Assembly: GCA_030650095.1 (NCBI GenBank)
Contig: JAUSEE010000044.1
Span: 1-51,068 of the forward strand
Reading direction: 5' to 3'
Length of the DNA: 51,068 nucleotides
Origin: Candidatus Buchananbacteria bacterium
GTDB lineage: Bacteria; Patescibacteriota; Patescibacteriia; 2-01-FULL-39-33
Shown: positions 1 through 51,068 of the stretch, in pieces
Position numbering within the stretch: the stretch's first letter is position 1
How the letters are laid out: each line of letters opens with the position of its first letter
Notes under the pieces: generated by a model
The model's input: only the letters and a program-made list of their open reading frames with translations
Database searches by the model: none
What the model was told of the DNA's origin: nothing
Program-made: the position numbers and the translations under genes

Positions 1-9
1 ATACCCCTC

Positions 10-558
10 ATGTGGGATCTCATCATAAAATCAATCTATTTTGTGTTGCCGGCCTATCTGGCTAATATGGCACCGGTTATCTGTGATAAGCTTAAGCTCT
101 TTAGGTTCCTAGCGAGGCCCATTGACGGAGGCAGAAAACTAGGCTCTCAGCCTATCTTTGGTTCTTCCAAAACATGGCGAGGCTTATTTTCGGGAGCTCT
201 CTTTGGCCTTATTACCACATCTTTCCAAGCTTATCTTTATAACTATGATTTCTTCAAAGATATCTCCCTCATTGATTACCCCTCTAACTTTATAGCCTTT
301 GGCTTACTTTCCGGCTTGGGAGCTATGGTGGGGGATTTAATCAAAAGCTTCTTCAAAAGAAGACTGAACAAGAAGAGCGGCAGCAGTTGGCCTGTCTTTG
401 ATCAATTGGATTTCGTCTTAGGCTTTCTGCTCTTTACTTATTACTTCAGTGCTCCGGCCGTGCCAATTATCTTAACCATCTTGCTTCTCACCCTCATCCT
501 TCACCCCTTAACCAACCTGGTTTCTTACGCCCTGGGCTTTAAGAAGGTCTGGTGGTAA
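10..558 (+). CDS. CarS-like CDP-lipid synthase (DUF46/CDP-archaeol synthase family)
   Basis: Predicted integral membrane cytidylyltransferase that would activate a lipid alcohol phosphate with CTP to give a CDP-lipid. The 182-residue protein is mostly hydrophobic, with about five membrane segments. It carries the family hallmarks: GSSKTWRG at residues 51-58, GDLIKSFFKRR at 108-118 and FDQLDFVLG at 130-138. The spacing of GD, KRR and DQLD resembles archaeal CarS more than bacterial CdsA. The length matches CarS (about 165-180) and is well below CdsA. The ATG at 10 is close to the window edge, so a longer N-terminus cannot be excluded, but the first helix looks complete. A lipid-kinase-like gene follows 15 nt downstream, which fits a lipid role. 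The true substrate is unknown. Confidence 0.8.
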   Translation: MWDLIIKSIYFVLPAYLANMAPVICDKLKLFRFLARPIDGGRKLGSQPIFGSSKTWRGLFSGALFGLITTSFQAYLYNYDFFKDISLIDYPSNFIAFGLLSGLGAMVGDLIKSFFKRRLNKKSGSSWPVFDQLDFVLGFLLFTYYFSAPAVPIILTILLLTLILHPLTNLVSYALGFKKVWW

Positions 559-573
559 AAATGTAAAAATGAT

Positions 574-1452
574 ATGAAAAAAGTTTTTGTTATATTCAAT
601 CCGACAGCCGGCTTAAAAAGCAGAATTGACGTGGAGGGGATAGTCAGGGACAAACTGGATAATTTAGGTTATAAAGTCCATTTATTTTATTTGAATAATC
701 ACTTTGAAGATGAAATAAGCGGGTTTGATTTTTCTGGTACTGATTTAGTGGTAGCGGTGGGCGGTGATGGTACGGTTAAAGTGGCCACTAAAATTATCAT
801 AGACCATAAATTAACAGCACCCCTGGCCATAATTCCTTACGGCTCGGCTAATGTGATTGCCATGGCGGCCGGCATCCCGACCAATATCAGGCATGCTCTT
901 AAATTAATAGACAAATCCAATAGAATCATAGCCATAGATGTCGGCCGAATTAATAAAAAACATTATTTTATCGTCGGGCTTTCCATCGGCTATATATCTA
1001 AGGTTGTTATTGGCGCCAGCCATCATTTGAAAAATAAGTTCGGTTTTTTCGGCTACCTGCTGGTTTTTCTTTTTAATAAGATTAAAATCAGAAAATTAAA
1101 GTTTGAGATAAAAACCAAAAACAGGAGTTTTTGGGTTAAGGGCAATAGTTTGATTGTTTTTAATACCCTTAATTATTATGGTTTGAAAATTAAAAAGCCC
1201 ATCAGTTTTGCTGATGGCGTTTTTAATTTATATGTTTTTACCAATAAAACATTTGTTTCTTTGCTGGAAACAATTATTCTAATGATTTTTTATAATCGTC
1301 CTCCCAGATATATTCTGGCTTTGGATAATAATTATTTTAAAATAATATTAAAAAAAGAAAGCGATTCTTGCCAGATTGACGGTGATTATATAAAATTACC
1401 CAGAGTGATTGAGGTGGAGGTTCTGCCTCAGGCGCTTAATATAATAACTTAA
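574..1452 (+). CDS. Diacylglycerol kinase catalytic-domain protein (YegS/DgkB/LCB5 type)
   Basis: Predicted soluble or peripheral lipid kinase that phosphorylates diacylglycerol or a related lipid using ATP. The N-terminal nucleotide-binding fold starts at residue 3 (VFVIFNPTAG). The family motif GGDGT is at 63-67, followed by PYGSANVIA at 88-96, the equivalent of the usual P-x-GT-x-N element. The C-terminal beta-sandwich region ends near QIDGDYIKLP, also typical. At 292 residues it is a normal length. It lies 15 nt after the CarS-like gene and overlaps mnmA by one base (TAATG), so the three are probably cotranscribed. Many members of this family have untested substrates, so the lipid is an inference. 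Confidence 0.85.
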   Translation: MKKVFVIFNPTAGLKSRIDVEGIVRDKLDNLGYKVHLFYLNNHFEDEISGFDFSGTDLVVAVGGDGTVKVATKIIIDHKLTAPLAIIPYGSANVIAMAAGIPTNIRHALKLIDKSNRIIAIDVGRINKKHYFIVGLSIGYISKVVIGASHHLKNKFGFFGYLLVFLFNKIKIRKLKFEIKTKNRSFWVKGNSLIVFNTLNYYGLKIKKPISFADGVFNLYVFTNKTFVSLLETIILMIFYNRPPRYILALDNNYFKIILKKESDSCQIDGDYIKLPRVIEVEVLPQALNIIT

Positions 1453-2519
1453 TGCCAAAAAAGAAGAAGAAAGTAGTCATAGGCATGTCCGGCGGCGTCG
1501 ATTCAGCGGTGGCCGCTGCTTTGTTATTATCTCAAGGCTATGAAGTGGTTGGTGTTTTTATGCAGTTTTGGTTTCCCACTGGCGTCAAATACGGCGAAAA
1601 CAGATGCTGCAGTTTGGAATCGTTTAATTCTGCCCAAGAAGTGGCTGACAGCTTGGGCATTAAAATCCATAAATTAAATGTCGGCCAAGAGTTTAAATCC
1701 AAAATAGTCGATGAATTTTTAAGCGCTTATGGCGCTTACAAAACTCCCAACCCTTGTGTCTCTTGCAATAAATTCATAAAGTTTGATCTGTTTTTAAAAA
1801 AAGCCCTAAGAGTCTTTGAAGCTGATTTTATCGCTACCGGCCATTATGCCAAAGTTAGAAAAATCGGCCGCAAGTACCAGCTGCTTAGATCTAATGATAA
1901 GAATAAAGATCAAAGTTATTTTCTTTATAATCTTAACCAAGATATTTTAAAGCATGTCATTTTTCCCATTGGCCGGTATCAAAAAAGCCACATAAGAAAA
2001 CTGGCTAAAAAATTCAATCTCTCGATTCATGATAAAAAAGACAGCCAAGAAATATGTTTTGTGGGGAACAGCCATTATGATTTTTTAAAAAGGTATTTAA
2101 AATTAAAGCCGGGTGATATTGTGGCTGAAACCGGCCAGAAAATCGGAGAGCATCAGGGTTTGCCGCTTTACACTATTGGCCAAAGAAGCGGGCTGGGTTT
2201 ATCCGGCGGGCCTTGGTATGTTGTAAGGCTCGACAAAATAAATAACAGATTAGTTGTTACCAAAGATCAATCCAAATCGGAAATATTTTCTAACACTCTT
2301 TTGTGCCACAAGTTGAATTGGGTTTTGAAAGAGCCTAAATTGCCGTTCAAGTGCCAAGCTCAGATAAGGTATCGCGGCCAAGCGGAAGAATGCGTTCTTA
2401 AAAAATCAGGCCATTTTATAAAAGTGGAATTTAAAAAGCCAGAGCGAGCAATAGCTCCCGGGCAATCAGTGGTTTTTTATAAAAGAAATCAGGTTTTGGG
2501 CGGTGGCGTCATAAAGTAG
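1452..2519 (+). CDS. mnmA: tRNA-specific 2-thiouridylase MnmA
   Basis: Installs the 2-thio group on wobble uridine 34 of tRNAs for Lys, Glu and Gln, using ATP and a persulfide sulfur donor. The PP-loop motif SGGVDS is at residues 13-18. The first catalytic cysteine sits in NPCVSCN (C102), and the persulfide-accepting cysteine in SQEICFV (C202), matching the paired cysteines of the family. GHYA at 130-133 and the C-terminal beta-barrel ending APGQSVVFY are also present. The length of 355 is standard. The start overlaps the preceding stop by one base, which implies translational coupling. Confidence 0.96.
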   Translation: MPKKKKKVVIGMSGGVDSAVAAALLLSQGYEVVGVFMQFWFPTGVKYGENRCCSLESFNSAQEVADSLGIKIHKLNVGQEFKSKIVDEFLSAYGAYKTPNPCVSCNKFIKFDLFLKKALRVFEADFIATGHYAKVRKIGRKYQLLRSNDKNKDQSYFLYNLNQDILKHVIFPIGRYQKSHIRKLAKKFNLSIHDKKDSQEICFVGNSHYDFLKRYLKLKPGDIVAETGQKIGEHQGLPLYTIGQRSGLGLSGGPWYVVRLDKINNRLVVTKDQSKSEIFSNTLLCHKLNWVLKEPKLPFKCQAQIRYRGQAEECVLKKSGHFIKVEFKKPERAIAPGQSVVFYKRNQVLGGGVIK

Positions 2520-2524
2520 CTATC

Positions 2525-2553
2525 TTGACAAACAACCTGAAATTTTGTAGGGT
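2525..2553 (+). promoter_or_regulatory. Weak candidate promoter before the zinc-ribbon gene
   Basis: TTGACA at 2525-2530, a 17-nt spacer, then TAGGGT at 2548-2553. The -35 box is perfect but the -10 match is poor. A better TATAAA lies at 2553-2558, at an unsuitable 22-nt spacing. It falls just after the mnmA stop and 63 nt before the next start. Confidence 0.35.
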
Positions 2554-2615
2554 ATAAAAAGTTTAATGATGATTTTTGCACTTTAAAATAAAAACAACAA
2601 AGAAAGAAAGTAAAT

Positions 2616-3023
2616 ATGCCAAATGGCGAAAAAGCTCTTGATCTGATTGTTATTTGCCCCGTTTGTTTTTCCAAAATGATTATTAATAGTAATCGCTATC
2701 TTGATGAACAAGAATCAGATTCGCCTCTGGCCGAGTGCCCGGATTGCGGTTTTATTGATTCGGTGGAAAATTTAGAAAATGATGACCTCAGGGAAAAAAT
2801 CACCTGTTATCAATTGCGTCTTCTATTGGGCCAAATCGTTCAAGGAGAGAGGGCCAAAGAATTGATAAATCTCCATCCGCTTTTTCCCTATAGCCGATCT
2901 AAGCAACTGGTGGCTTTAATGGAAAATAGCGTTCCTCCATCAGTGGATTTTTTAGATGAAAAGCTGATTCCTCCGCTAAGTTCAGAAGATATTGAGACGG
3001 TTAAAAAAGTTCTTAATCTTTGA
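2616..3023 (+). CDS. Orphan zinc-ribbon protein
   Basis: A 135-residue soluble protein of unknown function. The N-terminal part has two CxxC knuckles, C14/C17 (CPVC) and C41/C44 (CPDC), which should form one zinc ribbon separated by an acidic loop. The rest is helical and charged, with no recognised catalytic motif. The start ATG at 2616 is preceded by a purine-rich stretch (aagaaagaaag) acting as a weak ribosome-binding site. The stop lies 14 nt before the plsC start, with the plsC Shine-Dalgarno directly after the stop, so the pair is probably one transcript. Such lone zinc ribbons often bind nucleic acid, but nothing here proves it. Confidence 0.6.
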   Translation: MPNGEKALDLIVICPVCFSKMIINSNRYLDEQESDSPLAECPDCGFIDSVENLENDDLREKITCYQLRLLLGQIVQGERAKELINLHPLFPYSRSKQLVALMENSVPPSVDFLDEKLIPPLSSEDIETVKKVLNL

Positions 3024-3037
3024 AAGGAGGTCGCCTG

Positions 3038-3748
3038 ATGATTGAGAAAATTATAACGGTAACGCTTTATTCGTTTTGTATTACTGTCTTTGCCGTCTGG
3101 GCGATTATTTATATTCCTTTCCTTCTTGTTTTTGGGCCAAATAAATCAACTTGGCTCCGGCGCCTTTATGCCCAGTTTATGATTAAAGCTGGTTTTAATA
3201 AACTGGTGATTATTAATGCGCCGCCTCCAAATCGCGGACCGTATCTTTTTGTGATGAATCATCAGTCGCTTTTTGACGGGTTTATGCTAGCAGCGGTTTT
3301 GCCCTATCATTTTTCTATTTTGGCCAAGAAGGAAATTTTTTCCTTGCCGCTCTTTGGTTTTATTATCAGGCGGCTCGGCTTTATTCCTCTTGATAGGAAA
3401 AATTATAATGATTCTTTATCCAGTTTAAGCCAAGCGGCCGAAAAGATAAAATCAGGCATTCCGGTAGCTATTTTTCCAGAAGGCACCAGAACCAAAAACG
3501 GGCAAATCGGTCTTTTTAAAAAAGGGGCTTTTAGATTAGCTTTTGAGGCCAAGGCGATTATAGTGCCGGCGGGTATAACCGGTTCTTATCATTGCCAACC
3601 TAGTGGACAGCGGCTTCTTCGGCCAGGAGTTTTAAAAATAAATTTCGGCCAGCCGATGTCCTACGATAGTTACAGCAGTTTAGCCATCTTTGAACTGTCT
3701 GATCTGGTTAAGAAACAAATAATTGAATTATCAAATGATCACCTCTAG
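3038..3748 (+). CDS. plsC: 1-acyl-glycerol-3-phosphate acyltransferase (PlsC family)
   Basis: Predicted membrane-associated acyltransferase transferring a fatty acyl group to lysophosphatidic acid. Family motif I, NHQSLFD (H75, D80), and motif III, FPEGTR (146-151), are intact, with an N-terminal hydrophobic anchor at residues 5-32. I chose the ATG at 3038, giving 236 residues, over the upstream in-frame TTG at 3020, because a near-perfect Shine-Dalgarno (aaaggagg, 3023-3030) lies 7 nt before it. It ends in a clear terminator. With the CarS-like and diacylglycerol-kinase-like genes it forms a small lipid gene set. Substrate specificity cannot be read from the sequence. Confidence 0.92.
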   Translation: MIEKIITVTLYSFCITVFAVWAIIYIPFLLVFGPNKSTWLRRLYAQFMIKAGFNKLVIINAPPPNRGPYLFVMNHQSLFDGFMLAAVLPYHFSILAKKEIFSLPLFGFIIRRLGFIPLDRKNYNDSLSSLSQAAEKIKSGIPVAIFPEGTRTKNGQIGLFKKGAFRLAFEAKAIIVPAGITGSYHCQPSGQRLLRPGVLKINFGQPMSYDSYSSLAIFELSDLVKKQIIELSNDHL

Positions 3749-3773
3749 TCCCAATTTATGTTGGGACTTTTTT
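3747..3773 (+). terminator. Rho-independent terminator after plsC
   Basis: Perfect 8-bp stem agtcccaa/ttgggact with a 6-nt loop, followed by six T. It overlaps the plsC stop codon. Confidence 0.9.
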
Positions 3774-3824
3774 CTTGAAAAAAAACGTTTTTTATTGTAG
3801 GATTATAGTATTAAATTAATCATT

Positions 3825-5624
3825 ATGACCACCAAAGAGTTAAAAGAAAAATACCTTAATTTTTTCCAAAAGCATGATCATAAGCTTATTTTAGGATCAG
3901 CGCTTTTGCCGGAAAACGATCCGACTGTTTTGTTTACCACCGCCGGCATGCACCCTTTGGTGCCTTATCTTTTGGGTGAAAATCATCCGGCCGGAAAGAG
4001 ATTAACCAATATCCAAAAATGCATCAGAACAGGCGATATTGATGAAGTGGGGGATGATTGGCATCTGACTTTTTTTGAAATGTTAGGCAATTGGTCTTTG
4101 GGTGATTATTTTAAAAAAGAAGCCATCACCCTAAGCTTTGAATTTTTAACCAAGGAACTTAATATCCCCATTGATAAATTGGCCGTGTCTTGTTTTGAAG
4201 GTGAAGAAGCAAACAGCATACTGCAAGACAACGAATCGGCCGAAATTTGGGCCGGATTAGGTTTGCCCAAGGGACGAATTGCTTTTTTGGGCCGGAAAGA
4301 TAATTGGTGGGGTCCGGCCGGACAAACAGGCCCTTGCGGACCGGATACGGAAATGTTTTATTGGGCATCAGATGAGCCGGTGCCGGAAAACTTTGATCCA
4401 GCTAACGACAAAGGCTGGGTGGAAATTTGGAATGATGTTTTTATGCAGTATAACAAAACAGCTGACGGCGCTTACAAAGAACTGGCTCAAAAAAATGTTG
4501 ATACCGGTATGGGTCTGGAGAGGACAGCCGCTGTTTTAAGCGGCTTAAAAAGCGTTTATGATATAGAACCTCTTTCTACTGTTGTTTTGCAGATAACTTC
4601 CTTGGTGCCGGATTTGGAACTCTCTCCGGAATTATCACCCATCCTTGATCTAACCGATCAAGCCGGAGTTGAGCGGGAAAAATCCATCAGGATAATAGCC
4701 GATCATTTGCGTGCCGCTATTTTTATTCTGGCCGAAAAAATCGAGCCCGCCAATGTGGAGCAAGGCTATGTTTTGCGCCGTTTGATCAGACGGGCGATTA
4801 GGCACGGCCAGAAAATAGGCATAACAGAAGATTTTACTCCCCGGGTAGCCGAAGTGGTGATTGATAAGATGGGTGGGTTCTACAAGGAATTAAGGTTGAA
4901 CCGTGATTTTATCATTGATCAATTAATTAAAGAGGAAGAAAAATTCAACACCACTTTGGAAAAAGGCTTGAAGGAGTTTTCCAAATTAACTAAAGACAAG
5001 AAAATATCCGGCCAGGATATGTTCAAGCTTTTTACCACCTACGGCTTCCCTTATGAGACGACGATAGAGCTGGCCCAGGAAAATGGCTTGGAGGTGGACA
5101 CAGAAGAATACCAAAAAGAATTTGCCCAGCATCAGGCTATATCACGCCAAGGCGCCAGCCAAAAATTCAAAGGCGGCTTGGCTGATGATTCCAAGGAAAC
5201 GGCCAGGCTCCACACGGCGGCTCATTTGATGCTCGCCGCTTTGCGTAAAGTTTTGGGCGATCATATTTATCAGAAGGGTTCCAATATTACAGCCGAGAGG
5301 TTAAGGTTTGATTTTTCTCATGCTGAAAAATTAACTGATGAGCAAAAAAAGCAAGTTGAAGATTTGGTTAATCAGCAAATAGTCAGAAATTTGCCGGTTT
5401 CTATAAAAGAAATGACAGTGGAAGAAGCCAAAAAAGAAGGGGCTATGGGTGTTTTTGAAGAAAGATACGGCGAGAAGGTGAAAGTTTACAGTCTGGGTGA
5501 TTTTTCCAAAGAAATCTGCGGCGGTCCGCATGCCCAAAACACGGGTGAACTGGGGCATTTTAAAATACAAAAAGAGGAATCCAGCAGTTCGGGTGTAAGA
5601 AGAATTAAAGCTGTTTTAGAATAA
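3825..5624 (+). CDS. alaS: Alanyl-tRNA synthetase, short form
   Basis: Charges tRNA-Ala with alanine. At 599 residues it keeps the class II catalytic core, the tRNA-recognition helices (motifs such as NVEQGYVLRR) and the editing domain. The editing zinc site is intact: HTAAH begins at H463, and CGGPH spans C565-H569. The protein stops straight after the editing domain, so the C-terminal DHHA1/C-Ala domain of the roughly 875-residue bacterial enzyme is absent. The reading frame ends in a normal stop followed by a terminator, so this is a natural short form rather than a frameshift. A possible promoter is TTGAAA (3775-3780), 17 nt, TAGGAT (3798-3803). Confidence 0.96.
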   Translation: MTTKELKEKYLNFFQKHDHKLILGSALLPENDPTVLFTTAGMHPLVPYLLGENHPAGKRLTNIQKCIRTGDIDEVGDDWHLTFFEMLGNWSLGDYFKKEAITLSFEFLTKELNIPIDKLAVSCFEGEEANSILQDNESAEIWAGLGLPKGRIAFLGRKDNWWGPAGQTGPCGPDTEMFYWASDEPVPENFDPANDKGWVEIWNDVFMQYNKTADGAYKELAQKNVDTGMGLERTAAVLSGLKSVYDIEPLSTVVLQITSLVPDLELSPELSPILDLTDQAGVEREKSIRIIADHLRAAIFILAEKIEPANVEQGYVLRRLIRRAIRHGQKIGITEDFTPRVAEVVIDKMGGFYKELRLNRDFIIDQLIKEEEKFNTTLEKGLKEFSKLTKDKKISGQDMFKLFTTYGFPYETTIELAQENGLEVDTEEYQKEFAQHQAISRQGASQKFKGGLADDSKETARLHTAAHLMLAALRKVLGDHIYQKGSNITAERLRFDFSHAEKLTDEQKKQVEDLVNQQIVRNLPVSIKEMTVEEAKKEGAMGVFEERYGEKVKVYSLGDFSKEICGGPHAQNTGELGHFKIQKEESSSSGVRRIKAVLE

Positions 5625-5647
5625 AATACAAACTTATTCACCTAAAG

Positions 5648-5678
5648 CCGTTAATTAGCTAAAATTAGCGGTTTTTTT
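5648..5678 (+). terminator. Rho-independent terminator after alaS
   Basis: 9-bp stem ccgttaatt/aattagcgg with one G-U pair and a 6-nt loop, then seven T. It insulates the ubiquitin-like cassette from alaS. Confidence 0.85.
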
Positions 5679-5692
5679 GAACTTAAAAAACA

Positions 5693-5721
5693 TTGACAAA
5701 ATGATAATATTTTGGTATTAT
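5693..5721 (+). promoter_or_regulatory. Promoter of the ubiquitin-like cassette
   Basis: Consensus -35 TTGACA (5693-5698), 17-nt spacer, -10 TATTAT (5716-5721). Transcription should begin near 5728, leaving a leader of about 50 nt before the E2-like gene. No operator-like repeat is visible, which suggests constitutive expression. Confidence 0.85.
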
Positions 5722-5777
5722 AGACGGTTGAACTTTGACAACCAAAAAACGGATTAAACTCATAGGGAGACAGCAAG

Positions 5778-8129
5778 ATGAACAATATTAGAGGCGACAG
5801 TTTTTTAGGAAAAACTATCTCTGTAATCATTATTATTTTGGGCGTTATTTTTTCTATTTCCGGCAATTTAGTTTTAACTTCGGGAGCTTTCGTCTTAAAC
5901 GATTTTGTGGACCGGGAGCATCCTCTTTCTGCCGATTGGGATAAAAATGTTAAAGCCGGAGAACCTCCGGCTCTAAAAGTTGAATACGAGCCGTATGAGG
6001 TTAGCCAAGCCAGGTTCTATGATTTTTTTCGCCTGCCTGATTGCTTGAGACTTAATTTATCGTCTTTTAATTTTTTGCTTATAGCCTTATTGTTTGGCCT
6101 GGTTTATTTGTGGTGCTTGAATAGAGGCTTTAAGAATAAAGATGAAGATTCTTCATTCGGAGTTTTTTTATTTTGCACCTCGGCTCTGCCGCAAATTTTA
6201 TTATTTCTCGCTTTGATTGTTTCTACTATATTTTGTTATGACAAGCCGGATCTAAGCACTTTGGGCATTATTGATGCCCAAATGTCTGATAGGGCTCATA
6301 GCTTTCTGTCAAGAGAGGATTTGGCTATTGTAATTGTTACACTAATGGTAATTGTGGTTATTGATTTTGCTGTGGTTTTAGTGGCGTATTTTGTATCTAA
6401 GATTTTTGAAGACATCGCCAAAAAAGTGAAGACCTATATTCTTAACAAGATAACTTTGGGCAACAACACCATGCTGTGTTGTCAAAACGGAGTGGTGGAG
6501 TTTATTTCTATTGATTTTAAATTGAAATGGATTCCTTTCCCCGCCCTATTTTTACAAAGGCGGGTCTTGGCTCGTTTCTCTGGCGGTGATTTTAGTAGTA
6601 ACAGCGATGTCTTTCGCCAGTGGCTGGGTGATCTATCCATTGCCATTGAAGAAGAACAGCTAAGGCAACTGTCCCAGCTCAATATGAACGGCAGTTCGCT
6701 GGTGATTGGTGATGACAACAGTGTTCAGATTATGAGACTGGAGCCGGCTCTGCAGTGGCGCCCATTTCCTCAAACTGTTATTCATCAGGAAATAATCAGG
6801 CGCGTAAGCTTTGATAATTTCTTCCGCTGCTTACTGGCTGATTCCAAGCAAGTGGCCTTGGAGGAACTGAAGCGCCTTCTGGTTGGCTCTTATCAAGAGA
6901 GATTCCAGTCTGTTGGCTATGAGGCTTCACGGTCTTTGATCAGGCATATTTGCGCCAAAACTCTGGCGACTCTAAAACAGTCAACGGCCAAGATTAAAAA
7001 TATTCAAGATAATTCAGTTACACAGAGAATGGCTGAAATGCTTCAGGGATTGACAGATGAAAAACTAACAGCTTTCAAGCAGGAGGTTGTAGCTAGCATC
7101 CAAGAATCATTGCAATTAAGAATCAGCCAAAAAATTAAAGAGCAAATACTTACTCCGCTGCGCGGTATCTTAGCCGAGCAGGTGCCTCTGGTAAACGACA
7201 GAGGCAGTGTTGACGCTTTGCCGGAAGGGACCAAATTTTTCTTTAGCCACGGCGAGACGCAAATTGTAGTGGTCGAGCAAAAACCGCAGATGAGAACTCT
7301 GCATTTTATGGATGAGTTTGTCGGCGGAGACGGTTGTTATAATTTGGCTTTGCCCTATGTTATTTTTGTGATTATCTTTCATGAGGGACAATTTAGATTG
7401 TTATATCTTTACTATGCTAATAAGCCCATGGTTTCACTGGACAGTCAAGTCTTCCACAGCAATTTACCCAATATCCACGGCGGGCATGATGTTTGCCTGG
7501 GATTTAGGGGCTGTCGAGCCACCAGTCTGTCCGGCAAAGTGGAAGAAGTAATAGCCCATTTCTGGCAAAGCCGGTTTAATAATGATTTAAACGATTGGTA
7601 TCGCCATTTTGCTGACCAAGAAAGAGTTTTTAGGAATTTAGCTTCTTGGCAGAAAGCCAGCCAGGACGATCCCTTGTTTGTTTTAAAGGTTAATTGGCCA
7701 TCTTCTAATAGTGATATAGCTCAAAAAATTGCCTACCATATGAATGGTTCAATCACCAGCCGAGTCGTTAATTTTGATCGTTTGATTTCACAAATTTTAC
7801 AATCAGAAGGAGTTAACATCGGCGCTTTGGCTAGGGAATGCTGTGACAGCATTAACCCTAACAATCGTTATCCCAAGAAAGTTTTAAATGCTTTAAAGAA
7901 ACAGATGACATTATTGTCAGATGATATTTGCCAGGCTTTTGAAACCAGGCTGACTGATTTAATAAGTACGCCGGATGAAAAAGATTTGCAAGCAGCTGTT
8001 TCTAGTGCTACCACCCAGGCGGTGGAAGAAACATTTACCACTGATTTTAACAAAATCGCCAACCAAGTTTTACTTCGTCGGCGAATTGATTCCAAAGAAT
8101 TAATTGAACAGATCCTAACCCAACCATAG
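5778..8129 (+). CDS. Membrane-anchored E2-like (UBC-fold) protein, PRTRC-B/Prok-E2_D-like
   Basis: A 783-residue multidomain protein, first gene of the cassette. Residues 12-215 hold about four hydrophobic membrane segments. Residues 230-470 are a soluble, largely helical linker. Residues about 475-640 resemble the E2-like domain of PRTRC system protein B: a strand pair with LPYV, a kP-x-x-SLD stretch, LPN, then the predicted catalytic cysteine C573 in HDVCLG, followed by a helix with FW. No canonical HPN asparagine is seen, as expected for this E2 clade. The last 140 residues are helical. Predicted role: accept the ubiquitin-like protein from the E1-like enzyme as a thioester and transfer it at the membrane. 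The start ATG has agggaga upstream. Family recognition is from motif memory; no profile search was done. Confidence 0.7.
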   Translation: MNNIRGDSFLGKTISVIIIILGVIFSISGNLVLTSGAFVLNDFVDREHPLSADWDKNVKAGEPPALKVEYEPYEVSQARFYDFFRLPDCLRLNLSSFNFLLIALLFGLVYLWCLNRGFKNKDEDSSFGVFLFCTSALPQILLFLALIVSTIFCYDKPDLSTLGIIDAQMSDRAHSFLSREDLAIVIVTLMVIVVIDFAVVLVAYFVSKIFEDIAKKVKTYILNKITLGNNTMLCCQNGVVEFISIDFKLKWIPFPALFLQRRVLARFSGGDFSSNSDVFRQWLGDLSIAIEEEQLRQLSQLNMNGSSLVIGDDNSVQIMRLEPALQWRPFPQTVIHQEIIRRVSFDNFFRCLLADSKQVALEELKRLLVGSYQERFQSVGYEASRSLIRHICAKTLATLKQSTAKIKNIQDNSVTQRMAEMLQGLTDEKLTAFKQEVVASIQESLQLRISQKIKEQILTPLRGILAEQVPLVNDRGSVDALPEGTKFFFSHGETQIVVVEQKPQMRTLHFMDEFVGGDGCYNLALPYVIFVIIFHEGQFRLLYLYYANKPMVSLDSQVFHSNLPNIHGGHDVCLGFRGCRATSLSGKVEEVIAHFWQSRFNNDLNDWYRHFADQERVFRNLASWQKASQDDPLFVLKVNWPSSNSDIAQKIAYHMNGSITSRVVNFDRLISQILQSEGVNIGALARECCDSINPNNRYPKKVLNALKKQMTLLSDDICQAFETRLTDLISTPDEKDLQAAVSSATTQAVEETFTTDFNKIANQVLLRRRIDSKELIEQILTQP

Positions 8130-8145
8130 AAGGAGAACAGCCCAA

Positions 8146-9123
8146 GTGTTTCCGGTATATGTCTTAGAAAAAGGCACCAAGTTGCCTGAAGAGGGGACTT
8201 ATTACATTGTGGCTGGAAACGGCTTGTTCTTGCGCAAAGACACAGGCTTGATACGAGCCACGGTGGCAGTTGAAGGTATTTCTTTTTTGGATAAGATTGA
8301 TCTCTCAGCGCGGCTGCTCTTGCCGAAATTGTCGCAGGAGCTGATTGTCCGCTCCCTCTTGTTTTTTCGGGCGGTGTATAAGAGGTTTCATGGTGAAGCC
8401 GAAGTGCAGATACATTATAGTTCCGCCACGCAAGAATATTTCATTCATTGTCCGAAGCAGAAAGTCAGCGCGGCCGGTGTTGATTACGATTCCAAAGAAA
8501 GGTTTGAGGGTTTCCAACTGGTGGGCACCATTCATTCGCATTGCGGTTTTCTAGCCTTTCATTCTTCCATTGATCACAATGATGAAAAGTATTTTGACGG
8601 TTTGCATATTACCATCGGCCACGTGGATCAGCCCTATTTTACCATTAGCTGTTCTATGATGGTCAATGGCAACAGGTTTACCTTTGAACCGGAAGATGCC
8701 ATCATCGGCATCAAGAAGGTTGAGTGGCAGAAAACGTCTGTCCTAAATCACCGTCGTAAGTCTGTTTCTCATACCCAGACCGGTGGCCAGCCTCTGGAAG
8801 GGAAAAGCTTGATTAGCCGACTGTTTGATTTATCACCTGATAATTATTGGCAGTATGCTCCTGGCCATCAGTATTCAGGCATCACAGTCAAGGCCGATCA
8901 ATTTTGGGATATCGCCATGCCCGAAGGCCAGGATTACCGCCATGTCAGTTTTCCCAAGAGTTGGCTGGAAAGAGTGAGTGAACATATTTATCCTAAAATT
9001 ACTCTTACCAGTACTTATGTTGCCAGTGCACCCGTTGCCAAGGTTCCCGGTTCTATTGTGGCGGCTGACATTGTTTCGTCTCGTCCCGCTGTTGAAGCCG
9101 GCGATCCCTGGGGCGAAGAATAA
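8146..9123 (+). CDS. JAMM/JAB (Mov34/MPN) metalloprotease, predicted deubiquitinase-like
   Basis: Predicted zinc isopeptidase that would mature or remove the ubiquitin-like protein. The JAMM signature is complete: H130-x-H132, seven residues, then S140-x-x-D143, preceded by a glutamate-rich strand. The domain spans about residues 55-195. The C-terminal 130 residues are an unassigned extension rich in aromatics and prolines. I follow the GTG start at 8146, with aggag at 8131-8135. An in-frame ATG further down would remove the first strand. The E2-like gene ends 16 nt upstream and the E1-like gene starts 3 nt downstream, so coupling is tight. PRTRC protein A is a Mov34-type protein in the same kind of cassette. 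Confidence 0.85.
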   Translation: MFPVYVLEKGTKLPEEGTYYIVAGNGLFLRKDTGLIRATVAVEGISFLDKIDLSARLLLPKLSQELIVRSLLFFRAVYKRFHGEAEVQIHYSSATQEYFIHCPKQKVSAAGVDYDSKERFEGFQLVGTIHSHCGFLAFHSSIDHNDEKYFDGLHITIGHVDQPYFTISCSMMVNGNRFTFEPEDAIIGIKKVEWQKTSVLNHRRKSVSHTQTGGQPLEGKSLISRLFDLSPDNYWQYAPGHQYSGITVKADQFWDIAMPEGQDYRHVSFPKSWLERVSEHIYPKITLTSTYVASAPVAKVPGSIVAADIVSSRPAVEAGDPWGEE

Positions 9124-9126
9124 GCC

Positions 9127-9792
9127 ATGAAAATAAAGGTTATCGGCATTGGCGGCATTGGCGGGGCGCTTTTGCCAGCCTTGACAAGATACCTTAATTT
9201 TGCTTATAATGGTTCCGAGATCACACTCATTGATGGCGACAGTTATGAAGAAAGAAATAACCAGCGCCAAGAGTTTGATGAATTGGGCTACAAAGCCGAA
9301 GTTACGGCCGAGCGCCTAAGGCCGTTATTTAACAATTTACTTTTTGTTTTTAAAAACGAGTATGTTACTCCAGGCAATGTCTATGAAATCATCAGGGAGG
9401 ATGACATTGTTCTTATGGGAGTTGACAATCATGCCACTAGGAAATTGGTTTCTGACAGATGCGAGGATATGGAAACTGTAACCTTGATTTCCGGGGGCAA
9501 TGATTTTACGGACGGCAATGTGCAAATGTATATAAGGAAAAACGGCGAGGATATTACCTTGCCGATTGCCAACGATTTTCATCCCGAAATTATGGAGCCG
9601 GCAGACAGAAATCCGGCCGATGTTGGTTGCGGTGAATTAGCTGAAAGCGAACCGCAGTTGGTTATCGCCAACAATGCTATGGCGGCGGTTATGCTCTCTG
9701 CTTTCTACAGCTATTTGCAAGGCAAAGTAACTTACGACGAGATTTATGTTGATATTCTAACTGGTAATTCCCGAGCAGTTAATCGGCGATAG
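9127..9792 (+). CDS. ThiF/E1-like adenylating enzyme
   Basis: Predicted to adenylate the C-terminus of the ubiquitin-like protein and form a thioester. A Rossmann nucleotide-binding loop, GIGGIGG, is at residues 7-13. The acidic strand end D36-G-D38 is followed by the E1-type arginine-bearing ERNNQRQ (42-48), and MGVDN is near residue 98. The predicted catalytic cysteine is C168 in VGCGE, followed by an IANN helix, an arrangement resembling PRTRC ThiF proteins. At 221 residues it is compact, and the paired CxxC zinc sites of ThiF/MoeB are absent. No thiamine or molybdopterin genes lie nearby, which argues against a sulfur-carrier role. Start ATG is 3 nt after the JAB stop. Confidence 0.87.
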   Translation: MKIKVIGIGGIGGALLPALTRYLNFAYNGSEITLIDGDSYEERNNQRQEFDELGYKAEVTAERLRPLFNNLLFVFKNEYVTPGNVYEIIREDDIVLMGVDNHATRKLVSDRCEDMETVTLISGGNDFTDGNVQMYIRKNGEDITLPIANDFHPEIMEPADRNPADVGCGELAESEPQLVIANNAMAAVMLSAFYSYLQGKVTYDEIYVDILTGNSRAVNRR

Positions 9793-9833
9793 ACGCTGAT
9801 TTGCTAAAACCAAAAAAAACAAGGAGAAAGAAC

Positions 9834-10130
9834 GTGTCCAACAACAACGAAACCGCCGTAGCAGAAGATGAAGAAGTGGAATTGGCAGAGGTTGCTCCAG
9901 TTCGAAACGAAGCCACCGGCATTATCACCGTAACGTGCGGCGCCAACGTCAGCACTTTCGGCAATATTAGCGGGCGTAGCATTGGCGCTTTGCGTCAGGA
10001 CTTGGGCGACGTGCTCGGTATTCAGCCAGGTGCCAAGGCGATCGCGTCCGGCGAAGAGGTCAACGATGATTACATCACTGTAGACGGCGACCGCATCGAA
10101 TTCATCAAGGAATCCGGCACGAAGGGCTAA
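9834..10130 (+). CDS. Ubiquitin-like protein (beta-grasp, GTKG tail)
   Basis: Small 98-residue protein, predicted conjugated modifier. The first 28 residues are acidic and probably disordered. Residues 29-98 read as a beta-grasp fold: strand GIITVTCG, helix GALRQDLGDVLG, strands around YITVDGDRIEFI. It ends in GTKG, so a glycine is C-terminal without processing. I recall the same GTKG ending in PRTRC system protein C (Prok_Ub). I chose GTG at 9834 because aaggag (9821-9826) lies 7 nt upstream; a TTG at 9801 would add 11 basic residues and has no such site. The gene is visibly richer in C-ending codons than its neighbours, as in highly expressed or transferred genes. ThiS or MoaD is the alternative, but no partner genes are present. 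Confidence 0.82.
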   Translation: MSNNNETAVAEDEEVELAEVAPVRNEATGIITVTCGANVSTFGNISGRSIGALRQDLGDVLGIQPGAKAIASGEEVNDDYITVDGDRIEFIKESGTKG

Positions 10131-10176
10131 CCCAAAACAAGCAGTACTTTAATTTAAACTTTAACTTAAACACAGG

Positions 10177-10210
10177 CGGGCAGTATAGTAATATATTGCC
10201 CGTTTTTTTT
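10177..10210 (+). terminator. Terminator of the ubiquitin-like cassette
   Basis: 11-bp stem cgggcagtata/tatattgcccg with one G-U pair and a gtaa tetraloop, then eight T. It marks the end of the four-gene unit. Confidence 0.93.
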
Positions 10211-10288
10211 ATTCTTTACATTTTATTATTTATTTGCTAATCTGATTGAGGTTTATTTTATTTTAGCTTAATTTCGGCTTAATTTCTC

Positions 10289-10317
10289 TTGACAGACTGG
10301 TTATTTTGGTATAAGAT
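10289..10317 (+). promoter_or_regulatory. Secondary candidate promoter before infA
   Basis: TTGACA at 10289-10294 with TAAGAT at 10312-10317 (17-nt spacing) or TATAAG at 10310-10315 (15 nt). Weaker than the promoter that follows 38 nt later; together they could be a tandem pair. Confidence 0.45.
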
Positions 10318-10326
10318 GAACTTATA

Positions 10327-10354
10327 TTGACAAATAACCCAAATCTGCTATAAT
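10327..10354 (+). promoter_or_regulatory. Main promoter of the infA-rpsI ribosomal operon
   Basis: Perfect TTGACA (10327-10332), 16-nt spacer, perfect TATAAT (10349-10354). The start is predicted near 10361, giving a leader of about 250 nt. The leader holds a 7-bp hairpin ctaaact/agtttag (10412-10429) and the structured element at 10453-10589. This explains the 400-nt gap between 10211 and infA. Confidence 0.9.
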
Positions 10355-10452
10355 TATCAGAGCAGAAAAAAACCTAAAAATTAGCTTATTTAAGTTTAAA
10401 TTCTGGGCTAGCTAAACTACCTAGTTTAGTTGCCAAGAATTTTATTTTTAAG

Positions 10453-10589
10453 TGTTGTTGGCCGAATACCGCTGGTTTTTATCCAGAGGTATGAAGGCCA
10501 GTGTGAGGAAAATGCTGTCAGCGGAGCTGACTCCTCTCATTTGAATTTGCCCAGATATTGCGGTCTTTGAGACCGCAATCAAATTCATT
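10453..10589 (+). ncRNA. Structured leader element, copy A (covarying with copy B at 31059)
   Basis: A roughly 137-nt element in the infA leader. Predicted stems: ggcc/ggcc closing a first domain; tacc-x-ctgg/ccag-x-ggta; gagg/cctc enclosing gtcagc/gctgac with a gga loop; aatttg/caaatt enclosing attgcggtct/agaccgcaat. Copy B at 31059-31196 keeps the unpaired segments (gttgtt, cagtgtgaggaaaa, cggag, catttgaa, cccagat, ttcatt), while its stems change on both sides. It ends 20 nt before the infA ATG, which lacks an obvious Shine-Dalgarno, so an effect on translation is possible. Alternatives are a regulatory RNA of unknown class or a mobile palindromic element acting as single-stranded DNA. Confidence 0.65.
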
Positions 10590-10608
10590 AATAAAATATC
10601 AGTGTTTA

Positions 10609-10848
10609 ATGCCAAATAAGGAAGGAAACACCACACAGTCCAAAGATTTTTTGGAACTTGACGGAGAAGTCATAGAATCTTTGCCGGCCACCACTTTTAA
10701 GGTAAAATTGGATAACGGCCATGAGATTCTGGCTCATTTATCAGGCAAAATGAGGATGTTCAACATCCGCATCTTGCCGGGAGATAAAGTCAAGGTACAA
10801 ATGACTCCCTACGACTTAACCAAGGGTAGAATAACCTATCGTTACTAA
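10609..10848 (+). CDS. infA: Translation initiation factor IF-1
   Basis: Binds the 30S A-site during initiation. The 79-residue S1/OB-fold protein has the family sequence [20 protein letters not shown] and RILPGDKV, and ends in GRITYRY, as expected. The N-terminus carries about seven extra residues compared with the usual 72. I chose the ATG at 10609; the upstream in-frame TTG at 10558 lies inside a conserved RNA stem and is unlikely. No clear Shine-Dalgarno precedes the ATG, and the structured element ends 20 nt upstream. First gene of the ribosomal operon; rpmJ follows 7 nt later. Confidence 0.95.
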
Positions 10849-10855
10849 ACTAATT

Positions 10856-10969
10856 ATGAAAGTAAGATCATCAGTTAAAAAAATCTGCAAGGATTGTCAG
10901 GTTGTGCGTCGCAAAAAAAGACTTGTAGTCATATGTAAAAACCCCAAGCATAAGCAAAGGCAGGGTTAG
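10856..10969 (+). CDS. rpmJ: Ribosomal protein bL36
   Basis: A 37-residue basic protein of the large subunit, starting [14 protein letters not shown] and ending KHKQRQG. The cysteine and histidine zinc ligands (C11, C14, C27, H32) are all present, so it is the zinc-binding form. It sits between infA and rpsM, the classic position. Confidence 0.95.
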
Positions 10970-11010
10970 TTTAAGTTAAATGTTAATAGTTAATCGTTAA
11001 AAGTTATTAT

Positions 11011-11403
11011 ATGGCAGTAAGAATCGCAGGAACAACTTTACCCAATGATAAAAGAGTGGAGATAGGCTTGACTTATATTTTAGGCATCGGTCGATCTCTT
11101 TCTAATAGGATTTTGAAAAAAGCCAAGGTTAGTCCTGATATCAGGGTTAAAGATTTAAACGAAGAACAGGCTAATGAGCTTAGGAATATAATTGAAAAGC
11201 AGTATACAGTTGAAGGAGAATTAAGAAGAGAAGTGATGGGCAACATAAAAAGGTTGAAAGAAATAAAGTCATATCGCGGCACCAGACATGCCAAAAATTT
11301 GCCGGCCAGGGGACAGAGGACTAAAACCAATAGTCGCACAGTCAGAGGCAATACCAGAAAAACTATGGGATCAGGCCGAAAAGATATTGGACAAAAAACC
11401 TAA
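11011..11403 (+). CDS. rpsM: Ribosomal protein uS13
   Basis: Small-subunit head protein contacting the P-site tRNA and uS19. The 130-residue sequence begins [15 protein letters not shown] and carries the YILGIGRS helix-hairpin-helix and the basic tail with [11 protein letters not shown]. Length and order (infA-rpmJ-rpsM-rpsK-rpsD) are standard. Confidence 0.97.
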
Positions 11404-11427
11404 TTTAAGCGAAATTAAATTTTCAAA

Positions 11428-11895
11428 ATGAGCGAAGAATTGAAAAATACAAATGAATCAACAATAGAGCCTCAGGTTTCTTCGGATAAAGTATCTAAAG
11501 ATCAGATTAAGAAAGTTAGAACCAAGGGTAAAAAAAGCGTTGTCAGGCAGGTTTCTTCCGGCCGAGCTTATGTTAAATCTACTTACAATAATACTATCGT
11601 CACTTTTACCGATCAAAATGGCAATGTTTTAAGCTGGTCTTCAGCCGGACAATGCGGTTTCAAGGGCCCGAAGAAATCAACTCCTTATGCGGCCAGTGTT
11701 ATTGTTAAGGATGCTTATGAAAAAGCCAAAAAATACGGGCTTAAAGAAGTGTCTGTTTTTGTCAAAGGCATAGGTGGCGGACGAGAAGCTTCCATTAGAG
11801 CTTTAAACGCCAATGGCATTAATGTTAATAACATTAAAGATGTAACTCCGATTCCTCATAATGGTTGCCGGGCCAAGAAGCCTCGCCGAGTTTAA
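11428..11895 (+). CDS. rpsK: Ribosomal protein uS11
   Basis: Small-subunit platform protein. The 155 residues include a lysine- and serine-rich N-terminal extension of about 35 before the conserved body starts at [14 protein letters not shown]. The conserved core [15 protein letters not shown] and the C-terminal [13 protein letters not shown] are all present. The extension is unusually long compared with the usual 129 residues and looks disordered. Start ATG is 25 nt after rpsM. Confidence 0.96.
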
Positions 11896-11920
11896 TAATT
11901 ATTAAGATCAGTTAAATATA

Positions 11921-12547
11921 ATGAAGAGTCAAGATCCACAATGTAAACAATGCCGTCGGGCTGGCGAAAAGCTATTCCTTAAAGGTGAAAAATGCGAGGG
12001 TGCCAAATGCACCTTGATTAAGCGCAACTTCGCTCCTGGCGTTCATGGCAACAAAGGCTTTAAAAGATTAACCAATTACGGCAAGCAGTTGGCAGAAAAG
12101 CAAAAAGCTAAAAGGATGTACGGCTTAAGAGAAAAGCAGTTTAGGAATTATTTTGATAAGTCTTTAAAAAAAGTCGGTAAAACAGGCGAGTTGCTTTTTG
12201 GCATGTTGGAAAACCGGCTGGATAATACGACTTTCAGACTTGGTTTTGCCAAATCCAGAAGCCAAGCCAGACAAGTTGTCGGCCATGGACATATTGAAGT
12301 AAACGGCCAGAAAGTTGACATTCCGTCTTATCAGGTTAAAGTAGGCGATATCATCTCCATTAAAGAAAAGGCCTTGAAATCAAATTTCTTTGAAATTATC
12401 AAGCCTGATTTGGAAAAGAAAGAACTAGTGCCTTGGCTCTCGCTGGACAGGAAAGAATTCAAAGGCAAAATTACCGGCGTGCCGAATCTATCAGACGTAG
12501 CCTTAAATATTGATTGGCAGAGCATCGTTGAGTTCTATTCTAAGTAA
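11921..12547 (+). CDS. rpsD: Ribosomal protein uS4, zinc-binding form
   Basis: Primary 16S rRNA-binding assembly protein. The 208-residue sequence has an intact N-terminal zinc site (C8, C11, C25, C30), then the FAPGVHG motif and a C-terminal S4 RNA-binding domain starting near SRSQARQVVGHGH. Length is standard. It sits in the usual place between uS11 and RNA polymerase alpha, although a repeat has entered the gap to rpoA. Confidence 0.96.
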   Translation: MKSQDPQCKQCRRAGEKLFLKGEKCEGAKCTLIKRNFAPGVHGNKGFKRLTNYGKQLAEKQKAKRMYGLREKQFRNYFDKSLKKVGKTGELLFGMLENRLDNTTFRLGFAKSRSQARQVVGHGHIEVNGQKVDIPSYQVKVGDIISIKEKALKSNFFEIIKPDLEKKELVPWLSLDRKEFKGKITGVPNLSDVALNIDWQSIVEFYSK

Positions 12548-12551
12548 TAAC

Positions 12552-12626
12552 GCGCCTGTCTAGGCGCATCACTAAAAATGTCATCCCGAGTGAAGTGAGC
12601 AAAGCGAACGAAATCGAGGGATCCAG
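12552..12626. repeat. GTCATCCCGAG-type palindromic repeat between rpsD and rpoA
   Basis: A short hairpin, gcgcct/aggcgc with a 4-nt loop (12552-12567), is followed by tgtcatcccgag...cgagggatcc (12580-12626). The latter is the dispersed repeat type seen in many bacterial genomes, and a degenerate relative starts at 33831 (tcatcctgag). There is no T-tract, so it is not a terminator. Confidence 0.6.
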
Positions 12627-12694
12627 TATCTTTAATACAAGCATTCATAATTATCATACTAAATCATTGCCCCCAAGGGCAGGAGGAAAAAAAT

Positions 12695-13555
12695 ATGAAA
12701 CACATCTCATTACCAAAAAAATTTATTGTCGAGGAAGAAGAAAAGGGCAAGAAAGCCAAAGTGGTTATCGAACCTTGCTTTCCTGGTTATGGAGTAACTT
12801 TGGGCAACGCCTTAAGAAGGGTGCTTTTGTCATCTCTTCCGGGCGGAGCAGTCACAGCTGTCAAAATTGATGGCGTCAACCATGAATTCAGCACTATTGA
12901 TAATGTGGCTGAAGATGTAGTTGAAATCATACTTAATCTTAAGCAACTGCGAGTTAAGGTTTATAGTGATGAGCCGGTTGCTCTAAAATTAAATGCCAAA
13001 GGAGAAGGCAAAGCCACCGGAGCTGATGTTGGCAAATCTTCTGATGCGGAAATTATCAATAAAGATCAAGTGATTGCCACCCTAACCAGCAAGGAGTCCA
13101 AATTGAATATGGAAATAACCGTCGCCAAAGGCATAGGTTATGTTCCGTCTGAAGAACAAATGAACAGTCGGGAAAAAGGCGAAATAGGCGTTATCTTGGT
13201 TGATTCCATATTTACACCGGTTTTAAATGTCGGTTTGGATGTAGTGGCCACCCGTGTCGGACAAAAAGTGGATTATGATAAAATAGTTTTAGATATTGAA
13301 ACCGACGGCACAATTAGCGCTGAAGAAGCAGTGCAAAAAGCGGCCGAAGTCTTGGCCAATCAATTCAGCTGGATTATGGAAGGCGGACGAGTGGAAATGG
13401 AAGAAGTTAATGTTGAAGCTCCGGTCCAATTGTCAGAAGCTACAAGCACTTTGGAAGATATAGCTCAAGCCATAGAAGAAGTTCCAGAGCCGGTTAAGAA
13501 AAAAAGAGCTAAAAAAGAAGAAAAAGCAGAAAAAGAAGAAGTTATCGAAGAATAA
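12695..13555 (+). CDS. rpoA: RNA polymerase alpha subunit lacking a recognisable alpha-CTD
   Basis: Dimer that nucleates RNA polymerase assembly. The N-terminal domain is complete, with GYGVTLGNALRRVLLSSLPG near residues 30-50 and the C-terminal dimerisation helix around residue 225. After about residue 235 the expected helix-hairpin-helix alpha-CTD (about 75 residues, with L-x-x-R motifs) is missing. It is replaced by roughly 45 charged residues rich in Glu and Lys. The total of 286 compares with about 315-330 in most bacteria. The stop is normal and rplQ follows, with no relic of a CTD in another frame that I could see. A strong Shine-Dalgarno (aggagg, 12680-12685) precedes the ATG. Confidence 0.95.
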   Translation: MKHISLPKKFIVEEEEKGKKAKVVIEPCFPGYGVTLGNALRRVLLSSLPGGAVTAVKIDGVNHEFSTIDNVAEDVVEIILNLKQLRVKVYSDEPVALKLNAKGEGKATGADVGKSSDAEIINKDQVIATLTSKESKLNMEITVAKGIGYVPSEEQMNSREKGEIGVILVDSIFTPVLNVGLDVVATRVGQKVDYDKIVLDIETDGTISAEEAVQKAAEVLANQFSWIMEGGRVEMEEVNVEAPVQLSEATSTLEDIAQAIEEVPEPVKKKRAKKEEKAEKEEVIEE

Positions 13556-13587
13556 AATAATATAGTTACAGTCGAAAATCAACCATT

Positions 13588-13950
13588 ATGAGACATCAAA
13601 AGAAAGGTAAAAAATTAGGCCGGGAAAAGGCGCCACGAAAAGCTTTATTTAGAAGTTTGGCGACCAGCTTTGTTATTTATGAAAAAATAAAAACAACTCA
13701 GGCTAAAGCCAAAGTGATGCGTCCGATTATTGAAAAGATAATAACTTTATCCAAAAAAGACACTCTTCATAATCGCCGGCAGGCTTTAAAGGTGCTGTAT
13801 ATTGAAGATGCGGTCAAAAAATTGTTTGAAGTTATCGGTCCTAGATATAAAAGCAGGCAGGGCGGTTATACCAGAATCGTCAAATTATTGCCCAGAAAAA
13901 ATGATGGAGCAGAAATGGCCATTTTAGAATTAGTTGATGAAAAAGAATAA
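13588..13950 (+). CDS. rplQ: Ribosomal protein bL17
   Basis: Large-subunit protein near the tunnel exit. The 120 residues begin MRHQKKGKKLGREKAPRKAL and include LATSFVIYEKIKTTQAKAK and the C-terminal GGYTRIVKL segment. Its last bases lie 1 nt before the rplM ATG. Position after rpoA is the usual one. Confidence 0.96.
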   Translation: MRHQKKGKKLGREKAPRKALFRSLATSFVIYEKIKTTQAKAKVMRPIIEKIITLSKKDTLHNRRQALKVLYIEDAVKKLFEVIGPRYKSRQGGYTRIVKLLPRKNDGAEMAILELVDEKE

Positions 13951-13951
13951 T

Positions 13952-14308
13952 ATGGAAAAAATAGAAAGAAAAACTCATAAAATTGATGCTACTGGCCGGC
14001 CTTTGGGCCGATTAGCCACCGAAGTGGCGATGATTTTACGCGGCAAGAACAAAGTGACTTTCCAGCCTCACATTGATGGCGGTGATTTTGTGGAAATTAT
14101 TAATCCTGATAAAATCAAGTTTACCGGTAAGAAATTGGCTCAAAAGGAATTCATCACCCACAGCAATTATCCGGGCGGACTTAAAAGAAAGAAAGTCAGG
14201 GATGTATTTGCCACTGATCCGGGCGAGGTTTTAAGAAGAGCGGTTGTTGGCATGTTGCCCAAGAATAAATTAAGAGATTTAATGATTAAGAGATTGATAA
14301 TCAAATAA
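13952..14308 (+). CDS. rplM: Ribosomal protein uL13
   Basis: Early-assembly large-subunit protein. Motifs DATGRPLGRLATEVA, LRGKNKVTFQPHIDGGD and GMLPKNKLRD identify it. From the ATG at 13952 it is 118 residues, shorter than the usual 142 because the C-terminal tail ends right after MIKRLIIK. An ATG at 13937 overlapping rplQ would add five residues and cannot be ruled out. uS9 begins 2 nt later, the normal pairing. Confidence 0.95.
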   Translation: MEKIERKTHKIDATGRPLGRLATEVAMILRGKNKVTFQPHIDGGDFVEIINPDKIKFTGKKLAQKEFITHSNYPGGLKRKKVRDVFATDPGEVLRRAVVGMLPKNKLRDLMIKRLIIK

Positions 14309-14310
14309 TT

Positions 14311-14727
14311 ATGCCGGAAGAAAAGAAAATCATAAGTAAAAAATATATCTATGGCAAGGGAGCTAGAAAAAGTTCCACTGCTCAGGTTAGGTTATACGAA
14401 AAAGGCAAAGGCGGTGTTGAAGTTAATGGTTTAAAATTGAAAGAATATTTCAAAACCGAGGCTTTGCGGGATGTTGTTGTAAGCCCGCTTAAATTGACCA
14501 GCCATCTGAAAGATTTAGATGTGACAATCAAAGTCCACAGCGGCGGACAGCAAGGGCAGGCCGATGCTTGCCGGCATGCCATGTCCCGGGCTTTGGTGGC
14601 TTTGGATAAAGAGTTAAGACCGGCTTTGAAAGCCGAGGGTTTCCTGACCCGTGATCCGCGCGTGAAGGAAAGAAAGAAACCGGGATTGAAGCGCGCCAGA
14701 AAATCTCCGCAATGGAGCAAACGTTAA
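14311..14727 (+). CDS. rpsI: Ribosomal protein uS9
   Basis: Small-subunit head protein whose C-terminal tail reaches the P-site tRNA. The 138 residues include YGKGARKSSTAQVR, VHSGGQQGQADACRHAMSRAL and the basic C-terminus ending KSPQWSKR. The usual final KR is present. Last gene of the operon, followed by a bidirectional terminator. Confidence 0.97.
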   Translation: MPEEKKIISKKYIYGKGARKSSTAQVRLYEKGKGGVEVNGLKLKEYFKTEALRDVVVSPLKLTSHLKDLDVTIKVHSGGQQGQADACRHAMSRALVALDKELRPALKAEGFLTRDPRVKERKKPGLKRARKSPQWSKR

Positions 14728-14750
14728 TTTTATTTCAACTATAGTAAAAA

Positions 14751-14777
14751 ACACGCAACTTAGGTTGTGTGTTTTTT
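14751..14777. terminator. Bidirectional terminator after rpsI
   Basis: 9-bp stem acacgcaac/gttgtgtgt with one G-U pair and a ttag loop. There is a T-run on the plus side and an A-run on the left, which gives Ts on the minus strand, so it could also end a minus-strand transcript from the palindromic region to its right. Confidence 0.88.
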
Positions 14778-14794
14778 CTATATAATTTCTTCTC

Positions 14795-14972
14795 GAAACC
14801 TTTTGGCCGCAAAAGGTTTCCCCAAATCTCGCGACCTTGAAAAATTTATAGTCGAATTCAAAACTCCGCACCGCTAATCTTCAAAACTCGCCCAACCCCA
14901 TTAATTATCTATTGAACGGGTTGGGCTCAAACATTGAAGATTTGGCTTATAGACAATAAGCCAACACGGTGC
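14795..14972. ncRNA. Nested palindromic region, candidate structured RNA
   Basis: The 540-nt gap between rpsI and the next gene is full of matched stems. Here I see a 10-bp hairpin gaaacctttt/aaaaggtttc (14795-14820). It is followed by a three-way arrangement: outer stem gcaccg/cggtgc (14868-14873 with 14967-14972), enclosing aatcttcaa/ttgaagatt (14876-14884, 14934-14942), which encloses gcccaaccc/gggttgggc. Beside them is a separate hairpin tggcttat/aataagcca. Strand is unclear. The minus strand ends in the bidirectional terminator but lacks a convincing promoter. A 28-codon minus-strand frame (15013 to 14927) overlaps it without a Shine-Dalgarno. No known RNA class was recognised. Confidence 0.5.
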
Positions 14973-15042
14973 TCTCGTTTTACCTTCTCCTTAAATTTTT
15001 CAATTGTCGCCATGTTTATTTATAAAATTATAATAAAATAAG

Positions 15043-15201
15043 GCGAACATTAAAAAATATTGTGCCAATTTTACATAAAGCGAGCGTTAAGAAGCTAATA
15101 TTCTGTTGCTATTTTGATTATTAGCTTTAGCGAGCTTATGTAAAATTAGCCATGATTTTTTACGTTCGCGATTTTTGTGGTACTTTTTATAAAAAAGTAC
15201 C
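15043..15201. repeat. Long imperfect palindrome plus hairpin
   Basis: Outer arms gcgaacattaaaaaat and attttttacgttcgc (15043-15058, about 15155-15169) enclose aattttacataa/ttatgtaaaatt, which encloses aagctaata/tattagctt. The whole forms one stem-loop of about 127 nt. A second perfect hairpin, ggtactttt/aaaagtacc, follows at 15179-15201. No open reading frame fits. It may be a relic of a palindromic mobile element or a structured transcript. Confidence 0.55.
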
Positions 15202-15255
15202 AAAGAGAATATTTTAAATATAAAATATTTGTAAGTATAAAAAATACCAAACCCA

Positions 15256-15284
15256 TTGACTATTTTTTATTTTTATTGTATCAT
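15256..15284 (+). promoter_or_regulatory. Promoter for the two small membrane proteins
   Basis: TTGACT (15256-15261), 17-nt spacer, TATCAT (15279-15284), 36 nt before the first start codon. Confidence 0.75.
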
Positions 15285-15319
15285 ATGGTGGTTGAAGCAA
15301 TACAAACCAGGAGAACCCT

Positions 15320-15550
15320 ATGAAGCTTTGGCGTTGGTTCGTTGAAAATCTGCTTTTGATCTTTTTTAGCTTGTTATGCTTATCATTAATCGGCGCTTTC
15401 TCTGCCAGCTTGGTTTTATTTATTTTAAAGCCAAGTATTTCATGGTTTCTAATGTTGGCTTTTAGTATTGTTATTATAATTTGCCTTGATAAGCTTTGCG
15501 GTCGGCTGGTAAAAATACTGCTGACAGCTATGAAAAACGGTTTTATTTAA
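15320..15550 (+). CDS. Small membrane protein of unknown function
   Basis: A 76-residue protein with two to three hydrophobic segments (about residues 8-34 and 41-57) and a short basic C-terminus. An aggag Shine-Dalgarno (15310-15314) and a clear promoter upstream support translation. I recognise no family. It is followed by a second tiny membrane protein and a terminator, making a two-gene unit. Confidence 0.65.
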   Translation: MKLWRWFVENLLLIFFSLLCLSLIGAFSASLVLFILKPSISWFLMLAFSIVIIICLDKLCGRLVKILLTAMKNGFI

Positions 15551-15582
15551 TCAGTAAGCCCAACAAAAAACAGGAGGATAAC

Positions 15583-15756
15583 ATGATCTATTTTTTCATG
15601 GCTATGTTTGTACTTCTTTTCTTGACTATTTTTATTGTCTCTTACGCCCTAATCAGATTGAAGGCGGGCAAAACAGCTTTCATCACTTTTGGTCTTGTCA
15701 GTTTGGCCTCTGTACTTTTTGAAATATTCATCATGGTTTATCATTTTTCCCATTAA
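15583..15756 (+). CDS. Small two-helix membrane protein of unknown function
   Basis: A 57-residue protein with two membrane segments (about residues 2-22 and 33-53) joined by a basic loop RLKAGK. The start at ATG 15583 is fixed by aggagg (15572-15577) 5 nt before it. A longer frame from 15496 would overlap the previous gene and is rejected. Second gene of the unit; terminator directly after. Confidence 0.65.
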   Translation: MIYFFMAMFVLLFLTIFIVSYALIRLKAGKTAFITFGLVSLASVLFEIFIMVYHFSH

Positions 15757-15769
15757 ACCAGACTAATCC

Positions 15770-15792
15770 AGCTCTCTTTGAGAGCTTTTTTT
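15770..15792 (+). terminator. Terminator after the small membrane gene pair
   Basis: Perfect 7-bp stem agctctc/gagagct with a ttt loop, then seven T. Confidence 0.9.
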
Positions 15793-15821
15793 ATTGCTTA
15801 AATTAAGTTATAATTAAATTA

Positions 15822-17261
15822 ATGAGCAAAGAAAAATTAGCTAAAAATACCTTCTTTTTCACCATATCCTTGGCTGTCCAAAAAGCCATCTCTTTTTTAT
15901 ACTTTATTTTAATCGCCCGCGCCATCAGCGTTGAGGATTTTGGCAAATATTCTTTCGCCCTAAGCTTTGCCACTATTTTTGCCATGTTTTTGGATTTTGG
16001 CACTACGCAAATCCTGGTGCGGGAAAGCGCCAGAAACAAAGAAGATTCCCAAAAATATCTTTCCAATGTCCTGGGTTTTAAAATCGCTGCTTCCTTTTTT
16101 GTTTATCTCCTTTTAGTTTTGACGGTCAATTTAATGGGCTACCCCGAGATTACCAAAAAATTGGTTTATGTTTCCGGCCTGGTGATAATCTTGGATTCAT
16201 TCAGTATCGCTTTTTATTCCATCCTGCGCGGTTTGCAGAATCTGCTTTATGAAAGCTATGGCGTTATTTTAAATCAAATAATTTTGTTGGCCTTGGGCTT
16301 TGTGGTTTTACAATTAAATCTGGGTCTGGTGGTCTTAATCAGCGTTTATTTGGCCGGCACATTATTCAATTTATTCTATTCCTCCTTCTTCCTGGGCTTA
16401 AAGTACAAAATATTTCCTAAGCCCAGATTTTCCAAAGCTATCATTTGGAAAATATTAAAACTCTCCCTGCCTTTTGCCATTGCCGGATTTTTCATCCGCT
16501 TTTATTCGTATATGGATGTGATTTTACTTTCAAAATTAACCAATGATTCGGCTGTGGGCATTTACAGCGTGGCCTACAAAGTAACCTTTGCTTTGCAATT
16601 TATCGGCGTGGCTTTTTCGGCGGCCGTTTATCCGGCTTTTTGCAATTATTTCGTTTCCTCCAAAGACCTCTTGGCCAAAAGTTTTACCAAATCGGTTTAT
16701 TATCTCTTGCTTATATCTTTGCCTCTGTCTGTTGGCATAATCACTATTGCCAGTAAAGTTATCGGCCCGGTTTTTGGCGCCGGTTACAACGCCTCGGTTT
16801 TGCCCATGCAAATACTGCTCTTGGCCTTGGTGATTATCTTTTTATCTTTTCCGGTTGGCGCCATGCTTAACGCCTGCAACAGGCAAACCACCAACACTAT
16901 AATTTTGGGCTTCATCTCGGTTTTCAACATAGTGGCCAATCTGATTTTGATTCCGATTTTAAGCTATGTCGGTGCGGCTATTTCCGCTCTTTTAAGTTAT
17001 GTTCTGTTGTTTTCCATCGGCTTGTTCTTTGTGGGTAAAATCATTGATTACGACAAGAAATATCTGGTTCTATCAACTCTCAAGATAATTTTCAGTTGTC
17101 TTATAATGGGTCTTGTGGTTTTAACCCTAAAAAACAGCCTTCATTTTATTTTCGTCATACCGCTAGGAGCTTTGTCTTATATTATTATTCTTTACTTGAT
17201 CAAAGGATTCTCTAAAAATGATATTTTTCAGCTTAAGGATTTGTTACTAAAAAAATCTTAG
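15822..17261 (+). CDS. Polysaccharide flippase (Wzx/RfbX, MOP superfamily)
   Basis: Predicted to flip lipid-linked sugar units across the cytoplasmic membrane. The 479-residue protein has about 12-14 membrane segments. It has the family's N-terminal pattern, with ARAISVEDFGKYSFALSFA near residues 30-48 and a cytoplasmic VRESAR helix. The second half repeats the fold, with VGIYSVAYK at about 245. It begins the surface-polysaccharide cluster that runs to 26330, with glycosyltransferases and a Wzy-like polymerase. The transported sugar is unknown. Confidence 0.88.
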   Translation: MSKEKLAKNTFFFTISLAVQKAISFLYFILIARAISVEDFGKYSFALSFATIFAMFLDFGTTQILVRESARNKEDSQKYLSNVLGFKIAASFFVYLLLVLTVNLMGYPEITKKLVYVSGLVIILDSFSIAFYSILRGLQNLLYESYGVILNQIILLALGFVVLQLNLGLVVLISVYLAGTLFNLFYSSFFLGLKYKIFPKPRFSKAIIWKILKLSLPFAIAGFFIRFYSYMDVILLSKLTNDSAVGIYSVAYKVTFALQFIGVAFSAAVYPAFCNYFVSSKDLLAKSFTKSVYYLLLISLPLSVGIITIASKVIGPVFGAGYNASVLPMQILLLALVIIFLSFPVGAMLNACNRQTTNTIILGFISVFNIVANLILIPILSYVGAAISALLSYVLLFSIGLFFVGKIIDYDKKYLVLSTLKIIFSCLIMGLVVLTLKNSLHFIFVIPLGALSYIIILYLIKGFSKNDIFQLKDLLLKKS

Positions 17262-17308
17262 GTCTAATAAATTTTACCAGTGATTAATTTTTCATAAGAA
17301 ATTTAATT

Positions 17309-20300
17309 ATGCCAGAAATAAAGCCCAGTCAAATCGAACAGCAAAAAACAGTTATTTCGCCTCATGAAAAGCGCGAGGAGATTTTTGACAGTATTTCCAA
17401 CGTTAGAGATTACGGACAAGCGATAGATGCGACCGAACTGATTTTTGAGCATTCCATTGAAGACGGCCTGAAGCTGTCTGATCGGCTTGGCCTAGGTGAT
17501 GAACAATTAGCGCATATCGCCATGTCGTCGGCTTTTGCTCTCAAGCATCCGGAGGTGTTCAAGTTGATGGTGCGAGAGGCCACAACCAGCCGAGCGCTAA
17601 AAGATATTAGGGATGACAAAAAGCATAAATCTGTTCTTGATTCTATAATGTATACACATGATCAACTTATTACAGCTGAAAAATCAGGCGATTGGAGCGA
17701 GATATCAGATGAAATTGCTCAGCAGAATCCCAAATCATTGTCTGAAGGATTAGGAAAGGAAATAGATAATTATTACGCCCCGCTTCTGACAACTCGCGAA
17801 TTCAAGCCTAGAAATTTACCAAGCGAATATCCAATAGGGGAATCGATTCCCGGAATCCAAGGAGAGAAAAGACAGCTCAAGAGCGCGGAAGAATTAGCCG
17901 ATGAAGCGCTCTTGCAATTGGAGCTGATGATGCAACCGGCCTATTACGCCACAACAATCAATGCGACTCTGGAGAGATATTTAGCAGAAAATAGCCTGTC
18001 GGGCGAGTCGGCTCTCCCCACGGTCGATATTTTTGTCGTGCCCGAACAAATAAAGGCGGAGTGTCGCCGCTTGGGTATTCCATATGGTGATGTGGAAACG
18101 CGCCTGAAGAGCGCCAGATACACCAGCATCACCGCCGGCATCAAAAAAGGGGAAGCCGAGCGCGGCGTGCTAAGTAAATTGAATAAATCGCTCTCGCGCA
18201 AAGGCCAAAAGGCGGAATTGAAGGACGATAGATATGAGGTGGTGGAAGATAAGGAAGGCCGGAAAAAAGAAAAAAAAGAAGAATTTGATTATTGGGATCA
18301 GGAAGAGTTAATAAGTACAGATGAGGTTTCCCGCATAGTTGTAGATGGGGTGGAATTAGCTATGCAATTGGTGGATAATAATCAGAGTTTGGTTTATTAT
18401 ATCTACAAATTGGGCTTTGTTCAGACTGCAATAGTATCTGATAAATTTCCAAATAGTTCAGGTGAAGTTTCAGGCAAAATATTAAAGAGGACAATTGTTC
18501 GTAAAGGCACAAAATTAATTCTTGAATATGAAGATAACGCCATAAAATTAGTTAGAGAGATAGAATTACATCCGGAAGTGATTGATAAGTTTAAACAGGA
18601 ACAAGAAAAAGAGAAATCTGATTATTGGAGTACGAAGGAAGAATTTAATGGAGATGTTAATTTTCCGAAATTAAGAATAAATGGCGTTGATTTAGTAGTC
18701 GTCAAAGGGTTAAATGATAGTAACTCCTGGTATGCCATTGATTATGGCGGACATTTTATCAGAGTTTCAACTCAATTTAATGCAGGAAACATAATTAAAA
18801 AGATATCAAGAAAAGGAGAACTACTTACTAGGCTGGTTGAGATGTCAAATGGCAAAACAATCGATCAGGAAATTCATTTATATGATAGGGAGATTGATGA
18901 GTTTAAAAAAAAGATTGAAAAGGAAAAAGAAGAATCAAAAAATATTGAAGCTGAATTTGTTGAAAAAGGCCTATTGGGTGATATTTATAAATTGGGAGGA
19001 ATTGAAGTTTATTTAATGAAGTCGTCTGGTGGCACTCAACAAATTATTGAACGCCAGAGCGGATTGTATATCACAAAATTTTTTCCGGAGCTTGAAGCAT
19101 TTGATGAAATGTATTATGAAAATGAACATATCATCATAGCGGGTAAGACAAAAAAAGACGGCCAGCCCATTACGCTAAATTTAAAAATTGAAAGCCCCGA
19201 TCCGAATGAAAATATTACCGACAGATTTGTAAAATTAATTGAAGGCGAAAAAGAGGACGAAAAAACAGAAGAAAAAGAATTTGATTTTGACAAATTCGAG
19301 GACAAAGCGCTGGATTATATTGAAAAATTTATTGATGAAAGTGAAGACGCGTGGTATATAGCGAAAGGATTAGCTGGTCTAGATAGCGACCGCGCCTGGA
19401 AGTTGCGCGATAAGTTGCTTGAAATGGGTGTAGATATTAGAGATATTGTTGAGGGCATCGCTGGTCTGGACAGCGACCAGGCTTGGAAGTTGCGCGATAA
19501 GTTGTTGTTTAGAAGTAGTACGAGTGATGGTATTGTTGCTATTAGTCTGGCTGGTCTGGACAGCGACCAGGCTTGGAAGTTGCGCGAACAGTTATTTAAA
19601 AAAGGTGAAAAAGGATCTATCACTCTTAGTTTATCCGGTCTAGACAGTGATCGCGCTTGGAAAATGCGCGAGAAGTTGATTCAAGATAATGTGAACCATG
19701 GTGATTTCGCAGCAGGCCTAGCCGGTCTGGACTCAGAGCGCGCCTGGCAAATGCGCGAGAGACTGTTTAAAAATATTAATACTTTCAACAATATTGCTGA
19801 AAGTCTAGCCGGTCTGGACTCAGATCGTGCCTGGCAAATGCGAGATCAATTATTTAAAAAAGGTGAAAAAGGATCTATCGCTCTTAGTTTATCTGGTCTG
19901 GATAGCGATCGTGCTTGGAAAATGCGCGATAAGGTATTTGAAGCGGGTGAAGATAAAAGTGGTGTCGCTCTTAGTTTAGCCGGTTTAGACTCGGATCGCG
20001 CTTGGAAAATGCGCGAGCAGTTGTTTAAAGAGAGAGAAGTGAGGTATGTTGCTCATAGTTTAGCCGGGGATAATGTCACCTTTGTCTGGCAATTGAAACT
20101 TGACAAGAAGAAAAAACAAGCTGCAAAACTAAATAAAGAAGAGCAAGAAAAACTTAAGTTGTTGAATCTATTGCATAGTCCCGATCTTCCTGGAATTACC
20201 GAGCACTTCAGCGAAGAATTGAGCGCGGAAGAGAAAGCCAAGAAAGAAAAAACAGTCAAGAAAAAAACTCTAAGCGGTTCAGCCTTGTTTTCCGGCATTA

Positions 20301-22051
20301 TTAATAAATTGATCAAGAAAAATCCTCAGCCGTTTCTGGAGACTATGCCGGCCAAGCGCGACCGCCTGCCTTATGTTTTTGCAGAGCAGTTGGCTTTTAG
20401 GATTTTTCCCGAAATAAAAAGAGAGCAAGAAAGAAACGCTTGGCGCGGATTTGCCGGCTATGGGGGATTGGAAGGCCCAGGGCCGGAAGGGCCGGCAGGT
20501 GGACCGGAAGATTATCTTAATCCATCAAGCGGGATGGAAATGATCGGGGGCGGGGCGGAAGACATGGATGATAATCGGGAAGTGATGGAATTTCGCGACG
20601 CCTTAGGGCAACTTATTGTCACTAATATCTTGGGCAAGTATGATGCCTCGTCCAGGCGCTGGCTGTCCACGGATTTTGCCGTTGATGCGCCGCTGTCTGA
20701 ACCCACTATCGAAACCACGGCGACTTTGCCTAATATCAAGAATTTGTCTCAAGTGTCTCTGCCTAAGCCCTTGGAGTCAAATATTATCCCAGAACGGGTA
20801 AAAGGCCTTGATGCCAAGGGCAAAGAGTATGATTTGAAGGCCAGCGTTAGCAGTTCAGGAGAAGCCAGGGTGGCGGAAAAGCCGAAAGCGGTGGAAAAAA
20901 TCGTTTATTCTTTGGCGGTCTCTGCCGCTCCGGCGCCCATGGCGGAAATCAGCGGCAACGATTATGAAAGATTCAAGCATAAATTGGAATCAGTCGGCGG
21001 CGGGGATTTAACCAGTTCGCTAGCCAGTTTGCCCGAGGATTTGGAATTGGATCTTTTGGCGGCTATAAAAGACAAGGAACCAAAAGATCAAGTGACGGCG
21101 ATTGAGCGCTTGGTGCGCGATTTGGGGCATTATGATTTTAACAATCAGGAAGTCAGCCGGTTGAAAGCCGGCAAACCGCTGGAAGAGCAACTATATATCA
21201 TGGAACAGCGTTTGGAAGAACTTAAATCAAATAAGCCAGGCTCGGCAGAAAAATTAAAAGGCAAGAGATTTGCTGGTGTCTGCGCCGATTTTGCGCAGAT
21301 AACTGCGATTTTGCTACGCCGCGCCGGTTTTGCTTCCGGCATAGTCGCCGGTTTCAGCGGAGTTGGCAAGAAAATCGCGGTCAAACACGCGCATGCTACT
21401 TCTTTTGTCGTCTGGCCAGATGAAACCGGCAAGAATAGAGCCATTAGTATCGATGGCACGCCCGACGGAGTTGTCGGCATATCCTTGCCATCACTAGTGG
21501 AAAGAGAACAAGAAGCGGAACGGCAAGAAAAAGAAATGTCAAAAACCGCTCTGGCTGAAATAGAAAGCATCATCTCCGGCTTGAAAAACCAGGATACTGA
21601 AACTGTCCGCCGGATGTCCAATGGCGAATTGGAGCGTATAGTTAATAATATTTTAAAATACCAAGTTAAAGAATCGCATTTGGCGATAATTGAGCGTCTT
21701 TTTGAACATTATTTGTATACGCCGGTTCATAATTTGGATTTAAATAATCCTAAACAAAAGGGCGAAATACTAGTAGAGTTAGCTGGCGCGGTGGAAAGGC
21801 AAAGGAAACGCTTAAAAGAAGAGCCGGAAAAAGATACTACCCCGGCCGGCAACAGGCTCATGCAAATGATGCAGGATTTCTTGCGCCGATTTTCCGCGGA
21901 TGAAGATGCTGAAAGCAAGGATGATGCTTTTGCTGTTATGGAAAAAATAGTGGAACTGGTTCAGAATGATTTAAACGAAGTGGAACAAAAATCAGCCTTT
22001 GCCGTCTTGGCTTACTTGAAAGCCAAAAATATATCGGGCAATAAAAAGTAA
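17309..22051 (+). CDS. 1580-residue repeat protein with C-terminal transglutaminase-like domain
   Basis: No signal peptide or membrane segment. Residues 1-290 are helical. About 320-650 hold three diverged copies of a roughly 105-residue beta-rich module, each ending in an acidic/basic helix (for example EVIDKFKQEQEKEK). Residues about 686-920 contain eight 28-30-residue repeats with consensus GLDSDRAWKMR, plus a degraded ninth. A Pro/Gly-rich linker (EGPGPEGPAGGP) follows. A transglutaminase-like papain fold sits near 1315-1390, with candidate triad C1325 (GVCADF), H1362 and D1382 (SIDGTP). The remainder is helical. It sits between a flippase and glycosyltransferases, so a cell-surface or glycan link is possible, but without a secretion signal this is uncertain. 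Enzymatic activity is unproven. Confidence 0.75.
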   Translation: MPEIKPSQIEQQKTVISPHEKREEIFDSISNVRDYGQAIDATELIFEHSIEDGLKLSDRLGLGDEQLAHIAMSSAFALKHPEVFKLMVREATTSRALKDIRDDKKHKSVLDSIMYTHDQLITAEKSGDWSEISDEIAQQNPKSLSEGLGKEIDNYYAPLLTTREFKPRNLPSEYPIGESIPGIQGEKRQLKSAEELADEALLQLELMMQPAYYATTINATLERYLAENSLSGESALPTVDIFVVPEQIKAECRRLGIPYGDVETRLKSARYTSITAGIKKGEAERGVLSKLNKSLSRKGQKAELKDDRYEVVEDKEGRKKEKKEEFDYWDQEELISTDEVSRIVVDGVELAMQLVDNNQSLVYYIYKLGFVQTAIVSDKFPNSSGEVSGKILKRTIVRKGTKLILEYEDNAIKLVREIELHPEVIDKFKQEQEKEKSDYWSTKEEFNGDVNFPKLRINGVDLVVVKGLNDSNSWYAIDYGGHFIRVSTQFNAGNIIKKISRKGELLTRLVEMSNGKTIDQEIHLYDREIDEFKKKIEKEKEESKNIEAEFVEKGLLGDIYKLGGIEVYLMKSSGGTQQIIERQSGLYITKFFPELEAFDEMYYENEHIIIAGKTKKDGQPITLNLKIESPDPNENITDRFVKLIEGEKEDEKTEEKEFDFDKFEDKALDYIEKFIDESEDAWYIAKGLAGLDSDRAWKLRDKLLEMGVDIRDIVEGIAGLDSDQAWKLRDKLLFRSSTSDGIVAISLAGLDSDQAWKLREQLFKKGEKGSITLSLSGLDSDRAWKMREKLIQDNVNHGDFAAGLAGLDSERAWQMRERLFKNINTFNNIAESLAGLDSDRAWQMRDQLFKKGEKGSIALSLSGLDSDRAWKMRDKVFEAGEDKSGVALSLAGLDSDRAWKMREQLFKEREVRYVAHSLAGDNVTFVWQLKLDKKKKQAAKLNKEEQEKLKLLNLLHSPDLPGITEHFSEELSAEEKAKKEKTVKKKTLSGSALFSGIINKLIKKNPQPFLETMPAKRDRLPYVFAEQLAFRIFPEIKREQERNAWRGFAGYGGLEGPGPEGPAGGPEDYLNPSSGMEMIGGGAEDMDDNREVMEFRDALGQLIVTNILGKYDASSRRWLSTDFAVDAPLSEPTIETTATLPNIKNLSQVSLPKPLESNIIPERVKGLDAKGKEYDLKASVSSSGEARVAEKPKAVEKIVYSLAVSAAPAPMAEISGNDYERFKHKLESVGGGDLTSSLASLPEDLELDLLAAIKDKEPKDQVTAIERLVRDLGHYDFNNQEVSRLKAGKPLEEQLYIMEQRLEELKSNKPGSAEKLKGKRFAGVCADFAQITAILLRRAGFASGIVAGFSGVGKKIAVKHAHATSFVVWPDETGKNRAISIDGTPDGVVGISLPSLVEREQEAERQEKEMSKTALAEIESIISGLKNQDTETVRRMSNGELERIVNNILKYQVKESHLAIIERLFEHYLYTPVHNLDLNNPKQKGEILVELAGAVERQRKRLKEEPEKDTTPAGNRLMQMMQDFLRRFSADEDAESKDDAFAVMEKIVELVQNDLNEVEQKSAFAVLAYLKAKNISGNKK
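19367..20070 (+). repeat. Tandem GLDSDRAW repeats inside the 1580-residue gene
   Basis: Eight in-frame units of about 84-90 bp, each encoding GLDS(D/E)(R/Q)AW(K/Q)(L/M)R followed by a variable helix. The block at 19588-19675 and that at 19851-19935 are nearly identical at the DNA level, which indicates a recent multi-unit duplication or conversion. Confidence 0.9.
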
Positions 22052-22066
22052 TTGTTGAAAAAATCT

Positions 22067-22864
22067 ATGTTGTCGGTAATCATACCAACTTATAATCGCG
22101 CGGCTTATCTTGATAAATCACTCTCCAGCTTAACCAAGCAGAATTATCCGAAAGATGATTTTGAAGTTGTTATTGTAGACGATGGCAGTAAAGACGAAAC
22201 GGCTAAAATAACATCGAAGTTTAAAAATGATTTAAATTTAAAATACTTTAGGGAAAATCATTTGGGAGTTTCACACGCTCGCAATGTTGGCATTAGAAAA
22301 TCAATCGGAGAAGTAGTGGTTTTTTTTGACGATGATGCTCTAGTCGCTGAAAACTGGTTAGAAAGTATTTCTAGGATTATGGTAAGCGAAGATATTATTA
22401 CCGGAAAAGTTAAGCCAATTAAAAGTAATATCTGGCAATACTTTGCTCCGCATTACAATCAAGGCGATAAGCCCAAGGAGTCGCCGGTACTGCTAGAAGG
22501 CAATTGCGCCATCAAAAGAAAAGTTTTTTCTAAAATCGGCTTGTTTGATGAAAATTTGGATTACGGCCATGAAGGCGAAGAGTTTATTTATCGCGTTGGC
22601 AAAAACTACAAAATAATGTATTATCCGGAAGTGATTATTTATCATGATTATGCCAAGAGTTTTCTAAACTATTTTCAAAAGCAAAAAAAATTCGGCCAAA
22701 AAAAAGCTTATTTGGAAAGCCGAGGATTTAAAAGGGCCAGCAGCCACCAAATTAAAAACCATCAAATTGATAATTTGAATTTTGTTAAAAAAATCACTAT
22801 TAAAATTATTGCGCGGCTGGGAGCCATGTTTCATTTCTGGGGCCACTTTAGTTACAAAAAATAA
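22067..22864 (+). CDS. Family 2 glycosyltransferase
   Basis: Predicted GT-A enzyme adding a sugar from a nucleotide donor during surface glycan assembly. The N-terminus reads LSVIIPTYNRA, the first strand of the fold. VDDGS near residue 38 and the metal-binding FDDDA near residue 88 follow, then EGEEF near 170. I chose the ATG at 22067 (265 residues), which places the first strand at the start. A TTG at 22052, touching the previous stop, would add five residues. The C-terminal 60 residues are basic and may sit on the membrane. Confidence 0.88.
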   Translation: MLSVIIPTYNRAAYLDKSLSSLTKQNYPKDDFEVVIVDDGSKDETAKITSKFKNDLNLKYFRENHLGVSHARNVGIRKSIGEVVVFFDDDALVAENWLESISRIMVSEDIITGKVKPIKSNIWQYFAPHYNQGDKPKESPVLLEGNCAIKRKVFSKIGLFDENLDYGHEGEEFIYRVGKNYKIMYYPEVIIYHDYAKSFLNYFQKQKKFGQKKAYLESRGFKRASSHQIKNHQIDNLNFVKKITIKIIARLGAMFHFWGHFSYKK

Positions 22865-22879
22865 ACTATTCATATTATA

Positions 22880-23560
22880 ATGACTGCCAAAATAAGCCTA
22901 ATCATTCCTGTCTACAACAGCGCCAAAACAATTGAAAAATGTTTGGCTAGTATTTTTGCCCAAACTTTTGGTGATTTTGAAGTGATTGCTGTAAACGACG
23001 GTTCCAGCGACGAATCAGCTGATATTTTAAGCCGGTGGCAGGATAAAATAAAAATTTTCAGCCAAGTAAATAACGGCGCGCCCTCGGCCAGAAACTTTGG
23101 TTTTAAAAAGAGCCAGGGCGATTATGTTATTTTTTGCGACTCCGATGTGGTGATGAGGCCGGATATGCTGCAAAAGATGTACGAGGCCTTAGCCAAAAAT
23201 CCGGAGGCGGCTTACGCCTACTCTTCTTTTAGATTCGGCTGGAAAAAATTCAAATCCCTGCCTTATAATCTTTCCAAACTCCAAGAGATGCCCTATATCC
23301 ACACCACCTCATTGCTGCGCCGTAAGTTTTTTCCCGGCTTTGACGAGTCGCTTAAAAGGTTTCAGGATTGGGATTTGTGGCTGACTATTGGCGAGAAGGG
23401 TGGCCAAGGAGTATGGCTGAATGAAGTTTTATTTTACGCCAAATCAGGCGGCACTATGAGCCATTGGCTGCCAAAATTGCTTTATAGATTGTCTTGGTTG
23501 AAATTCGTTAAAAGTTATAATGAAGCCAAAGAAATCATCAAGAAAAAGCATAACTTGTAA
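22880..23560 (+). CDS. Family 2 glycosyltransferase
   Basis: 226-residue GT-A glycosyltransferase. ISLIIPVYNS opens the fold, followed by VNDGSSD (about 38-44) and the metal-binding CDSDV near residue 90. RFQDWDLWL near 155 is the acceptor-side acidic motif typical of this family. It starts 15 nt after the preceding glycosyltransferase and 4 nt before the pseudouridine synthase, so the genes are probably one transcript. Confidence 0.9.
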   Translation: MTAKISLIIPVYNSAKTIEKCLASIFAQTFGDFEVIAVNDGSSDESADILSRWQDKIKIFSQVNNGAPSARNFGFKKSQGDYVIFCDSDVVMRPDMLQKMYEALAKNPEAAYAYSSFRFGWKKFKSLPYNLSKLQEMPYIHTTSLLRRKFFPGFDESLKRFQDWDLWLTIGEKGGQGVWLNEVLFYAKSGGTMSHWLPKLLYRLSWLKFVKSYNEAKEIIKKKHNL

Positions 23561-23564
23561 ATAA

Positions 23565-24239
23565 ATGATCAGATTGCAAAAATTTTTAGCCGAAGCCGGT
23601 ATTGCTTCCCGTCGTAAAGCCGAAGAACTTATTGTGGCCGGAAAAGTAAAGGTTAATGGCCGTGTAGCGGATAAGCTGGGCACCAAGGTGGACGAAAACG
23701 ATCAAGTTGAATACGACGGACGACTGCTGAAAATAAAATCAACTAAGATTTATATCGCCTTAAACAAGCCTATTGGCTATATCGCCAGCGCCAGCAGCCG
23801 GCAAGGCCCATCGGTTTTGGATTTGGTTAAAATAAAAGACCGTATTTATCCGGTTGGACGCTTGGACAAGGATTCCCACGGCCTGATATTTTTAACCAAT
23901 GACGGCGATTTTGCCAACAGGATAACGCACGCTAAATATGGCTGTGAAAAAGAATATGAAGTTACCATTGATAAGCCCTTTTTACCCATTGATAAAAAAG
24001 CTTTTGAAAGCGGTTTGAAATTGGCCGGCTATAAATTGCAACCGGTTAGAGTGACTTTGGTTAAAGACAATATTGTCCGCCTCGTTTTAAAAGAGGGGAT
24101 AAATCGGCAAATAAGAAAAATGATGGGCAAGTGCGGTTATGATGTGCTTGATTTAAAAAGAATCAGAATCGGCAAGTTTAAATTGCCAAATATTAAAATA
24201 GGGGAGTGGCAGAATATAAATAATAATGACGTTATCTGA
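23565..24239 (+). CDS. Pseudouridine synthase, RsuA/RluB/RluE/RluF family
   Basis: Isomerises a uridine in rRNA. An S4 RNA-binding domain occupies residues 1-60 (RLQKFLAEAGIASRRKAEELI). The catalytic motif GRLDKDSHGL lies at 98-107, with D101 as nucleophile. INRQIRKM near 180 is also conserved. The length of 224 fits the small family. I cannot tell which rRNA site it modifies from sequence alone; rluB is the commonest assignment. It is oddly embedded between glycosyltransferases, a typical patchwork arrangement in this genome. Confidence 0.9.
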   Translation: MIRLQKFLAEAGIASRRKAEELIVAGKVKVNGRVADKLGTKVDENDQVEYDGRLLKIKSTKIYIALNKPIGYIASASSRQGPSVLDLVKIKDRIYPVGRLDKDSHGLIFLTNDGDFANRITHAKYGCEKEYEVTIDKPFLPIDKKAFESGLKLAGYKLQPVRVTLVKDNIVRLVLKEGINRQIRKMMGKCGYDVLDLKRIRIGKFKLPNIKIGEWQNINNNDVI

Positions 24240-24240
24240 T

Positions 24241-25020
24241 ATGGATTTATCAATTATTATCGTTTCATGGAATACCAAGGATTTATTAAAAAAATGCCTC
24301 TTATCTGTATATCAAAACCAAGGTGATTTGGCTGTGGAAATTTTTGTTATTGATAATAATTCAAACGATAAAACAGTAGAGATGCTTAGAAACGAATTTA
24401 AAGAGGTAAAATTAATGGCCAACAGTAAAAACATAGGGTTTGCCAAAGCTAATAACCAAGCTCTCAAGCTGGCTCAAGGCGAATATATTCTATTGCTTAA
24501 TCCCGATACGGAAATTTTAAATGGCAGCCTTAAAAAAGCCGTGGCTTTTATGAAAGCCAATGCCGGTTGCGGCGCTTTGGGCGCCAAATTGCTTTGGCCC
24601 GATAAATCACTTCAGCTGTCGGTTAGGCGTTTTCCCACTTTTTTGCCCATATTTTTAATGTTTATTAAGGCGCCTAAATTATTTAAAAGAATCAAATCGA
24701 TTGAAAGATACCTTTATGCTGATTTTGATTACACCAGGCTTCAAGAAGTGGATCAGATCATGGGCGCTTTCATGATGCTGCCCAAAAAGGTGGTGGCTAA
24801 AATCGGTTTTTTGGATGAAAGGTTTTTTATCTGGTTTGAAGAAGTTGATTTATGCCAGAGAATAAAAAAATCAGGATTACAAGTTATTTATAATCCTGAT
24901 ATTGAGATAATCCATTACGGCGGACAAAGCTTTGCTCAAGAAAAAATAATCAAAAAGCAATGGTTGTTTTTTCAAAGCGCCATAAGGTATTTTTTAAAAA
25001 ACGGCTTTTTTAATCATTAA
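24241..25020 (+). CDS. Family 2 glycosyltransferase (rhamnosyltransferase-like)
   Basis: 259-residue GT-A enzyme. LSIIIVSWNTKDLL at the start, VIDNNSND near 38, KNIGFAKANNQA near 66, and LLNPDTE near 90 are the hallmarks of the WbbL-like branch. WFEEVDLCQR near 200 completes the active site. The ATG at 24241 lies 1 nt after the previous stop. Another ATG at 24226 overlapping that gene would add five residues. The acceptor is unknown. Confidence 0.9.
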   Translation: MDLSIIIVSWNTKDLLKKCLLSVYQNQGDLAVEIFVIDNNSNDKTVEMLRNEFKEVKLMANSKNIGFAKANNQALKLAQGEYILLLNPDTEILNGSLKKAVAFMKANAGCGALGAKLLWPDKSLQLSVRRFPTFLPIFLMFIKAPKLFKRIKSIERYLYADFDYTRLQEVDQIMGAFMMLPKKVVAKIGFLDERFFIWFEEVDLCQRIKKSGLQVIYNPDIEIIHYGGQSFAQEKIIKKQWLFFQSAIRYFLKNGFFNH

Positions 25021-25025
25021 TAAGT

Positions 25026-26330
25026 ATGATTCTTTTTTTTATCTTTATATTTTTAGGACTAGTTTTTTCCCTGCTTTATGTTTTTGGCCGGGAAAAGTTC
25101 TCTCCGGCCAATCTGCTCTTGGCTGTCTGGCTGGTGTCTATAGGAATTGCCCAACTGCGTCTTAGCCCTTATGAAAAGCCTTGGACCGCCGGTTTTTGGC
25201 TGATTCTTTTGTTGTTTTTTGTTTTATTTTATTTTTCTTACAGAGTTATTGGTAAAATCATTGATCGAAAAACAAAGGGTAAAACAGCAGATGGTAATAA
25301 AAGCCAGCCGATAAATGCCAAAGTATTCTTGGTGGTGGCTCTGGTTTTAACCGTCTCCAGCCTCTTAAGCAATTTGTATATTTATTTACATTTTGGCACT
25401 ATGCCGATTTTTTCCAGCTTGCCGGATAAGATGAGGTTTATTATCAACAAGGATATTTTCGGCCTCTTTGAATATATTGCTCTTTTGCCTCGTTTGTATA
25501 CTCCTTTGCTGTTTTTTTATGTTTTGTCAGCGGATAAAATGTCTTTTAAGTATAAATTTTTTGTTTGGTTTAATATTATTTTGGGCTTTGGACTTTTGCT
25601 TCTTTATGCTTCCAGGCTGGTGATCATCCTGCCTATTCTGTTAAGCTATTTTATTTATTTATATTTAAGGAAAAGAGAGCTTAATTTTAAAAAAATCATA
25701 ATTTCTTCCCTGGTTGTTTTAATGGTGGTAGGCTCTATTTCCGTGGCCATTCCGGCTTTTAGGAATTATATAACCTACAAAGATTATTATGCCGAGACGC
25801 CGGATTACACCCCCTTTACTTATTTGGCCGATATCTCCGGCATCAATATGCCGGCAGGCTTGGACTGGCTGGTGCCTCTTTATCTTATACCCAGTTTTAA
25901 CTTGCAAACCATGATGCAAGCCACGGATTTTTACGGGCCCGGGGCAAATAGTCATTACTGGGGCGGTTATTATGTTTCTGTTTTTAATCCGCTCCTTAAA
26001 ATTTTCCATTTGCCCATATCGGATGTGGTGATACCTTGGAAACCGATATTTTTATATTGGTGGATAACAGCTACTTTTCTTTTTCCGGCCTGGGCCGATT
26101 TTGGCTATGTGGGCGTAATTTTAATCTCCCTTTTTTGGGGCGCCGTCTTATCGCTGGCTTATCAATATGCCTCAAAAAAACCGACTTACTTGTCGGTTAT
26201 GCTGATGGCTTATTTAAGTTTTGTGGTGATAATGAGTATTTATGCTGATTATCTTTTGAGGCCGGAGTTTTATATGGATATGTTTTTTATTCTTATAACC
26301 GGGTTGATATTTTTTAAATTTAAAGATTAA
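25026..26330 (+). CDS. Wzy-like oligosaccharide repeat-unit polymerase
   Basis: 434-residue integral membrane protein with about 11-12 segments and a large extracytoplasmic loop near residues 245-335, the topology of O-antigen polymerases. Sequence identity in this family is low, so the call rests on topology and on its place at the end of a flippase and glycosyltransferase cluster. The loop contains two acidic/aromatic patches (for example TPDYTPFTYLAD). The gene ends facing fmt, with only 11 nt between the convergent stops. Confidence 0.7.
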   Translation: MILFFIFIFLGLVFSLLYVFGREKFSPANLLLAVWLVSIGIAQLRLSPYEKPWTAGFWLILLLFFVLFYFSYRVIGKIIDRKTKGKTADGNKSQPINAKVFLVVALVLTVSSLLSNLYIYLHFGTMPIFSSLPDKMRFIINKDIFGLFEYIALLPRLYTPLLFFYVLSADKMSFKYKFFVWFNIILGFGLLLLYASRLVIILPILLSYFIYLYLRKRELNFKKIIISSLVVLMVVGSISVAIPAFRNYITYKDYYAETPDYTPFTYLADISGINMPAGLDWLVPLYLIPSFNLQTMMQATDFYGPGANSHYWGGYYVSVFNPLLKIFHLPISDVVIPWKPIFLYWWITATFLFPAWADFGYVGVILISLFWGAVLSLAYQYASKKPTYLSVMLMAYLSFVVIMSIYADYLLRPEFYMDMFFILITGLIFFKFKD

Positions 26331-26341
26331 AAAATAATCAT

Positions 26342-27283
26342 TTACTTAAAATACTGGCCGCTGATGTGATTACCTAAAATAAAATCTTTAGCTTTCACTT
26401 TATTTTTCCCTTCAATTTGCAGCTCAAGTATTTCCAGCATTTTATCTTGACCGGCCACTATTAGCTTATCATCTTGAGCTGATATTTTCCCCGGCTCATC
26501 GGTACCGCCGGTTATTTTAACTGGCGGAAATATTTTTGCTCTTTTACTATTTAAGGTTGTCCAAGCCACCGGCCAAGGATAAAAAGCCCGGATCTGGGCA
26601 CTAATGATTTCGACTGGTTTTTGCCAATCTATTTTAGCCTCTTCCTTTTTGATTAACTTACAATAAGTGGCTTTGTCATCATCTTGCGGTTGGGGTTTAA
26701 TCTCCCCGGCTATGAATTTTTTAATGGTTTCAATCAAAAAATCGGTGCTCTTTTTATCCGACATTTTTTGGTGGAGAGATTCATTATTTTCCGTGCCGTT
26801 TAAAGCTATTTCTTGTTGAGCCAAAATCGGCCCATGATCCATTTTCTCATCCATCAGCATAATAGTCAGCCCGGTTGATTTTTCATTGTTTAAGATAGCA
26901 TTTTGAATAGGCGAGGCGCCTCGGTATTTTGGCAAGAGCGACGGATGCACATTTATATTGCCCAATTTAGCCAGCGCTAAAATACTTCTTGGAATAATCT
27001 GGCCGTAGGCCACAACCACCAAGAGATCTGGTTTGATTTCTTTTAGCTTTAATAAAAACTCTTCGTTGTCTTTTAATTTTTCCGGTTGCAAAATTAAAAG
27101 ATTATTTTCCTGAGCGACTATCTTGACTGGTGGGGGAGTGATAATTTGTTTTCGGCCGGCCGGCTTGTCCGGCTGGGTTATAACCGCTTTAACTTCAAAA
27201 TATTTATCAGCAGTTAAAGATCGCAAATAGGGGACAGCAAATTCAGGCGTGCCCATAAAAACTATTTTTACCGGTTTATCCAT
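26342..27283 (-). CDS. fmt: Methionyl-tRNA formyltransferase
   Basis: Formylates initiator Met-tRNA using 10-formyl-tetrahydrofolate. The 313-residue protein has KIVFMGTPEFAVPYL at the N-terminus, the catalytic set in NVHPSLLPKYRGASPI (Asn and His), and the Asp in MDHGPIL. A C-terminal OB-like domain is present, containing FYPWPVAWT. It starts 1 nt after the def stop, so the pair that adds and later removes the formyl group is co-transcribed. Confidence 0.96.
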   Translation of the reverse strand: MDKPVKIVFMGTPEFAVPYLRSLTADKYFEVKAVITQPDKPAGRKQIITPPPVKIVAQENNLLILQPEKLKDNEEFLLKLKEIKPDLLVVVAYGQIIPRSILALAKLGNINVHPSLLPKYRGASPIQNAILNNEKSTGLTIMLMDEKMDHGPILAQQEIALNGTENNESLHQKMSDKKSTDFLIETIKKFIAGEIKPQPQDDDKATYCKLIKKEEAKIDWQKPVEIISAQIRAFYPWPVAWTTLNSKRAKIFPPVKITGGTDEPGKISAQDDKLIVAGQDKMLEILELQIEGKNKVKAKDFILGNHISGQYFK

Positions 27284-27284
27284 A

Positions 27285-27743
27285 TTAGTATAAAATATCA
27301 GCCAGATTTTTAGCCTTGTCGATAAATAAAATTCCGTCCAAATGGTCTGTTTCGTGCTGTATAACCCTGGCCAGCAAACCGCTGGCTTTTAAAGTTTGTT
27401 CTTGTCCGCCTTCGTTTAAATATTTTACGGTTAGGCTTTTATGCCTTTTAACTTGCCCGTATTTATTGGGGATGGATAAACAGCCTTCCTCGTCCCATTC
27501 TTTGAGCAGGGATTTTTTTATTATTTTAGGATTAATAATGACCAGATTTTTGTCTTTGTAACCGACCACAAACAATCTGATGTTTTGGCCGATTTGCGGA
27601 GCGGCTAAGCCCACGCCCTCCTTGGCTTTCATGGTTTCCATCATTTCCGGGATAAGTTTCTGGATTTTATCACTTAAAACATCAGCCACATTTTGTGACC
27701 TTTTTCTAAGTATTGGGTTGGGATGCGTAATAATCTTTAACAT
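27285..27743 (-). CDS. def: Peptide deformylase
   Basis: Metalloenzyme removing the N-terminal formyl group from nascent proteins. All three motifs are intact: GVGLAAPQIG (43-52), EEGCLS (C88 metal ligand) and HETDH (130-134, metal ligands H130 and H134 with catalytic E131). The length of 152 is short but normal for this type. First gene of the def-fmt unit, with its own promoter. Confidence 0.97.
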   Translation of the reverse strand: MLKIITHPNPILRKRSQNVADVLSDKIQKLIPEMMETMKAKEGVGLAAPQIGQNIRLFVVGYKDKNLVIINPKIIKKSLLKEWDEEGCLSIPNKYGQVKRHKSLTVKYLNEGGQEQTLKASGLLARVIQHETDHLDGILFIDKAKNLADILY

Positions 27744-27749
27744 ATCTAT

Positions 27750-27778
27750 ATTATGTTATAAAAATAGAAATTAGTCAA
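27750..27778 (-). promoter_or_regulatory. Promoter of def-fmt
   Basis: On the minus strand, TTGACT (27778-27773), 17-nt spacer, CATAAT (27755-27750). It leaves almost no leader, so transcription starts very close to the def ATG. Confidence 0.6.
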
Positions 27779-27784
27779 TAGAAA

Positions 27785-27815
27785 TAAAAAACTCCTCGAT
27801 TGTTAATCGGGAGTT
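27785..27815 (-). terminator. Terminator of the minus-strand orphan
   Basis: Stem aactcc-cgatt/aatcg-ggagtt with one bulged base, followed on the minus strand by a T-run. It lies 23 nt downstream of the orphan stop at 27838. Confidence 0.8.
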
Positions 27816-27837
27816 GTCATAACTTCATTATTTAGAT

Positions 27838-28242
27838 TTAGGCAGGAATATTGATTCTGTTATTGATTCCATTATTAATTCCGCTGTTAATTAACCAAGA
27901 AGTACCACCCAGAAAGCTTGGATACTTGGGTGTATGTAGTTCGGCTGATAGAATGCGCTTCAGTGATCCGCGGTAGGTGATAATAACTCGCATATAATCC
28001 CAATCTCTGAGATCAGTAACTAGTTTTAAATCCCTTACCTTTAGGCTGGTTATTATGTCTGGGTTATATCTATCTTTAATCAATAAAATATGCGTGGCAG
28101 GAGTATCATTGTCTATCGTCACCTTCAATACTTCAAATGTACAATAATTGTCATTTTTCGGGTTATTTGTGATACCCAGGTAAATAAAGGCTGCCAAACA
28201 AAGTATAACAAGGACTGCCAAAATCACTGCAAACTCAAACAT
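27838..28242 (-). CDS. Membrane-anchored orphan protein
   Basis: 134 residues: an N-terminal membrane segment (about residues 4-24), then a beta-rich soluble domain and a low-complexity Asn/Ile tail with repeated NNGINN units. No family recognised. It has its own promoter and terminator, so it is a monocistronic gene. An aagaaagga stretch upstream of the start ATG may act as Shine-Dalgarno. Confidence 0.6.
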   Translation of the reverse strand: MFEFAVILAVLVILCLAAFIYLGITNNPKNDNYCTFEVLKVTIDNDTPATHILLIKDRYNPDIITSLKVRDLKLVTDLRDWDYMRVIITYRGSLKRILSAELHTPKYPSFLGGTSWLINSGINNGINNRINIPA

Positions 28243-28284
28243 ATACAGTTCCTTTCTTGGTTGGAAAGTGCTTAAAGTGATATC

Positions 28285-28313
28285 TTTATATCATATTTAA
28301 CAATTTTTGTCAA
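28285..28313 (-). promoter_or_regulatory. Promoter of the membrane-anchored orphan
   Basis: Minus-strand TTGACA (28313-28308), 17-nt spacer, TATAAA (28290-28285). Leader about 35 nt. Confidence 0.75.
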
Positions 28314-28366
28314 TCATATATATTACAAGTTTTACAATAACCAAGCTATTTGTTAAAATTCGATTA

Positions 28367-28651
28367 ATGAAAGAAAATAAAGGCCCCCAAAAATTAAGCG
28401 ATTTATTTGTCAAAATAGAACACAAGAAAATGCCGGCTTACCAGTGGCAGGATTTGGCTTTGCGCCTTATTTCTGATTTGGGCGTGCCTAATTTTAAAAG
28501 GAATTCCATTTTTAAGATTTGCAAAGACAATGGCAAAGAAAAAATAGAGAGAGCCCTAAACGATACCAAGGAATTATGCCAGACGGGAGAAAAATGGAAA
28601 TACTTCTTCAAGATTATAGCCGAAACTGATTCCCAAAAAAACGATAAGTAA
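28367..28651 (+). CDS. Conserved-looking small soluble orphan
   Basis: 94-residue basic, helical protein with no membrane segment and no motif I can name. I chose ATG 28367; a frame from 28307 would begin inside the divergent promoter. Two cysteines lie far apart, so no zinc site is evident. It is followed by a bidirectional terminator shared with the convergent MEMO-like gene. Confidence 0.55.
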   Translation: MKENKGPQKLSDLFVKIEHKKMPAYQWQDLALRLISDLGVPNFKRNSIFKICKDNGKEKIERALNDTKELCQTGEKWKYFFKIIAETDSQKNDK

Positions 28652-28677
28652 AAAATCCGCCAGTCTAGGCGGATTTT
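28652..28677. terminator. Bidirectional terminator between convergent genes
   Basis: Perfect 10-bp stem aaaatccgcc/ggcggatttt with a 6-nt loop, and A/T runs on both sides. Confidence 0.85.
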
Positions 28678-28689
28678 AAAAATCTAAAA

Positions 28690-29481
28690 TTATTTTAATT
28701 CTAAATCCGCCACCAGATAGCCCACTCCAAAAGGAGCTTCATAACTTAATATTTTTGTTTCAAAACTTATATTATTTAGTATCCCTAAAAGTATCAGAAT
28801 AGATCCTAGCCCGCACTGCGCGCCTCTTTCAATTAATTTTACATCCATATTCACAATACTTTGAGACTCGCTCTTTCTTAACAAGTCTATCAACTTCTCG
28901 TCGAATTCCTTGCCCGCCGGATTAAATTTTACCGGCGCATTTTCTGTGAGGCAGTGGGATAAATCGCCCGAAGCGATAACGGCGATTCTTTTGTCGGAGT
29001 TGAGTATTATTTCTTTTAGATTTTTGCCGAATTCAAAATGCGCTTGATTATCCAGCAAAGAAAAATAAATGGGGATTATTTTTATGTTGGGCATATTTTG
29101 GCCCAGGGCATAAAAAGGCACGCCCACCCCGTGATCCAATTTGGCTTCTGATATTATATTAACCGGTGATTTACTGGCTATTCTTTCCCTATCATTGGTC
29201 ATTAAAAGAATATCGCCGCTTATTTTAATTTTGGTTGAGAAGTCGCCGAATTCTTCAAAATTAGCTTCAAAATTATCTGATAAGTTTATGGTAAAATGAT
29301 CGCTGTTAATCGGGCCGTGCGGCGAGATGATAATCAGAATATCAGGCTTAGCGGCATACAAATCCCTTTCCAAGCTGGCTAAGGCCTCTTTGGTTTTAGT
29401 TATTTGTTCCATATTTTCTTTGCCAATGCCGGGGATAAGTATCGGCGGATGAGGCGAAATGGCGCTAAAGACTAATGACAT
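28690..29481 (-). CDS. MEMO/LigB-like (class III extradiol dioxygenase fold) protein
   Basis: 263-residue protein of the LigB/MEMO1 superfamily. The N-terminus FSAISPHPPILIPGIG supplies the first histidine. IISPHGP near residue 52, DHGVGVPF near 115 and ASGDLSHCL near 170 are the other conserved sites. In LigB enzymes these bind non-haem iron; in MEMO-type proteins the role is less clear. Members are often next to AMMECR1 and a radical SAM gene, neither of which is seen here. It begins 28 nt downstream of the secreted hydrolase-like gene and is probably cotranscribed. Confidence 0.82.
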   Translation of the reverse strand: MSLVFSAISPHPPILIPGIGKENMEQITKTKEALASLERDLYAAKPDILIIISPHGPINSDHFTINLSDNFEANFEEFGDFSTKIKISGDILLMTNDRERIASKSPVNIISEAKLDHGVGVPFYALGQNMPNIKIIPIYFSLLDNQAHFEFGKNLKEIILNSDKRIAVIASGDLSHCLTENAPVKFNPAGKEFDEKLIDLLRKSESQSIVNMDVKLIERGAQCGLGSILILLGILNNISFETKILSYEAPFGVGYLVADLELK

Positions 29482-29509
29482 ATAATAAAATTAAAGTTAA
29501 AGATTATGT

Positions 29510-30880
29510 TTACCAGTCTCCGGTTATGGTTTGTCCCAGTTGGTGGGCATCCAGAGTTTCTGGGCTGACTGTTTTTATATTATTCCATTTATAGTTCATG
29601 GCTAAAAATATCCTGGAGTTGAAGATGGGCAATCTGTTGCCATCTGAAATAACATAAATAGTGTTAGATGTTTTCACTTTTATCAGTTCGCCATCCGGCA
29701 AGGTAACCGGATTTCCCGGGCTATACATATCCAGTTCATCAGGAGAAACTTTTTTTATCGGCACGCCTTGGAAATTGGCTGTCATAATTTCTTTGTTTAA
29801 GACCAATTTCTTCTTGCCGCTTAGGACATAATAAACATCGCTGGTCTTGTTGTCTTGCAGTAATTGGCCGGTGGGGTAAACGGTATTTTTAGTTATATCA
29901 GCTCCTGTTTTATAAAGATTAAGCTCTTCAGTGCTGACGCCGATTATGTCATCTTCTTTGAAGCCGATTGATTTTAACAGTTCGGCGCTTTCAATTTTTC
30001 TTTTGGTGTCATCAATAATCATATAAACTTCCTGGGCCGGGTTCCTTAAGAGGGAGAAATTAAGATATTCAATGGGCGGTCCGTCTTCATAATAATCAAG
30101 ATCTGGTTCCGAAACGATAATTATTTTTTTAGCATCAAACCTGGAAGCAAAAACCGATTTGGAAACAATGGCTCTTTTTTGTCCGTTTTCTATATAATAT
30201 TTAGTTTCGCCGTTTTCCGCTTGAAGCAATGATCCGTCCGGCCATTTTTTGCCAAAGTATTTATTCCATAAATTCCAAAAAAGCTTGTTGCCGCCGCAAT
30301 TGCCGCCGCAATCTATGTGCGGGGTGTAGGAATATAAGCCGGCGGTAGCCGGGTTTTTTGGTGTGACCGGGGTGTTATCAATCATTCTAGTTACTCCCGG
30401 CTGATAATAGTATTGGCTCGGGTTGTCCACATAATCCCTGGTTTGCAGAGCGGCTGAATTAACCTGCTTAAAAAAGCCTTGCCATCTGCTGTTACAGCCG
30501 CCGCCGTCGGGACAGCCGTAGCCGGTGGCCCAATCGTACTGGCTTTGTTGGGGTGAGGTGTCGTCTAAGAGGCCCATTTCTTTTTGCACTAAGACCATTA
30601 GATATTTGGGATTGATCATGGCACTCAAGGCTGTTTTATAAAAAGTTTCAGCCGCAGTTACGGTTTGGCCATCGTTGTCAATAGTAACATAGCTTTTGAG
30701 CGTGCCGTCGCGTTTTTCCAAAAATCTTTGGATATCATTAACCCCCATGGAATTATAGTTGGTTATTTCTGAATCGGAAATCAAATAATTCGGATCAAAT
30801 TCAGCCGCCAGGGCTGGGCTGGATATCGCCACTAAGGCTGTTAAAGCCAGGGCTGTTAGGGTGTTTTTACCAATCGTCAT
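29510..30880 (-). CDS. Secreted hydrolase-like protein with tandem anchoring-type repeats
   Basis: 456 residues with a clear N-terminal signal peptide (ALTALVAISSPALA, cleavage near residue 25). Residues about 30-215 resemble a secreted domain found in Actinobacteria and CPR, with VQKEMGLL, ATGYGCPDGG and a GFFKQV helix. The glutamate in QKE is a candidate catalytic residue of a lysozyme-like fold. Cysteine pairs near residues 150 and 200 could form disulfides. Residues about 220-450 are about four diverged copies of a roughly 60-residue module with YY(I/V)ENGQKRAIVSK-like strands, perhaps a cell-wall binding unit. Substrate unproven. Confidence 0.7.
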   Translation of the reverse strand: MTIGKNTLTALALTALVAISSPALAAEFDPNYLISDSEITNYNSMGVNDIQRFLEKRDGTLKSYVTIDNDGQTVTAAETFYKTALSAMINPKYLMVLVQKEMGLLDDTSPQQSQYDWATGYGCPDGGGCNSRWQGFFKQVNSAALQTRDYVDNPSQYYYQPGVTRMIDNTPVTPKNPATAGLYSYTPHIDCGGNCGGNKLFWNLWNKYFGKKWPDGSLLQAENGETKYYIENGQKRAIVSKSVFASRFDAKKIIIVSEPDLDYYEDGPPIEYLNFSLLRNPAQEVYMIIDDTKRKIESAELLKSIGFKEDDIIGVSTEELNLYKTGADITKNTVYPTGQLLQDNKTSDVYYVLSGKKKLVLNKEIMTANFQGVPIKKVSPDELDMYSPGNPVTLPDGELIKVKTSNTIYVISDGNRLPIFNSRIFLAMNYKWNNIKTVSPETLDAHQLGQTITGDW

Positions 30881-30900
30881 TTCTATTTATTTTATTTATA

Positions 30901-30949
30901 ATGTTGCTGTCCAGATACCCCGCTCTAAAGAGCGGGGTTGGGTTCATTA
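30901..30949 (+). repeat. Partial copy (C) of the structured element
   Basis: Begins atgttgctg and contains ccagat, the hairpin accccgctct/agagcggggt and gggttcatt. Its last 38 nt match the 3' part of copy B with one difference. The central domains of copies A and B are absent, so it is a deletion derivative or a minimal form. It lies antisense in the leader of the secreted hydrolase-like gene. Confidence 0.75.
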
Positions 30950-30962
30950 ATAATTTGTTTAA

Positions 30963-30971
30963 ATTATAGCA
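30963..30971 (-). promoter_or_regulatory. Extended -10 promoter of the secreted hydrolase-like gene
   Basis: Minus-strand TGCTATAAT: a perfect TATAAT with the TG-n extension. No good -35 is visible 17 nt upstream. The predicted leader of about 75 nt contains element C in antisense. Confidence 0.55.
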
Positions 30972-31058
30972 GATATTTAATATTTTTGGTATAGATATAA
31001 ATATTATTAATTTATGGCTTTTTAAGCAAGTTCACAGCCAAAAGATTAGATTTTTATA

Positions 31059-31196
31059 ATGTTGTTACCCAAATACCCCTGGCTTAAAAGCCAGGGGTAT
31101 TAAGGGCAGTGTGAGGAAAAATACGTCGGCGGAGCCGATACCCTCCATTTGAAACCGCCCAGATACCCCGCTCTAAAGAGCGGGGTCGGGTTCATT
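31059..31196 (+). ncRNA. Structured leader element, copy B
   Basis: About 138 nt, same architecture as copy A at 10453. Stems: ccc/ggg; tacccctggct/agccaggggta; gagg/cctc around gtcggc/gccgat with a gga loop; ccg/cgg around accccgctct/gagcggggt. Relative to copy A the stems differ on both strands while single-stranded blocks are kept. It ends 57 nt before the next plus-strand start. With copy C it fills the 373-nt gap between divergent genes; the 110 nt between B and C are AT-rich and carry the minus-strand extended -10. Confidence 0.65.
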
Positions 31197-31253
31197 CTAT
31201 TTGAAATTTCTGTTAAAATAGATAACAGACAAGACTCTAATATAATTATAACC

Positions 31254-32003
31254 ATGAGAATAGATTTGGAAAATTTTCAGGAGATAGAAAGGGATGAGGC
31301 TTTTGATTGGGCTCCCAAAAAAAGAAAGGGCAGAAGGAGAAAACCTAGGTTTATAAAAATACTCATCGCTCTTATTTTAACCCTGCTTATCGTTATTTTG
31401 ATCGGTTATTTAACCTTAAAATTTTTTGTCGGCCCGATTGTTAAAACAGTTGACGGCTTGCCCCTTGATTTTCCAGCCGACATGCCTTTTTATGAAACCG
31501 ACCAGGCGAAGATAAATTTGGAAGATTCTGCCGGCAAAGCTAAAATAATAGCTGGCTTAAAATCCATGCCCGATTTCGTTTTAACTTTGTTCTTGAATGT
31601 TTTATCGGATGATTTAAAAAGAAAATTGGCTGACAATTTTGGCGATGATATAAACATACCCAAAAACTTCAGTGTTGATGATTTGAAAGAGGCTCTCAAG
31701 ACAGTGGATTTGGATAAGACCAGAACGGTTAATCTGTCTTGGCCGAGTTTGGGCAAGACCAAAGAAGAAATAGCCGCTTTCTATAAACAGAAATTGCAGG
31801 AAAACAATTTTCAATTCAAAGAAAACTTAACCGACTACCAGATTAATCTAGGCTTTTGGAAAGATGGTATTTTCGGCCTGATGTCTTTTTCTGATAAGAA
31901 AGAAGATGTTGAGGGCGGCATAAAATACAACACCCAAGCCGACATAACCGTTAATTATCTTAACGAATTAAAAAATAATGAAGCAAGAAATTTTAGGCGT
32001 TAA
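31254..32003 (+). CDS. Single-pass membrane protein of unknown function
   Basis: 249 residues: a highly basic cytoplasmic N-terminus (KKRKGRRRKPRF), one membrane helix (about residues 35-57), then a 190-residue extracytoplasmic domain of mixed helix and strand. I chose ATG 31254; an upstream frame from 31149 would run through structured element B. The last 26 nt overlap the WecG-type gene, so the two are translationally linked, hinting at a role in surface glycan assembly. No recognised family. Confidence 0.65.
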   Translation: MRIDLENFQEIERDEAFDWAPKKRKGRRRKPRFIKILIALILTLLIVILIGYLTLKFFVGPIVKTVDGLPLDFPADMPFYETDQAKINLEDSAGKAKIIAGLKSMPDFVLTLFLNVLSDDLKRKLADNFGDDINIPKNFSVDDLKEALKTVDLDKTRTVNLSWPSLGKTKEEIAAFYKQKLQENNFQFKENLTDYQINLGFWKDGIFGLMSFSDKKEDVEGGIKYNTQADITVNYLNELKNNEARNFRR

Positions 32004-32697
32004 TATCGACAACATCGGCTTAAAGGAATCAATCGGCCGGATTTCTGATTTTCTGAAATCAGACGGCCAGCATTATATAGTGACAGTCAATGCTGAATTT
32101 ATTGTGGCCGCCCAGAAAAACGAAGCCTTTAAAAAAGTCCTTAACCAAGCCTCGCTGGCTTTATGCGACGGCTTCGGCCCGATTTTAGCCAGCGGCGGCA
32201 AACTCCAGCGAGTAATCGGCGTGGATTTATCAGCCGAGCTTTTAAAGGGCCAGGTAGAAGAGGCTAAAATATTTTTATTGGGCGGAGAAGAGGGGAGCGC
32301 CAAAAGAGTGGCCAGTAAATATCCACAAACAGTTGTCGGAGCAGAGCGGGGCGGAATTATCAATCAAGAAAAATGGCTTTTAGACAACAATGAAATTATT
32401 TTAAATAAGATAAACGCCAGTGGCGCCAATATTCTTTTGGTGGGATTTGGGCAGGTGAAGCAGGAAATGTGGATCAAGAGAAACCTGGAAAAAATGCCGG
32501 CGGTAAAAGTCGCCATGGGCGTGGGCGGAACATTTGATTATTTGTCAGGACAAGTCAGGCGCGCTCCCAAATTTTTAAGATCACTTGGTTTGGAATGGCT
32601 TTTCCGTTTGTTAATACAACCCCAAAGAATCGGCCGGATTTTTAACGCCACTGTTAAATTTCTTTGGCTGGTGATGTTTGACAAAAAAGCCAATTAA
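31978..32697 (+). CDS. WecG/TagA/CpsF family glycosyltransferase
   Basis: 239-residue GT26 enzyme, predicted to add N-acetylmannosamine or a related sugar to a lipid-linked acceptor. Family motifs: TVNAEFIVAA near residue 38, ALCDGFGPI near 65 (the DG pair), LLVGFGQVKQE near 150 and GVGGTFDYLSG near 182. It ends RAPKFLRSLGLEWLFRL, as in TagA. It overlaps the upstream gene by 26 nt. Its place away from the main polysaccharide cluster suggests a split pathway. Confidence 0.93.
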   Translation: MKQEILGVNIDNIGLKESIGRISDFLKSDGQHYIVTVNAEFIVAAQKNEAFKKVLNQASLALCDGFGPILASGGKLQRVIGVDLSAELLKGQVEEAKIFLLGGEEGSAKRVASKYPQTVVGAERGGIINQEKWLLDNNEIILNKINASGANILLVGFGQVKQEMWIKRNLEKMPAVKVAMGVGGTFDYLSGQVRRAPKFLRSLGLEWLFRLLIQPQRIGRIFNATVKFLWLVMFDKKAN

Positions 32698-32706
32698 TGA
32701 TATACA
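32678..32706 (+). promoter_or_regulatory. Promoter of the small-protein gene cluster
   Basis: TTGACA (32678-32683), 17-nt spacer, TATACA (32701-32706), overlapping the wecG-type stop codon. It drives the genes up to the terminator at 33766. Confidence 0.8.
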
Positions 32707-32777
32707 TAGGCCGTAGAAATACAGCTCTTTAATAAAACAAATATTTTTAGGAAGATGCCAAACATAAAGGAGGCAAA

Positions 32778-32969
32778 ATGACCAAGGTGAACCTGGTTCC
32801 TGCAGAAAACACCAATTTTCAATTACTAGCGGCGCTTGTGCCGGATATTGAAGAGCGGCTTGATCAAATGAAACAAGATCGTCCTGAATTTTTCGAGGAG
32901 ATACGGCGTCGCGCTGTGGACACCTCGGAAGGCTGGACCCCGCTGGGCTGGTGGCAGGGCGCATTTTAA
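32778..32969 (+). CDS. Small soluble protein of unknown function
   Basis: 63 residues, acidic and helical, ending in a Trp/Gly-rich tail (GWTPLGWWQGAF). A near-perfect Shine-Dalgarno (aaaggagg) lies just before the ATG. The last third of the gene is noticeably GC-richer than its neighbours. Strong promoter and ribosome-binding site imply good expression. No family recognised. Confidence 0.6.
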   Translation: MTKVNLVPAENTNFQLLAALVPDIEERLDQMKQDRPEFFEEIRRRAVDTSEGWTPLGWWQGAF

Positions 32970-33074
32970 AACAGTCTTTCAATCAGGGAAGGTGGCAAGT
33001 TCACTTTCCCTCTTCCTAAAAATATTTGTTTTATTTTTTGTTGATGGGACAGAAAACAGAAAGGAAACGCATCA

Positions 33075-33269
33075 ATGTTCGAATATACGTTCATTTTCAA
33101 TTTTAAAGACGGAAAAATGGAAATCAGCATCCAAGCCAAGCAAGTGGAAGAGGCTAGAAATAATCTGGCTAAATTTCTTAAAGTCCATTTTAAGATCACT
33201 GAATCATTGGCCAAAAAGTTGGTTAAAAAATCCAGGATACTTTTTGTTAAAGTGGTTTCTAATGTTTAA
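33075..33269 (+). CDS. Small basic protein of unknown function
   Basis: 64 residues with a short beta-hairpin (YTFIFNFKDGKMEIS) followed by a basic helix (QVEEARNNLAKFLK), an arrangement seen in small RNA- or DNA-binding proteins. Ribosome-binding site aaagga is 12 nt upstream. Role unknown. Confidence 0.5.
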   Translation: MFEYTFIFNFKDGKMEISIQAKQVEEARNNLAKFLKVHFKITESLAKKLVKKSRILFVKVVSNV

Positions 33270-33293
33270 GCCAAAGAACGGTTGGGTGAGATG

Positions 33294-33497
33294 ATGGAAA
33301 TGTTTCTATTGCTCATAATTATTGGTATGCTTTATCTGGTTTTGGGGCTTTTGGTGTTTCTTGTCGATTCTGTTTATTATAGAAAACATTCTAATGCATC
33401 GGACGAACCAAAAAAATATATGCGAATAGATATTCTTGGATGTATGGTTTTTTGGCCAGTTGCGTTGGCTATAATCCTAAAGGAAGATTTAACGTGA
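33294..33497 (+). CDS. Small membrane protein of unknown function
   Basis: 67 residues with two membrane segments (about 4-24 and 45-62) separated by a charged loop. Three ATGs are close together (33291, 33294, 33300); I chose 33294, but the exact start is uncertain. Its start lies 25 nt after the previous stop. Confidence 0.5.
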   Translation: MEMFLLLIIIGMLYLVLGLLVFLVDSVYYRKHSNASDEPKKYMRIDILGCMVFWPVALAIILKEDLT

Positions 33498-33519
33498 CAA
33501 CACTAAAGGAGAAACATCT

Positions 33520-33753
33520 ATGAAACTGTTAAAAGGCATAGCCAGAGTGGCAACAGCTTTGTTAGTTTTTCTTGGCGCCTTTGCCTTATGCGTTAAAACC
33601 GGTGCTGCTATATTTTCATTTGTTCTTTTGCACGAATTATCGCCTGAATTTGGAGCAACAGCCACGCCAATATCTCAGGTGCTGATTATTCTCGCGAGCA
33701 TATTGTTATGGGATAACATAATAGACCCGCTCATTTTCAAAAAGAAAAAATAA
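33520..33753 (+). CDS. Small membrane protein of unknown function
   Basis: 77 residues with two membrane segments (about 10-35 and 50-68) and a lysine-rich end. A clear aaaggag Shine-Dalgarno precedes the ATG. Last gene before a strong terminator. Confidence 0.6.
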   Translation: MKLLKGIARVATALLVFLGAFALCVKTGAAIFSFVLLHELSPEFGATATPISQVLIILASILLWDNIIDPLIFKKKK

Positions 33754-33765
33754 TTTAAAATCATT

Positions 33766-33790
33766 AAAGACGGAAAACCACCGTCTTTTT
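33766..33790 (+). terminator. Terminator of the small-protein cluster
   Basis: 8-bp stem aaagacgg/ccgtcttt, 7-nt loop, T-run. Confidence 0.88.
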
Positions 33791-33885
33791 TATTTTCCCG
33801 CGAAATACAAAAATGGTTAGTTTATAATTATCATCCTGAGCGCAGCCGATTCGGCTTGTCGTTTAAGCAGGATATTTTTTGATTT

Positions 33886-33962
33886 GTCATTGCGAGGCAC
33901 GAAGCAATCCCACGGCTATAGAATACGAGATTGCTTCTCCGCCTAGGGCGGATCGCAATGAC
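33886..33962. repeat. GTCATTGCGAG inverted repeat, copy 1
   Basis: Starts gtcattgcgag and ends cgcaatgac, with inner inverted segments gaagcaatcc and gagattgcttc. Related copies are at 43142 and 50231. Just upstream (33831) is a degenerate tcatcctgag repeat. Together they fill most of the gap before gltX. Confidence 0.85.
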
Positions 33963-33990
33963 ATAAATTGCTTTTTTATTTGCCTGTTAA

Positions 33991-34019
33991 TTGACTAAAC
34001 GGGTCTTAGAATATACAAT
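33991..34019 (+). promoter_or_regulatory. Promoter of gltX
   Basis: TTGACT (33991-33996), 17-nt spacer, TACAAT (34014-34019), 23 nt before the gltX ATG. Confidence 0.8.
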
Positions 34020-34041
34020 ATAACAGTAAATTGTAAATATT

Positions 34042-35535
34042 ATGTCTTTGTTTGGAAAACAAAAAACCAGAACCAGATTCGCTCCCAGCCCCACTGGCTA
34101 TCTTCATATTGGCGGACTTAGAACCGCTTTGTATGAATATATTTTTGCCAAACAAAACCAGGGCACTTTTGTCTTGCGCATAGAAGATACCGATCAAACT
34201 CGCGAAGTTGAAGGCGCGGTGGGCGGTTTGCTCAAAGCCCTTAAATGGGCCGGTTTGGAGGCTGACGAGGGTATTTTACTGGGTAACGATGGGAAAGTCG
34301 CTGAAAAGGGCAATTTTGGGCCCTACACGCAGTCTAAAAGGCTTAAAATATACCAAAAATACGCTCAAGAACTGGTAAATAAGGGCCAAGCCTATTATTG
34401 TTTTTGCACGCCGGCCAGACTGGAGGAATTAAAAGCCAACCAGCAGACCGCCGGCCAGCTGACCCATTACGACAGGGAGTGCTTAAAATTAACTCCCGAC
34501 GAGATCAAGGGCAAATTAGATAATGGCGAAAGGCATGTTATCAGATTCCAAATTCCGGAAGGCCAGGAAATAAAATTCCAAGACGAGGTTAAGGGTGAAA
34601 TAAAATTCAATACCACTGATATCGATGATCAAATAATTTTAAAATCAGACGGCTTTCCCACCTACCATTTGGCCAGCGTGGTGGATGACTACTCCATGAA
34701 AATAAATTATGTCATCAGGGGAGAGGAGTGGCTGTCTTCAACGCCCAAGCATATTTTGCTCTACCAGGCTTTTGGCTGGGCTGTGCCCCAGTTTGCCCAT
34801 TTGCCGCTCCTCTTGAATTCGGATAAATCAAAACTGTCCAAGCGCCAAGGCGATGTGGCTGTAGAAGATTATCGCGATCACGGCTATTTGCCGGAAGCAT
34901 TGGTTAACTTTGTGGCGCTCTTGGGTTGGAATCCGGGCACTGAAAAGGAAATATTTTCTTTGGCCGAATTAATCAAAGTCTTTGACATTAAAAAAGTCCA
35001 TAAGTCCGGCGCTGTTTTTAATCAGGAAAAACTTAATTGGTTTAACAGCGAATACCTTAAAAAATTAAATCCCGGTGAATTCCAAAAAATGGCCAGGCCT
35101 TATTTGGAAAAAAATATTAAGCAAGTTTCTCCTGATTTGAATTTGGATAAGTTTTTTGCCATAGAACAACAAAGGATAAGCCGATTAAGCGAAGTGGGGG
35201 AGGATTTGAAATTTATTTTTGCTGCTGATTTAAATTATCAGGCCGAAGGCTTGATTTGGAAGAAATCGGCTAAGGCAACTATTTTAAAGAATTTAAAATC
35301 ACTAATTGTGGAACTTCAAAAATATGATAAGCCGGATTGGCGGGCGGAAACTTTAGAAAAAAATATCCGTGATTTTATTGCTAGTAATAATCTGTTAAAC
35401 GGCGAGGTGCTGTGGCCCATGAGGTTTGCGCTCACCGGAGAGGAAAAATCACCCACGCCATTTGAGGTGGCCGAGATACTGGGGCCGGAGAAAACCATAA
35501 AACGATTGAAAGAAGCCATAGAAAAATTAAAATAA
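34042..35535 (+). CDS. gltX: Glutamyl-tRNA synthetase
   Basis: Class I synthetase charging tRNA-Glu (possibly also tRNA-Gln if the organism uses the amidotransferase route). The 497-residue protein has the HIGH-type motif in FAPSPTGYLHIGGLRTAL (near residue 12-30) and the KMSKS-type motif KLSKRQG near residue 257. RIEDTDQTR follows the first motif as usual. A cysteine pair in YCFCTP suggests a partial zinc element. Monocistronic with its own promoter and terminator. Confidence 0.97.
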   Translation: MSLFGKQKTRTRFAPSPTGYLHIGGLRTALYEYIFAKQNQGTFVLRIEDTDQTREVEGAVGGLLKALKWAGLEADEGILLGNDGKVAEKGNFGPYTQSKRLKIYQKYAQELVNKGQAYYCFCTPARLEELKANQQTAGQLTHYDRECLKLTPDEIKGKLDNGERHVIRFQIPEGQEIKFQDEVKGEIKFNTTDIDDQIILKSDGFPTYHLASVVDDYSMKINYVIRGEEWLSSTPKHILLYQAFGWAVPQFAHLPLLLNSDKSKLSKRQGDVAVEDYRDHGYLPEALVNFVALLGWNPGTEKEIFSLAELIKVFDIKKVHKSGAVFNQEKLNWFNSEYLKKLNPGEFQKMARPYLEKNIKQVSPDLNLDKFFAIEQQRISRLSEVGEDLKFIFAADLNYQAEGLIWKKSAKATILKNLKSLIVELQKYDKPDWRAETLEKNIRDFIASNNLLNGEVLWPMRFALTGEEKSPTPFEVAEILGPEKTIKRLKEAIEKLK

Positions 35536-35536
35536 A

Positions 35537-35561
35537 AAAGCGGCCTGGTAATGGTCGCTTT
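35537..35561. terminator. Bidirectional terminator after gltX
   Basis: 9-bp stem aaagcggcc/ggtcgcttt with one G-U pair and a 7-nt loop, flanked by A and T runs. It serves gltX and the convergent zinc-protein gene. Confidence 0.8.
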
Positions 35562-35835
35562 ATTTTTTTGGCTTTTGAAAGATACGATGGTACTTGCCGC
35601 TCAGCCTTTGGAGGTTACCGGCTATATGGCCACCGGGACAATGGTGATCAACTCTTTGGATGGCGCTATGATCGCCGGGGAGTTCAATTATTTCTTGGCA
35701 GGAGGCGCATAAAATAATTTTTTTTAACTTGGTTTGGTGCGGGCAATGTCTTTCACAAGGGAGAGTAACGCCCTCTTTAAAGAAGAGCCGGCAAGTTTTA
35801 TCAGGGCAGAGTAGATAAGTCACATCAATTTTCAT
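35560..35835 (-). CDS. Cysteine/histidine-rich small protein
   Basis: 91 residues with several metal-ligand pairs: CPDKTC, CERHCPH, CASC and a HHCPGGH segment, enough for two zinc sites. I chose the inner ATG; an upstream TTG at 35850 would add five residues. It follows another zinc-ribbon gene by a short gap, so the pair is one unit. No family recognised; a role in nucleic-acid or protein binding is a guess. Confidence 0.55.
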   Translation of the reverse strand: MKIDVTYLLCPDKTCRLFFKEGVTLPCERHCPHQTKLKKIILCASCQEIIELPGDHSAIQRVDHHCPGGHIAGNLQRLSGKYHRIFQKPKK

Positions 35836-35853
35836 TTCCGAGCGTTTCAAGGT

Positions 35854-36078
35854 TTATTCTCCGGCATTGGCGTTAAAGTCGCAGAAAACACATACGCCTG
35901 AAGACACGGACACGGCGTAATTTTCTTTCTGGCAAACCGGGCATTTGATTAGGCCTAGGCGCTGATCTTTGCCTTTGCCGATAAAGCCCGATCCGCCAAT
36001 TCGGCCGTCTACTTCAAAAGTAATTTCCGTGTGATCATATTCTGCCGGGGTAGCCAAAGTTATTATTTTCATTTTCAT
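35854..36078 (-). CDS. Small zinc-ribbon protein
   Basis: 74 residues; the C-terminal half carries CPVC and CVFC, a typical four-cysteine ribbon. The N-terminal half is beta-rich. The outer ATG at 36078 has aaggag 7 nt upstream; a second ATG two codons in is also possible. First gene of the two-gene zinc-protein unit. Confidence 0.6.
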   Translation of the reverse strand: MKMKIITLATPAEYDHTEITFEVDGRIGGSGFIGKGKDQRLGLIKCPVCQKENYAVSVSSGVCVFCDFNANAGE

Positions 36079-36201
36079 TTTCTTTCTCCTTTTGGGTGCT
36101 TTTTAAAAGAACCGATTCTTAATACTATAGTTTAAAACAGCCCAATTGTCAATGGTAATTTAAACATGTTATAATAAAGTTGAAAATAACAATATTATCC
36201 C

Positions 36202-37461
36202 ATGCTTAAAAAAGCCAAGTTTTTAAAATTAGGCAAATACCATGTTATGGCCTTGATTCTAATGCCTATAATTCTCTTTGGCGCTTTTCTATTTACCGTT
36301 AACAGCTTAATTGCCCAGGAAACACCGGTTGCTCCCGGCGCCAATGAAGGCAATATTAGTGATTTGAATAAGCAGATTGACGAGCAAAGAAAGAAAATAG
36401 ATGAAATAGCTGATAAGATTACCGAATATAATAACAACATCAGCAAATTCCGCAGCCAAGCCGGAAGCCTTAAGAACCAGGTGGCTATCCTAGACAACCA
36501 AATAGCTAAAACCGAATTAGACATTGAAGGTAAAGTGGAAGAAGTCAAAGCCACAGAGCTGGAAATAAGCAAAGTTGAACTGGAAATAGTTGACAATCAA
36601 AAATCAATTGAAGATCAGAAAAAATATTTATCGGCCTTTATCAGATTATTGGATTTTTATGACGACAAGGATTATTTATCTGTCCTCTTGGATAACAATT
36701 CTTTCTCTGAATTTTTTGATCAAATTAATAACATTGAGGGTATAGAGGAAGATCTACAGAAAACTTTAAACAGATTTCAAGAGATGGTTGAAAGATATAA
36801 TGCGAAAAAAGAAGAACTAAGCTCCAAAAGGGATCAGTTGTCAGAACTGCTTAATAAATTGGAAAGTGAAAGAGACAGCCTGGCCAATCAAATCGGCACC
36901 AAGCAGTATTTGATTGCCGAAACCAGTAATTCCGAAAAAAAATATCAAACTCTTATTGGCAACTTAAAACAGGAGCAACTGGCGGCCAACAATGCCGTGG
37001 CGGCCATGGAAAATAAATTACGCCAAGAATTGGAAAAGAAAGGCACTGATGAGGAATTTAACAATTTAGCCGAAGCCTCGCTTATGTGGCCGACAAATAG
37101 TCGCAGAAAAACCGCTTATTTCCATGATCCTGATTATCCTTACAGAAATTTATTTGAACATTCCGGTCTGGATATCGGAGTTTCTTCCGGCACAACAGTC
37201 AGATCGGCTGAAGCCGGTTATGTGGCCAAAGTGGCCATAGGCACGAAATGGTACGGCAATTATATTATGATCATCCACAATAATAATTTAGCCACTCTTT
37301 ACGCCCATCTTAGCTCGGTTAGTGTTAAAAACGATCAATATGTCACCAAGGGCCAGATTATCGGCGCCAGCGGCAGTACCGGTTTCAGCAGCGGGCCTCA
37401 TTTGCATTTTGAAGTCCGTTCCGGCGGCATACCTGTTGATCCTTTAAATTATTTACCTTAA
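36202..37461 (+). CDS. M23 (LytM/EnvC-like) peptidase with coiled coil
   Basis: Predicted extracytoplasmic peptidoglycan endopeptidase or amidase activator. Residues about 12-35 form a signal peptide or anchor. Residues about 50-295 are a long coiled coil, as in EnvC. The C-terminal LytM domain keeps the zinc and catalytic residues H320, D324 (HSGLD) and H400, H402 (HLHFE), so unlike degenerate EnvC it may be active. Length 419 fits EnvC-type proteins. No ftsEX genes lie next to it, so its partner is unknown. Confidence 0.92.
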   Translation: MLKKAKFLKLGKYHVMALILMPIILFGAFLFTVNSLIAQETPVAPGANEGNISDLNKQIDEQRKKIDEIADKITEYNNNISKFRSQAGSLKNQVAILDNQIAKTELDIEGKVEEVKATELEISKVELEIVDNQKSIEDQKKYLSAFIRLLDFYDDKDYLSVLLDNNSFSEFFDQINNIEGIEEDLQKTLNRFQEMVERYNAKKEELSSKRDQLSELLNKLESERDSLANQIGTKQYLIAETSNSEKKYQTLIGNLKQEQLAANNAVAAMENKLRQELEKKGTDEEFNNLAEASLMWPTNSRRKTAYFHDPDYPYRNLFEHSGLDIGVSSGTTVRSAEAGYVAKVAIGTKWYGNYIMIIHNNNLATLYAHLSSVSVKNDQYVTKGQIIGASGSTGFSSGPHLHFEVRSGGIPVDPLNYLP

Positions 37462-37481
37462 ATAATAATCAATCTAATCTT

Positions 37482-37589
37482 ATGGAAAACTGCCGTCAGT
37501 GCGGTATGCCACTTGATGATGATTCTAAGTGTCAGTGCGATTCTGATCTTTGCAAATATTGTTGCGATTGCGGTTCCAAGGAAGAGTAA
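37482..37589 (+). CDS. Tiny cysteine-rich zinc-ribbon protein
   Basis: 35 residues, nine of them cysteine, starting MENCRQCGMPLDDD. The CxxCGMPL pattern resembles a putative zinc-ribbon domain I recall from other bacteria (zf-ribbon_2 type), followed by CQC and CKYCCDC. It is too short for ordinary gene finders. No classic Shine-Dalgarno is seen, but the gene is bounded by the M23 gene and a perfect terminator, and its codons are ordinary. Role unknown. Confidence 0.6.
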   Translation: MENCRQCGMPLDDDSKCQCDSDLCKYCCDCGSKEE

Positions 37590-37601
37590 ATTTTACCGCC
37601 A

Positions 37602-37632
37602 AAAACAGTCCGCCCTGGGCGGACTGTTTTTA
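37602..37632 (+). terminator. Terminator after the M23 and zinc-ribbon genes
   Basis: Perfect 13-bp stem aaaacagtccgcc/ggcggactgtttt with a ctg loop. Confidence 0.92.
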
Positions 37633-37633
37633 T

Positions 37634-37662
37634 TTGACTAAATACCGGTTATATTGTATTAT
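37634..37662 (+). promoter_or_regulatory. Promoter of the TIM-barrel gene
   Basis: TTGACT (37634-37639), 17-nt spacer, TATTAT (37657-37662). Leader about 55 nt. Confidence 0.8.
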
Positions 37663-37724
37663 TAGCGACTGATAGTAGATCTTTAAAACAATATAAAGAA
37701 GCATACCACATAAAGGGAGAAAAA

Positions 37725-38711
37725 ATGCTCAAGGATTTGAAAGCCGAACATATTTTTGAAAAGTGCTCCAGATGCACTTTCTTGCGTCTATCAGGTGATA
37801 ATCAATTTATTTGCGGCTTGTGCCAGGATCAAGTAGAGAGGGGATCCAGCCTTTTGCTTGATTTAAAACAAACTCATAACAATATTAATATTGAAGACCC
37901 GCTTTGCATCGGCCGTTTTGGCGCTGTTACTGTAACTACGATGATGAGTGAAATCACGCTTAAAGCTAATCACTTTAGCAGGGGACTTATAGGATTTTCA
38001 ACCGGCTGTTTACATAAGTCTGGTCTTAAACTAGTAGATAAGCTCAAGGCTTATTTAAGAGCTGGCGCTACTGCTTTAGAGTTGGGATTTGTCACTCCAG
38101 AGCAACTCTTTAATTTTGAGCTAACCGAAGCTGATATGAGCAAGCTAAGGAAGTTCAGCAAGATTACTATTCATGCGCCTTGCAGGGATATAAAGTATTT
38201 TGACGTTTCCGGTCTGACTAATGCAGTTATCCGTAAACTTACAGCCCTAAGCCAAATGTTGCCTGTAAGCGGAGTTGTTTTCCATCCTGATACCGTGGCT
38301 AATTTTAATGGTTTGGAAGTAGTGCCTTTTCCGGTTTTGATTGAAAATATGGACAGAAACAAAAAATTCGGCACCTCAGTTGAAGAAATCAGAGAAATAA
38401 GGGATAACTATGATTTTGGTTTTGTGTTAGATTTGCAACACGCTTATGAACATGATCCTTCCATGACATTGGCTCATGAACTGGCCTCGGCTATGGGAAA
38501 TAAGATACGCCATCTTCATGTCAGCGGGCAAACCGTGGATAGCTATCACGCTCCGGTTTATAAAGCTGACAACAAAAAACAAATTTGCCGTTTGCTTAAA
38601 ATTCTTCCTGGCGTGCCGGTAGTTTTGGAGGGTATTATTTTGGATGAGCCCTTTGCTTCTACTAAAAGAGAAATCGCTTATGTGATGGAAAAAGGTGATC
38701 CTCTTAATTAA
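37725..38711 (+). CDS. TIM-barrel protein (xylose-isomerase/AP-endonuclease-2-like) with N-terminal zinc ribbon
   Basis: 328 residues. The first 40 contain two cysteine pairs (CSRC, CGLC), a probable zinc ribbon. The rest reads as an alternating beta/alpha barrel with metal-ligand candidates on strand ends: KITIHAPCR, GVVFHPDT, PVLIENMDR, FVLDLQHAYEHD, IRHLHVSG and PVVLEG. This H/E/D/H/E order matches the AP-endonuclease-2 or sugar-isomerase superfamily. Substrate unknown; the zinc-ribbon fusion is unusual. A Shine-Dalgarno (agggaga) precedes the ATG. Confidence 0.7.
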   Translation: MLKDLKAEHIFEKCSRCTFLRLSGDNQFICGLCQDQVERGSSLLLDLKQTHNNINIEDPLCIGRFGAVTVTTMMSEITLKANHFSRGLIGFSTGCLHKSGLKLVDKLKAYLRAGATALELGFVTPEQLFNFELTEADMSKLRKFSKITIHAPCRDIKYFDVSGLTNAVIRKLTALSQMLPVSGVVFHPDTVANFNGLEVVPFPVLIENMDRNKKFGTSVEEIREIRDNYDFGFVLDLQHAYEHDPSMTLAHELASAMGNKIRHLHVSGQTVDSYHAPVYKADNKKQICRLLKILPGVPVVLEGIILDEPFASTKREIAYVMEKGDPLN

Positions 38712-38716
38712 TATAT

Positions 38717-38743
38717 ATCCAGCTTAAATCAGCTGGATTTTTT
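38717..38743 (+). terminator. Terminator after the TIM-barrel gene
   Basis: Perfect 8-bp stem atccagct/agctggat with a 6-nt loop, then a T-run. Confidence 0.88.
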
Positions 38744-38786
38744 ATTTAAATGAATTTTATTATAAATATAATATAAATAAACTATT

Positions 38787-39746
38787 TTATTTCTTTTCCC
38801 CGCTATGGAACTGGCGGTGGATTTCCCTTAACTTTTTATTAGTCACATGAGTGTATATTTGGGTTGTTACAATATTTTTGTGGCCCAGAAGCTCCTGAAC
38901 AGATCTTAGATCGGCTCCCCGATCTAATAAATCAGTAGCATAACTATGGCGTAATGTATGTGGGGTAGTATCAACTGGTAAAGCCGCCATAACGGAGTAT
39001 TTCTTTACTAAAGTTTCGATTGATCTTGGTGATAGCCTATGTTCATCATTCTGATTTCTTTGGTAGTTTATAAAGAGGGGAGGCAGAAGATCATTTCTGG
39101 TTTTGAGGTATTTAGCCAACCATTTTAATGAACGATTGGAGAAATAAACTGTTCTGGTAGACCCACCCTTACCATTAATGCTCAATTCTAAGTCATTGGA
39201 TTTACTGTTTAATAAATTAACCCGATCAAATAAATTAATATTAAGCGAAGTTAACTCAGAAACCCGCATACCGGTGGAAAATAATATTTCTAAAATAGCC
39301 CTGTCCCTTAAACCGTCTGGTTTAGAGACATCCGGCATATTGAATAATTTTTCAACTTGTTCAAATTTTAAAAATTTTATTTTTTTATCCTTATCAGTCA
39401 ACTTTGGTAATTTTATTTTTTCGGCCGGCAGGGAAGTGATGTCTTTTTCGGCAAAGTAATTCAAGAGATTGCGCACAGCTATTAGATAGTAGCTCTGGGT
39501 GGTCTTTTTAATATAGTCGTCCTTATCGTGTTTACGCGACAAATAGAGCCTATAGTTCCAGATATGGTCTGTTGAGAACTCATGAGGCATAAGATCGCTT
39601 AAATCGTTATTTTTAAGCCATTTGATAAATACCTTAAGGAAGTTATGGTAATTACGTGTAGAAACAGGGCTTAAGCCCTTTTCTACCTCGCAATATTCCA
39701 GAAAGTCCGAGATAAGGCTTATTATGGTTTTATTTGATTTCTGCAT
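38787..39746 (-). CDS. Tyrosine recombinase, XerC/XerD type
   Basis: Site-specific recombinase. 319 residues: an N-terminal SAM-like core-binding domain (about 8-108) and a C-terminal catalytic domain with all residues in place: R161 (TGMR), K193, H263-x-x-R266 (HTLRH), H289 (LGHK) and Y298 (QIYTHV). The length is slightly above the usual 295-305. No adjacent integrative element or att-like repeat is seen, so a housekeeping dimer-resolution role is most likely. The 278-nt gap upstream of it holds one TTATCCACC (39833-39841), a lone DnaA-box-like site, and no recognisable dif. Confidence 0.93.
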   Translation of the reverse strand: MQKSNKTIISLISDFLEYCEVEKGLSPVSTRNYHNFLKVFIKWLKNNDLSDLMPHEFSTDHIWNYRLYLSRKHDKDDYIKKTTQSYYLIAVRNLLNYFAEKDITSLPAEKIKLPKLTDKDKKIKFLKFEQVEKLFNMPDVSKPDGLRDRAILEILFSTGMRVSELTSLNINLFDRVNLLNSKSNDLELSINGKGGSTRTVYFSNRSLKWLAKYLKTRNDLLPPLFINYQRNQNDEHRLSPRSIETLVKKYSVMAALPVDTTPHTLRHSYATDLLDRGADLRSVQELLGHKNIVTTQIYTHVTNKKLREIHRQFHSGEKK

Positions 39747-40024
39747 AATTCGATTAGTAATCCATCTCTTATTCTATGTTATAAGAAGGATAATATCATT
39801 ATAAAATAAAACAAGAAACTGCTCAACTAAACTTATCCACCATCCTCTCTCTTAAAATAGTTACTTGTTAAAAAGTAAGTTAGTTTATTTTGTATATGGC
39901 AAATAAAAAAATAGTGAATATTTTTTCTGACAAACAGAATTAATAATCCTATTTTATTCTAGCCGGGCAGTTTATTGCTATTTTACAAATTAGGCCCATC
40001 CCCTTTTCTGAATCCTTAGTCTAG

Positions 40025-40870
40025 TTATTTATAATAGATCTTATCCCCGAATTTTAAATCAATATATTCTAAACTGTTTTGATCTTTGACTTTTTGGTTT
40101 AAAACCATTTGCAGGTTTTCTATCGAGGTATCAAAATTATTATTGATGTCAAAATGAGCACGCCAGCCTATTTTTGTTATTAGGGTAACCTCGGTTAATC
40201 CCCCACTTTCATAATTTTTTATCTCAATATTAAAACTCTTGATTTTTTCATCAAGTCTTAATATGAAATCAACCATTTGAGGCGACAAAGCTTCGGTGCC
40301 GATATTTATTTCTTGGGTCGTGTTTAAAATGGGAAATTCACCAAGATACTTATCTTTTTCCTCTTCCGGCACTTCCCTGATAACAATCCCCTGCTTATCG
40401 GTAAAAAATAATTTTTCATTGCTGTTAATTATCAGGTAGCTTATTTTTTCTTTTATATTTATGGTTATCTTTTTCCAGCCCCTGTTTATTTCTATATTAT
40501 CCAAGCCGTATTTTTTGCTAATAGCCTCGGCTATTTTTTTCTTGCTGACAAACAGCAGATTTTTTTGAGGCAATACAAACCAGCGCCAAGTGTTTAGTTG
40601 TTCATCAACTATCTGCTCCAATTCTATTTGATTAATAAGTTCCGCTCCATTTACTTCGATGGTTTGTATTTTAAATAAATCACTGTAAATTATCACATAA
40701 ACTAAAAAAATGGCCAAAATTATCTTTAAATATAATTTGGTGTTAAACCCACTGCCGGCTTCTTTTTTTGAAGAATTACTAAAATAAGGATTAACAAATT
40801 TTTTTCTTCGATAATCCTTTTTTATCCTTATTTTGGACTTGTAATTGTTATTGGAAAAATCCTTTATCAT
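40025..40870 (-). CDS. ftsQ: FtsQ/DivIB-type cell division protein
   Basis: Divisome membrane protein. 281 residues: basic cytoplasmic N-terminus, one membrane helix (about 48-65), a POTRA domain starting IQTIEVNGAELI, and a beta domain ending with LEYIDLKFGDKIYYK, characteristic of FtsQ. It overlaps serS by 4 nt (ATGA), so it is translated from the serS transcript. ftsA and ftsZ are not next to it. Confidence 0.87.
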   Translation of the reverse strand: MIKDFSNNNYKSKIRIKKDYRRKKFVNPYFSNSSKKEAGSGFNTKLYLKIILAIFLVYVIIYSDLFKIQTIEVNGAELINQIELEQIVDEQLNTWRWFVLPQKNLLFVSKKKIAEAISKKYGLDNIEINRGWKKITINIKEKISYLIINSNEKLFFTDKQGIVIREVPEEEKDKYLGEFPILNTTQEINIGTEALSPQMVDFILRLDEKIKSFNIEIKNYESGGLTEVTLITKIGWRAHFDINNNFDTSIENLQMVLNQKVKDQNSLEYIDLKFGDKIYYK

Positions 40871-42123
40871 TTGGAGATGGAGATTGTATCAAAACCTGTA
40901 AATTTTTGTAAGGCAACTGGCACTTTAACGCTGCCGTCGGCTTGTTGGAATTGTTCCAAGATAGCCGGGAAAAGACGGCTAGTGGCCAAACCGGAAGCGT
41001 TTAAGGTATGGATAAACTCGTTTTTGTCTGTTTCAGAATTTTTATATCTTATATTTCCGCGCCTCGCCTGGTAATCCAGGGCGTTTGAGGCGCTGGAAAC
41101 TTCCTTATAAATTTCCATAGACGGAATCCAGACTTCAATGTCTTTGGTTTTAGCCATCGCCGCGCTGGCGTCGCCAGCGGCTAGTAGGGTTGTTTGATAA
41201 TGAAGTCCAAAGCCTTCTACTAATTTCTCGGCATTTTCTACCAGCTCGTCAAAAGCCCGGGCAGAATCTTCCGGCTTAGTAAATTGGAACATTTCAATTT
41301 TGTTAAATTGATGTCCTCTGATCATGCCCCTTTCCTCTTTGCGGTACGAGCCGGCTTCACGCCTAAAACAGGCGCTATAAGCGCAATATTTAAGCGGTAA
41401 TAATTTTTCGTCTATGATCTCGTCGCGATGATAATTGCCCAGCATCATTTCGGAGGTGGCATTGAGGCAGGTTTTATCCTGAGTCCAAAAAAGATCATCT
41501 TTAAATTTTGGCAAATGCCCGGAAGTGTAAGCTGATTGCTCGGTTAAAAGAAACGGCGGAATCATAAATTGGTAGCCATTTTTGGTATGGAACTCTATAA
41601 AGTAGCTTAACAGCGCCCATTCTAGCAGTGCTCCTTGGCCTTTGTAAATCCAAAAACCGGCTCCGGACATCTTTACTCCCCTCTCGTAATCAATAATATC
41701 CAGTGAGGTGGCCAGTTCAACATGATCCTTGGGCTTAAAATCAAACTTTGGTTTTTCCAAATAGGTTTTGACTATTTTATTGTTTTCTTTCCCGCCCGGC
41801 ACAACATCATCGGCCGGGGTATTAGGAAGTTCGGCCATCAGTTCAGTTAATTTTGTTTCAATTTCGCTTAGTTTTAAATCCGTATCTTTAATATCTTCGC
41901 CGATTTTTTTCATCTCATCAATAATTGCCGGCGTTGGCTTTACCTTGGAATGCTTGTTTCTTTCAGCTTTAAGTTCCTCTGTTTTTTGAATAAGTTCCCG
42001 TCTACCCTCATCCAGCTTTAATATTTGCTCCAAAATAGGATCAAGATTCTCCGGCTCCATCCTTTTTAATAAAGCTTGCCTAATCCCCTCCTTATCATTT
42101 CTTACCCTGTTTATATCCAGCAT
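40867..42123 (-). CDS. serS: Seryl-tRNA synthetase
   Basis: Class II synthetase charging tRNA-Ser. 418 residues: N-terminal long coiled-coil arm (about 28-100), then the catalytic core with FRREAGSYRKEERGMIRGHQF (motif 2 region) and the C-terminal motif 3 in NASGLATSRLFPAILE. Length is standard. It precedes and overlaps ftsQ. Confidence 0.97.
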   Translation of the reverse strand: MLDINRVRNDKEGIRQALLKRMEPENLDPILEQILKLDEGRRELIQKTEELKAERNKHSKVKPTPAIIDEMKKIGEDIKDTDLKLSEIETKLTELMAELPNTPADDVVPGGKENNKIVKTYLEKPKFDFKPKDHVELATSLDIIDYERGVKMSGAGFWIYKGQGALLEWALLSYFIEFHTKNGYQFMIPPFLLTEQSAYTSGHLPKFKDDLFWTQDKTCLNATSEMMLGNYHRDEIIDEKLLPLKYCAYSACFRREAGSYRKEERGMIRGHQFNKIEMFQFTKPEDSARAFDELVENAEKLVEGFGLHYQTTLLAAGDASAAMAKTKDIEVWIPSMEIYKEVSSASNALDYQARRGNIRYKNSETDKNEFIHTLNASGLATSRLFPAILEQFQQADGSVKVPVALQKFTGFDTISISK

Positions 42124-42199
42124 ATGTTTAATATTTGCGAATTATTTAAGATGTTTTAATGTTTTTATTTTACAAGATTAAGCGGTAAAAATCAACTTC

Positions 42200-42228
42200 T
42201 TGACAAGGGTGATAATTAATGATAAAAT
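42200..42228 (+). promoter_or_regulatory. Promoter of the helical orphan pair
   Basis: TTGACA (42200-42205), 17-nt spacer, TAAAAT (42223-42228). Leader about 55 nt. Confidence 0.8.
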
Positions 42229-42288
42229 GTCTTGTTGAGTTGAAGGACATTGAAAATTGATGGGAAAACAACTAAAGGGAGATTGGAA

Positions 42289-42666
42289 ATGAGTATCAGC
42301 AGTGAAGCCATGGAAACCTTGAAGAAACAAATAATAATGTGTATTGCTCGGTGGCCTAAAATTAAGGAAGTTCGAGATCCCAGCCGGTTTGAGGAATTGG
42401 ACTATGTTCATTGTCAACAAGAAAAACTTTTACTTGAAGAACTATTGCTGACCGAAGAGAAGCGGAAACTGCTGAACCGCATAGTTGAGGCGCTCGTCAA
42501 CATTATCAATAAAGAGGGCGTAAGGGGTGGCAGCTGTTTCCTCGAAGTAGCGGAATATCGCAAGCGGATCAATTCTGCCGAGAACATGCAAGCGATAATC
42601 GAGATCGACGAGGAGATGGGAGACTTTTTCAACAAGATAGGATTGAACGATGGCAACAGAGGTTAA
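42289..42666 (+). CDS. Helical orphan protein 1
   Basis: 125 residues, soluble, charged and largely helical, with no recognised domain. I chose ATG 42289 with aaaggga upstream; an in-frame TTG at 42250 would extend it by 13 residues and lacks a site. Its middle, EELLLTEEKRKLLNRIVEAL, resembles the next protein, so the two may be distant paralogues. Codons are GC-richer than in the neighbours. Confidence 0.6.
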   Translation: MSISSEAMETLKKQIIMCIARWPKIKEVRDPSRFEELDYVHCQQEKLLLEELLLTEEKRKLLNRIVEALVNIINKEGVRGGSCFLEVAEYRKRINSAENMQAIIEIDEEMGDFFNKIGLNDGNRG

Positions 42667-42690
42667 GCCAAAAAAAGAAAGGAAAGAAAA

Positions 42691-43035
42691 ATGATTGCTA
42701 AGTTAAAGCTCGATGATCTAAAGGAAAAAATGCGCAGATTGGGAACGATTTCATCAGATGATCCTCCCAGTATTAATGCCGTTGAGCATTGGAAGATTTT
42801 AAATGAATTGAAAGAAGAAATTGAGTTGCGATTGTTGATCTATGAAAAGTGTCGATTACTGACTCACATTATTAATTGGATAAAAGATTGTGAAAAAAAT
42901 CTTAATTCAATCGGAAAACATTATTATTCAAGAATGGCATTAGATATCAATGTGGCAACATCAATGGGACAACTGGACAAGATTGAAAAGGATTGGGACG
43001 AGTCTCAGCGTCGGCAACCACAATTTGAAGACTAA
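42691..43035 (+). CDS. Helical orphan protein 2
   Basis: 114 residues, soluble and helical. EEIELRLLIYEKCRLLTHII aligns by eye with the matching helix of protein 1, and both end with a short acidic helix. Shine-Dalgarno aaagga is just upstream. It is the second gene of the unit and is followed by a terminator. Confidence 0.6.
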   Translation: MIAKLKLDDLKEKMRRLGTISSDDPPSINAVEHWKILNELKEEIELRLLIYEKCRLLTHIINWIKDCEKNLNSIGKHYYSRMALDINVATSMGQLDKIEKDWDESQRRQPQFED

Positions 43036-43056
43036 ATATCAATACGTTGCACATTA

Positions 43057-43084
43057 CGCTCAGCCAATCGGCCGGGCGTTTTTT
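43057..43084 (+). terminator. Terminator after the helical orphan pair
   Basis: Stem cgctcagcc/ggccgggcg with one mismatch and one G-U pair, an aatc loop and six T. Confidence 0.8.
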
Positions 43085-43141
43085 AATTCCCTTCAAATAC
43101 CATATGTGTTAACCCCTAAGTTTCCTCACTTTTCTTTATTT

Positions 43142-43240
43142 GTCATTGCGAGGAGTCCGCTTTTTAGCGGACGACGCGGCAATCTTATGGGGTTAATACA
43201 CGAGATTGCTTCGTTCGCTTGAGGGCTCCCTCGCAATGAC
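43142..43240. repeat. GTCATTGCGAG inverted repeat, copy 2
   Basis: Starts gtcattgcgag, ends ctcgcaatgac, and has an internal hairpin agtccgc/gcggac plus the inner gagattgcttcg segment. At 99 nt it is the longest copy. It lies between a terminator and a convergent gene. Confidence 0.88.
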
Positions 43241-43280
43241 AGAGAAGACGGTGGGCAAATAAAACTTTAATTGCAAAATT

Positions 43281-43306
43281 AAAAAGAGCTTAAAAAAGCT
43301 CTTTTT
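43281..43306. terminator. Terminator before the convergent minus-strand orphan
   Basis: Perfect 10-bp stem aaaaagagct/agctcttttt, reading as a terminator on both strands. It lies 8 nt past the orphan stop. Confidence 0.85.
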
Positions 43307-43313
43307 GCATTGA

Positions 43314-43655
43314 CTATTGCAATGTTTCTAATTTTTTATCAACAATAAGAATGCCGCGCCATAATCTGATTAAATAAACAGGCCAAAACAGCAAAAATAT
43401 TAGCATATCATCCTCGTCCTCAATCAAATAAATAGCATCATTCATTTTCTTTATGGCTTTTAGCTCCCAGCGATGCAAATATGATTCTTTTAGGACAGTC
43501 TCGGAACTTCTTCTCCAATAATCAAGGATACTGGATTCCGCTTCTAATATTACTTGGGCTAAAATACCTAAGAAAATATAAGCCAGTATAGAAAACAAAC
43601 AAAACAAACAAATTAAAAAGAGCATTAAAACAAGGAGCCAAACAGGTATGAACAT
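43314..43655 (-). CDS. Orphan membrane protein
   Basis: 113 residues with a long N-terminal hydrophobic stretch (about 4-35, one or two helices), a charged middle that could face the cytoplasm, and a second hydrophobic segment near 85-100. aggggag lies upstream of the start. No family recognised. Confidence 0.6.
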   Translation of the reverse strand: MFIPVWLLVLMLFLICLFCLFSILAYIFLGILAQVILEAESSILDYWRRSSETVLKESYLHRWELKAIKKMNDAIYLIEDEDDMLIFLLFWPVYLIRLWRGILIVDKKLETLQ

Positions 43656-43709
43656 CTTCTAATCTCCCCTTTGGTTGGAGTTGTTACAACGGTCTTGAGT
43701 AGCCGAGTT

Positions 43710-43738
43710 ATTTTAGGCAAAATAAAAAGTAAAGTCAA
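43710..43738 (-). promoter_or_regulatory. Promoter of the 43314-43655 orphan
   Basis: Minus-strand TTGACT (43738-43733), 17-nt spacer, TAAAAT (43715-43710). Confidence 0.8.
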
Positions 43739-43747
43739 ATTAAAAAA

Positions 43748-43966
43748 TTAAAAATAAGCTAATATCCCCAAGGTGGCATGAATGAGGGCAAAAGCAATGG
43801 CTGTTTTAGCCAAGCGAAAGTGCCAAACTAAAGGTATTCTCAACTTGCCCTTGTAAATGCCATAGCCCACGCTGGCGGTGGCAATAAAAAGCAAAAAAGT
43901 TATTATGCCTAGGTACATCATCACCGGTTTGCCGAAAATAAGATAATAACTTATATTTCTTAGCAT
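43748..43966 (-). CDS. Two-helix membrane protein paired with a cupredoxin
   Basis: 72 residues from the ATG at 43966, 1 nt after the cupredoxin stop. Two membrane segments (about 14-35 and 52-70) with histidines in VWHFRLAK and FALIHATLG, on either end of the second helix. The histidines could bind haem or copper, but that is a guess from context. A TTG overlapping the cupredoxin gene would add five residues. Confidence 0.6.
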   Translation of the reverse strand: MLRNISYYLIFGKPVMMYLGIITFLLFIATASVGYGIYKGKLRIPLVWHFRLAKTAIAFALIHATLGILAYF

Positions 43967-43967
43967 A

Positions 43968-44462
43968 TTACTCTGTGACAATAATTTGCGCTGTCATACT
44001 GGGGTGAGGACTGCAGTGATAATTGAAAGTGCCTACAGCATTGAAAGTCATTCTATAAGTATCACCCTTGTCTAATGTACTGGAAGAAAAATTAACGGCC
44101 GAGCCCGGATCAGAAGTGACAGTATGCCCCACCGGGTCTTGATTGGTCCAAATAATAGTATCCCCTTTTTTAATAGTTATAATTTTAGGGTTAAAAGCAA
44201 AGCCGGACAAGGTTACATTAATATTTTTTGGCTTGGCAACATTGGTATTTACAGCTGTATTAGTGTTTACATTTACAGAAGTATTGACATTAACATTTGT
44301 CTTCTTATTAGTGTTTTGATCAGCACTATTTTGATTAGTATTTTGGTTAATGTTTTCATTCTCACTGGTTGGCACAGTATAAGTAGCCGGGGCTTTATAG
44401 GAGCAACTGTTTAAAAGCAGCGGCAAAACAATCAAAGATAAGAAATATATCCGTTTGTTCAT
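43968..44462 (-). CDS. Plastocyanin-like blue-copper lipoprotein
   Basis: Predicted lipid-anchored electron-transfer or copper-binding protein. 164 residues: signal peptide with lipobox LNSC (C20), an Asn/Thr-rich flexible linker (about 33-80, many NVNTN-type units), and a cupredoxin domain from about 81. All four type-1 copper ligands are visible: H113, C150, H153 and M156. The stop is 1 nt before the membrane-protein ATG, so the two are coupled. Its redox partner is unknown, which is notable in a genome type usually lacking respiratory chains. Confidence 0.88.
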   Translation of the reverse strand: MNKRIYFLSLIVLPLLLNSCSYKAPATYTVPTSENENINQNTNQNSADQNTNKKTNVNVNTSVNVNTNTAVNTNVAKPKNINVTLSGFAFNPKIITIKKGDTIIWTNQDPVGHTVTSDPGSAVNFSSSTLDKGDTYRMTFNAVGTFNYHCSPHPSMTAQIIVTE

Positions 44463-44474
44463 ATTTTTAGTGAA

Positions 44475-44765
44475 TTATTTTTTACGCTTAGTTTTTTTAC
44501 TTTTTGTTTCCCTAAAATGAGAAGCTAATTTGCCAATTCCTTCAATTATGGGCGGCAGATAGTTAGCCGTGGTTTCAACTTTTTTCTTGACGATTTCCAG
44601 TATCTGATCAATCAGGTCCAGTTTTTTTCTGGCGCTTTTTGTCATTTTTTTAAAATCGCGCAGAATGAGAGCGATATAAATACAGCTCCAGCCGATAGCT
44701 AAGCCGATAAACAAAACTACAAAAGCTATTGACAGGCGAAGCAGGTCTTGTGATGTTTCAAGCAT
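44475..44765 (-). CDS. Membrane protein with coiled-coil-like tail
   Basis: 96 residues: one membrane helix (about 10-34), then an amphipathic helical stretch and a lysine-rich end (SKKTKRKK). The layout resembles small DUF948-type proteins, without proof. It lies 12 nt upstream of the cupredoxin gene and is probably cotranscribed. Confidence 0.6.
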   Translation of the reverse strand: MLETSQDLLRLSIAFVVLFIGLAIGWSCIYIALILRDFKKMTKSARKKLDLIDQILEIVKKKVETTANYLPPIIEGIGKLASHFRETKSKKTKRKK

Positions 44766-44835
44766 GGGAGTGAGTTAGTTTATAAAGTTAAAAATTAATT
44801 GTTAATTTTTTACAATTTTTTATTTTTAATAAGAA

Positions 44836-45186
44836 TTATAAAAGTATTTTTGCTAAAACAATCATTAGTATAAAAAAACATACTCCTATAAGGTAGATAA
44901 TATAAGTTAATATTTTGCTTAGTCTACCCTCTTTTACATTTCTTGGTTGAATAGTTTTATCCATCTTTTCATAATCTGTTTTGTATTGTTTGTTTATATC
45001 AAATAAAATTGGTATTCCTATTATTAACATCGAGATCCCAATTAGTGTCTTAAAAGAAAAAATAGCTTTTATTCCTGTTTCATTAAAATCTAAAAATATG
45101 GTTGTTATAAGAATTAAATTAAAAAGAATTACGAACGACATAAATAATAATTTTGAATTAATGTAATATTCTTTGTTTAATTTCAT
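44836..45186 (-). CDS. Orphan membrane protein
   Basis: 116 residues with three membrane segments (about 12-31, 40-60 and 92-113) and a charged cytoplasmic loop. Very AT-rich codons. No family recognised. It lies just downstream of pheT. Confidence 0.55.
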   Translation of the reverse strand: MKLNKEYYINSKLLFMSFVILFNLILITTIFLDFNETGIKAIFSFKTLIGISMLIIGIPILFDINKQYKTDYEKMDKTIQPRNVKEGRLSKILTYIIYLIGVCFFILMIVLAKILL

Positions 45187-45209
45187 TTTAGTTTATTTAT
45201 GATTTATAA

Positions 45210-47570
45210 TTATCTAATACTTATATTATATTCTTTTTTCAATTTCTCAACAACTTTGTTGTGAATTTTTTGCGCTTCCGCCAGTTCCAAAGTCTTATTG
45301 TCATCGCGGTAGTTTATCCTAATCGCCAAAGCTTTTTTGCCCTTGGGAATATTCTGGTCTTGGTAAACAGACAAGAATAGAACTTGTTTTATGAGATCGT
45401 TTATATTTTTTATAAAGCCGACTACTTCATCATATAAAATATTCTCGGCTATTTCCATGGAAATATCCAAATCAATGGCCGGGAACTTGGCTATGGGCTT
45501 ATAGGTAGGGCTGTCTTTGGCTGATTTTAAGAGCTTAGCAAAATCAATTTCTACCAGAGCCGGGCTTTTTTTGATATTGAAAAGCTGGAGCGTTTCCCTG
45601 TTGATGGTGCCGATGATTCCTATTTTATTGTCACCGATTATAATTTCGGCTGATTCATTTTTCTGCCAATATGGCAATTCTTGGGAGAGCGGCTTAAGAG
45701 CGAAGTCTTCTATATTAAGCTTTTGCAAAACGACAGTTAAAGCGCCTTTGACATCAAAGAAAGCTTTGTCTGTCGAATCCTCGGCTCTGGCCAGGCATAA
45801 ATCAGTTTTTTCATTTGGCAGATTGTTCTCGTTATTTAGATATGATTTGCTTAGTTCGAATATTTTTAAATCTTTAACCATTCTTTCATTTTCTTTGACG
45901 GATTGAAGCAGGCCCGGCACAAGCGATATTCTCATGTATTCGAAATCACCGCTAAGAGGGTTGGCGATTTTAAGATGATCTTCTATTTTAAGAGCTGAAT
46001 TTTTAATCAGCCTTTCGGAAATAAAAGAATAGTTTATGTTTTCGCTATAACCCAGGCCGACTAAAACATCTTTGGTTTTATCTTCCCAAAAAAATTCTGG
46101 CTTGGATTCGCCCTCGGGCAATTCGCTGGCCATTAGTTTGGCCGGCAACTTATGGTAGCCGTAGACTCTGGCTATTTCTTCTATTAAATCATGAGGACCG
46201 TCAATGTCGTTGTCTCTCCAGTAAGGCACTTCTACTTTTAAAGCCGTGGTGCCGGAGACATTAAAGCCCAATCTTTCTAAAATTGATTTTATTTCTGCTT
46301 GCTTTATTTCCAAACCCAAGACTCTCTCAACTTCTTTTGACGACAAATCTATCTTTTTGGTTTTACTGGAATAATTGGCACAGTCAAATAATTTTGAGGC
46401 CACTTGGCCGCTGGCTAGTTCGGCTACCAGTTCTATGGCTCTCAAAATGGCTGGCGTGGTATTTTCCGGAGCCAATCCCTTTTCAAACAAATTAGAGCTG
46501 TCAGAATGAAGATTCAAGGCCCTGGCTGTCCGCCTAACAGAGAGCTGATCAAAATTGGCCGATTCCAAAACAATGGTTTTGGTTGTGATGGTGGCGGCTG
46601 ATAATTCTCCGCCCATGATTCCGGCCACAGCTACCGGATTTTTGCCGTCGGCTATCACCAGAGAATTTTCCACTAATTCATAATTTTTGCCGTCCAAGGC
46701 CAGAAGAGTTTCGCCTTTTTTAGATTTTCTAACTATGATTTCCTGATTTTGTAGTTTATCAAAATCAAACACATGCATCGGCTGGCCGAATTCCAAAAGT
46801 ATGTAATTGGTTATATCAACCAGATTGTTTATCGGTCTTAGTCCGGCTGACAAAAGCCTGGCCTGCAGCCACAAGGGCGATGATTCCACCTTAACACTGG
46901 TCATAACAATAGCCCGATAGCGCGGGCAGAGTTTGGGCTCTTTAACGGAAACGGCTAATTTTATTTCTTGGCCTATTTTTAGATTCGGCTTGGATTCATG
47001 ATAAGTGTATTTGGCATCTACTATGGCGGCCGCTTCTCTGGCTAAGCCGATTATATTCATGGCATCAGGCCTGTTGGAAGTGACTTCGATGTCAAAAATG
47101 CTGTCTTCCAGATTCATTACTTTTTCCAGTAGCAGGCCGACTTTGGTGTAACTGGGTAAAATAAAAATGCCGCTGTGGTCTTCGCCAAGGCCCAGTTCTT
47201 TTTGGCTGCACATCATGCCCTCGCTTTCCACACCCCTAAGAACAGCTTTTTTTACTTCATTGCCCGAAACTTCACCGCCCACCAAAACCACCGGCACTTT
47301 TTGGCCGGCTTGGATATTGGACGCCCCACAAACAATATTAAGCGGTTTTTTCTCGCCCACGGACACTTGGCAGACTTGCAACTTATCAGCTTGGGGATGC
47401 TTGTCTATTTTAATAATTTCACCTACCACAACTTTTTTAAAAGTCGGCTTCAGCTCGTGGATAAAATCAATAGTTGGCCCGCTGACAGTTAGTTTTTTGG
47501 CAAAATCTCTGGCGCTGTCTTTAGTAGCCACATATTCTTTGAGCCAGTTGTAGGAAATGTTTAAGTTCAT
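45210..47570 (-). CDS. pheT: Phenylalanyl-tRNA synthetase beta subunit
   Basis: 786 residues, the usual bacterial length. The N-terminal tRNA-binding domain has VVVGEIIKIDKHPQADKLQVC. The B3/B4 editing region holds RCTA-like cores. The B5 domain and the C-terminal anticodon-binding FDX-ACB domain (PAIDLDISMEIAENI, near 700) complete it. Its partner pheS is 1 kb upstream rather than adjacent, because two orphan genes lie between them. The first 33 nt are duplicated at the start of one of these orphans. Confidence 0.97.
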   Translation of the reverse strand: MNLNISYNWLKEYVATKDSARDFAKKLTVSGPTIDFIHELKPTFKKVVVGEIIKIDKHPQADKLQVCQVSVGEKKPLNIVCGASNIQAGQKVPVVLVGGEVSGNEVKKAVLRGVESEGMMCSQKELGLGEDHSGIFILPSYTKVGLLLEKVMNLEDSIFDIEVTSNRPDAMNIIGLAREAAAIVDAKYTYHESKPNLKIGQEIKLAVSVKEPKLCPRYRAIVMTSVKVESSPLWLQARLLSAGLRPINNLVDITNYILLEFGQPMHVFDFDKLQNQEIIVRKSKKGETLLALDGKNYELVENSLVIADGKNPVAVAGIMGGELSAATITTKTIVLESANFDQLSVRRTARALNLHSDSSNLFEKGLAPENTTPAILRAIELVAELASGQVASKLFDCANYSSKTKKIDLSSKEVERVLGLEIKQAEIKSILERLGFNVSGTTALKVEVPYWRDNDIDGPHDLIEEIARVYGYHKLPAKLMASELPEGESKPEFFWEDKTKDVLVGLGYSENINYSFISERLIKNSALKIEDHLKIANPLSGDFEYMRISLVPGLLQSVKENERMVKDLKIFELSKSYLNNENNLPNEKTDLCLARAEDSTDKAFFDVKGALTVVLQKLNIEDFALKPLSQELPYWQKNESAEIIIGDNKIGIIGTINRETLQLFNIKKSPALVEIDFAKLLKSAKDSPTYKPIAKFPAIDLDISMEIAENILYDEVVGFIKNINDLIKQVLFLSVYQDQNIPKGKKALAIRINYRDDNKTLELAEAQKIHNKVVEKLKKEYNISIR
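47538..47570 (-). repeat. pheT 5'-end copy of a 33-nt direct repeat
   Basis: Encodes MNLNISYNWLK. It matches 48019-48051 at 29 of 33 positions. Three of the four differences are silent or Leu-to-Leu, and one changes Ile to Thr. Confidence 0.85.
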
Positions 47571-47634
47571 TGATTAGTAACTAGTAATTAGTAAAAGGTA
47601 GTGGTTAATTTAAAACTACTGATTCAATCCTAAA

Positions 47635-48051
47635 TCATTCTACCATTCGTTTTCTTTGGAAAGAAATCTTATCTATCAATAAGAAAACAATGTAAAAAAA
47701 TACAAAATAAACGATAAAATTAAATATTAAATTATAAAATTTAAAATAAACACCTATATTAACCTCGGAGTATGAAAAGGGAAATCCAGAGACCGCATTC
47801 CTGCCATCAAGGCACATAGATTCAGGGTATTTAAGTTTCATCAGCTCATTCTCATTCTTTTTTTCGATATCAATTTCCTCTTGAATTCTTACTCCAAGAA
47901 TCGTTGTATAAATTTCTCCGTTACAACTGTCAATAACTGATTTAAATCCTAAACCCAAAATGATCCAAAAAAGAATACTTAAAACAATTGCTAATTTCAA
48001 TAGATTTTTATTTTTAAATTTTAACCAGTTGTAGGAAGTGTTTAGGTTCAT
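47635..48051 (-). CDS. Orphan membrane protein beginning with a duplicated pheT start
   Basis: 138 residues. The first eleven, MNLNTSYNWLK, are almost the N-terminus of PheT; the rest (two membrane segments at about 18-38 and 105-128 with a soluble loop between) is unrelated. The DNA match is 29 of 33 nt, so this is a true duplication. The orphan may have gained its start codon by recombination with the pheT 5' end. Its native start is unknown, and it could be a non-functional insertion. Cysteines 43 and about 81 may face outside. Confidence 0.55.
   Translation of the reverse strand: MNLNTSYNWLKFKNKNLLKLAIVLSILFWIILGLGFKSVIDSCNGEIYTTILGVRIQEEIDIEKKNENELMKLKYPESMCLDGRNAVSGFPFSYSEVNIGVYFKFYNLIFNFIVYFVFFYIVFLLIDKISFQRKRMVE
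48019..48051 (-). repeat. Second copy of the pheT 5'-end repeat
   Basis: Start of the orphan at 47635-48051. With the copy at 47538-47570 it brackets a segment of about 480 nt as a direct repeat. Confidence 0.85.
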
Positions 48052-48067
48052 AAAACAAATCTGGATG

Positions 48068-48514
48068 CTATTTATTTAGAAATTGTTTTTTGCAATAAGT
48101 TTTGCCATTTTCTGCTGTTATCTTATCACACATTTTAATATCGTCATTCACAATTGCTTGATGCAAAATATTTACATTCGTACAGTTATTTTTTCCAGTT
48201 TCATCCCTAATTTGGTCACAAGCAGATTGTGACTTATTAGTAATGCCAATATCAAAAAAGCAAAGATCAAGATCTTTTTCGTCATTAATTAGATGACATA
48301 TATTTACATCGTTTTTTGCAACAGCAATGATTTCTATACAGGAATGTTCAACCTTAATATTAAATATTTTTAAGCAATAATTTTCATTATTTTTTTCTGC
48401 TGCATTTCCAAAAATATAAACATCTCTAATGTAGATAAAGAAAAAAATACCAAGAAATAATAATATTGCAACTATTATGCCAATGATCACCAATAAAATT
48501 TTCTTTTTTGCCAT
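48068..48514 (-). CDS. Membrane-anchored cysteine-rich orphan
   Basis: 148 residues: one N-terminal membrane helix (about 5-29), then an outside domain with regularly spaced cysteine pairs (CLKIF...C, ICHLI...LCF, ACDQI...NC, MCDKI...YC). Each unit of about 25-30 residues looks like a repeat of a small disulfide-bonded helix pair, a pattern I associate with CPR surface proteins. Function unknown. Lies between pheS and pheT. Confidence 0.6.
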   Translation of the reverse strand: MAKKKILLVIIGIIVAILLFLGIFFFIYIRDVYIFGNAAEKNNENYCLKIFNIKVEHSCIEIIAVAKNDVNICHLINDEKDLDLCFFDIGITNKSQSACDQIRDETGKNNCTNVNILHQAIVNDDIKMCDKITAENGKTYCKKQFLNK

Positions 48515-48559
48515 ATTAATTACGAATTATTAATAGAGTCAATATTTTAGGACGATAAA

Positions 48560-49594
48560 TCAAAACTGATTGATAACCCTTAAATCATTCTTATATAAAA
48601 GTCTAATATCATCAATATTCAATCCTGATTTCATCATATAGCATCTCTCCACTCCCCAACCGAAAGCAAATCCGCCGTATACTTTAGGATCAATACCGCC
48701 CGCTTTGAGGACATTGGGATGGACCATACCGGCGCCAGCCAGCTCCAGCCAACCTTCCTTGCATAGTTTGCAGCCCTTGCCATCGCAAACGCCGCAGGAG
48801 ATATCCACTTCAAAACTCGGTTCGGTAAATTGGAAATGGTGCGGCCGCAGCCGTATTTCCCTGTCCGGTCCGAAAAATCTTTTGACAAAATATTCCACCG
48901 TGCCTTTCAAGTGAGTGATATTTATATCCTGATCAACTACCAAACCCTCAAATTGATGAAACATGGGCGAATGCGAGGCGTCTATCTGTCGGCGATAGGT
49001 TTTGGAAATATTCATCATCCTGATTGGCAAAATATTCTTTTCCATTTCTCTGACTTGTCCGGAGGAAGTGTGCGGAGTCAAAATCCTTTGGCCGAATTTC
49101 TTGTTGATAGGCTCTCTATCTATGAAAAAAGTTTCCCATTCATCTCTGGCCGGATGGCCTTGTGGCATATTAAGCGCTTCAAAGCCGTAATAATCCCATT
49201 CAACTTCCGGATATCTTTCCCTTTGAAAGCCGATATGCTCAAAAATAGCCGAGATCTCTCTAATGGCTTGGCTTACCATATGCAGATGGCCGACAGGCTG
49301 TTCCGTGCCCGGCAAGGTGGGATCAAAAAAATTATCTGATTTATTTTTATTTTCCAGTTTGGATTTGGCTGTCGACATTTGTGACAAAAGGAATTCTTTT
49401 ATTTCATTGGCCAATTTGCCTACCAGCGGCATCTTTTCTTTGGGCAGTTCCTTCATTTCTTTCATCAGTAAAGTTAATGAGCCATTTTTTCGTCCCAAAT
49501 ATTTATTGCTTAGAGATTCTAAATCAGCCGAAGATTTTATCTTTTCCAGTTCTTGGGAAAATTCTTTTTTTAACCCTTCTAATTTCTCTTTCAT
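48560..49594 (-). CDS. pheS: Phenylalanyl-tRNA synthetase alpha subunit
   Basis: Catalytic subunit. 344 residues: N-terminal coiled coil (about 1-85), then the class II core. PLVGKLANEIKEFL, HPARDEWETF, RTHTSSGQVR-type motif 2 (here TPHTSSGQVR) and the motif 3 region GFAFGWGVERCYM are present. A cysteine cluster (CGVCDGKGCKLC) near 270 suggests a zinc site found in many PheS proteins. It has its own promoter. pheT lies downstream after two orphans. Confidence 0.97.
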   Translation of the reverse strand: MKEKLEGLKKEFSQELEKIKSSADLESLSNKYLGRKNGSLTLLMKEMKELPKEKMPLVGKLANEIKEFLLSQMSTAKSKLENKNKSDNFFDPTLPGTEQPVGHLHMVSQAIREISAIFEHIGFQRERYPEVEWDYYGFEALNMPQGHPARDEWETFFIDREPINKKFGQRILTPHTSSGQVREMEKNILPIRMMNISKTYRRQIDASHSPMFHQFEGLVVDQDINITHLKGTVEYFVKRFFGPDREIRLRPHHFQFTEPSFEVDISCGVCDGKGCKLCKEGWLELAGAGMVHPNVLKAGGIDPKVYGGFAFGWGVERCYMMKSGLNIDDIRLLYKNDLRVINQF

Positions 49595-49625
49595 TTTATT
49601 GCCACCATGATTTAATAATGTAGCT

Positions 49626-49655
49626 ATTATAGCCCAAAATTTGTCTTTTCGTCAA
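49626..49655 (-). promoter_or_regulatory. Promoter of pheS
   Basis: Minus-strand TTGACG (49655-49650), 18-nt spacer, perfect TATAAT (49631-49626). Leader about 25 nt. Confidence 0.85.
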
Positions 49656-49657
49656 TA

Positions 49658-49682
49658 TAAAAAACCGCCACTGCCGGCGGTT
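49658..49682 (-). terminator. Terminator of the 49700-50080 gene
   Basis: Perfect 7-bp stem aaccgcc/ggcggtt with a 6-nt loop, followed on the minus strand by a T-run that runs into the pheS promoter. Confidence 0.85.
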
Positions 49683-49699
49683 GTGTGAAAGCCAAGTCT

Positions 49700-50080
49700 C
49701 TAAACCCTTTTTTTGTAGCTCAAAAAGAAGAATTCCAAGACCACAATAGCCGCAATTAAAAGCAAGGTGTTCAATATATTGAGCATCTTGAGGCCCTGAA
49801 GAATCAAGAGACTGACAACCAAGAGGGCAAAAAAGAATGATTGGCGAAACGAGGTGCCGACAATGCTGTATTCCATGGAGAATTTATTGAAAATTTTCCT
49901 GAAAGCGAAACTGGCCAGAAAAAATGTTCCTAAAAGAGAAAATAACAAAGTTAAATAAAACAAAGCAAAGCCGAAAAAATCAGCTTCAAAAGGATCTATT
50001 TGAATGATAACGGCTAGCCAAACAATCCAAAATAAGCCGGTGGCCCCGGATACAACCAAAAGCAGTTGCTTTATATTCAT
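49700..50080 (-). CDS. Four-helix membrane protein of unknown function
   Basis: 126 residues with four membrane segments (about 5-26, 38-60, 82-98 and 100-120) and short charged loops. No family recognised. Monocistronic, with a terminator just before the pheS promoter. Confidence 0.65.
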   Translation of the reverse strand: MNIKQLLLVVSGATGLFWIVWLAVIIQIDPFEADFFGFALFYLTLLFSLLGTFFLASFAFRKIFNKFSMEYSIVGTSFRQSFFFALLVVSLLILQGLKMLNILNTLLLIAAIVVLEFFFLSYKKRV

Positions 50081-50230
50081 AAATTATTTTAATTGATTTA
50101 ATAATATTATAACACAAAGATTTATTTTGTGTCTTCTGGTGTAATAAGGGTTACTCTATTAGATAACCTGCTACGTCCTTATGGACGTGGTAATTTATAA
50201 TTCAGTCTCTACTTGTCTGCTGTCTTTTCT

Positions 50231-50308
50231 GTCATTGCGAGTGAGCTCAAGCGAGCGAAGCAATCCCATGTGATATAAACATAAGATTGCTTCGTACCTC
50301 GCAATGAC
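50231..50308. repeat. GTCATTGCGAG inverted repeat, copy 3
   Basis: Starts gtcattgcgag, ends ctcgcaatgac, with inner gcgaagcaatc and gattgcttcg. The 150 nt before it hold two small hairpins (ggtta/taacc and acgtcc/ggacgt near 50151-50190) and no gene. Confidence 0.88.
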
Positions 50309-50329
50309 AAATAAAGAAACTTTCACATA

Positions 50330-50465
50330 AAAAATCCCGTCAGTGAAGACGGGATTTAGAGAAGGGTGAACTGGAATGTTGTGAAACTGTATTGAAGTGT
50401 GAATCTCCAAACTAAGGTTGGAGAAATACAATTTTCAACATGCCAGCATGAAATCCTTCCCTCAA
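50330..50465 (-). ncRNA. Candidate minus-strand small RNA with own promoter and terminator
   Basis: About 135 nt. Downstream of a TATAAT promoter the minus strand folds into one long interrupted hairpin. GAAGG pairs with CCTTC, then CTGG with CCAG, ATGTTG with CAACAT and AAATTGTATT with AATACAGTTT. The tip hairpin is CTCCAA/TTGGAG (50405-50423). The 3' arm carries an 11-nt bulge. It ends in a perfect terminator, aaatcccgtc/gacgggattt with six T (50329-50357). No open frame of note lies inside. A 6S-like regulator is one option, but no family signature was confirmed. Confidence 0.6.
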
Positions 50466-50471
50466 TGAAAA

Positions 50472-50500
50472 ATTATATCACCGTTTAAAATGACAATCAA
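50472..50500 (-). promoter_or_regulatory. Promoter of the candidate small RNA
   Basis: Minus-strand TTGATT (50500-50495), 17-nt spacer, perfect TATAAT (50477-50472). Start predicted near 50465. Confidence 0.7.
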
Positions 50501-50526
50501 TCTTTTTTTTATATCCACCGGGGAAA

Positions 50527-51056
50527 CCGAGGCCGTCAGGCCTCGGAGGAGAGGGGTGTTCGTTGGACTCATCGCCCTGACATCATGTAAGATTCTCTAT
50601 ACTATGAAGTATAGAAAACAAGCACAAAGTGTTTACTACACCAGATATCATATAGTATTTGTAACTAAGTATAGAAGAAAAGCCCTCAATGAAGGTCTGG
50701 GTGCCTTTTGTGTGGGAATTTTACGTCGCATTTGTCAAAACTACCCTGATTTGGAATTATATGAAGCCAAGTGTGATGAAGATCATATCCATTTTTTAAT
50801 ATCAATACCACCGAAGTGGTCAGTTAGCGATGCAGTCAATATCTTAAAATCAAATTCGTCCAGGGCCATGCGACGTAAATTCCCTTTTCTAGAACAGCTT
50901 TATGATCGTCATGTCGGCTTTTGGTCAGACGGTTATTTTGTCTCAACTGCTGGAGTAAATGAAGAACAGATTAAAAAATACATAAAGCTTCAGGGCGAAG
51001 AGGACAACGGACAAGCGAAGCTTGAAATATAAAATACCGAGTCCGTGAGGGCTCGG
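50527..51056 (+). mobile_element. IS200/IS605-type element with matching end hairpins
   Basis: The transposase gene is bracketed by similar hairpins: ccgaggcc-gtca-ggcctcgg (50527-50546) and ccgagtcc-gtga-gggctcgg (51037-51056, one G-U pair). Both have 8-bp stems and gt(c/g)a loops, as expected for subterminal hairpins recognised by a Y1 transposase. The outer boundaries cannot be fixed because the window ends 12 nt later. No TnpB is seen, so it is IS200-like or a REP-associated type. Confidence 0.7.
50604..51032 (+). CDS. tnpA: Y1 (HUH) transposase TnpA, IS200/IS605 or REP-associated
   Basis: Single-strand DNA transposase. 142 residues; the first strand YYTRYHIVFVTKYR and the HUH motif H61-I-H63 (DHIHFL) are intact. 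Y126 in KKYI is the nucleophile. The length matches IS200 TnpA (about 130-155). I chose ATG 50604; the frame extends upstream to 50490 but runs through the left-end hairpin. All catalytic residues are present, so it may be active. Confidence 0.92.
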   Translation: MKYRKQAQSVYYTRYHIVFVTKYRRKALNEGLGAFCVGILRRICQNYPDLELYEAKCDEDHIHFLISIPPKWSVSDAVNILKSNSSRAMRRKFPFLEQLYDRHVGFWSDGYFVSTAGVNEEQIKKYIKLQGEEDNGQAKLEI

Positions 51057-51068
51057 TAGGTTATTTTT

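Follow-up and report, generated by a model that had tools for sequence, protein, structure and literature searches.

The locus and its setting

The window, a 51-kb contig (51,068 nucleotides) of a 1.16-Mb genome that is 98% complete, carries four plus-strand genes within positions 5778-10130 (Table 1). The ORF listing and the raw sequence confirmed the co-oriented arrangement reported in an earlier note on this DNA, with intergenic gaps of 16, 3 and 41 nt, and the ORF listing contained no fifth gene between the promoter-like site and the terminator. The same note had described a consensus promoter and a perfect terminator on either side of the genes. Both signals are present and the terminator stood as described, a 14-pair stem with a T-run, but the promoter (11/12, with an extended -10) is not perfect. 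Promoter-like sites (19 against 13.6 expected by chance) and terminator-like sites (11 against 7.2) are only mildly in excess, so the evidence lies in the placement of the two signals and not in their number.

Table 1. Features of the locus, in window positions or, where marked aa, in residues of the E2-like protein
Feature	Position	Strand	Remarks
Inserted segment between alaS and infA	approx. 5625..10212	.	Comparison with congeners G001 and G002
Promoter-like site TTGACA-17-TATTAT, TG before -10	5693..5721	+	11/12 consensus match; inside inserted segment
E2-like protein, 783 aa	5778..8129	+	Four predicted N-terminal TM helices, Prok-E2_D core, helical C-terminus
Predicted TM helices of E2-like protein	aa 14-32, 96-114, 129-147, 184-202		Kyte-Doolittle
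Prok-E2_D core of E2-like protein	aa ~475-640		
Codon of predicted catalytic Cys573	7494..7496	+	Conserved Cys; Asn565 eight residues upstream
JAB/JAMM metalloprotease, 325 aa, GTG start	8146..9123	+	PRTRC_A-like N-terminal domain; JAMM motif
E1/ThiF-type adenylating enzyme, 221 aa	9127..9792	+	Pfam ThiF 1e-17; PRTRC_ThiF 1.4e-15
Codon of E1 Cys168	9628..9630	+	Catalytic-Cys position of MoeB/PRTRC ThiF
Ubiquitin-like protein, 98 aa, GTG start, ends GTKG, no tail	9834..10130	+	AF2 model; Foldseek; ThiS matches in family
Intrinsic terminator	10174..10205	+	14-pair stem then T-run

The cassette is chromosomal, as it lies between alaS on one side and infA-rpsM-rpsK-rpsD-rpoA on the other. Its position beside the ribosomal genes, to which the earlier note had drawn attention, is thus correct, but it is not a conserved house-keeping location. 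Two congeners, G001 and G002, have alaS-infA-rpsM without the cassette, with 656-787 bp from the end of alaS to rpsM as against 5387 bp here. Similarity to these congeners stops at the alaS stop codon and resumes after the terminator, at about 10,212. The comparison suggests the insertion of a unit that brought along its own promoter and terminator, loss from both congeners being less likely. Flanking repeats, which could have marked a mobile element, were limited to short imperfect ones. The cassette is also rare: it was found in 10 of 381 genomes of its class, in 5 of 380 of its phylum and in none of nine genomes of the same genus or family.

Identity of the four proteins

Protein 3 is, judged by its sequence, a member of the E1/ThiF superfamily, having the domain over the cut-off, the ATP-site residues and the position of the catalytic Cys. 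A profile of 30 E1 relatives finds MoeB, UBA4, ThiF, UBA5, the SUMO E1 and BubCD in the PDB. The residues invariant in these 30 homologues include D36, D38, N44, R47, K56, D100 and C168, the last of which falls on the Cys of "LTC" in MoeB and of "PSC" in PRTRC ThiF when the sequences are aligned. Protein 2 matches PRTRC_A at 7e-10 and Prok-JAB at 2e-4 in profile searches. Its JAMM/MPN+ signature, E...HxH-x7-S-x2-D, is complete, and E84, H130, H132, S140 and D143 are invariant in 27 JAB relatives. The residues singled out in the earlier note (C573 of the E2-like protein, the four JAMM residues H130 to D143, C168 of the E1 and the terminal Gly of the Ubl) were all correctly placed and are conserved in homologues, and its claim of a complete minimal E1-E2-Ubl-JAB set holds.

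The ubiquitin-like protein (Ubl) has no Pfam match by itself. Its AF2 model (pLDDT 84) has the element order E-E-H-E-E-E, and the top Foldseek matches in the PDB are ubiquitin-like domains, Caldiarchaeum ubiquitin, NEDD8 and SUMO (E 5e-4 to 5e-3). On this predicted model the 98-residue protein is a beta-grasp protein with a C-terminal Gly, in agreement with the earlier note. The mechanical ORF begins at TTG 9801; GTG 9834 is the likelier start because AAGGAG stands a few bases upstream of it. The composition of the gene is odd (GC 0.55, GC3 0.64, against 0.33-0.53 in its neighbours). Among 30 relatives of the Ubl, 17 match ThiS, one of them at 1e-6, and by this sequence evidence the family is ThiS-like and not PRTRC C/Prok_Ub.

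The C-termini of the Ubls follow a common pattern. Among the 42 whose end can be recognised, 21 finish in GEKG; the others are GxKG, GxNG or GxKA variants, with four Ubls terminating in Ala instead of Gly. Seventeen of the 42, among them the window protein with GTKG, end exactly at the motif, while 25 continue past GxKG/A with a tail, in most cases of 1-14 residues; some of these tails may be artefacts of start or frame calls. Such a pattern would be expected if JAB matured precursors in some hosts and only deconjugated elsewhere.

The trimmed domain of the E2-like protein passes the gathering cut-off of Prok-E2_D (PF14460) by a narrow margin (25.5 bits, 1.2e-5; cut-off 25), whereas untrimmed versions score 22.6-24.9 bits, the full-length protein giving 22.6, and stay below it. 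HHalign of the E2 family against PRTRC_B gave a probability of 93.5% (E 2.4e-7, 153 columns), with Cys aligned on Cys. C573 is invariant across 28 full-length and 37 domain homologues; in an alignment of 55 rows, Cys occupies the catalytic position in 52, the three exceptions being second E2 paralogues, and Asn occupies the Asn565 position in 50. The Asn565-x7-Cys573 spacing is that of HPN...C in E2s.

The structural comparison gave a different picture. The earlier note had named the lack of a UBC fold match for the C-terminal domain of this 783-residue protein among the results that would refute its reading. When the AF2 model (pLDDT 89) was compared with the PDB by Foldseek, no UBC domain matched it significantly: the best were Rad6, Cdc34 and UBE2L6 at E 0.5-0.9, with TM scores of 0.24-0.28 to Rad6 and Cdc34. 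Good structural matches were to unnamed phage proteins only. The E2 alignment, run as a profile against the PDB, returned chance matches only, and HHalign of the family against approximate sequences of four eukaryotic E2s was not significant. The identification as an E2, a borderline one, is therefore by family and motif, namely Prok-E2_D membership and the N-x7-C motif, and not by fold.

Relatives and known systems

We scanned 84,980 species genomes for homologues with the E1 alignment. Since the scan depends on exact matches to short peptides, its counts are lower bounds: at least 38 loci, plus at least four viral contigs. The loci belong to Parcubacteria, other CPR, Omnitrophota, Planctomycetota, Verrucomicrobiota, Lentisphaerota, Myxococcota, Gemmatimonadota, Acidobacteriota and Chromatiales, and to two archaeal bins. 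The cassette spans at least eight phyla, sporadically, in addition to viral contigs. A scan of the viral contigs with the window JAB, confirmed by tblastn, gave no match, where the E1 alignment gave four.

By profiles, all four genes are present in 41 of 49 E1-carrying loci, and in 48 of the 49 the genes all share one strand. Most incomplete loci either run into a contig end or carry a Ubl that has diverged too far for the profile to recognise; one of them, L003, has a small ORF at the place expected for the Ubl. This linkage is far beyond chance, and the co-conservation for which the earlier note had proposed a survey is seen in distant relatives. The order E2-JAB-E1-Ubl occurs in 19 loci, the window included, and the Ubl comes first within a branch of Planctomycetes, Verrucomicrobia and Myxococcota. 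The nearest relative of all four proteins is the same locus, L014. The pairwise divergences of the four proteins correlate (r 0.47-0.74, 0/1000 permutations), and because shared host ancestry inflates such correlations, inheritance as a unit is supported and not proven.

Among known systems, the closest is the PRTRC gene set, which corresponds to the type 6d operon of Ubl, JAB, E1, E2-like protein and an alpha-helical conserved protein (Iyer et al. 2006, PMC1779556). We equate the two on the basis of shared organisms (Cnec, Pnap) and the same parts (PMC1779556). The window cassette resembles them in its homologous ThiF E1, its JAB with the N-terminal domain (A), its Prok-E2_D E2 (B), the order E2-JAB-E1 and a small Ubl ending in GxKG. 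None of the window proteins reaches the NCBIfam PRTRC cut-offs, however (ThiF 57.3 of 144.75 bits, A 38.7 of 101.8, B 14.5 of 131.45). Profiles made solely from cassette proteins do reach PRTRC ThiF (8e-20 to 3e-18), A (1e-15 to 3e-10) and B (7e-8 to 3e-3), but not C. The match to PRTRC proposed in the earlier note was thus right for A, ThiF and, more weakly, B as homologues below the cut-offs, but wrong for the Ubl.

PRTRC C proteins match Prok_Ub at 1e-26 to 4e-28 and also end in KG, whereas neither the window nor the whole genome gave a PRTRC C (Prok_Ub) match under a search whose positive control did. In the profile-profile comparison with PRTRC C, the cassette Ubls gave 11.8%, over the last 14 columns only. 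Assignment of the Ubl to Prok_Ub/PRTRC C was accordingly rejected. The cassette also lacks ParB, E and F and the additional alpha-helical protein of type 6d. With a Cupriavidus plasmid as positive control, PRTRC F was absent from the genome and ParB had a match away from the cassette and below the cut-off, which agrees with their absence from the cassette as noted earlier.

Type 6d is further marked by a His downstream of the E2 Cys and by Arg and Trp in JAB-N (PMC1779556). At the FTH of PRTRC B, the window E2, which unlike PRTRC B carries TM helices, shows Asn and so lacks the downstream His; the window JAB, compared by eye, keeps Arg37 and has no Trp. The E1 tree separates the cassette E1s from PRTRC ThiFs, which group with Bacillota E1s on a long, supported branch (98/92); MoeB is a very long branch there, and the root is unsure. 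These sequence comparisons place the window cassette with the Iyer type 6d kind, as a divergent variant.

The other systems are more distant. Bil (BilABCD, PMC11354881) and Bub (PMC13373217) likewise combine Ubl, E1, E2 and JAMM protease in one operon and have Ubl precursors with tails. In contrast to BilD, with its two domains, or the BubCD fusion, the window E1 is a separate, small ThiF-type protein; the E2 is from another family, and no CapK/CapS, CapW or CapH/P genes stand beside the cassette. CBASS E1-E2/JAB (Cap2/Cap3, PMC10097602) shares E1-type adenylation and a JAB, but in the window the E1 and E2 are separate, the cassette has its own Ubl and there is no cGAS-like gene. ThiS/ThiF, MoaD/MoeB and TtuB share the Ubl and E1 folds, whereas the window adds E2-like and JAB partners and has no sulfur-transfer genes. 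PADLOC defence models gave no system match for the four proteins, with weak E1-E2 matches to the ThiF domain only. We found no description of the cassette in the open-access literature, which yielded no paper linking PRTRC with ubiquitin-like and nothing relevant on Parcubacteria and ubiquitin; Burroughs, Iyer and Aravind (2009, 2011) could list it.

Proposed function and its alternatives

We propose, with a probability of roughly three in four, that the cassette conjugates a ubiquitin-like protein to other proteins in a reversible way. The analysis itself shows which genes are present, their homology, the conservation of catalytic positions, a predicted Ubl fold, co-inheritance and insertion, whereas each step of catalysis, the topology in the membrane, the targets and the role in the cell are inferred. 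The E1 would adenylate the C-terminal glycine of the Ubl and then hold the Ubl on Cys168; no maturation should be required in the window, as its Ubl is made without a tail. The Ubl would then move to Cys573 of the E2-like enzyme, held at the membrane via four helices, which may attach it, with no dedicated E3, to the amino groups of proteins close by, and the JAB metalloprotease would take it off again. Among the genes of the window cassette there is none for a target, an E3 or a degradation partner. TM helices are also predicted in the E2s of L015, L016 and L056, suggesting that conjugation probably occurs at the membrane in the CPR subgroup that these loci form with the window.

Several other readings account for part of these data. 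The ThiS matches of the Ubl family and the closeness of the E1 profile to MoeB, UBA4 and ThiF in the PDB would suit a sulfur-carrier pathway, in which the Ubl would act as a ThiS/TtuB-type carrier and the E1 as an adenylase that forms its thiocarboxylate, while the E2-like protein would accept or transfer the sulfur. We consider this unlikely, as the window cassette has no rhodanese, ThiG, MoaE or cysteine desulfurase, while an E2-like protein with the conserved Asn/Cys and a JAMM protease are present in nearly all intact loci. The profile links to PRTRC ThiF, A and B, the common gene order and the similar Ubl C-termini could instead mean that the cassette is a reduced PRTRC system proper, with the same plasmid-linked function. 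Its formal membership fails at the cut-offs, C and F are absent, ParB is below its cut-off, the Ubl is not homologous by profile, the E1s lie on a separate supported branch and the cassette is chromosomal; this reading is decidedly improbable.

The predicted helices of the window E2 and of those of L015, L016 and L056, together with the lack of an E3, also raise the question of whether the E2-like protein tags a membrane lipid or another small molecule, as in eukaryotic Atg3/Atg8. In the majority of the homologous E2s no TM helix is predicted, so that the core chemistry needs no membrane, and we regard this as very unlikely. A decayed or non-conjugating cassette with the E2-like protein merely as a scaffold would explain the lack of a significant UBC match and the loss of Cys in some second E2 paralogues. 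It is the least credible of these readings, since the catalytic positions of the window are all intact, the four ORFs are open and the E2 Cys is kept in nearly all aligned rows. A membrane-anchored Ubl ligase that tags a membrane lipid or an envelope protein, possibly governing contact between epibiont and host cell, is a speculative extension that we hold to be improbable; if true, CPR would have a system akin to Atg8 lipidation or envelope tagging.

As for its role, the cassette is probably an accessory unit spread horizontally. Some loci adjoin phage RNA polymerase genes, and those of Omnitrophota, Lentisphaerota and Planctomycetota adjoin reverse transcriptases (1e-70 to 1e-84 against retron-class RT models). 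Its rarity, its mobility, its presence on viral contigs and neighbours of this sort incline us to a probable role in conflicts that involve phages or other mobile elements. The window cassette has neither phage RNA polymerase nor reverse transcriptase neighbours, and the neighbours of the CPR loci are house-keeping genes, not defence islands. With no PADLOC match, the conflict role thus draws on distribution and distant loci, and in CPR cells the cassette may have a house-keeping role.

The sequence relationship of the cassette to eukaryotic ubiquitin systems appears real, and the cassette would partly close the distance from sulfur-carrier ThiF/ThiS pairs to full ubiquitin systems. A ubiquitin-like cascade would be complete here in four genes, with a very small E1 and a ThiS-like Ubl, in genomes of ~1 Mb. 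The cassette is small enough for in vitro reconstitution, which makes Ubl conjugation in such bacteria directly testable.

Proteins accompanying the cassette in related loci

Of the related loci recovered from other genomes and viral contigs through E1 alignment (L-numbers), L021, L024, L029, L033 and L038, from Omnitrophota, Lentisphaerota and Planctomycetota, encode a reverse transcriptase upstream of the Ubl cassette. The reverse transcriptases of L021, L029 and L033 matched the PADLOC RT_XIII models with scores of 1e-70 to 1e-84, and those of L024 and L038 were assigned through clustering only. A Cas4-like nuclease is also encoded close by in L029 and L038. The Ubl cassette and the reverse transcriptase may constitute a distinct system.

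Loci L041, L039 and L046, from Verrucomicrobia/Myxococcota, encode a second, longer E1-like ThiF protein upstream of the cassette, accompanied by further conserved genes, including one for an AAA ATPase.

The cassette, whole or partial, is also present on viral contigs L060–L063, that of L063 being truncated by the contig end. RNA polymerase beta/beta' genes are common to L061–L063 and L027, so the latter contig, 211 kb long and binned as Woesearchaeota, may represent a large phage.

Variation in Ubl and E2

The last Ubl residue is Ala rather than Gly (GDKA/GTKA) in L054, L055, L058 and L059, all four originating from a single family, f46. L055, L058 and L059 each possess two E2 genes, the second of which lacks the catalytic Cys. 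Some Ubls are extended N-terminally by a region similar to a pair of SAP/Rho_N helices; in A6, a set of Ubls, a single member matched Rho_N at 2e-6. In L018, the sole Ubl-like ORF downstream of the duplicated cassettes ends prematurely, perhaps owing to a frameshift or an assembly error.

Features of the window

The promoter-like site within the E1 gene could allow separate expression of Ubl or could have arisen by chance. The remaining features are tabulated.

Coordinates of features in the window and related loci
Feature	Location	Remarks
Second E1-like ThiF protein	L041:1548-2873	441 aa; upstream of cassette
N-terminally extended Ubl	L027:10757-11230	
N-terminally extended Ubl	L043:10681-11112	
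N-terminally extended Ubl	L055:8523-8942	
Reverse transcriptase	L021:6949-7821	PADLOC RT_XIII models
Reverse transcriptase	L029:2905-3756	PADLOC RT_XIII models
Reverse transcriptase	L033:5961-7271	PADLOC RT_XIII models
E2-JAB-E1 cassettes and downstream Ubl-like ORF	L018:47-5871 and 5882-6064	Cassettes duplicated in tandem
1580-aa protein	window 17309-22051	About 10 near-perfect 'AGLDSDRAWKMRDKLF' tandem repeats
ORF similar to IS200-type transposase	window 50490-51032	Close to contig end; judged by eye
Promoter-like site	window 9181-9210	TTGACA-18-TATAAT, 12/12; within E1 gene

Follow-up and report, generated by a model that had tools for sequence, protein, structure and literature searches.

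A ubiquitin-like protein with a G-T-K-G end and its predicted four-gene conjugation cassette in a Buchananbacteria genome

What is the role of a JAB protease encoded beside a ubiquitin-like protein (Ubl) whose C-terminus is already a free glycine? The question is raised by the open reading frame at positions 9834–10130 of a 51,068-nucleotide stretch of DNA (hereafter the window; contig JAUSEE010000044.1) from Candidatus Buchananbacteria bacterium, the genome of which comprises 1.16 Mb on 62 contigs and is 98% complete. The reading frame is a real gene. The original prediction was that the free glycine leaves the JAB protein a role in deconjugation, that the preference of the gene for C-ending codons reflects high expression or recent transfer, and that an acidic N-terminal extension lies outside the beta-grasp core.

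The cassette and its components

The Ubl gene is the last of four genes (E2-like protein, JAB/JAMM peptidase, E1-like protein, Ubl; 5778–10130). The cassette has its own promoter and its own terminator, and its flanks are housekeeping genes (alaS on one side, the infA–rpsM operon on the other).

5624–10204, no strand: segment inserted between alaS and infA as compared with congener G001, from comparison of the homologous flanks
5693–5721, + strand: predicted cassette promoter of the sigma-70 type (TTGACA-17-TATTAT, 11 of 12 matches, the second hexamer being preceded by TG), within the inserted segment and 3' of alaS
5778–8129, + strand: E2-like protein, 783 aa, with four predicted N-terminal transmembrane (TM) helices, a helical linker, an E2/UBC-fold domain and a helical C-terminus
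7494–7496, + strand: C573, predicted to be the catalytic cysteine of the E2 domain; present in each of 32 homologues and in 64 of 67 of a larger set
8146–9123, + strand: JAB/JAMM metallopeptidase, 325 aa (PRTRC_A, 7.4e-10), with conserved E84, H130, H132, S140 and D143
8533–8574, + strand: JAMM motif HSHCGFLAFHSSID, aa 130–143
9127–9792, + strand: E1-like (ThiF-fold) activating enzyme, 221 aa (ThiF, 1e-17; PRTRC_ThiF, 1.4e-15)
9628–9630, + strand: predicted catalytic cysteine C168 of E1
9821–9826, + strand: AAGGAG, ribosome-binding site for Ubl, read from the sequence, 7 nt 5' of the GTG start
9834–10130, + strand: Ubl, 98 aa, GTG start, from the reading frame, the homologue alignment and the structure model
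9834–9920, + strand: acidic N-terminal extension of Ubl, aa 1–29, predicted disordered and not conserved
9921–10106, + strand: beta-grasp core of Ubl, aa 30–91, from pLDDT and structural matches
10116–10127, + strand: C-terminal G-T-K-G of Ubl, aa 95–98, the family motif G-x-K-G
10174–10205, + strand: predicted intrinsic terminator closing the cassette

A perfect sigma-70-like consensus (TTGACA-18-TATAAT) is also present at 9181–9210, inside the E1 gene; it could add transcription of Ubl, or it may be due to chance.

In an AlphaFold2 model built on 49 sequences, residues 30–91 of Ubl have pLDDT values above 90 and form a ubiquitin-like beta-beta-alpha-beta-beta core with a floppy C-terminal tail. 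Residues 1–29 (eight Asp/Glu, one Lys/Arg) have a pLDDT of about 65 and vary among homologues, so that the acidic extension indeed lies outside the core, as predicted. The best structural matches (Foldseek, VIA-align) are ubiquitin, NEDD8, Caldiarchaeum ubiquitin (6fj7), MoaD and TtuB. At the sequence level, the window Ubl has no meaningful match in Pfam; the ThiS profile matches 15 of 49 family members, and Prok_Ub (PF14454) matches none of the 49; PRTRC C of Methylomonas matches it at 2e-10. As a lone query, Ubl gave two weak matches besides its own genome (57 searched), and nothing among PDB sequences; the homologue search was therefore driven by E1. Elsewhere in the family, four Ubls (L081, L092, L100 and L062) have N-terminal extensions resembling a SAP/HeH-type helical motif, in contrast to the acidic, disordered extension of the window Ubl, and locus L030 encodes a tandem Ubl.

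E1 is a single-domain protein of the ThiF/MoeB type. Its GxGGxG and DGD..E..N..R motifs and residues K56, D100 and R105 are conserved, and C168 is present in 87 of 87 homologues; it thus has the glycine-rich motif, nucleotide-site Arg and Lys, acidic metal ligand and transfer cysteine of ThiF/E1-like enzymes. A rhodanese domain was not found on E1 by profile search. The JAB protein retains the E...H-x-H-x7-S-x2-D metal site of JAMM peptidases, with E84 in 77 of 78 homologues and H130, H132, S140 and D143 in all 78. Measured against curated cut-offs, the cassette enzymes score 38.7 of 101.8 bits with PRTRC A, 14.5 of 131.5 with PRTRC B and 57.3 of 144.8 with PRTRC ThiF, and only the general ThiF match to E1 lies above its cut-off. 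By these scores, the enzymes are related to PRTRC proteins without being members.

The E2-like protein matches Prok-E2_D (9.8e-5) and PRTRC_B (0.017), both below cut-off. Its model is confident mainly over residues ∼480–650, where the domain reaches a pLDDT of ∼95. Foldseek with the whole 783-residue model gave nothing significant; on re-alignment with VIA, residues ∼472–640 align to dozens of eukaryotic E2s (Z of 5–6), with an E2/UBC fold around the near-invariant C573. The N-terminal part has no informative structural match, which does not in itself indicate a new fold. A hydropathy scan places TM helices at residues ∼14–32, 96–114, 129–147 and 184–202, in a low-confidence region of the model, which suggests a cytoplasmic E2 domain tethered to the membrane by four helices. 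Four TM segments are also predicted on the E2s of Parcubacteria L029, Vogelbacteria L036 and Falkowbacteria L068; in the same scan, the other collected E2s have at most one borderline hydrophobic segment, located inside the E2 domain. A membrane-bound bacterial E2, if true, would add a new architecture to protein tagging in bacteria.

We consider it likely that Ubl serves as the modifier in a minimal bacterial cycle of ubiquitin-like conjugation, the genes of which are transcribed in the order E2–JAB–E1–Ubl. E1 would adenylate the C-terminal glycine of Ubl and load the protein on C168, from where it would be passed to C573 of E2, which its four TM helices would anchor in the cytoplasmic membrane. 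E2 would attach Ubl to amines of nearby targets, a separate E3 being absent from the unit, and the JAB protein would reverse the attachment by cleaving the isopeptide bond. Such a cassette represents a minimal E1/E2/Ubl/JAB set for reconstitution. A wider reading is possible but less likely than not: a membrane-tethered system in which the four-helix E2 modifies membrane or envelope proteins, with Ubl made in mature form, a lineage-wide preference for C-ending codons in its gene and E1/JAB systems at two other loci of the genome.

C-terminal tails and the role of the JAB protein

The window Ubl ends in ...IEFIKESGTKG, with nothing beyond the final glycine. Alignment of the C-terminal four residues shows that G-x-K-G, with minor variation in positions one and three, ends the Ubl domain in 52 of the 57 homologues with a readable end; four of the remaining domains end in KA and one in KL. 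Residues follow the motif in 36 of the 57 Ubls, comprising 1–29 residues and, in a Gemmatimonadetes locus (L077), a Ubl–E2 fusion of 329 residues. Homologues without a terminal glycine therefore exist, by virtue of tails as well as of the KA and KL ends, and the family as such is not refuted by them.

The tails vary by lineage in sequence (QAI, LGA, CLAA and RPQ), a pattern like that of propeptides. They are usual in Chloroflexi, Lentisphaerae and most NC10, and missing in 13 of 16 Patescibacteria, the window included. A Rubrobacter plasmid encodes a single protein in which a probable Ubl with KKG is followed by JAB, and both this fusion and the Ubl–E2 fusion would need cleavage directly after KG. 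In Caldiarchaeum, a JAMM protease matures pro-ubiquitin, and E1 activates the trimmed form only (PMC5654768). Given the residues that follow G-x-K-G in so many homologues, the JAB protein probably also matures the tailed Ubls of other family members.

Every tail-less patescibacterial locus has kept its JAB gene, and the complete JAB proteins of these loci retain the JAMM motif (one JAB is truncated where its contig ends). As the window Ubl needs no maturation and the active site of its JAB protein is retained, we infer that this protein probably acts as a deconjugase in the window organism. The predicted link between a free glycine and deconjugation thus holds for the window genome, but most of the family relies on a Ubl precursor.

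The KA ends of Uhrbacteria Ubls fall on at least two branches of E1. By analogy with the G76A mutant of ubiquitin, such ends may slow deconjugation. Together, the loss of the tail with retention of JAB and the change of the terminal Gly to Ala in Uhrbacteria provide a natural contrast of matured and ready-made Ubls, with which two roles of JAMM proteases could be separated experimentally.

Codon usage and gain of the cassette

Both the preference for C-ending codons and the higher GC content relative to the neighbours are real. The Ubl gene has a GC of 0.55, a GC3 of 0.64 and a third-position C/(C+T) of 0.71. When the other window genes are cut into slices of 98 codons, the corresponding values are 0.40, 0.41 and 0.41, and not one of the 987 slices is as high as Ubl in GC3 or in C/(C+T). 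The same trend is found in 16 of 17 patescibacterial-type loci, where Ubl exceeds its own E1, JAB and E2 genes (Wilcoxon p = 3e-5, an optimistic value because the loci are related) and, again in 16 of 17, the surrounding reading frames.

Neither of the causes offered by the original prediction accounts for this bias. Adaptation to high expression was rejected, since ribosomal genes with rpoA average a C/(C+T) of 0.40 and EF-Tu also has 0.40, equal to the genome average; in three further genomes (G349, G282 and G311), EF-Tu has 0.25–0.37 versus 0.73–0.77 for Ubl. A recent lone transfer was likewise rejected, because a bias that affects Ubl alone and is shared by 16 of 17 loci is not a transfer signature. 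We also rejected mRNA structure as a cause, the folding being ordinary (z = 0.74 by both shuffles).

What does stand of the predicted transfer is the gain of the cassette as a whole. E1 and Ubl were not found in any of nine same-genus or same-family genomes, all of which have alaS and rpsM, in most cases near each other. The counterparts of window positions 5369–5623 and 10205–10448 lie ∼120 bp from each other in G001, indicating an insertion of ∼4.58 kb that consists of the cassette together with both its promoter and its terminator. No integrase or transposase was found within the inserted segment. This comparison shows that the cassette was acquired in its entirety relative to the congeners. 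Between its terminator and infA, at 10449–10588, lies an interspersed MITE- or REP-like repeat of ∼116–140 bp (∼26 genomic copies, 74–80% identity), which is absent from the corresponding site in G001.

Within the class, E1 is sporadic (10 of 380 genomes). A single-sequence contig scan with E1 gave no matches; a profile scan gave 154 relatives, the best 80 of which occur in Methylomirabilota, Deltaproteobacteria, Planctomycetota, Chloroflexi, Lentisphaerae, Acidobacteria and two archaeal bins. In an E1 tree calculated with a quick method, the window falls within an eight-row group of patescibacterial and a few other rows (SH-aLRT 97), and Patescibacteria overall are scattered, which is the pattern expected for mobile cassettes. 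Complete, sporadically gained ubiquitin-like conjugation cassettes would be present in bacteria whose genomes are among the smallest. Nine deltaproteobacterial loci (L033, L043, L046, L048, L054, L057 and L063–L065) have a closely related E1, and most of them JAB; E2 and Ubl were not found there by profiles, and these loci have either divergent partners or a reduced system.

Relation to known systems and rival explanations

Operon type 6d of Iyer et al. 2006, predicted from sequence analysis, comprises Ubl, JAB, E1-like and E2-like proteins (PMC1779556), and the plasmid PRTRC cassette is its best-annotated form. The window cassette shares all four components; its E1 and JAB match PRTRC models and its E2 weakly matches Prok-E2_D. 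As in type 6d, the Ubl is small with a conserved C-terminal glycine, followed by further residues in many homologues, and the E2 has a conserved cysteine predicted to be catalytic; PRTRC C of Methylomonas also ends in TKG. However, the absolutely conserved His downstream of the type 6d E2 cysteine is not among the invariant or near-invariant columns, and the FWxSxFN region has N/D. Whereas type 6d JAB proteins have a strictly conserved Arg and Trp in the N-terminal domain, no R or W occurs in the JAB columns with at least 90% conservation, and a gene for the extra alpha-helical protein is absent between alaS and infA, helical regions flanking the E2 domain instead. Unlike in PRTRC, ParB is absent from the unit and detected only on another contig, below cut-off, and the Ubl is ThiS-like and not PF14454. 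The window cassette further differs from both in the four predicted TM helices of its E2 and in being chromosomal. Judged by these features, the general kind (type 6d, PRTRC-like) is already known, and the window branch fails several defining features of both. New in this branch would be the predicted membrane E2, the ThiS-like G-x-K-G modifier and the tail-less patescibacterial form. In the open-access literature, we found no report of the cassette in Patescibacteria and no experimental work on this branch, a scope that makes this weak evidence of absence.

In type II CBASS, Cap2 and Cap3 provide E1 activity together with a JAB protease by which conjugation is undone; unlike these systems, the window has no CD-NTase, its E2 and E1 are separate proteins and the Ubl is encoded in the unit. 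The ubiquitin operon of Caldiarchaeum subterraneum (PMC5654768) also combines Ubl, E1, E2 and the pro-ubiquitin-maturing JAMM protease, but differs in its RING E3, its eukaryote-like E1 and a ubiquitin with a GG end and a nine-residue tail. The antiviral BilABCD system likewise has Ubl, E1, E2 and JAB in one operon, with a tandem Ubl (BilA), a larger pseudodimeric E1 (BilD) and a CEHH motif in BilB (PMC11354881); the window has a single Ubl, an E1 of 221 residues, no CEHH around C573 and no meaningful PADLOC match.

An anti-phage or anti-mobile-element system of the Bil or CBASS Cap2–Cap3 kind, with Ubl put on phage or effector proteins, would be compatible with the conjugation chemistry proposed above and differ in purpose. 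The sporadic presence of E1, the clean insertion and an enzyme set identical to that of Bil (PMC11354881) agree with it. We nevertheless regard it as unlikely, given that the PADLOC defence library yields a weak similarity to E1 and nothing else, and that no defence gene or nucleotidyltransferase adjoins the cassette between its housekeeping flanks. That the JAB protein solely matures Ubl, as an ancestral role, and is here a relic or has another substrate, so that conjugation is not reversed, would suit the tails of most homologues outside Patescibacteria. It is rather improbable, for a relic would be expected to decay, and the JAMM residues of tail-less patescibacterial loci are intact.

Ubl shares its fold and weak profile matches with the sulfur carriers ThiS, MoaD and TtuB. 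Adenylation by E1 could accordingly serve thiocarboxylation, with JAB releasing or trimming the carrier, and the ThiS matches, the structural matches to MoaD and TtuB and the ThiF/MoeB type of E1 all fit this pathway. Sulfur pathways are not known to use an E2, yet the unit encodes an E2-fold protein with a near-invariant cysteine next to JAB; the Ubl terminus is KG and not GG, no match to ThiS or MoaD was found in the genome, and E1 lacks a detectable rhodanese domain. We consider the sulfur pathway improbable for these reasons. The GC3 of the Ubl gene, finally, could be taken as a sign that the gene was recently transferred on its own or is codon-adapted for very high expression; this is highly improbable, as the bias recurs among patescibacterial-type loci whose Ubls share little sequence, and is missing from ribosomal genes and EF-Tu, with mRNA folding offering no explanation.

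Two more E1-like loci are present in the same genome (G000), on contigs C11 and C25; components without profile matches were named by motifs alone. The C11 locus (L164:5382-9973, − strand), which looks complete, has the gene order of the window cassette and encodes a 785-residue E2-like protein with a C-terminal E2-like motif (HPHV...C), a JAMM protein, an E1 (ThiF, 3e-23) and a 189-residue tandem Ubl without a terminal glycine. A related E1 occurs in 18 of 380 class genomes, including congener G002, where the matched stretch contains one stop codon. The C25 locus (L165:2069-18763, + strand) encodes an Hsp70-like ATPase, two isochorismatase/nicotinamidase-like proteins, an E2-like protein, a JAMM protein, a 572-residue E1-like protein and a Clp-type AAA protein; genes downstream read as ADP-ribosylglycohydrolase, NadD-like, Nudix, NAPRT and NAD kinase. 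A link of ubiquitin-like modification, unfolding and NAD metabolism is possible at this locus, and an E1 related to that of C25 is found in only 4 of 380 class genomes.

Within the window itself, positions 17309–22051 encode a protein of 1580 residues with approximately ten copies of the short repeat (A)GLDSD(R/Q)AW(K/Q)(M/L)R(D/E)(K/Q)L and a putative transglutaminase-like stretch near its C-terminus.

Follow-up and report, generated by a model that had tools for sequence, protein, structure and literature searches.

A predicted small RNA gene with a covarying rod-like fold beside an IS200-like element in Candidatus Buchananbacteria

Does the short stretch of DNA beside an IS200-like transposase gene in Candidatus Buchananbacteria encode a small RNA and, if so, of what kind? 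We examined this locus in the window, i.e., the whole 51,068-nt stretch of DNA analysed here, for which an original prediction had proposed a minus-strand gene for a small RNA. Sequence comparison confirmed the predicted gene (minus strand, 50500–50330; about 135 nt) as real and previously uncatalogued, the prediction being borne out by a conserved promoter, a covarying fold and a terminator. The features of the region are as follows.

50472–50500, minus strand: predicted promoter TTGATT-17-TATAAT with an extended -10 (TGaTATAAT), from the sequence and homologue comparison
50330–50466, minus strand: predicted small RNA gene of about 135 nt, with a start about 5 nt past the -10 (near 50466), from the fold, homologues and covariation
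50358–50462, minus strand: rod-like interrupted hairpin of 105 nt, from folding, covariation and RNAalifold
50332–50357, minus strand: intrinsic terminator abutting the closing stem, from the sequence
50512–51068, plus strand: IS200-like insertion (Y1 transposase), with a left boundary inferred from comparison with L003 and L004 and a right end not reached
49700–50080, minus strand: gene of a 126-aa hydrophobic (membrane) protein, downstream of the RNA in six of six genomes
48560–49594, minus strand: pheS, co-directional and beyond the 126-aa gene

The promoter is of the sigma-70 type, with TTGATT at 50500–50495 and TATAAT at 50477–50472 separated by a spacer of 17 nt on the minus strand, 10 matches out of 12 and a TG preceding the -10, in agreement with the promoter originally proposed. 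Among six homologous loci (see below), the -10 was kept in all and its extended form in five, and in all six genomes it was located 4–5 nt 5' of the modelled start. From base to tip, the rod consists of a closing stem, a 7/4 internal loop, a covarying distal stem, a one-sided 10-nt bulge and an apical hairpin. The closing stem, formed by AGGGAAGG paired with CCCUUCUCU, is strongly conserved; the bulge, on the 3' side of the rod, reads UUCACACUUC in the window and is U/C-rich in most homologues. The terminator, which had been predicted to follow the hairpin, has a 10-bp stem (AAATCCCGTC/GACGGGATTT) followed by T, and its UCCCG/CGGG was kept in all six homologues. Because no spacer separates this stem from the closing stem, the two helices could stack.

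Folding supported the interrupted hairpin of about 105 nt, with a free energy of -33.3 kcal/mol for the hairpin alone (z = -4.55; 1 of 200 shuffles as good) and of -53.2 kcal/mol for hairpin and terminator together (z = -7.67; 0 of 200 shuffles as good). When the whole window was scanned at 137 nt, the locus ranked fifth among distinct places after GC correction; the fold is thus strong but not unique in the window, and would not settle the case alone. A near-perfect palindrome, TGTCATTGCGAG...CTCGCAATGACA, lies at 50229–50318, in the interval separating the RNA from the 126-aa gene, and is absent from this position in relatives; its fold was also one of the strongest in the window.

A DNA search identified the RNA in both of the other searched genomes of the genus (93% and 76% identity), and a covariance model built from the three genus sequences recovered it at the same place in three further members of the family (G004, G006 and G009). 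One clear copy was present in each of these six Candidatus Buchananbacteria genomes (the source and five others). No reading frame was common to the six homologues, as expected from the absence of a frame noted originally, and the locus is therefore not coding sequence. The RNA was not detected in four family genomes (G003, G005, G007 and G008), i.e., it was present in 6 out of 10, which points either to dispensability or to copies overlooked because the assemblies are incomplete. The G005 contig begins just upstream of the 126-aa gene, and a transposase-like frame (L022, 1–340) is found there, where other family members carry the RNA. A DNA-pattern search of 380 genomes of the class gave matches in the genus only, and outside the family the covariance models R1 and R2 returned weak, terminator-driven matches and no RNA. 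Matches of 16-mers in viral contigs did not correspond to the RNA either. Overall, this apparently undescribed RNA family was confined, in our searches, to a single family of candidate-phyla bacteria.

Covariation of its pairs across relatives, assessed on six sequences of which three are close, is what we regard as the decisive evidence for an RNA. In the model-fitted alignment, 93.7% of cells were paired and double changes were observed in 26 out of 46 pairs (0 of 500 shuffles as high), which showed the predicted fold to be conserved; 39 cells carried compensatory double changes versus 13 in shuffles, and neither shuffled nor slid versions came near the observed covariation. Since a fitted alignment leans towards structure, the hairpin was realigned with MAFFT, blind to structure. 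In this alignment, 86.5% of cells still paired and 19 out of 36 pairs exhibited double changes, versus 8.4 in shuffles (0 of 500 as high), and RNAalifold, run unaided, returned essentially the same structure. Moreover, 27 G-U pairs versus 8 C-A mismatches were counted on the claimed (minus) strand, which supports this strand. Most pairs of the distal stem had changed among the six homologues, and five pairs of the closing stem did not vary in the fitted alignment. Conservation peaked at the paired positions of the closing stem and was lowest at unpaired positions.

The Y1 transposase frame spans 50490–51032, with a likely start at 50604, and homology to G001 and G002 breaks at about 50512, which marks the left edge of the IS200-like element. 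Judging from this comparison, the element is an insertion into the upstream region of the RNA and not part of its gene. That the RNA abuts the element could suggest debris of a repeat or an RNA belonging to the element, but this reading is hardly credible and already contradicted: the RNA occurs in single copy in the 1.16-Mb source genome, is conserved in relatives lacking the element, and is missing from the other element matches of the source genome, which cover the far end only. A regulator linked to the element, as originally suggested, is thereby refuted, since the RNA does not travel with the element as an IS200/IS605-associated RNA would. The final 141 nt of the contig (50928–51068) are identical in contigs C38 and C40, which indicates that the assembly breaks inside the transposon.

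In all six genomes, the RNA is located directly upstream of the 126-aa gene, in the same direction; this gene is in turn followed by pheS in the window and in G001 and G002. The 126-aa protein had no Pfam match, and its gene was kept in 36 of the 38 class genomes. This constant position and direction, as well as the 5' GGGA of the RNA, which on inspection of the sequence could alternatively pair with UCCC of the terminator arm, would suit a leader acting in cis on the 126-aa gene and pheST, i.e., an attenuator whose terminator controls read-through. We nevertheless consider such a leader unlikely. In six of six genomes, a separate promoter with an extended -10 precedes the 126-aa gene (TGTTATAAT in the window, with the -10 at 50111–50106), which makes a leader role less likely; the gene also persists across the class where the RNA is absent. 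RNA and gene are about 40 to 250 nt apart, depending on the genome, with a palindromic insertion in the window, and neither a T-box nor any other Rfam family matched. A leader peptide was not conserved: an AUG occurs at the same place in four of the six homologues, but the frames are unrelated and mostly of four codons.

To place the RNA among known families, we searched Rfam at the gathering score and up to an E-value of 10; nothing convincing was found at the region, and the RNA is a small RNA family absent from Rfam. A 6S-like RNA had been suggested originally. Like 6S RNA (RF00013) and its shorter lineage-specific forms, the RNA is predicted to be a free-standing rod made of one long interrupted hairpin, and no other 6S RNA exceeded the cut-off in 38 class genomes, which would leave room for a strongly diverged 6S RNA regulating RNA polymerase. 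However, the 6S covariance model matched neither the region (gathering score, up to E 10) nor G000. Furthermore, 6S RNA has a two-sided central bubble that mimics an open promoter, whereas the large unpaired stretch here, a 3' bulge close to the tip, is on one side only and is accompanied by the 7/4 internal loop; the intrinsic terminator abutting the closing stem and the narrow distribution, with four family genomes devoid of a copy, also differ. A diverged 6S RNA is thus very unlikely, and the suggested 6S likeness was not supported.

The small bacterial SRP RNA (4.5S; RF00169), the other comparison originally proposed, is also a single hairpin of about 105 nt. This identity is excluded: RF00169 gave no match in 11 class genomes (13 out of 14 control genomes responded), the apical domain conserved in SRP RNAs is missing here, and 13 class genomes lacked the Ffh M domain (PF02978), which was present in 14 out of 14 controls. 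The class lineage itself seems to be devoid of SRP.

In gene architecture, size and lineage-restricted distribution, the RNA resembles the intergenic bacterial small RNAs that have their own promoter and intrinsic terminator. By sequence, it combines a covarying structure with its own promoter and terminator, and the next gene has a separate promoter. Unlike in such small RNAs, conservation falls on the paired stems and not on an unpaired seed, and the RNA belongs to no known RNA family. The conserved promoter, the covarying 105-nt rod, the abutting terminator, the fixed synteny and the independence from the transposon point to a free-standing gene. Our best explanation, to which we assign a probability of about 0.5, is a lineage-specific small RNA of Candidatus Buchananbacteria that would act in trans by means of its folded rod, with a protein as the probable binding partner. 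The RNA would be transcribed alone, as a molecule of about 135 nt, and would act mainly through the double-stranded closing stem, binding and perhaps titrating its partner. The best-conserved positions lie in pairs, and the unpaired stretches vary; this pattern of conservation would fit protein recognition of the folded rod rather than a conserved pairing seed.

The main alternative, a trans-acting base-pairing RNA whose U/C-rich bulge or apical loop pairs with target mRNAs while the stems serve as a scaffold, appears possible but doubtful. Its own promoter and terminator, its size and its narrow conservation are those of ordinary bacterial small RNAs, and a U/C-rich bulge recurs in several homologues; however, the unpaired stretches are the least conserved. 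Among 321 genes of one G001 contig (simple start calls), the unpaired segments showed no preference for translation start regions, the bulge pairing with them no better than random stretches did; these A/T-rich regions offer no clear Shine-Dalgarno motif as a target. Anti-Shine-Dalgarno pairing, also considered, showed no excess in the same 321 start regions.

No comparable small RNA was found for these uncultivated, reduced and ultra-small bacteria in the open-access literature searched (small RNAs, 6S RNA). With the six-sequence alignment and the covariance model, a small family is now defined for which metatranscriptomes can be searched, and which would open a way into RNA-based regulation in a lineage seemingly without 6S and SRP RNA.

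In four of the six genomes (G001, G002, G006 and G009), a TTATCCACAG box was identified upstream of the RNA, at a distance of 49–51 bp from the -10. The spacer between box and promoter was identical at only 14–17 of 35 positions in distant pairs, yet the box was kept. No such box was found in G004, and in the window, where it would be expected at about 50526–50517, the break of homology at the edge of the element indicates that it was lost or displaced. Contig C10 of G001 contains eight occurrences of TTATCCACA, which we take to be the classical DnaA box, and only the one at the RNA extends to TTATCCACAG. The longer box is DnaA-box-like, with DnaA as a candidate binder. Transcription of the RNA may therefore be under an activator that binds at about -60, possibly DnaA, and whose box would have been lost in the source genome through the IS insertion. 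A far bolder proposal, which we consider highly improbable, is a separately evolved 6S-like RNA that binds RNA polymerase and is switched by DnaA through the TTATCCACA box, in a candidate-phyla lineage without detectable 6S or SRP RNA; if true, it would tie global transcription to the replication cycle.

The TTATCCACA box was also considered as a mark of a replication origin, and this was rejected: the G001 region is near the maximum, not the minimum, of the cumulative GC skew, and among the dnaA regions examined in the family, only that of G008 contains the exact box. In contig C10 of G001, the GC skew shifts sharply from strongly positive to negative near 320 kb (L091/L096), about 11 kb from the RNA, a position possibly near the replication terminus.
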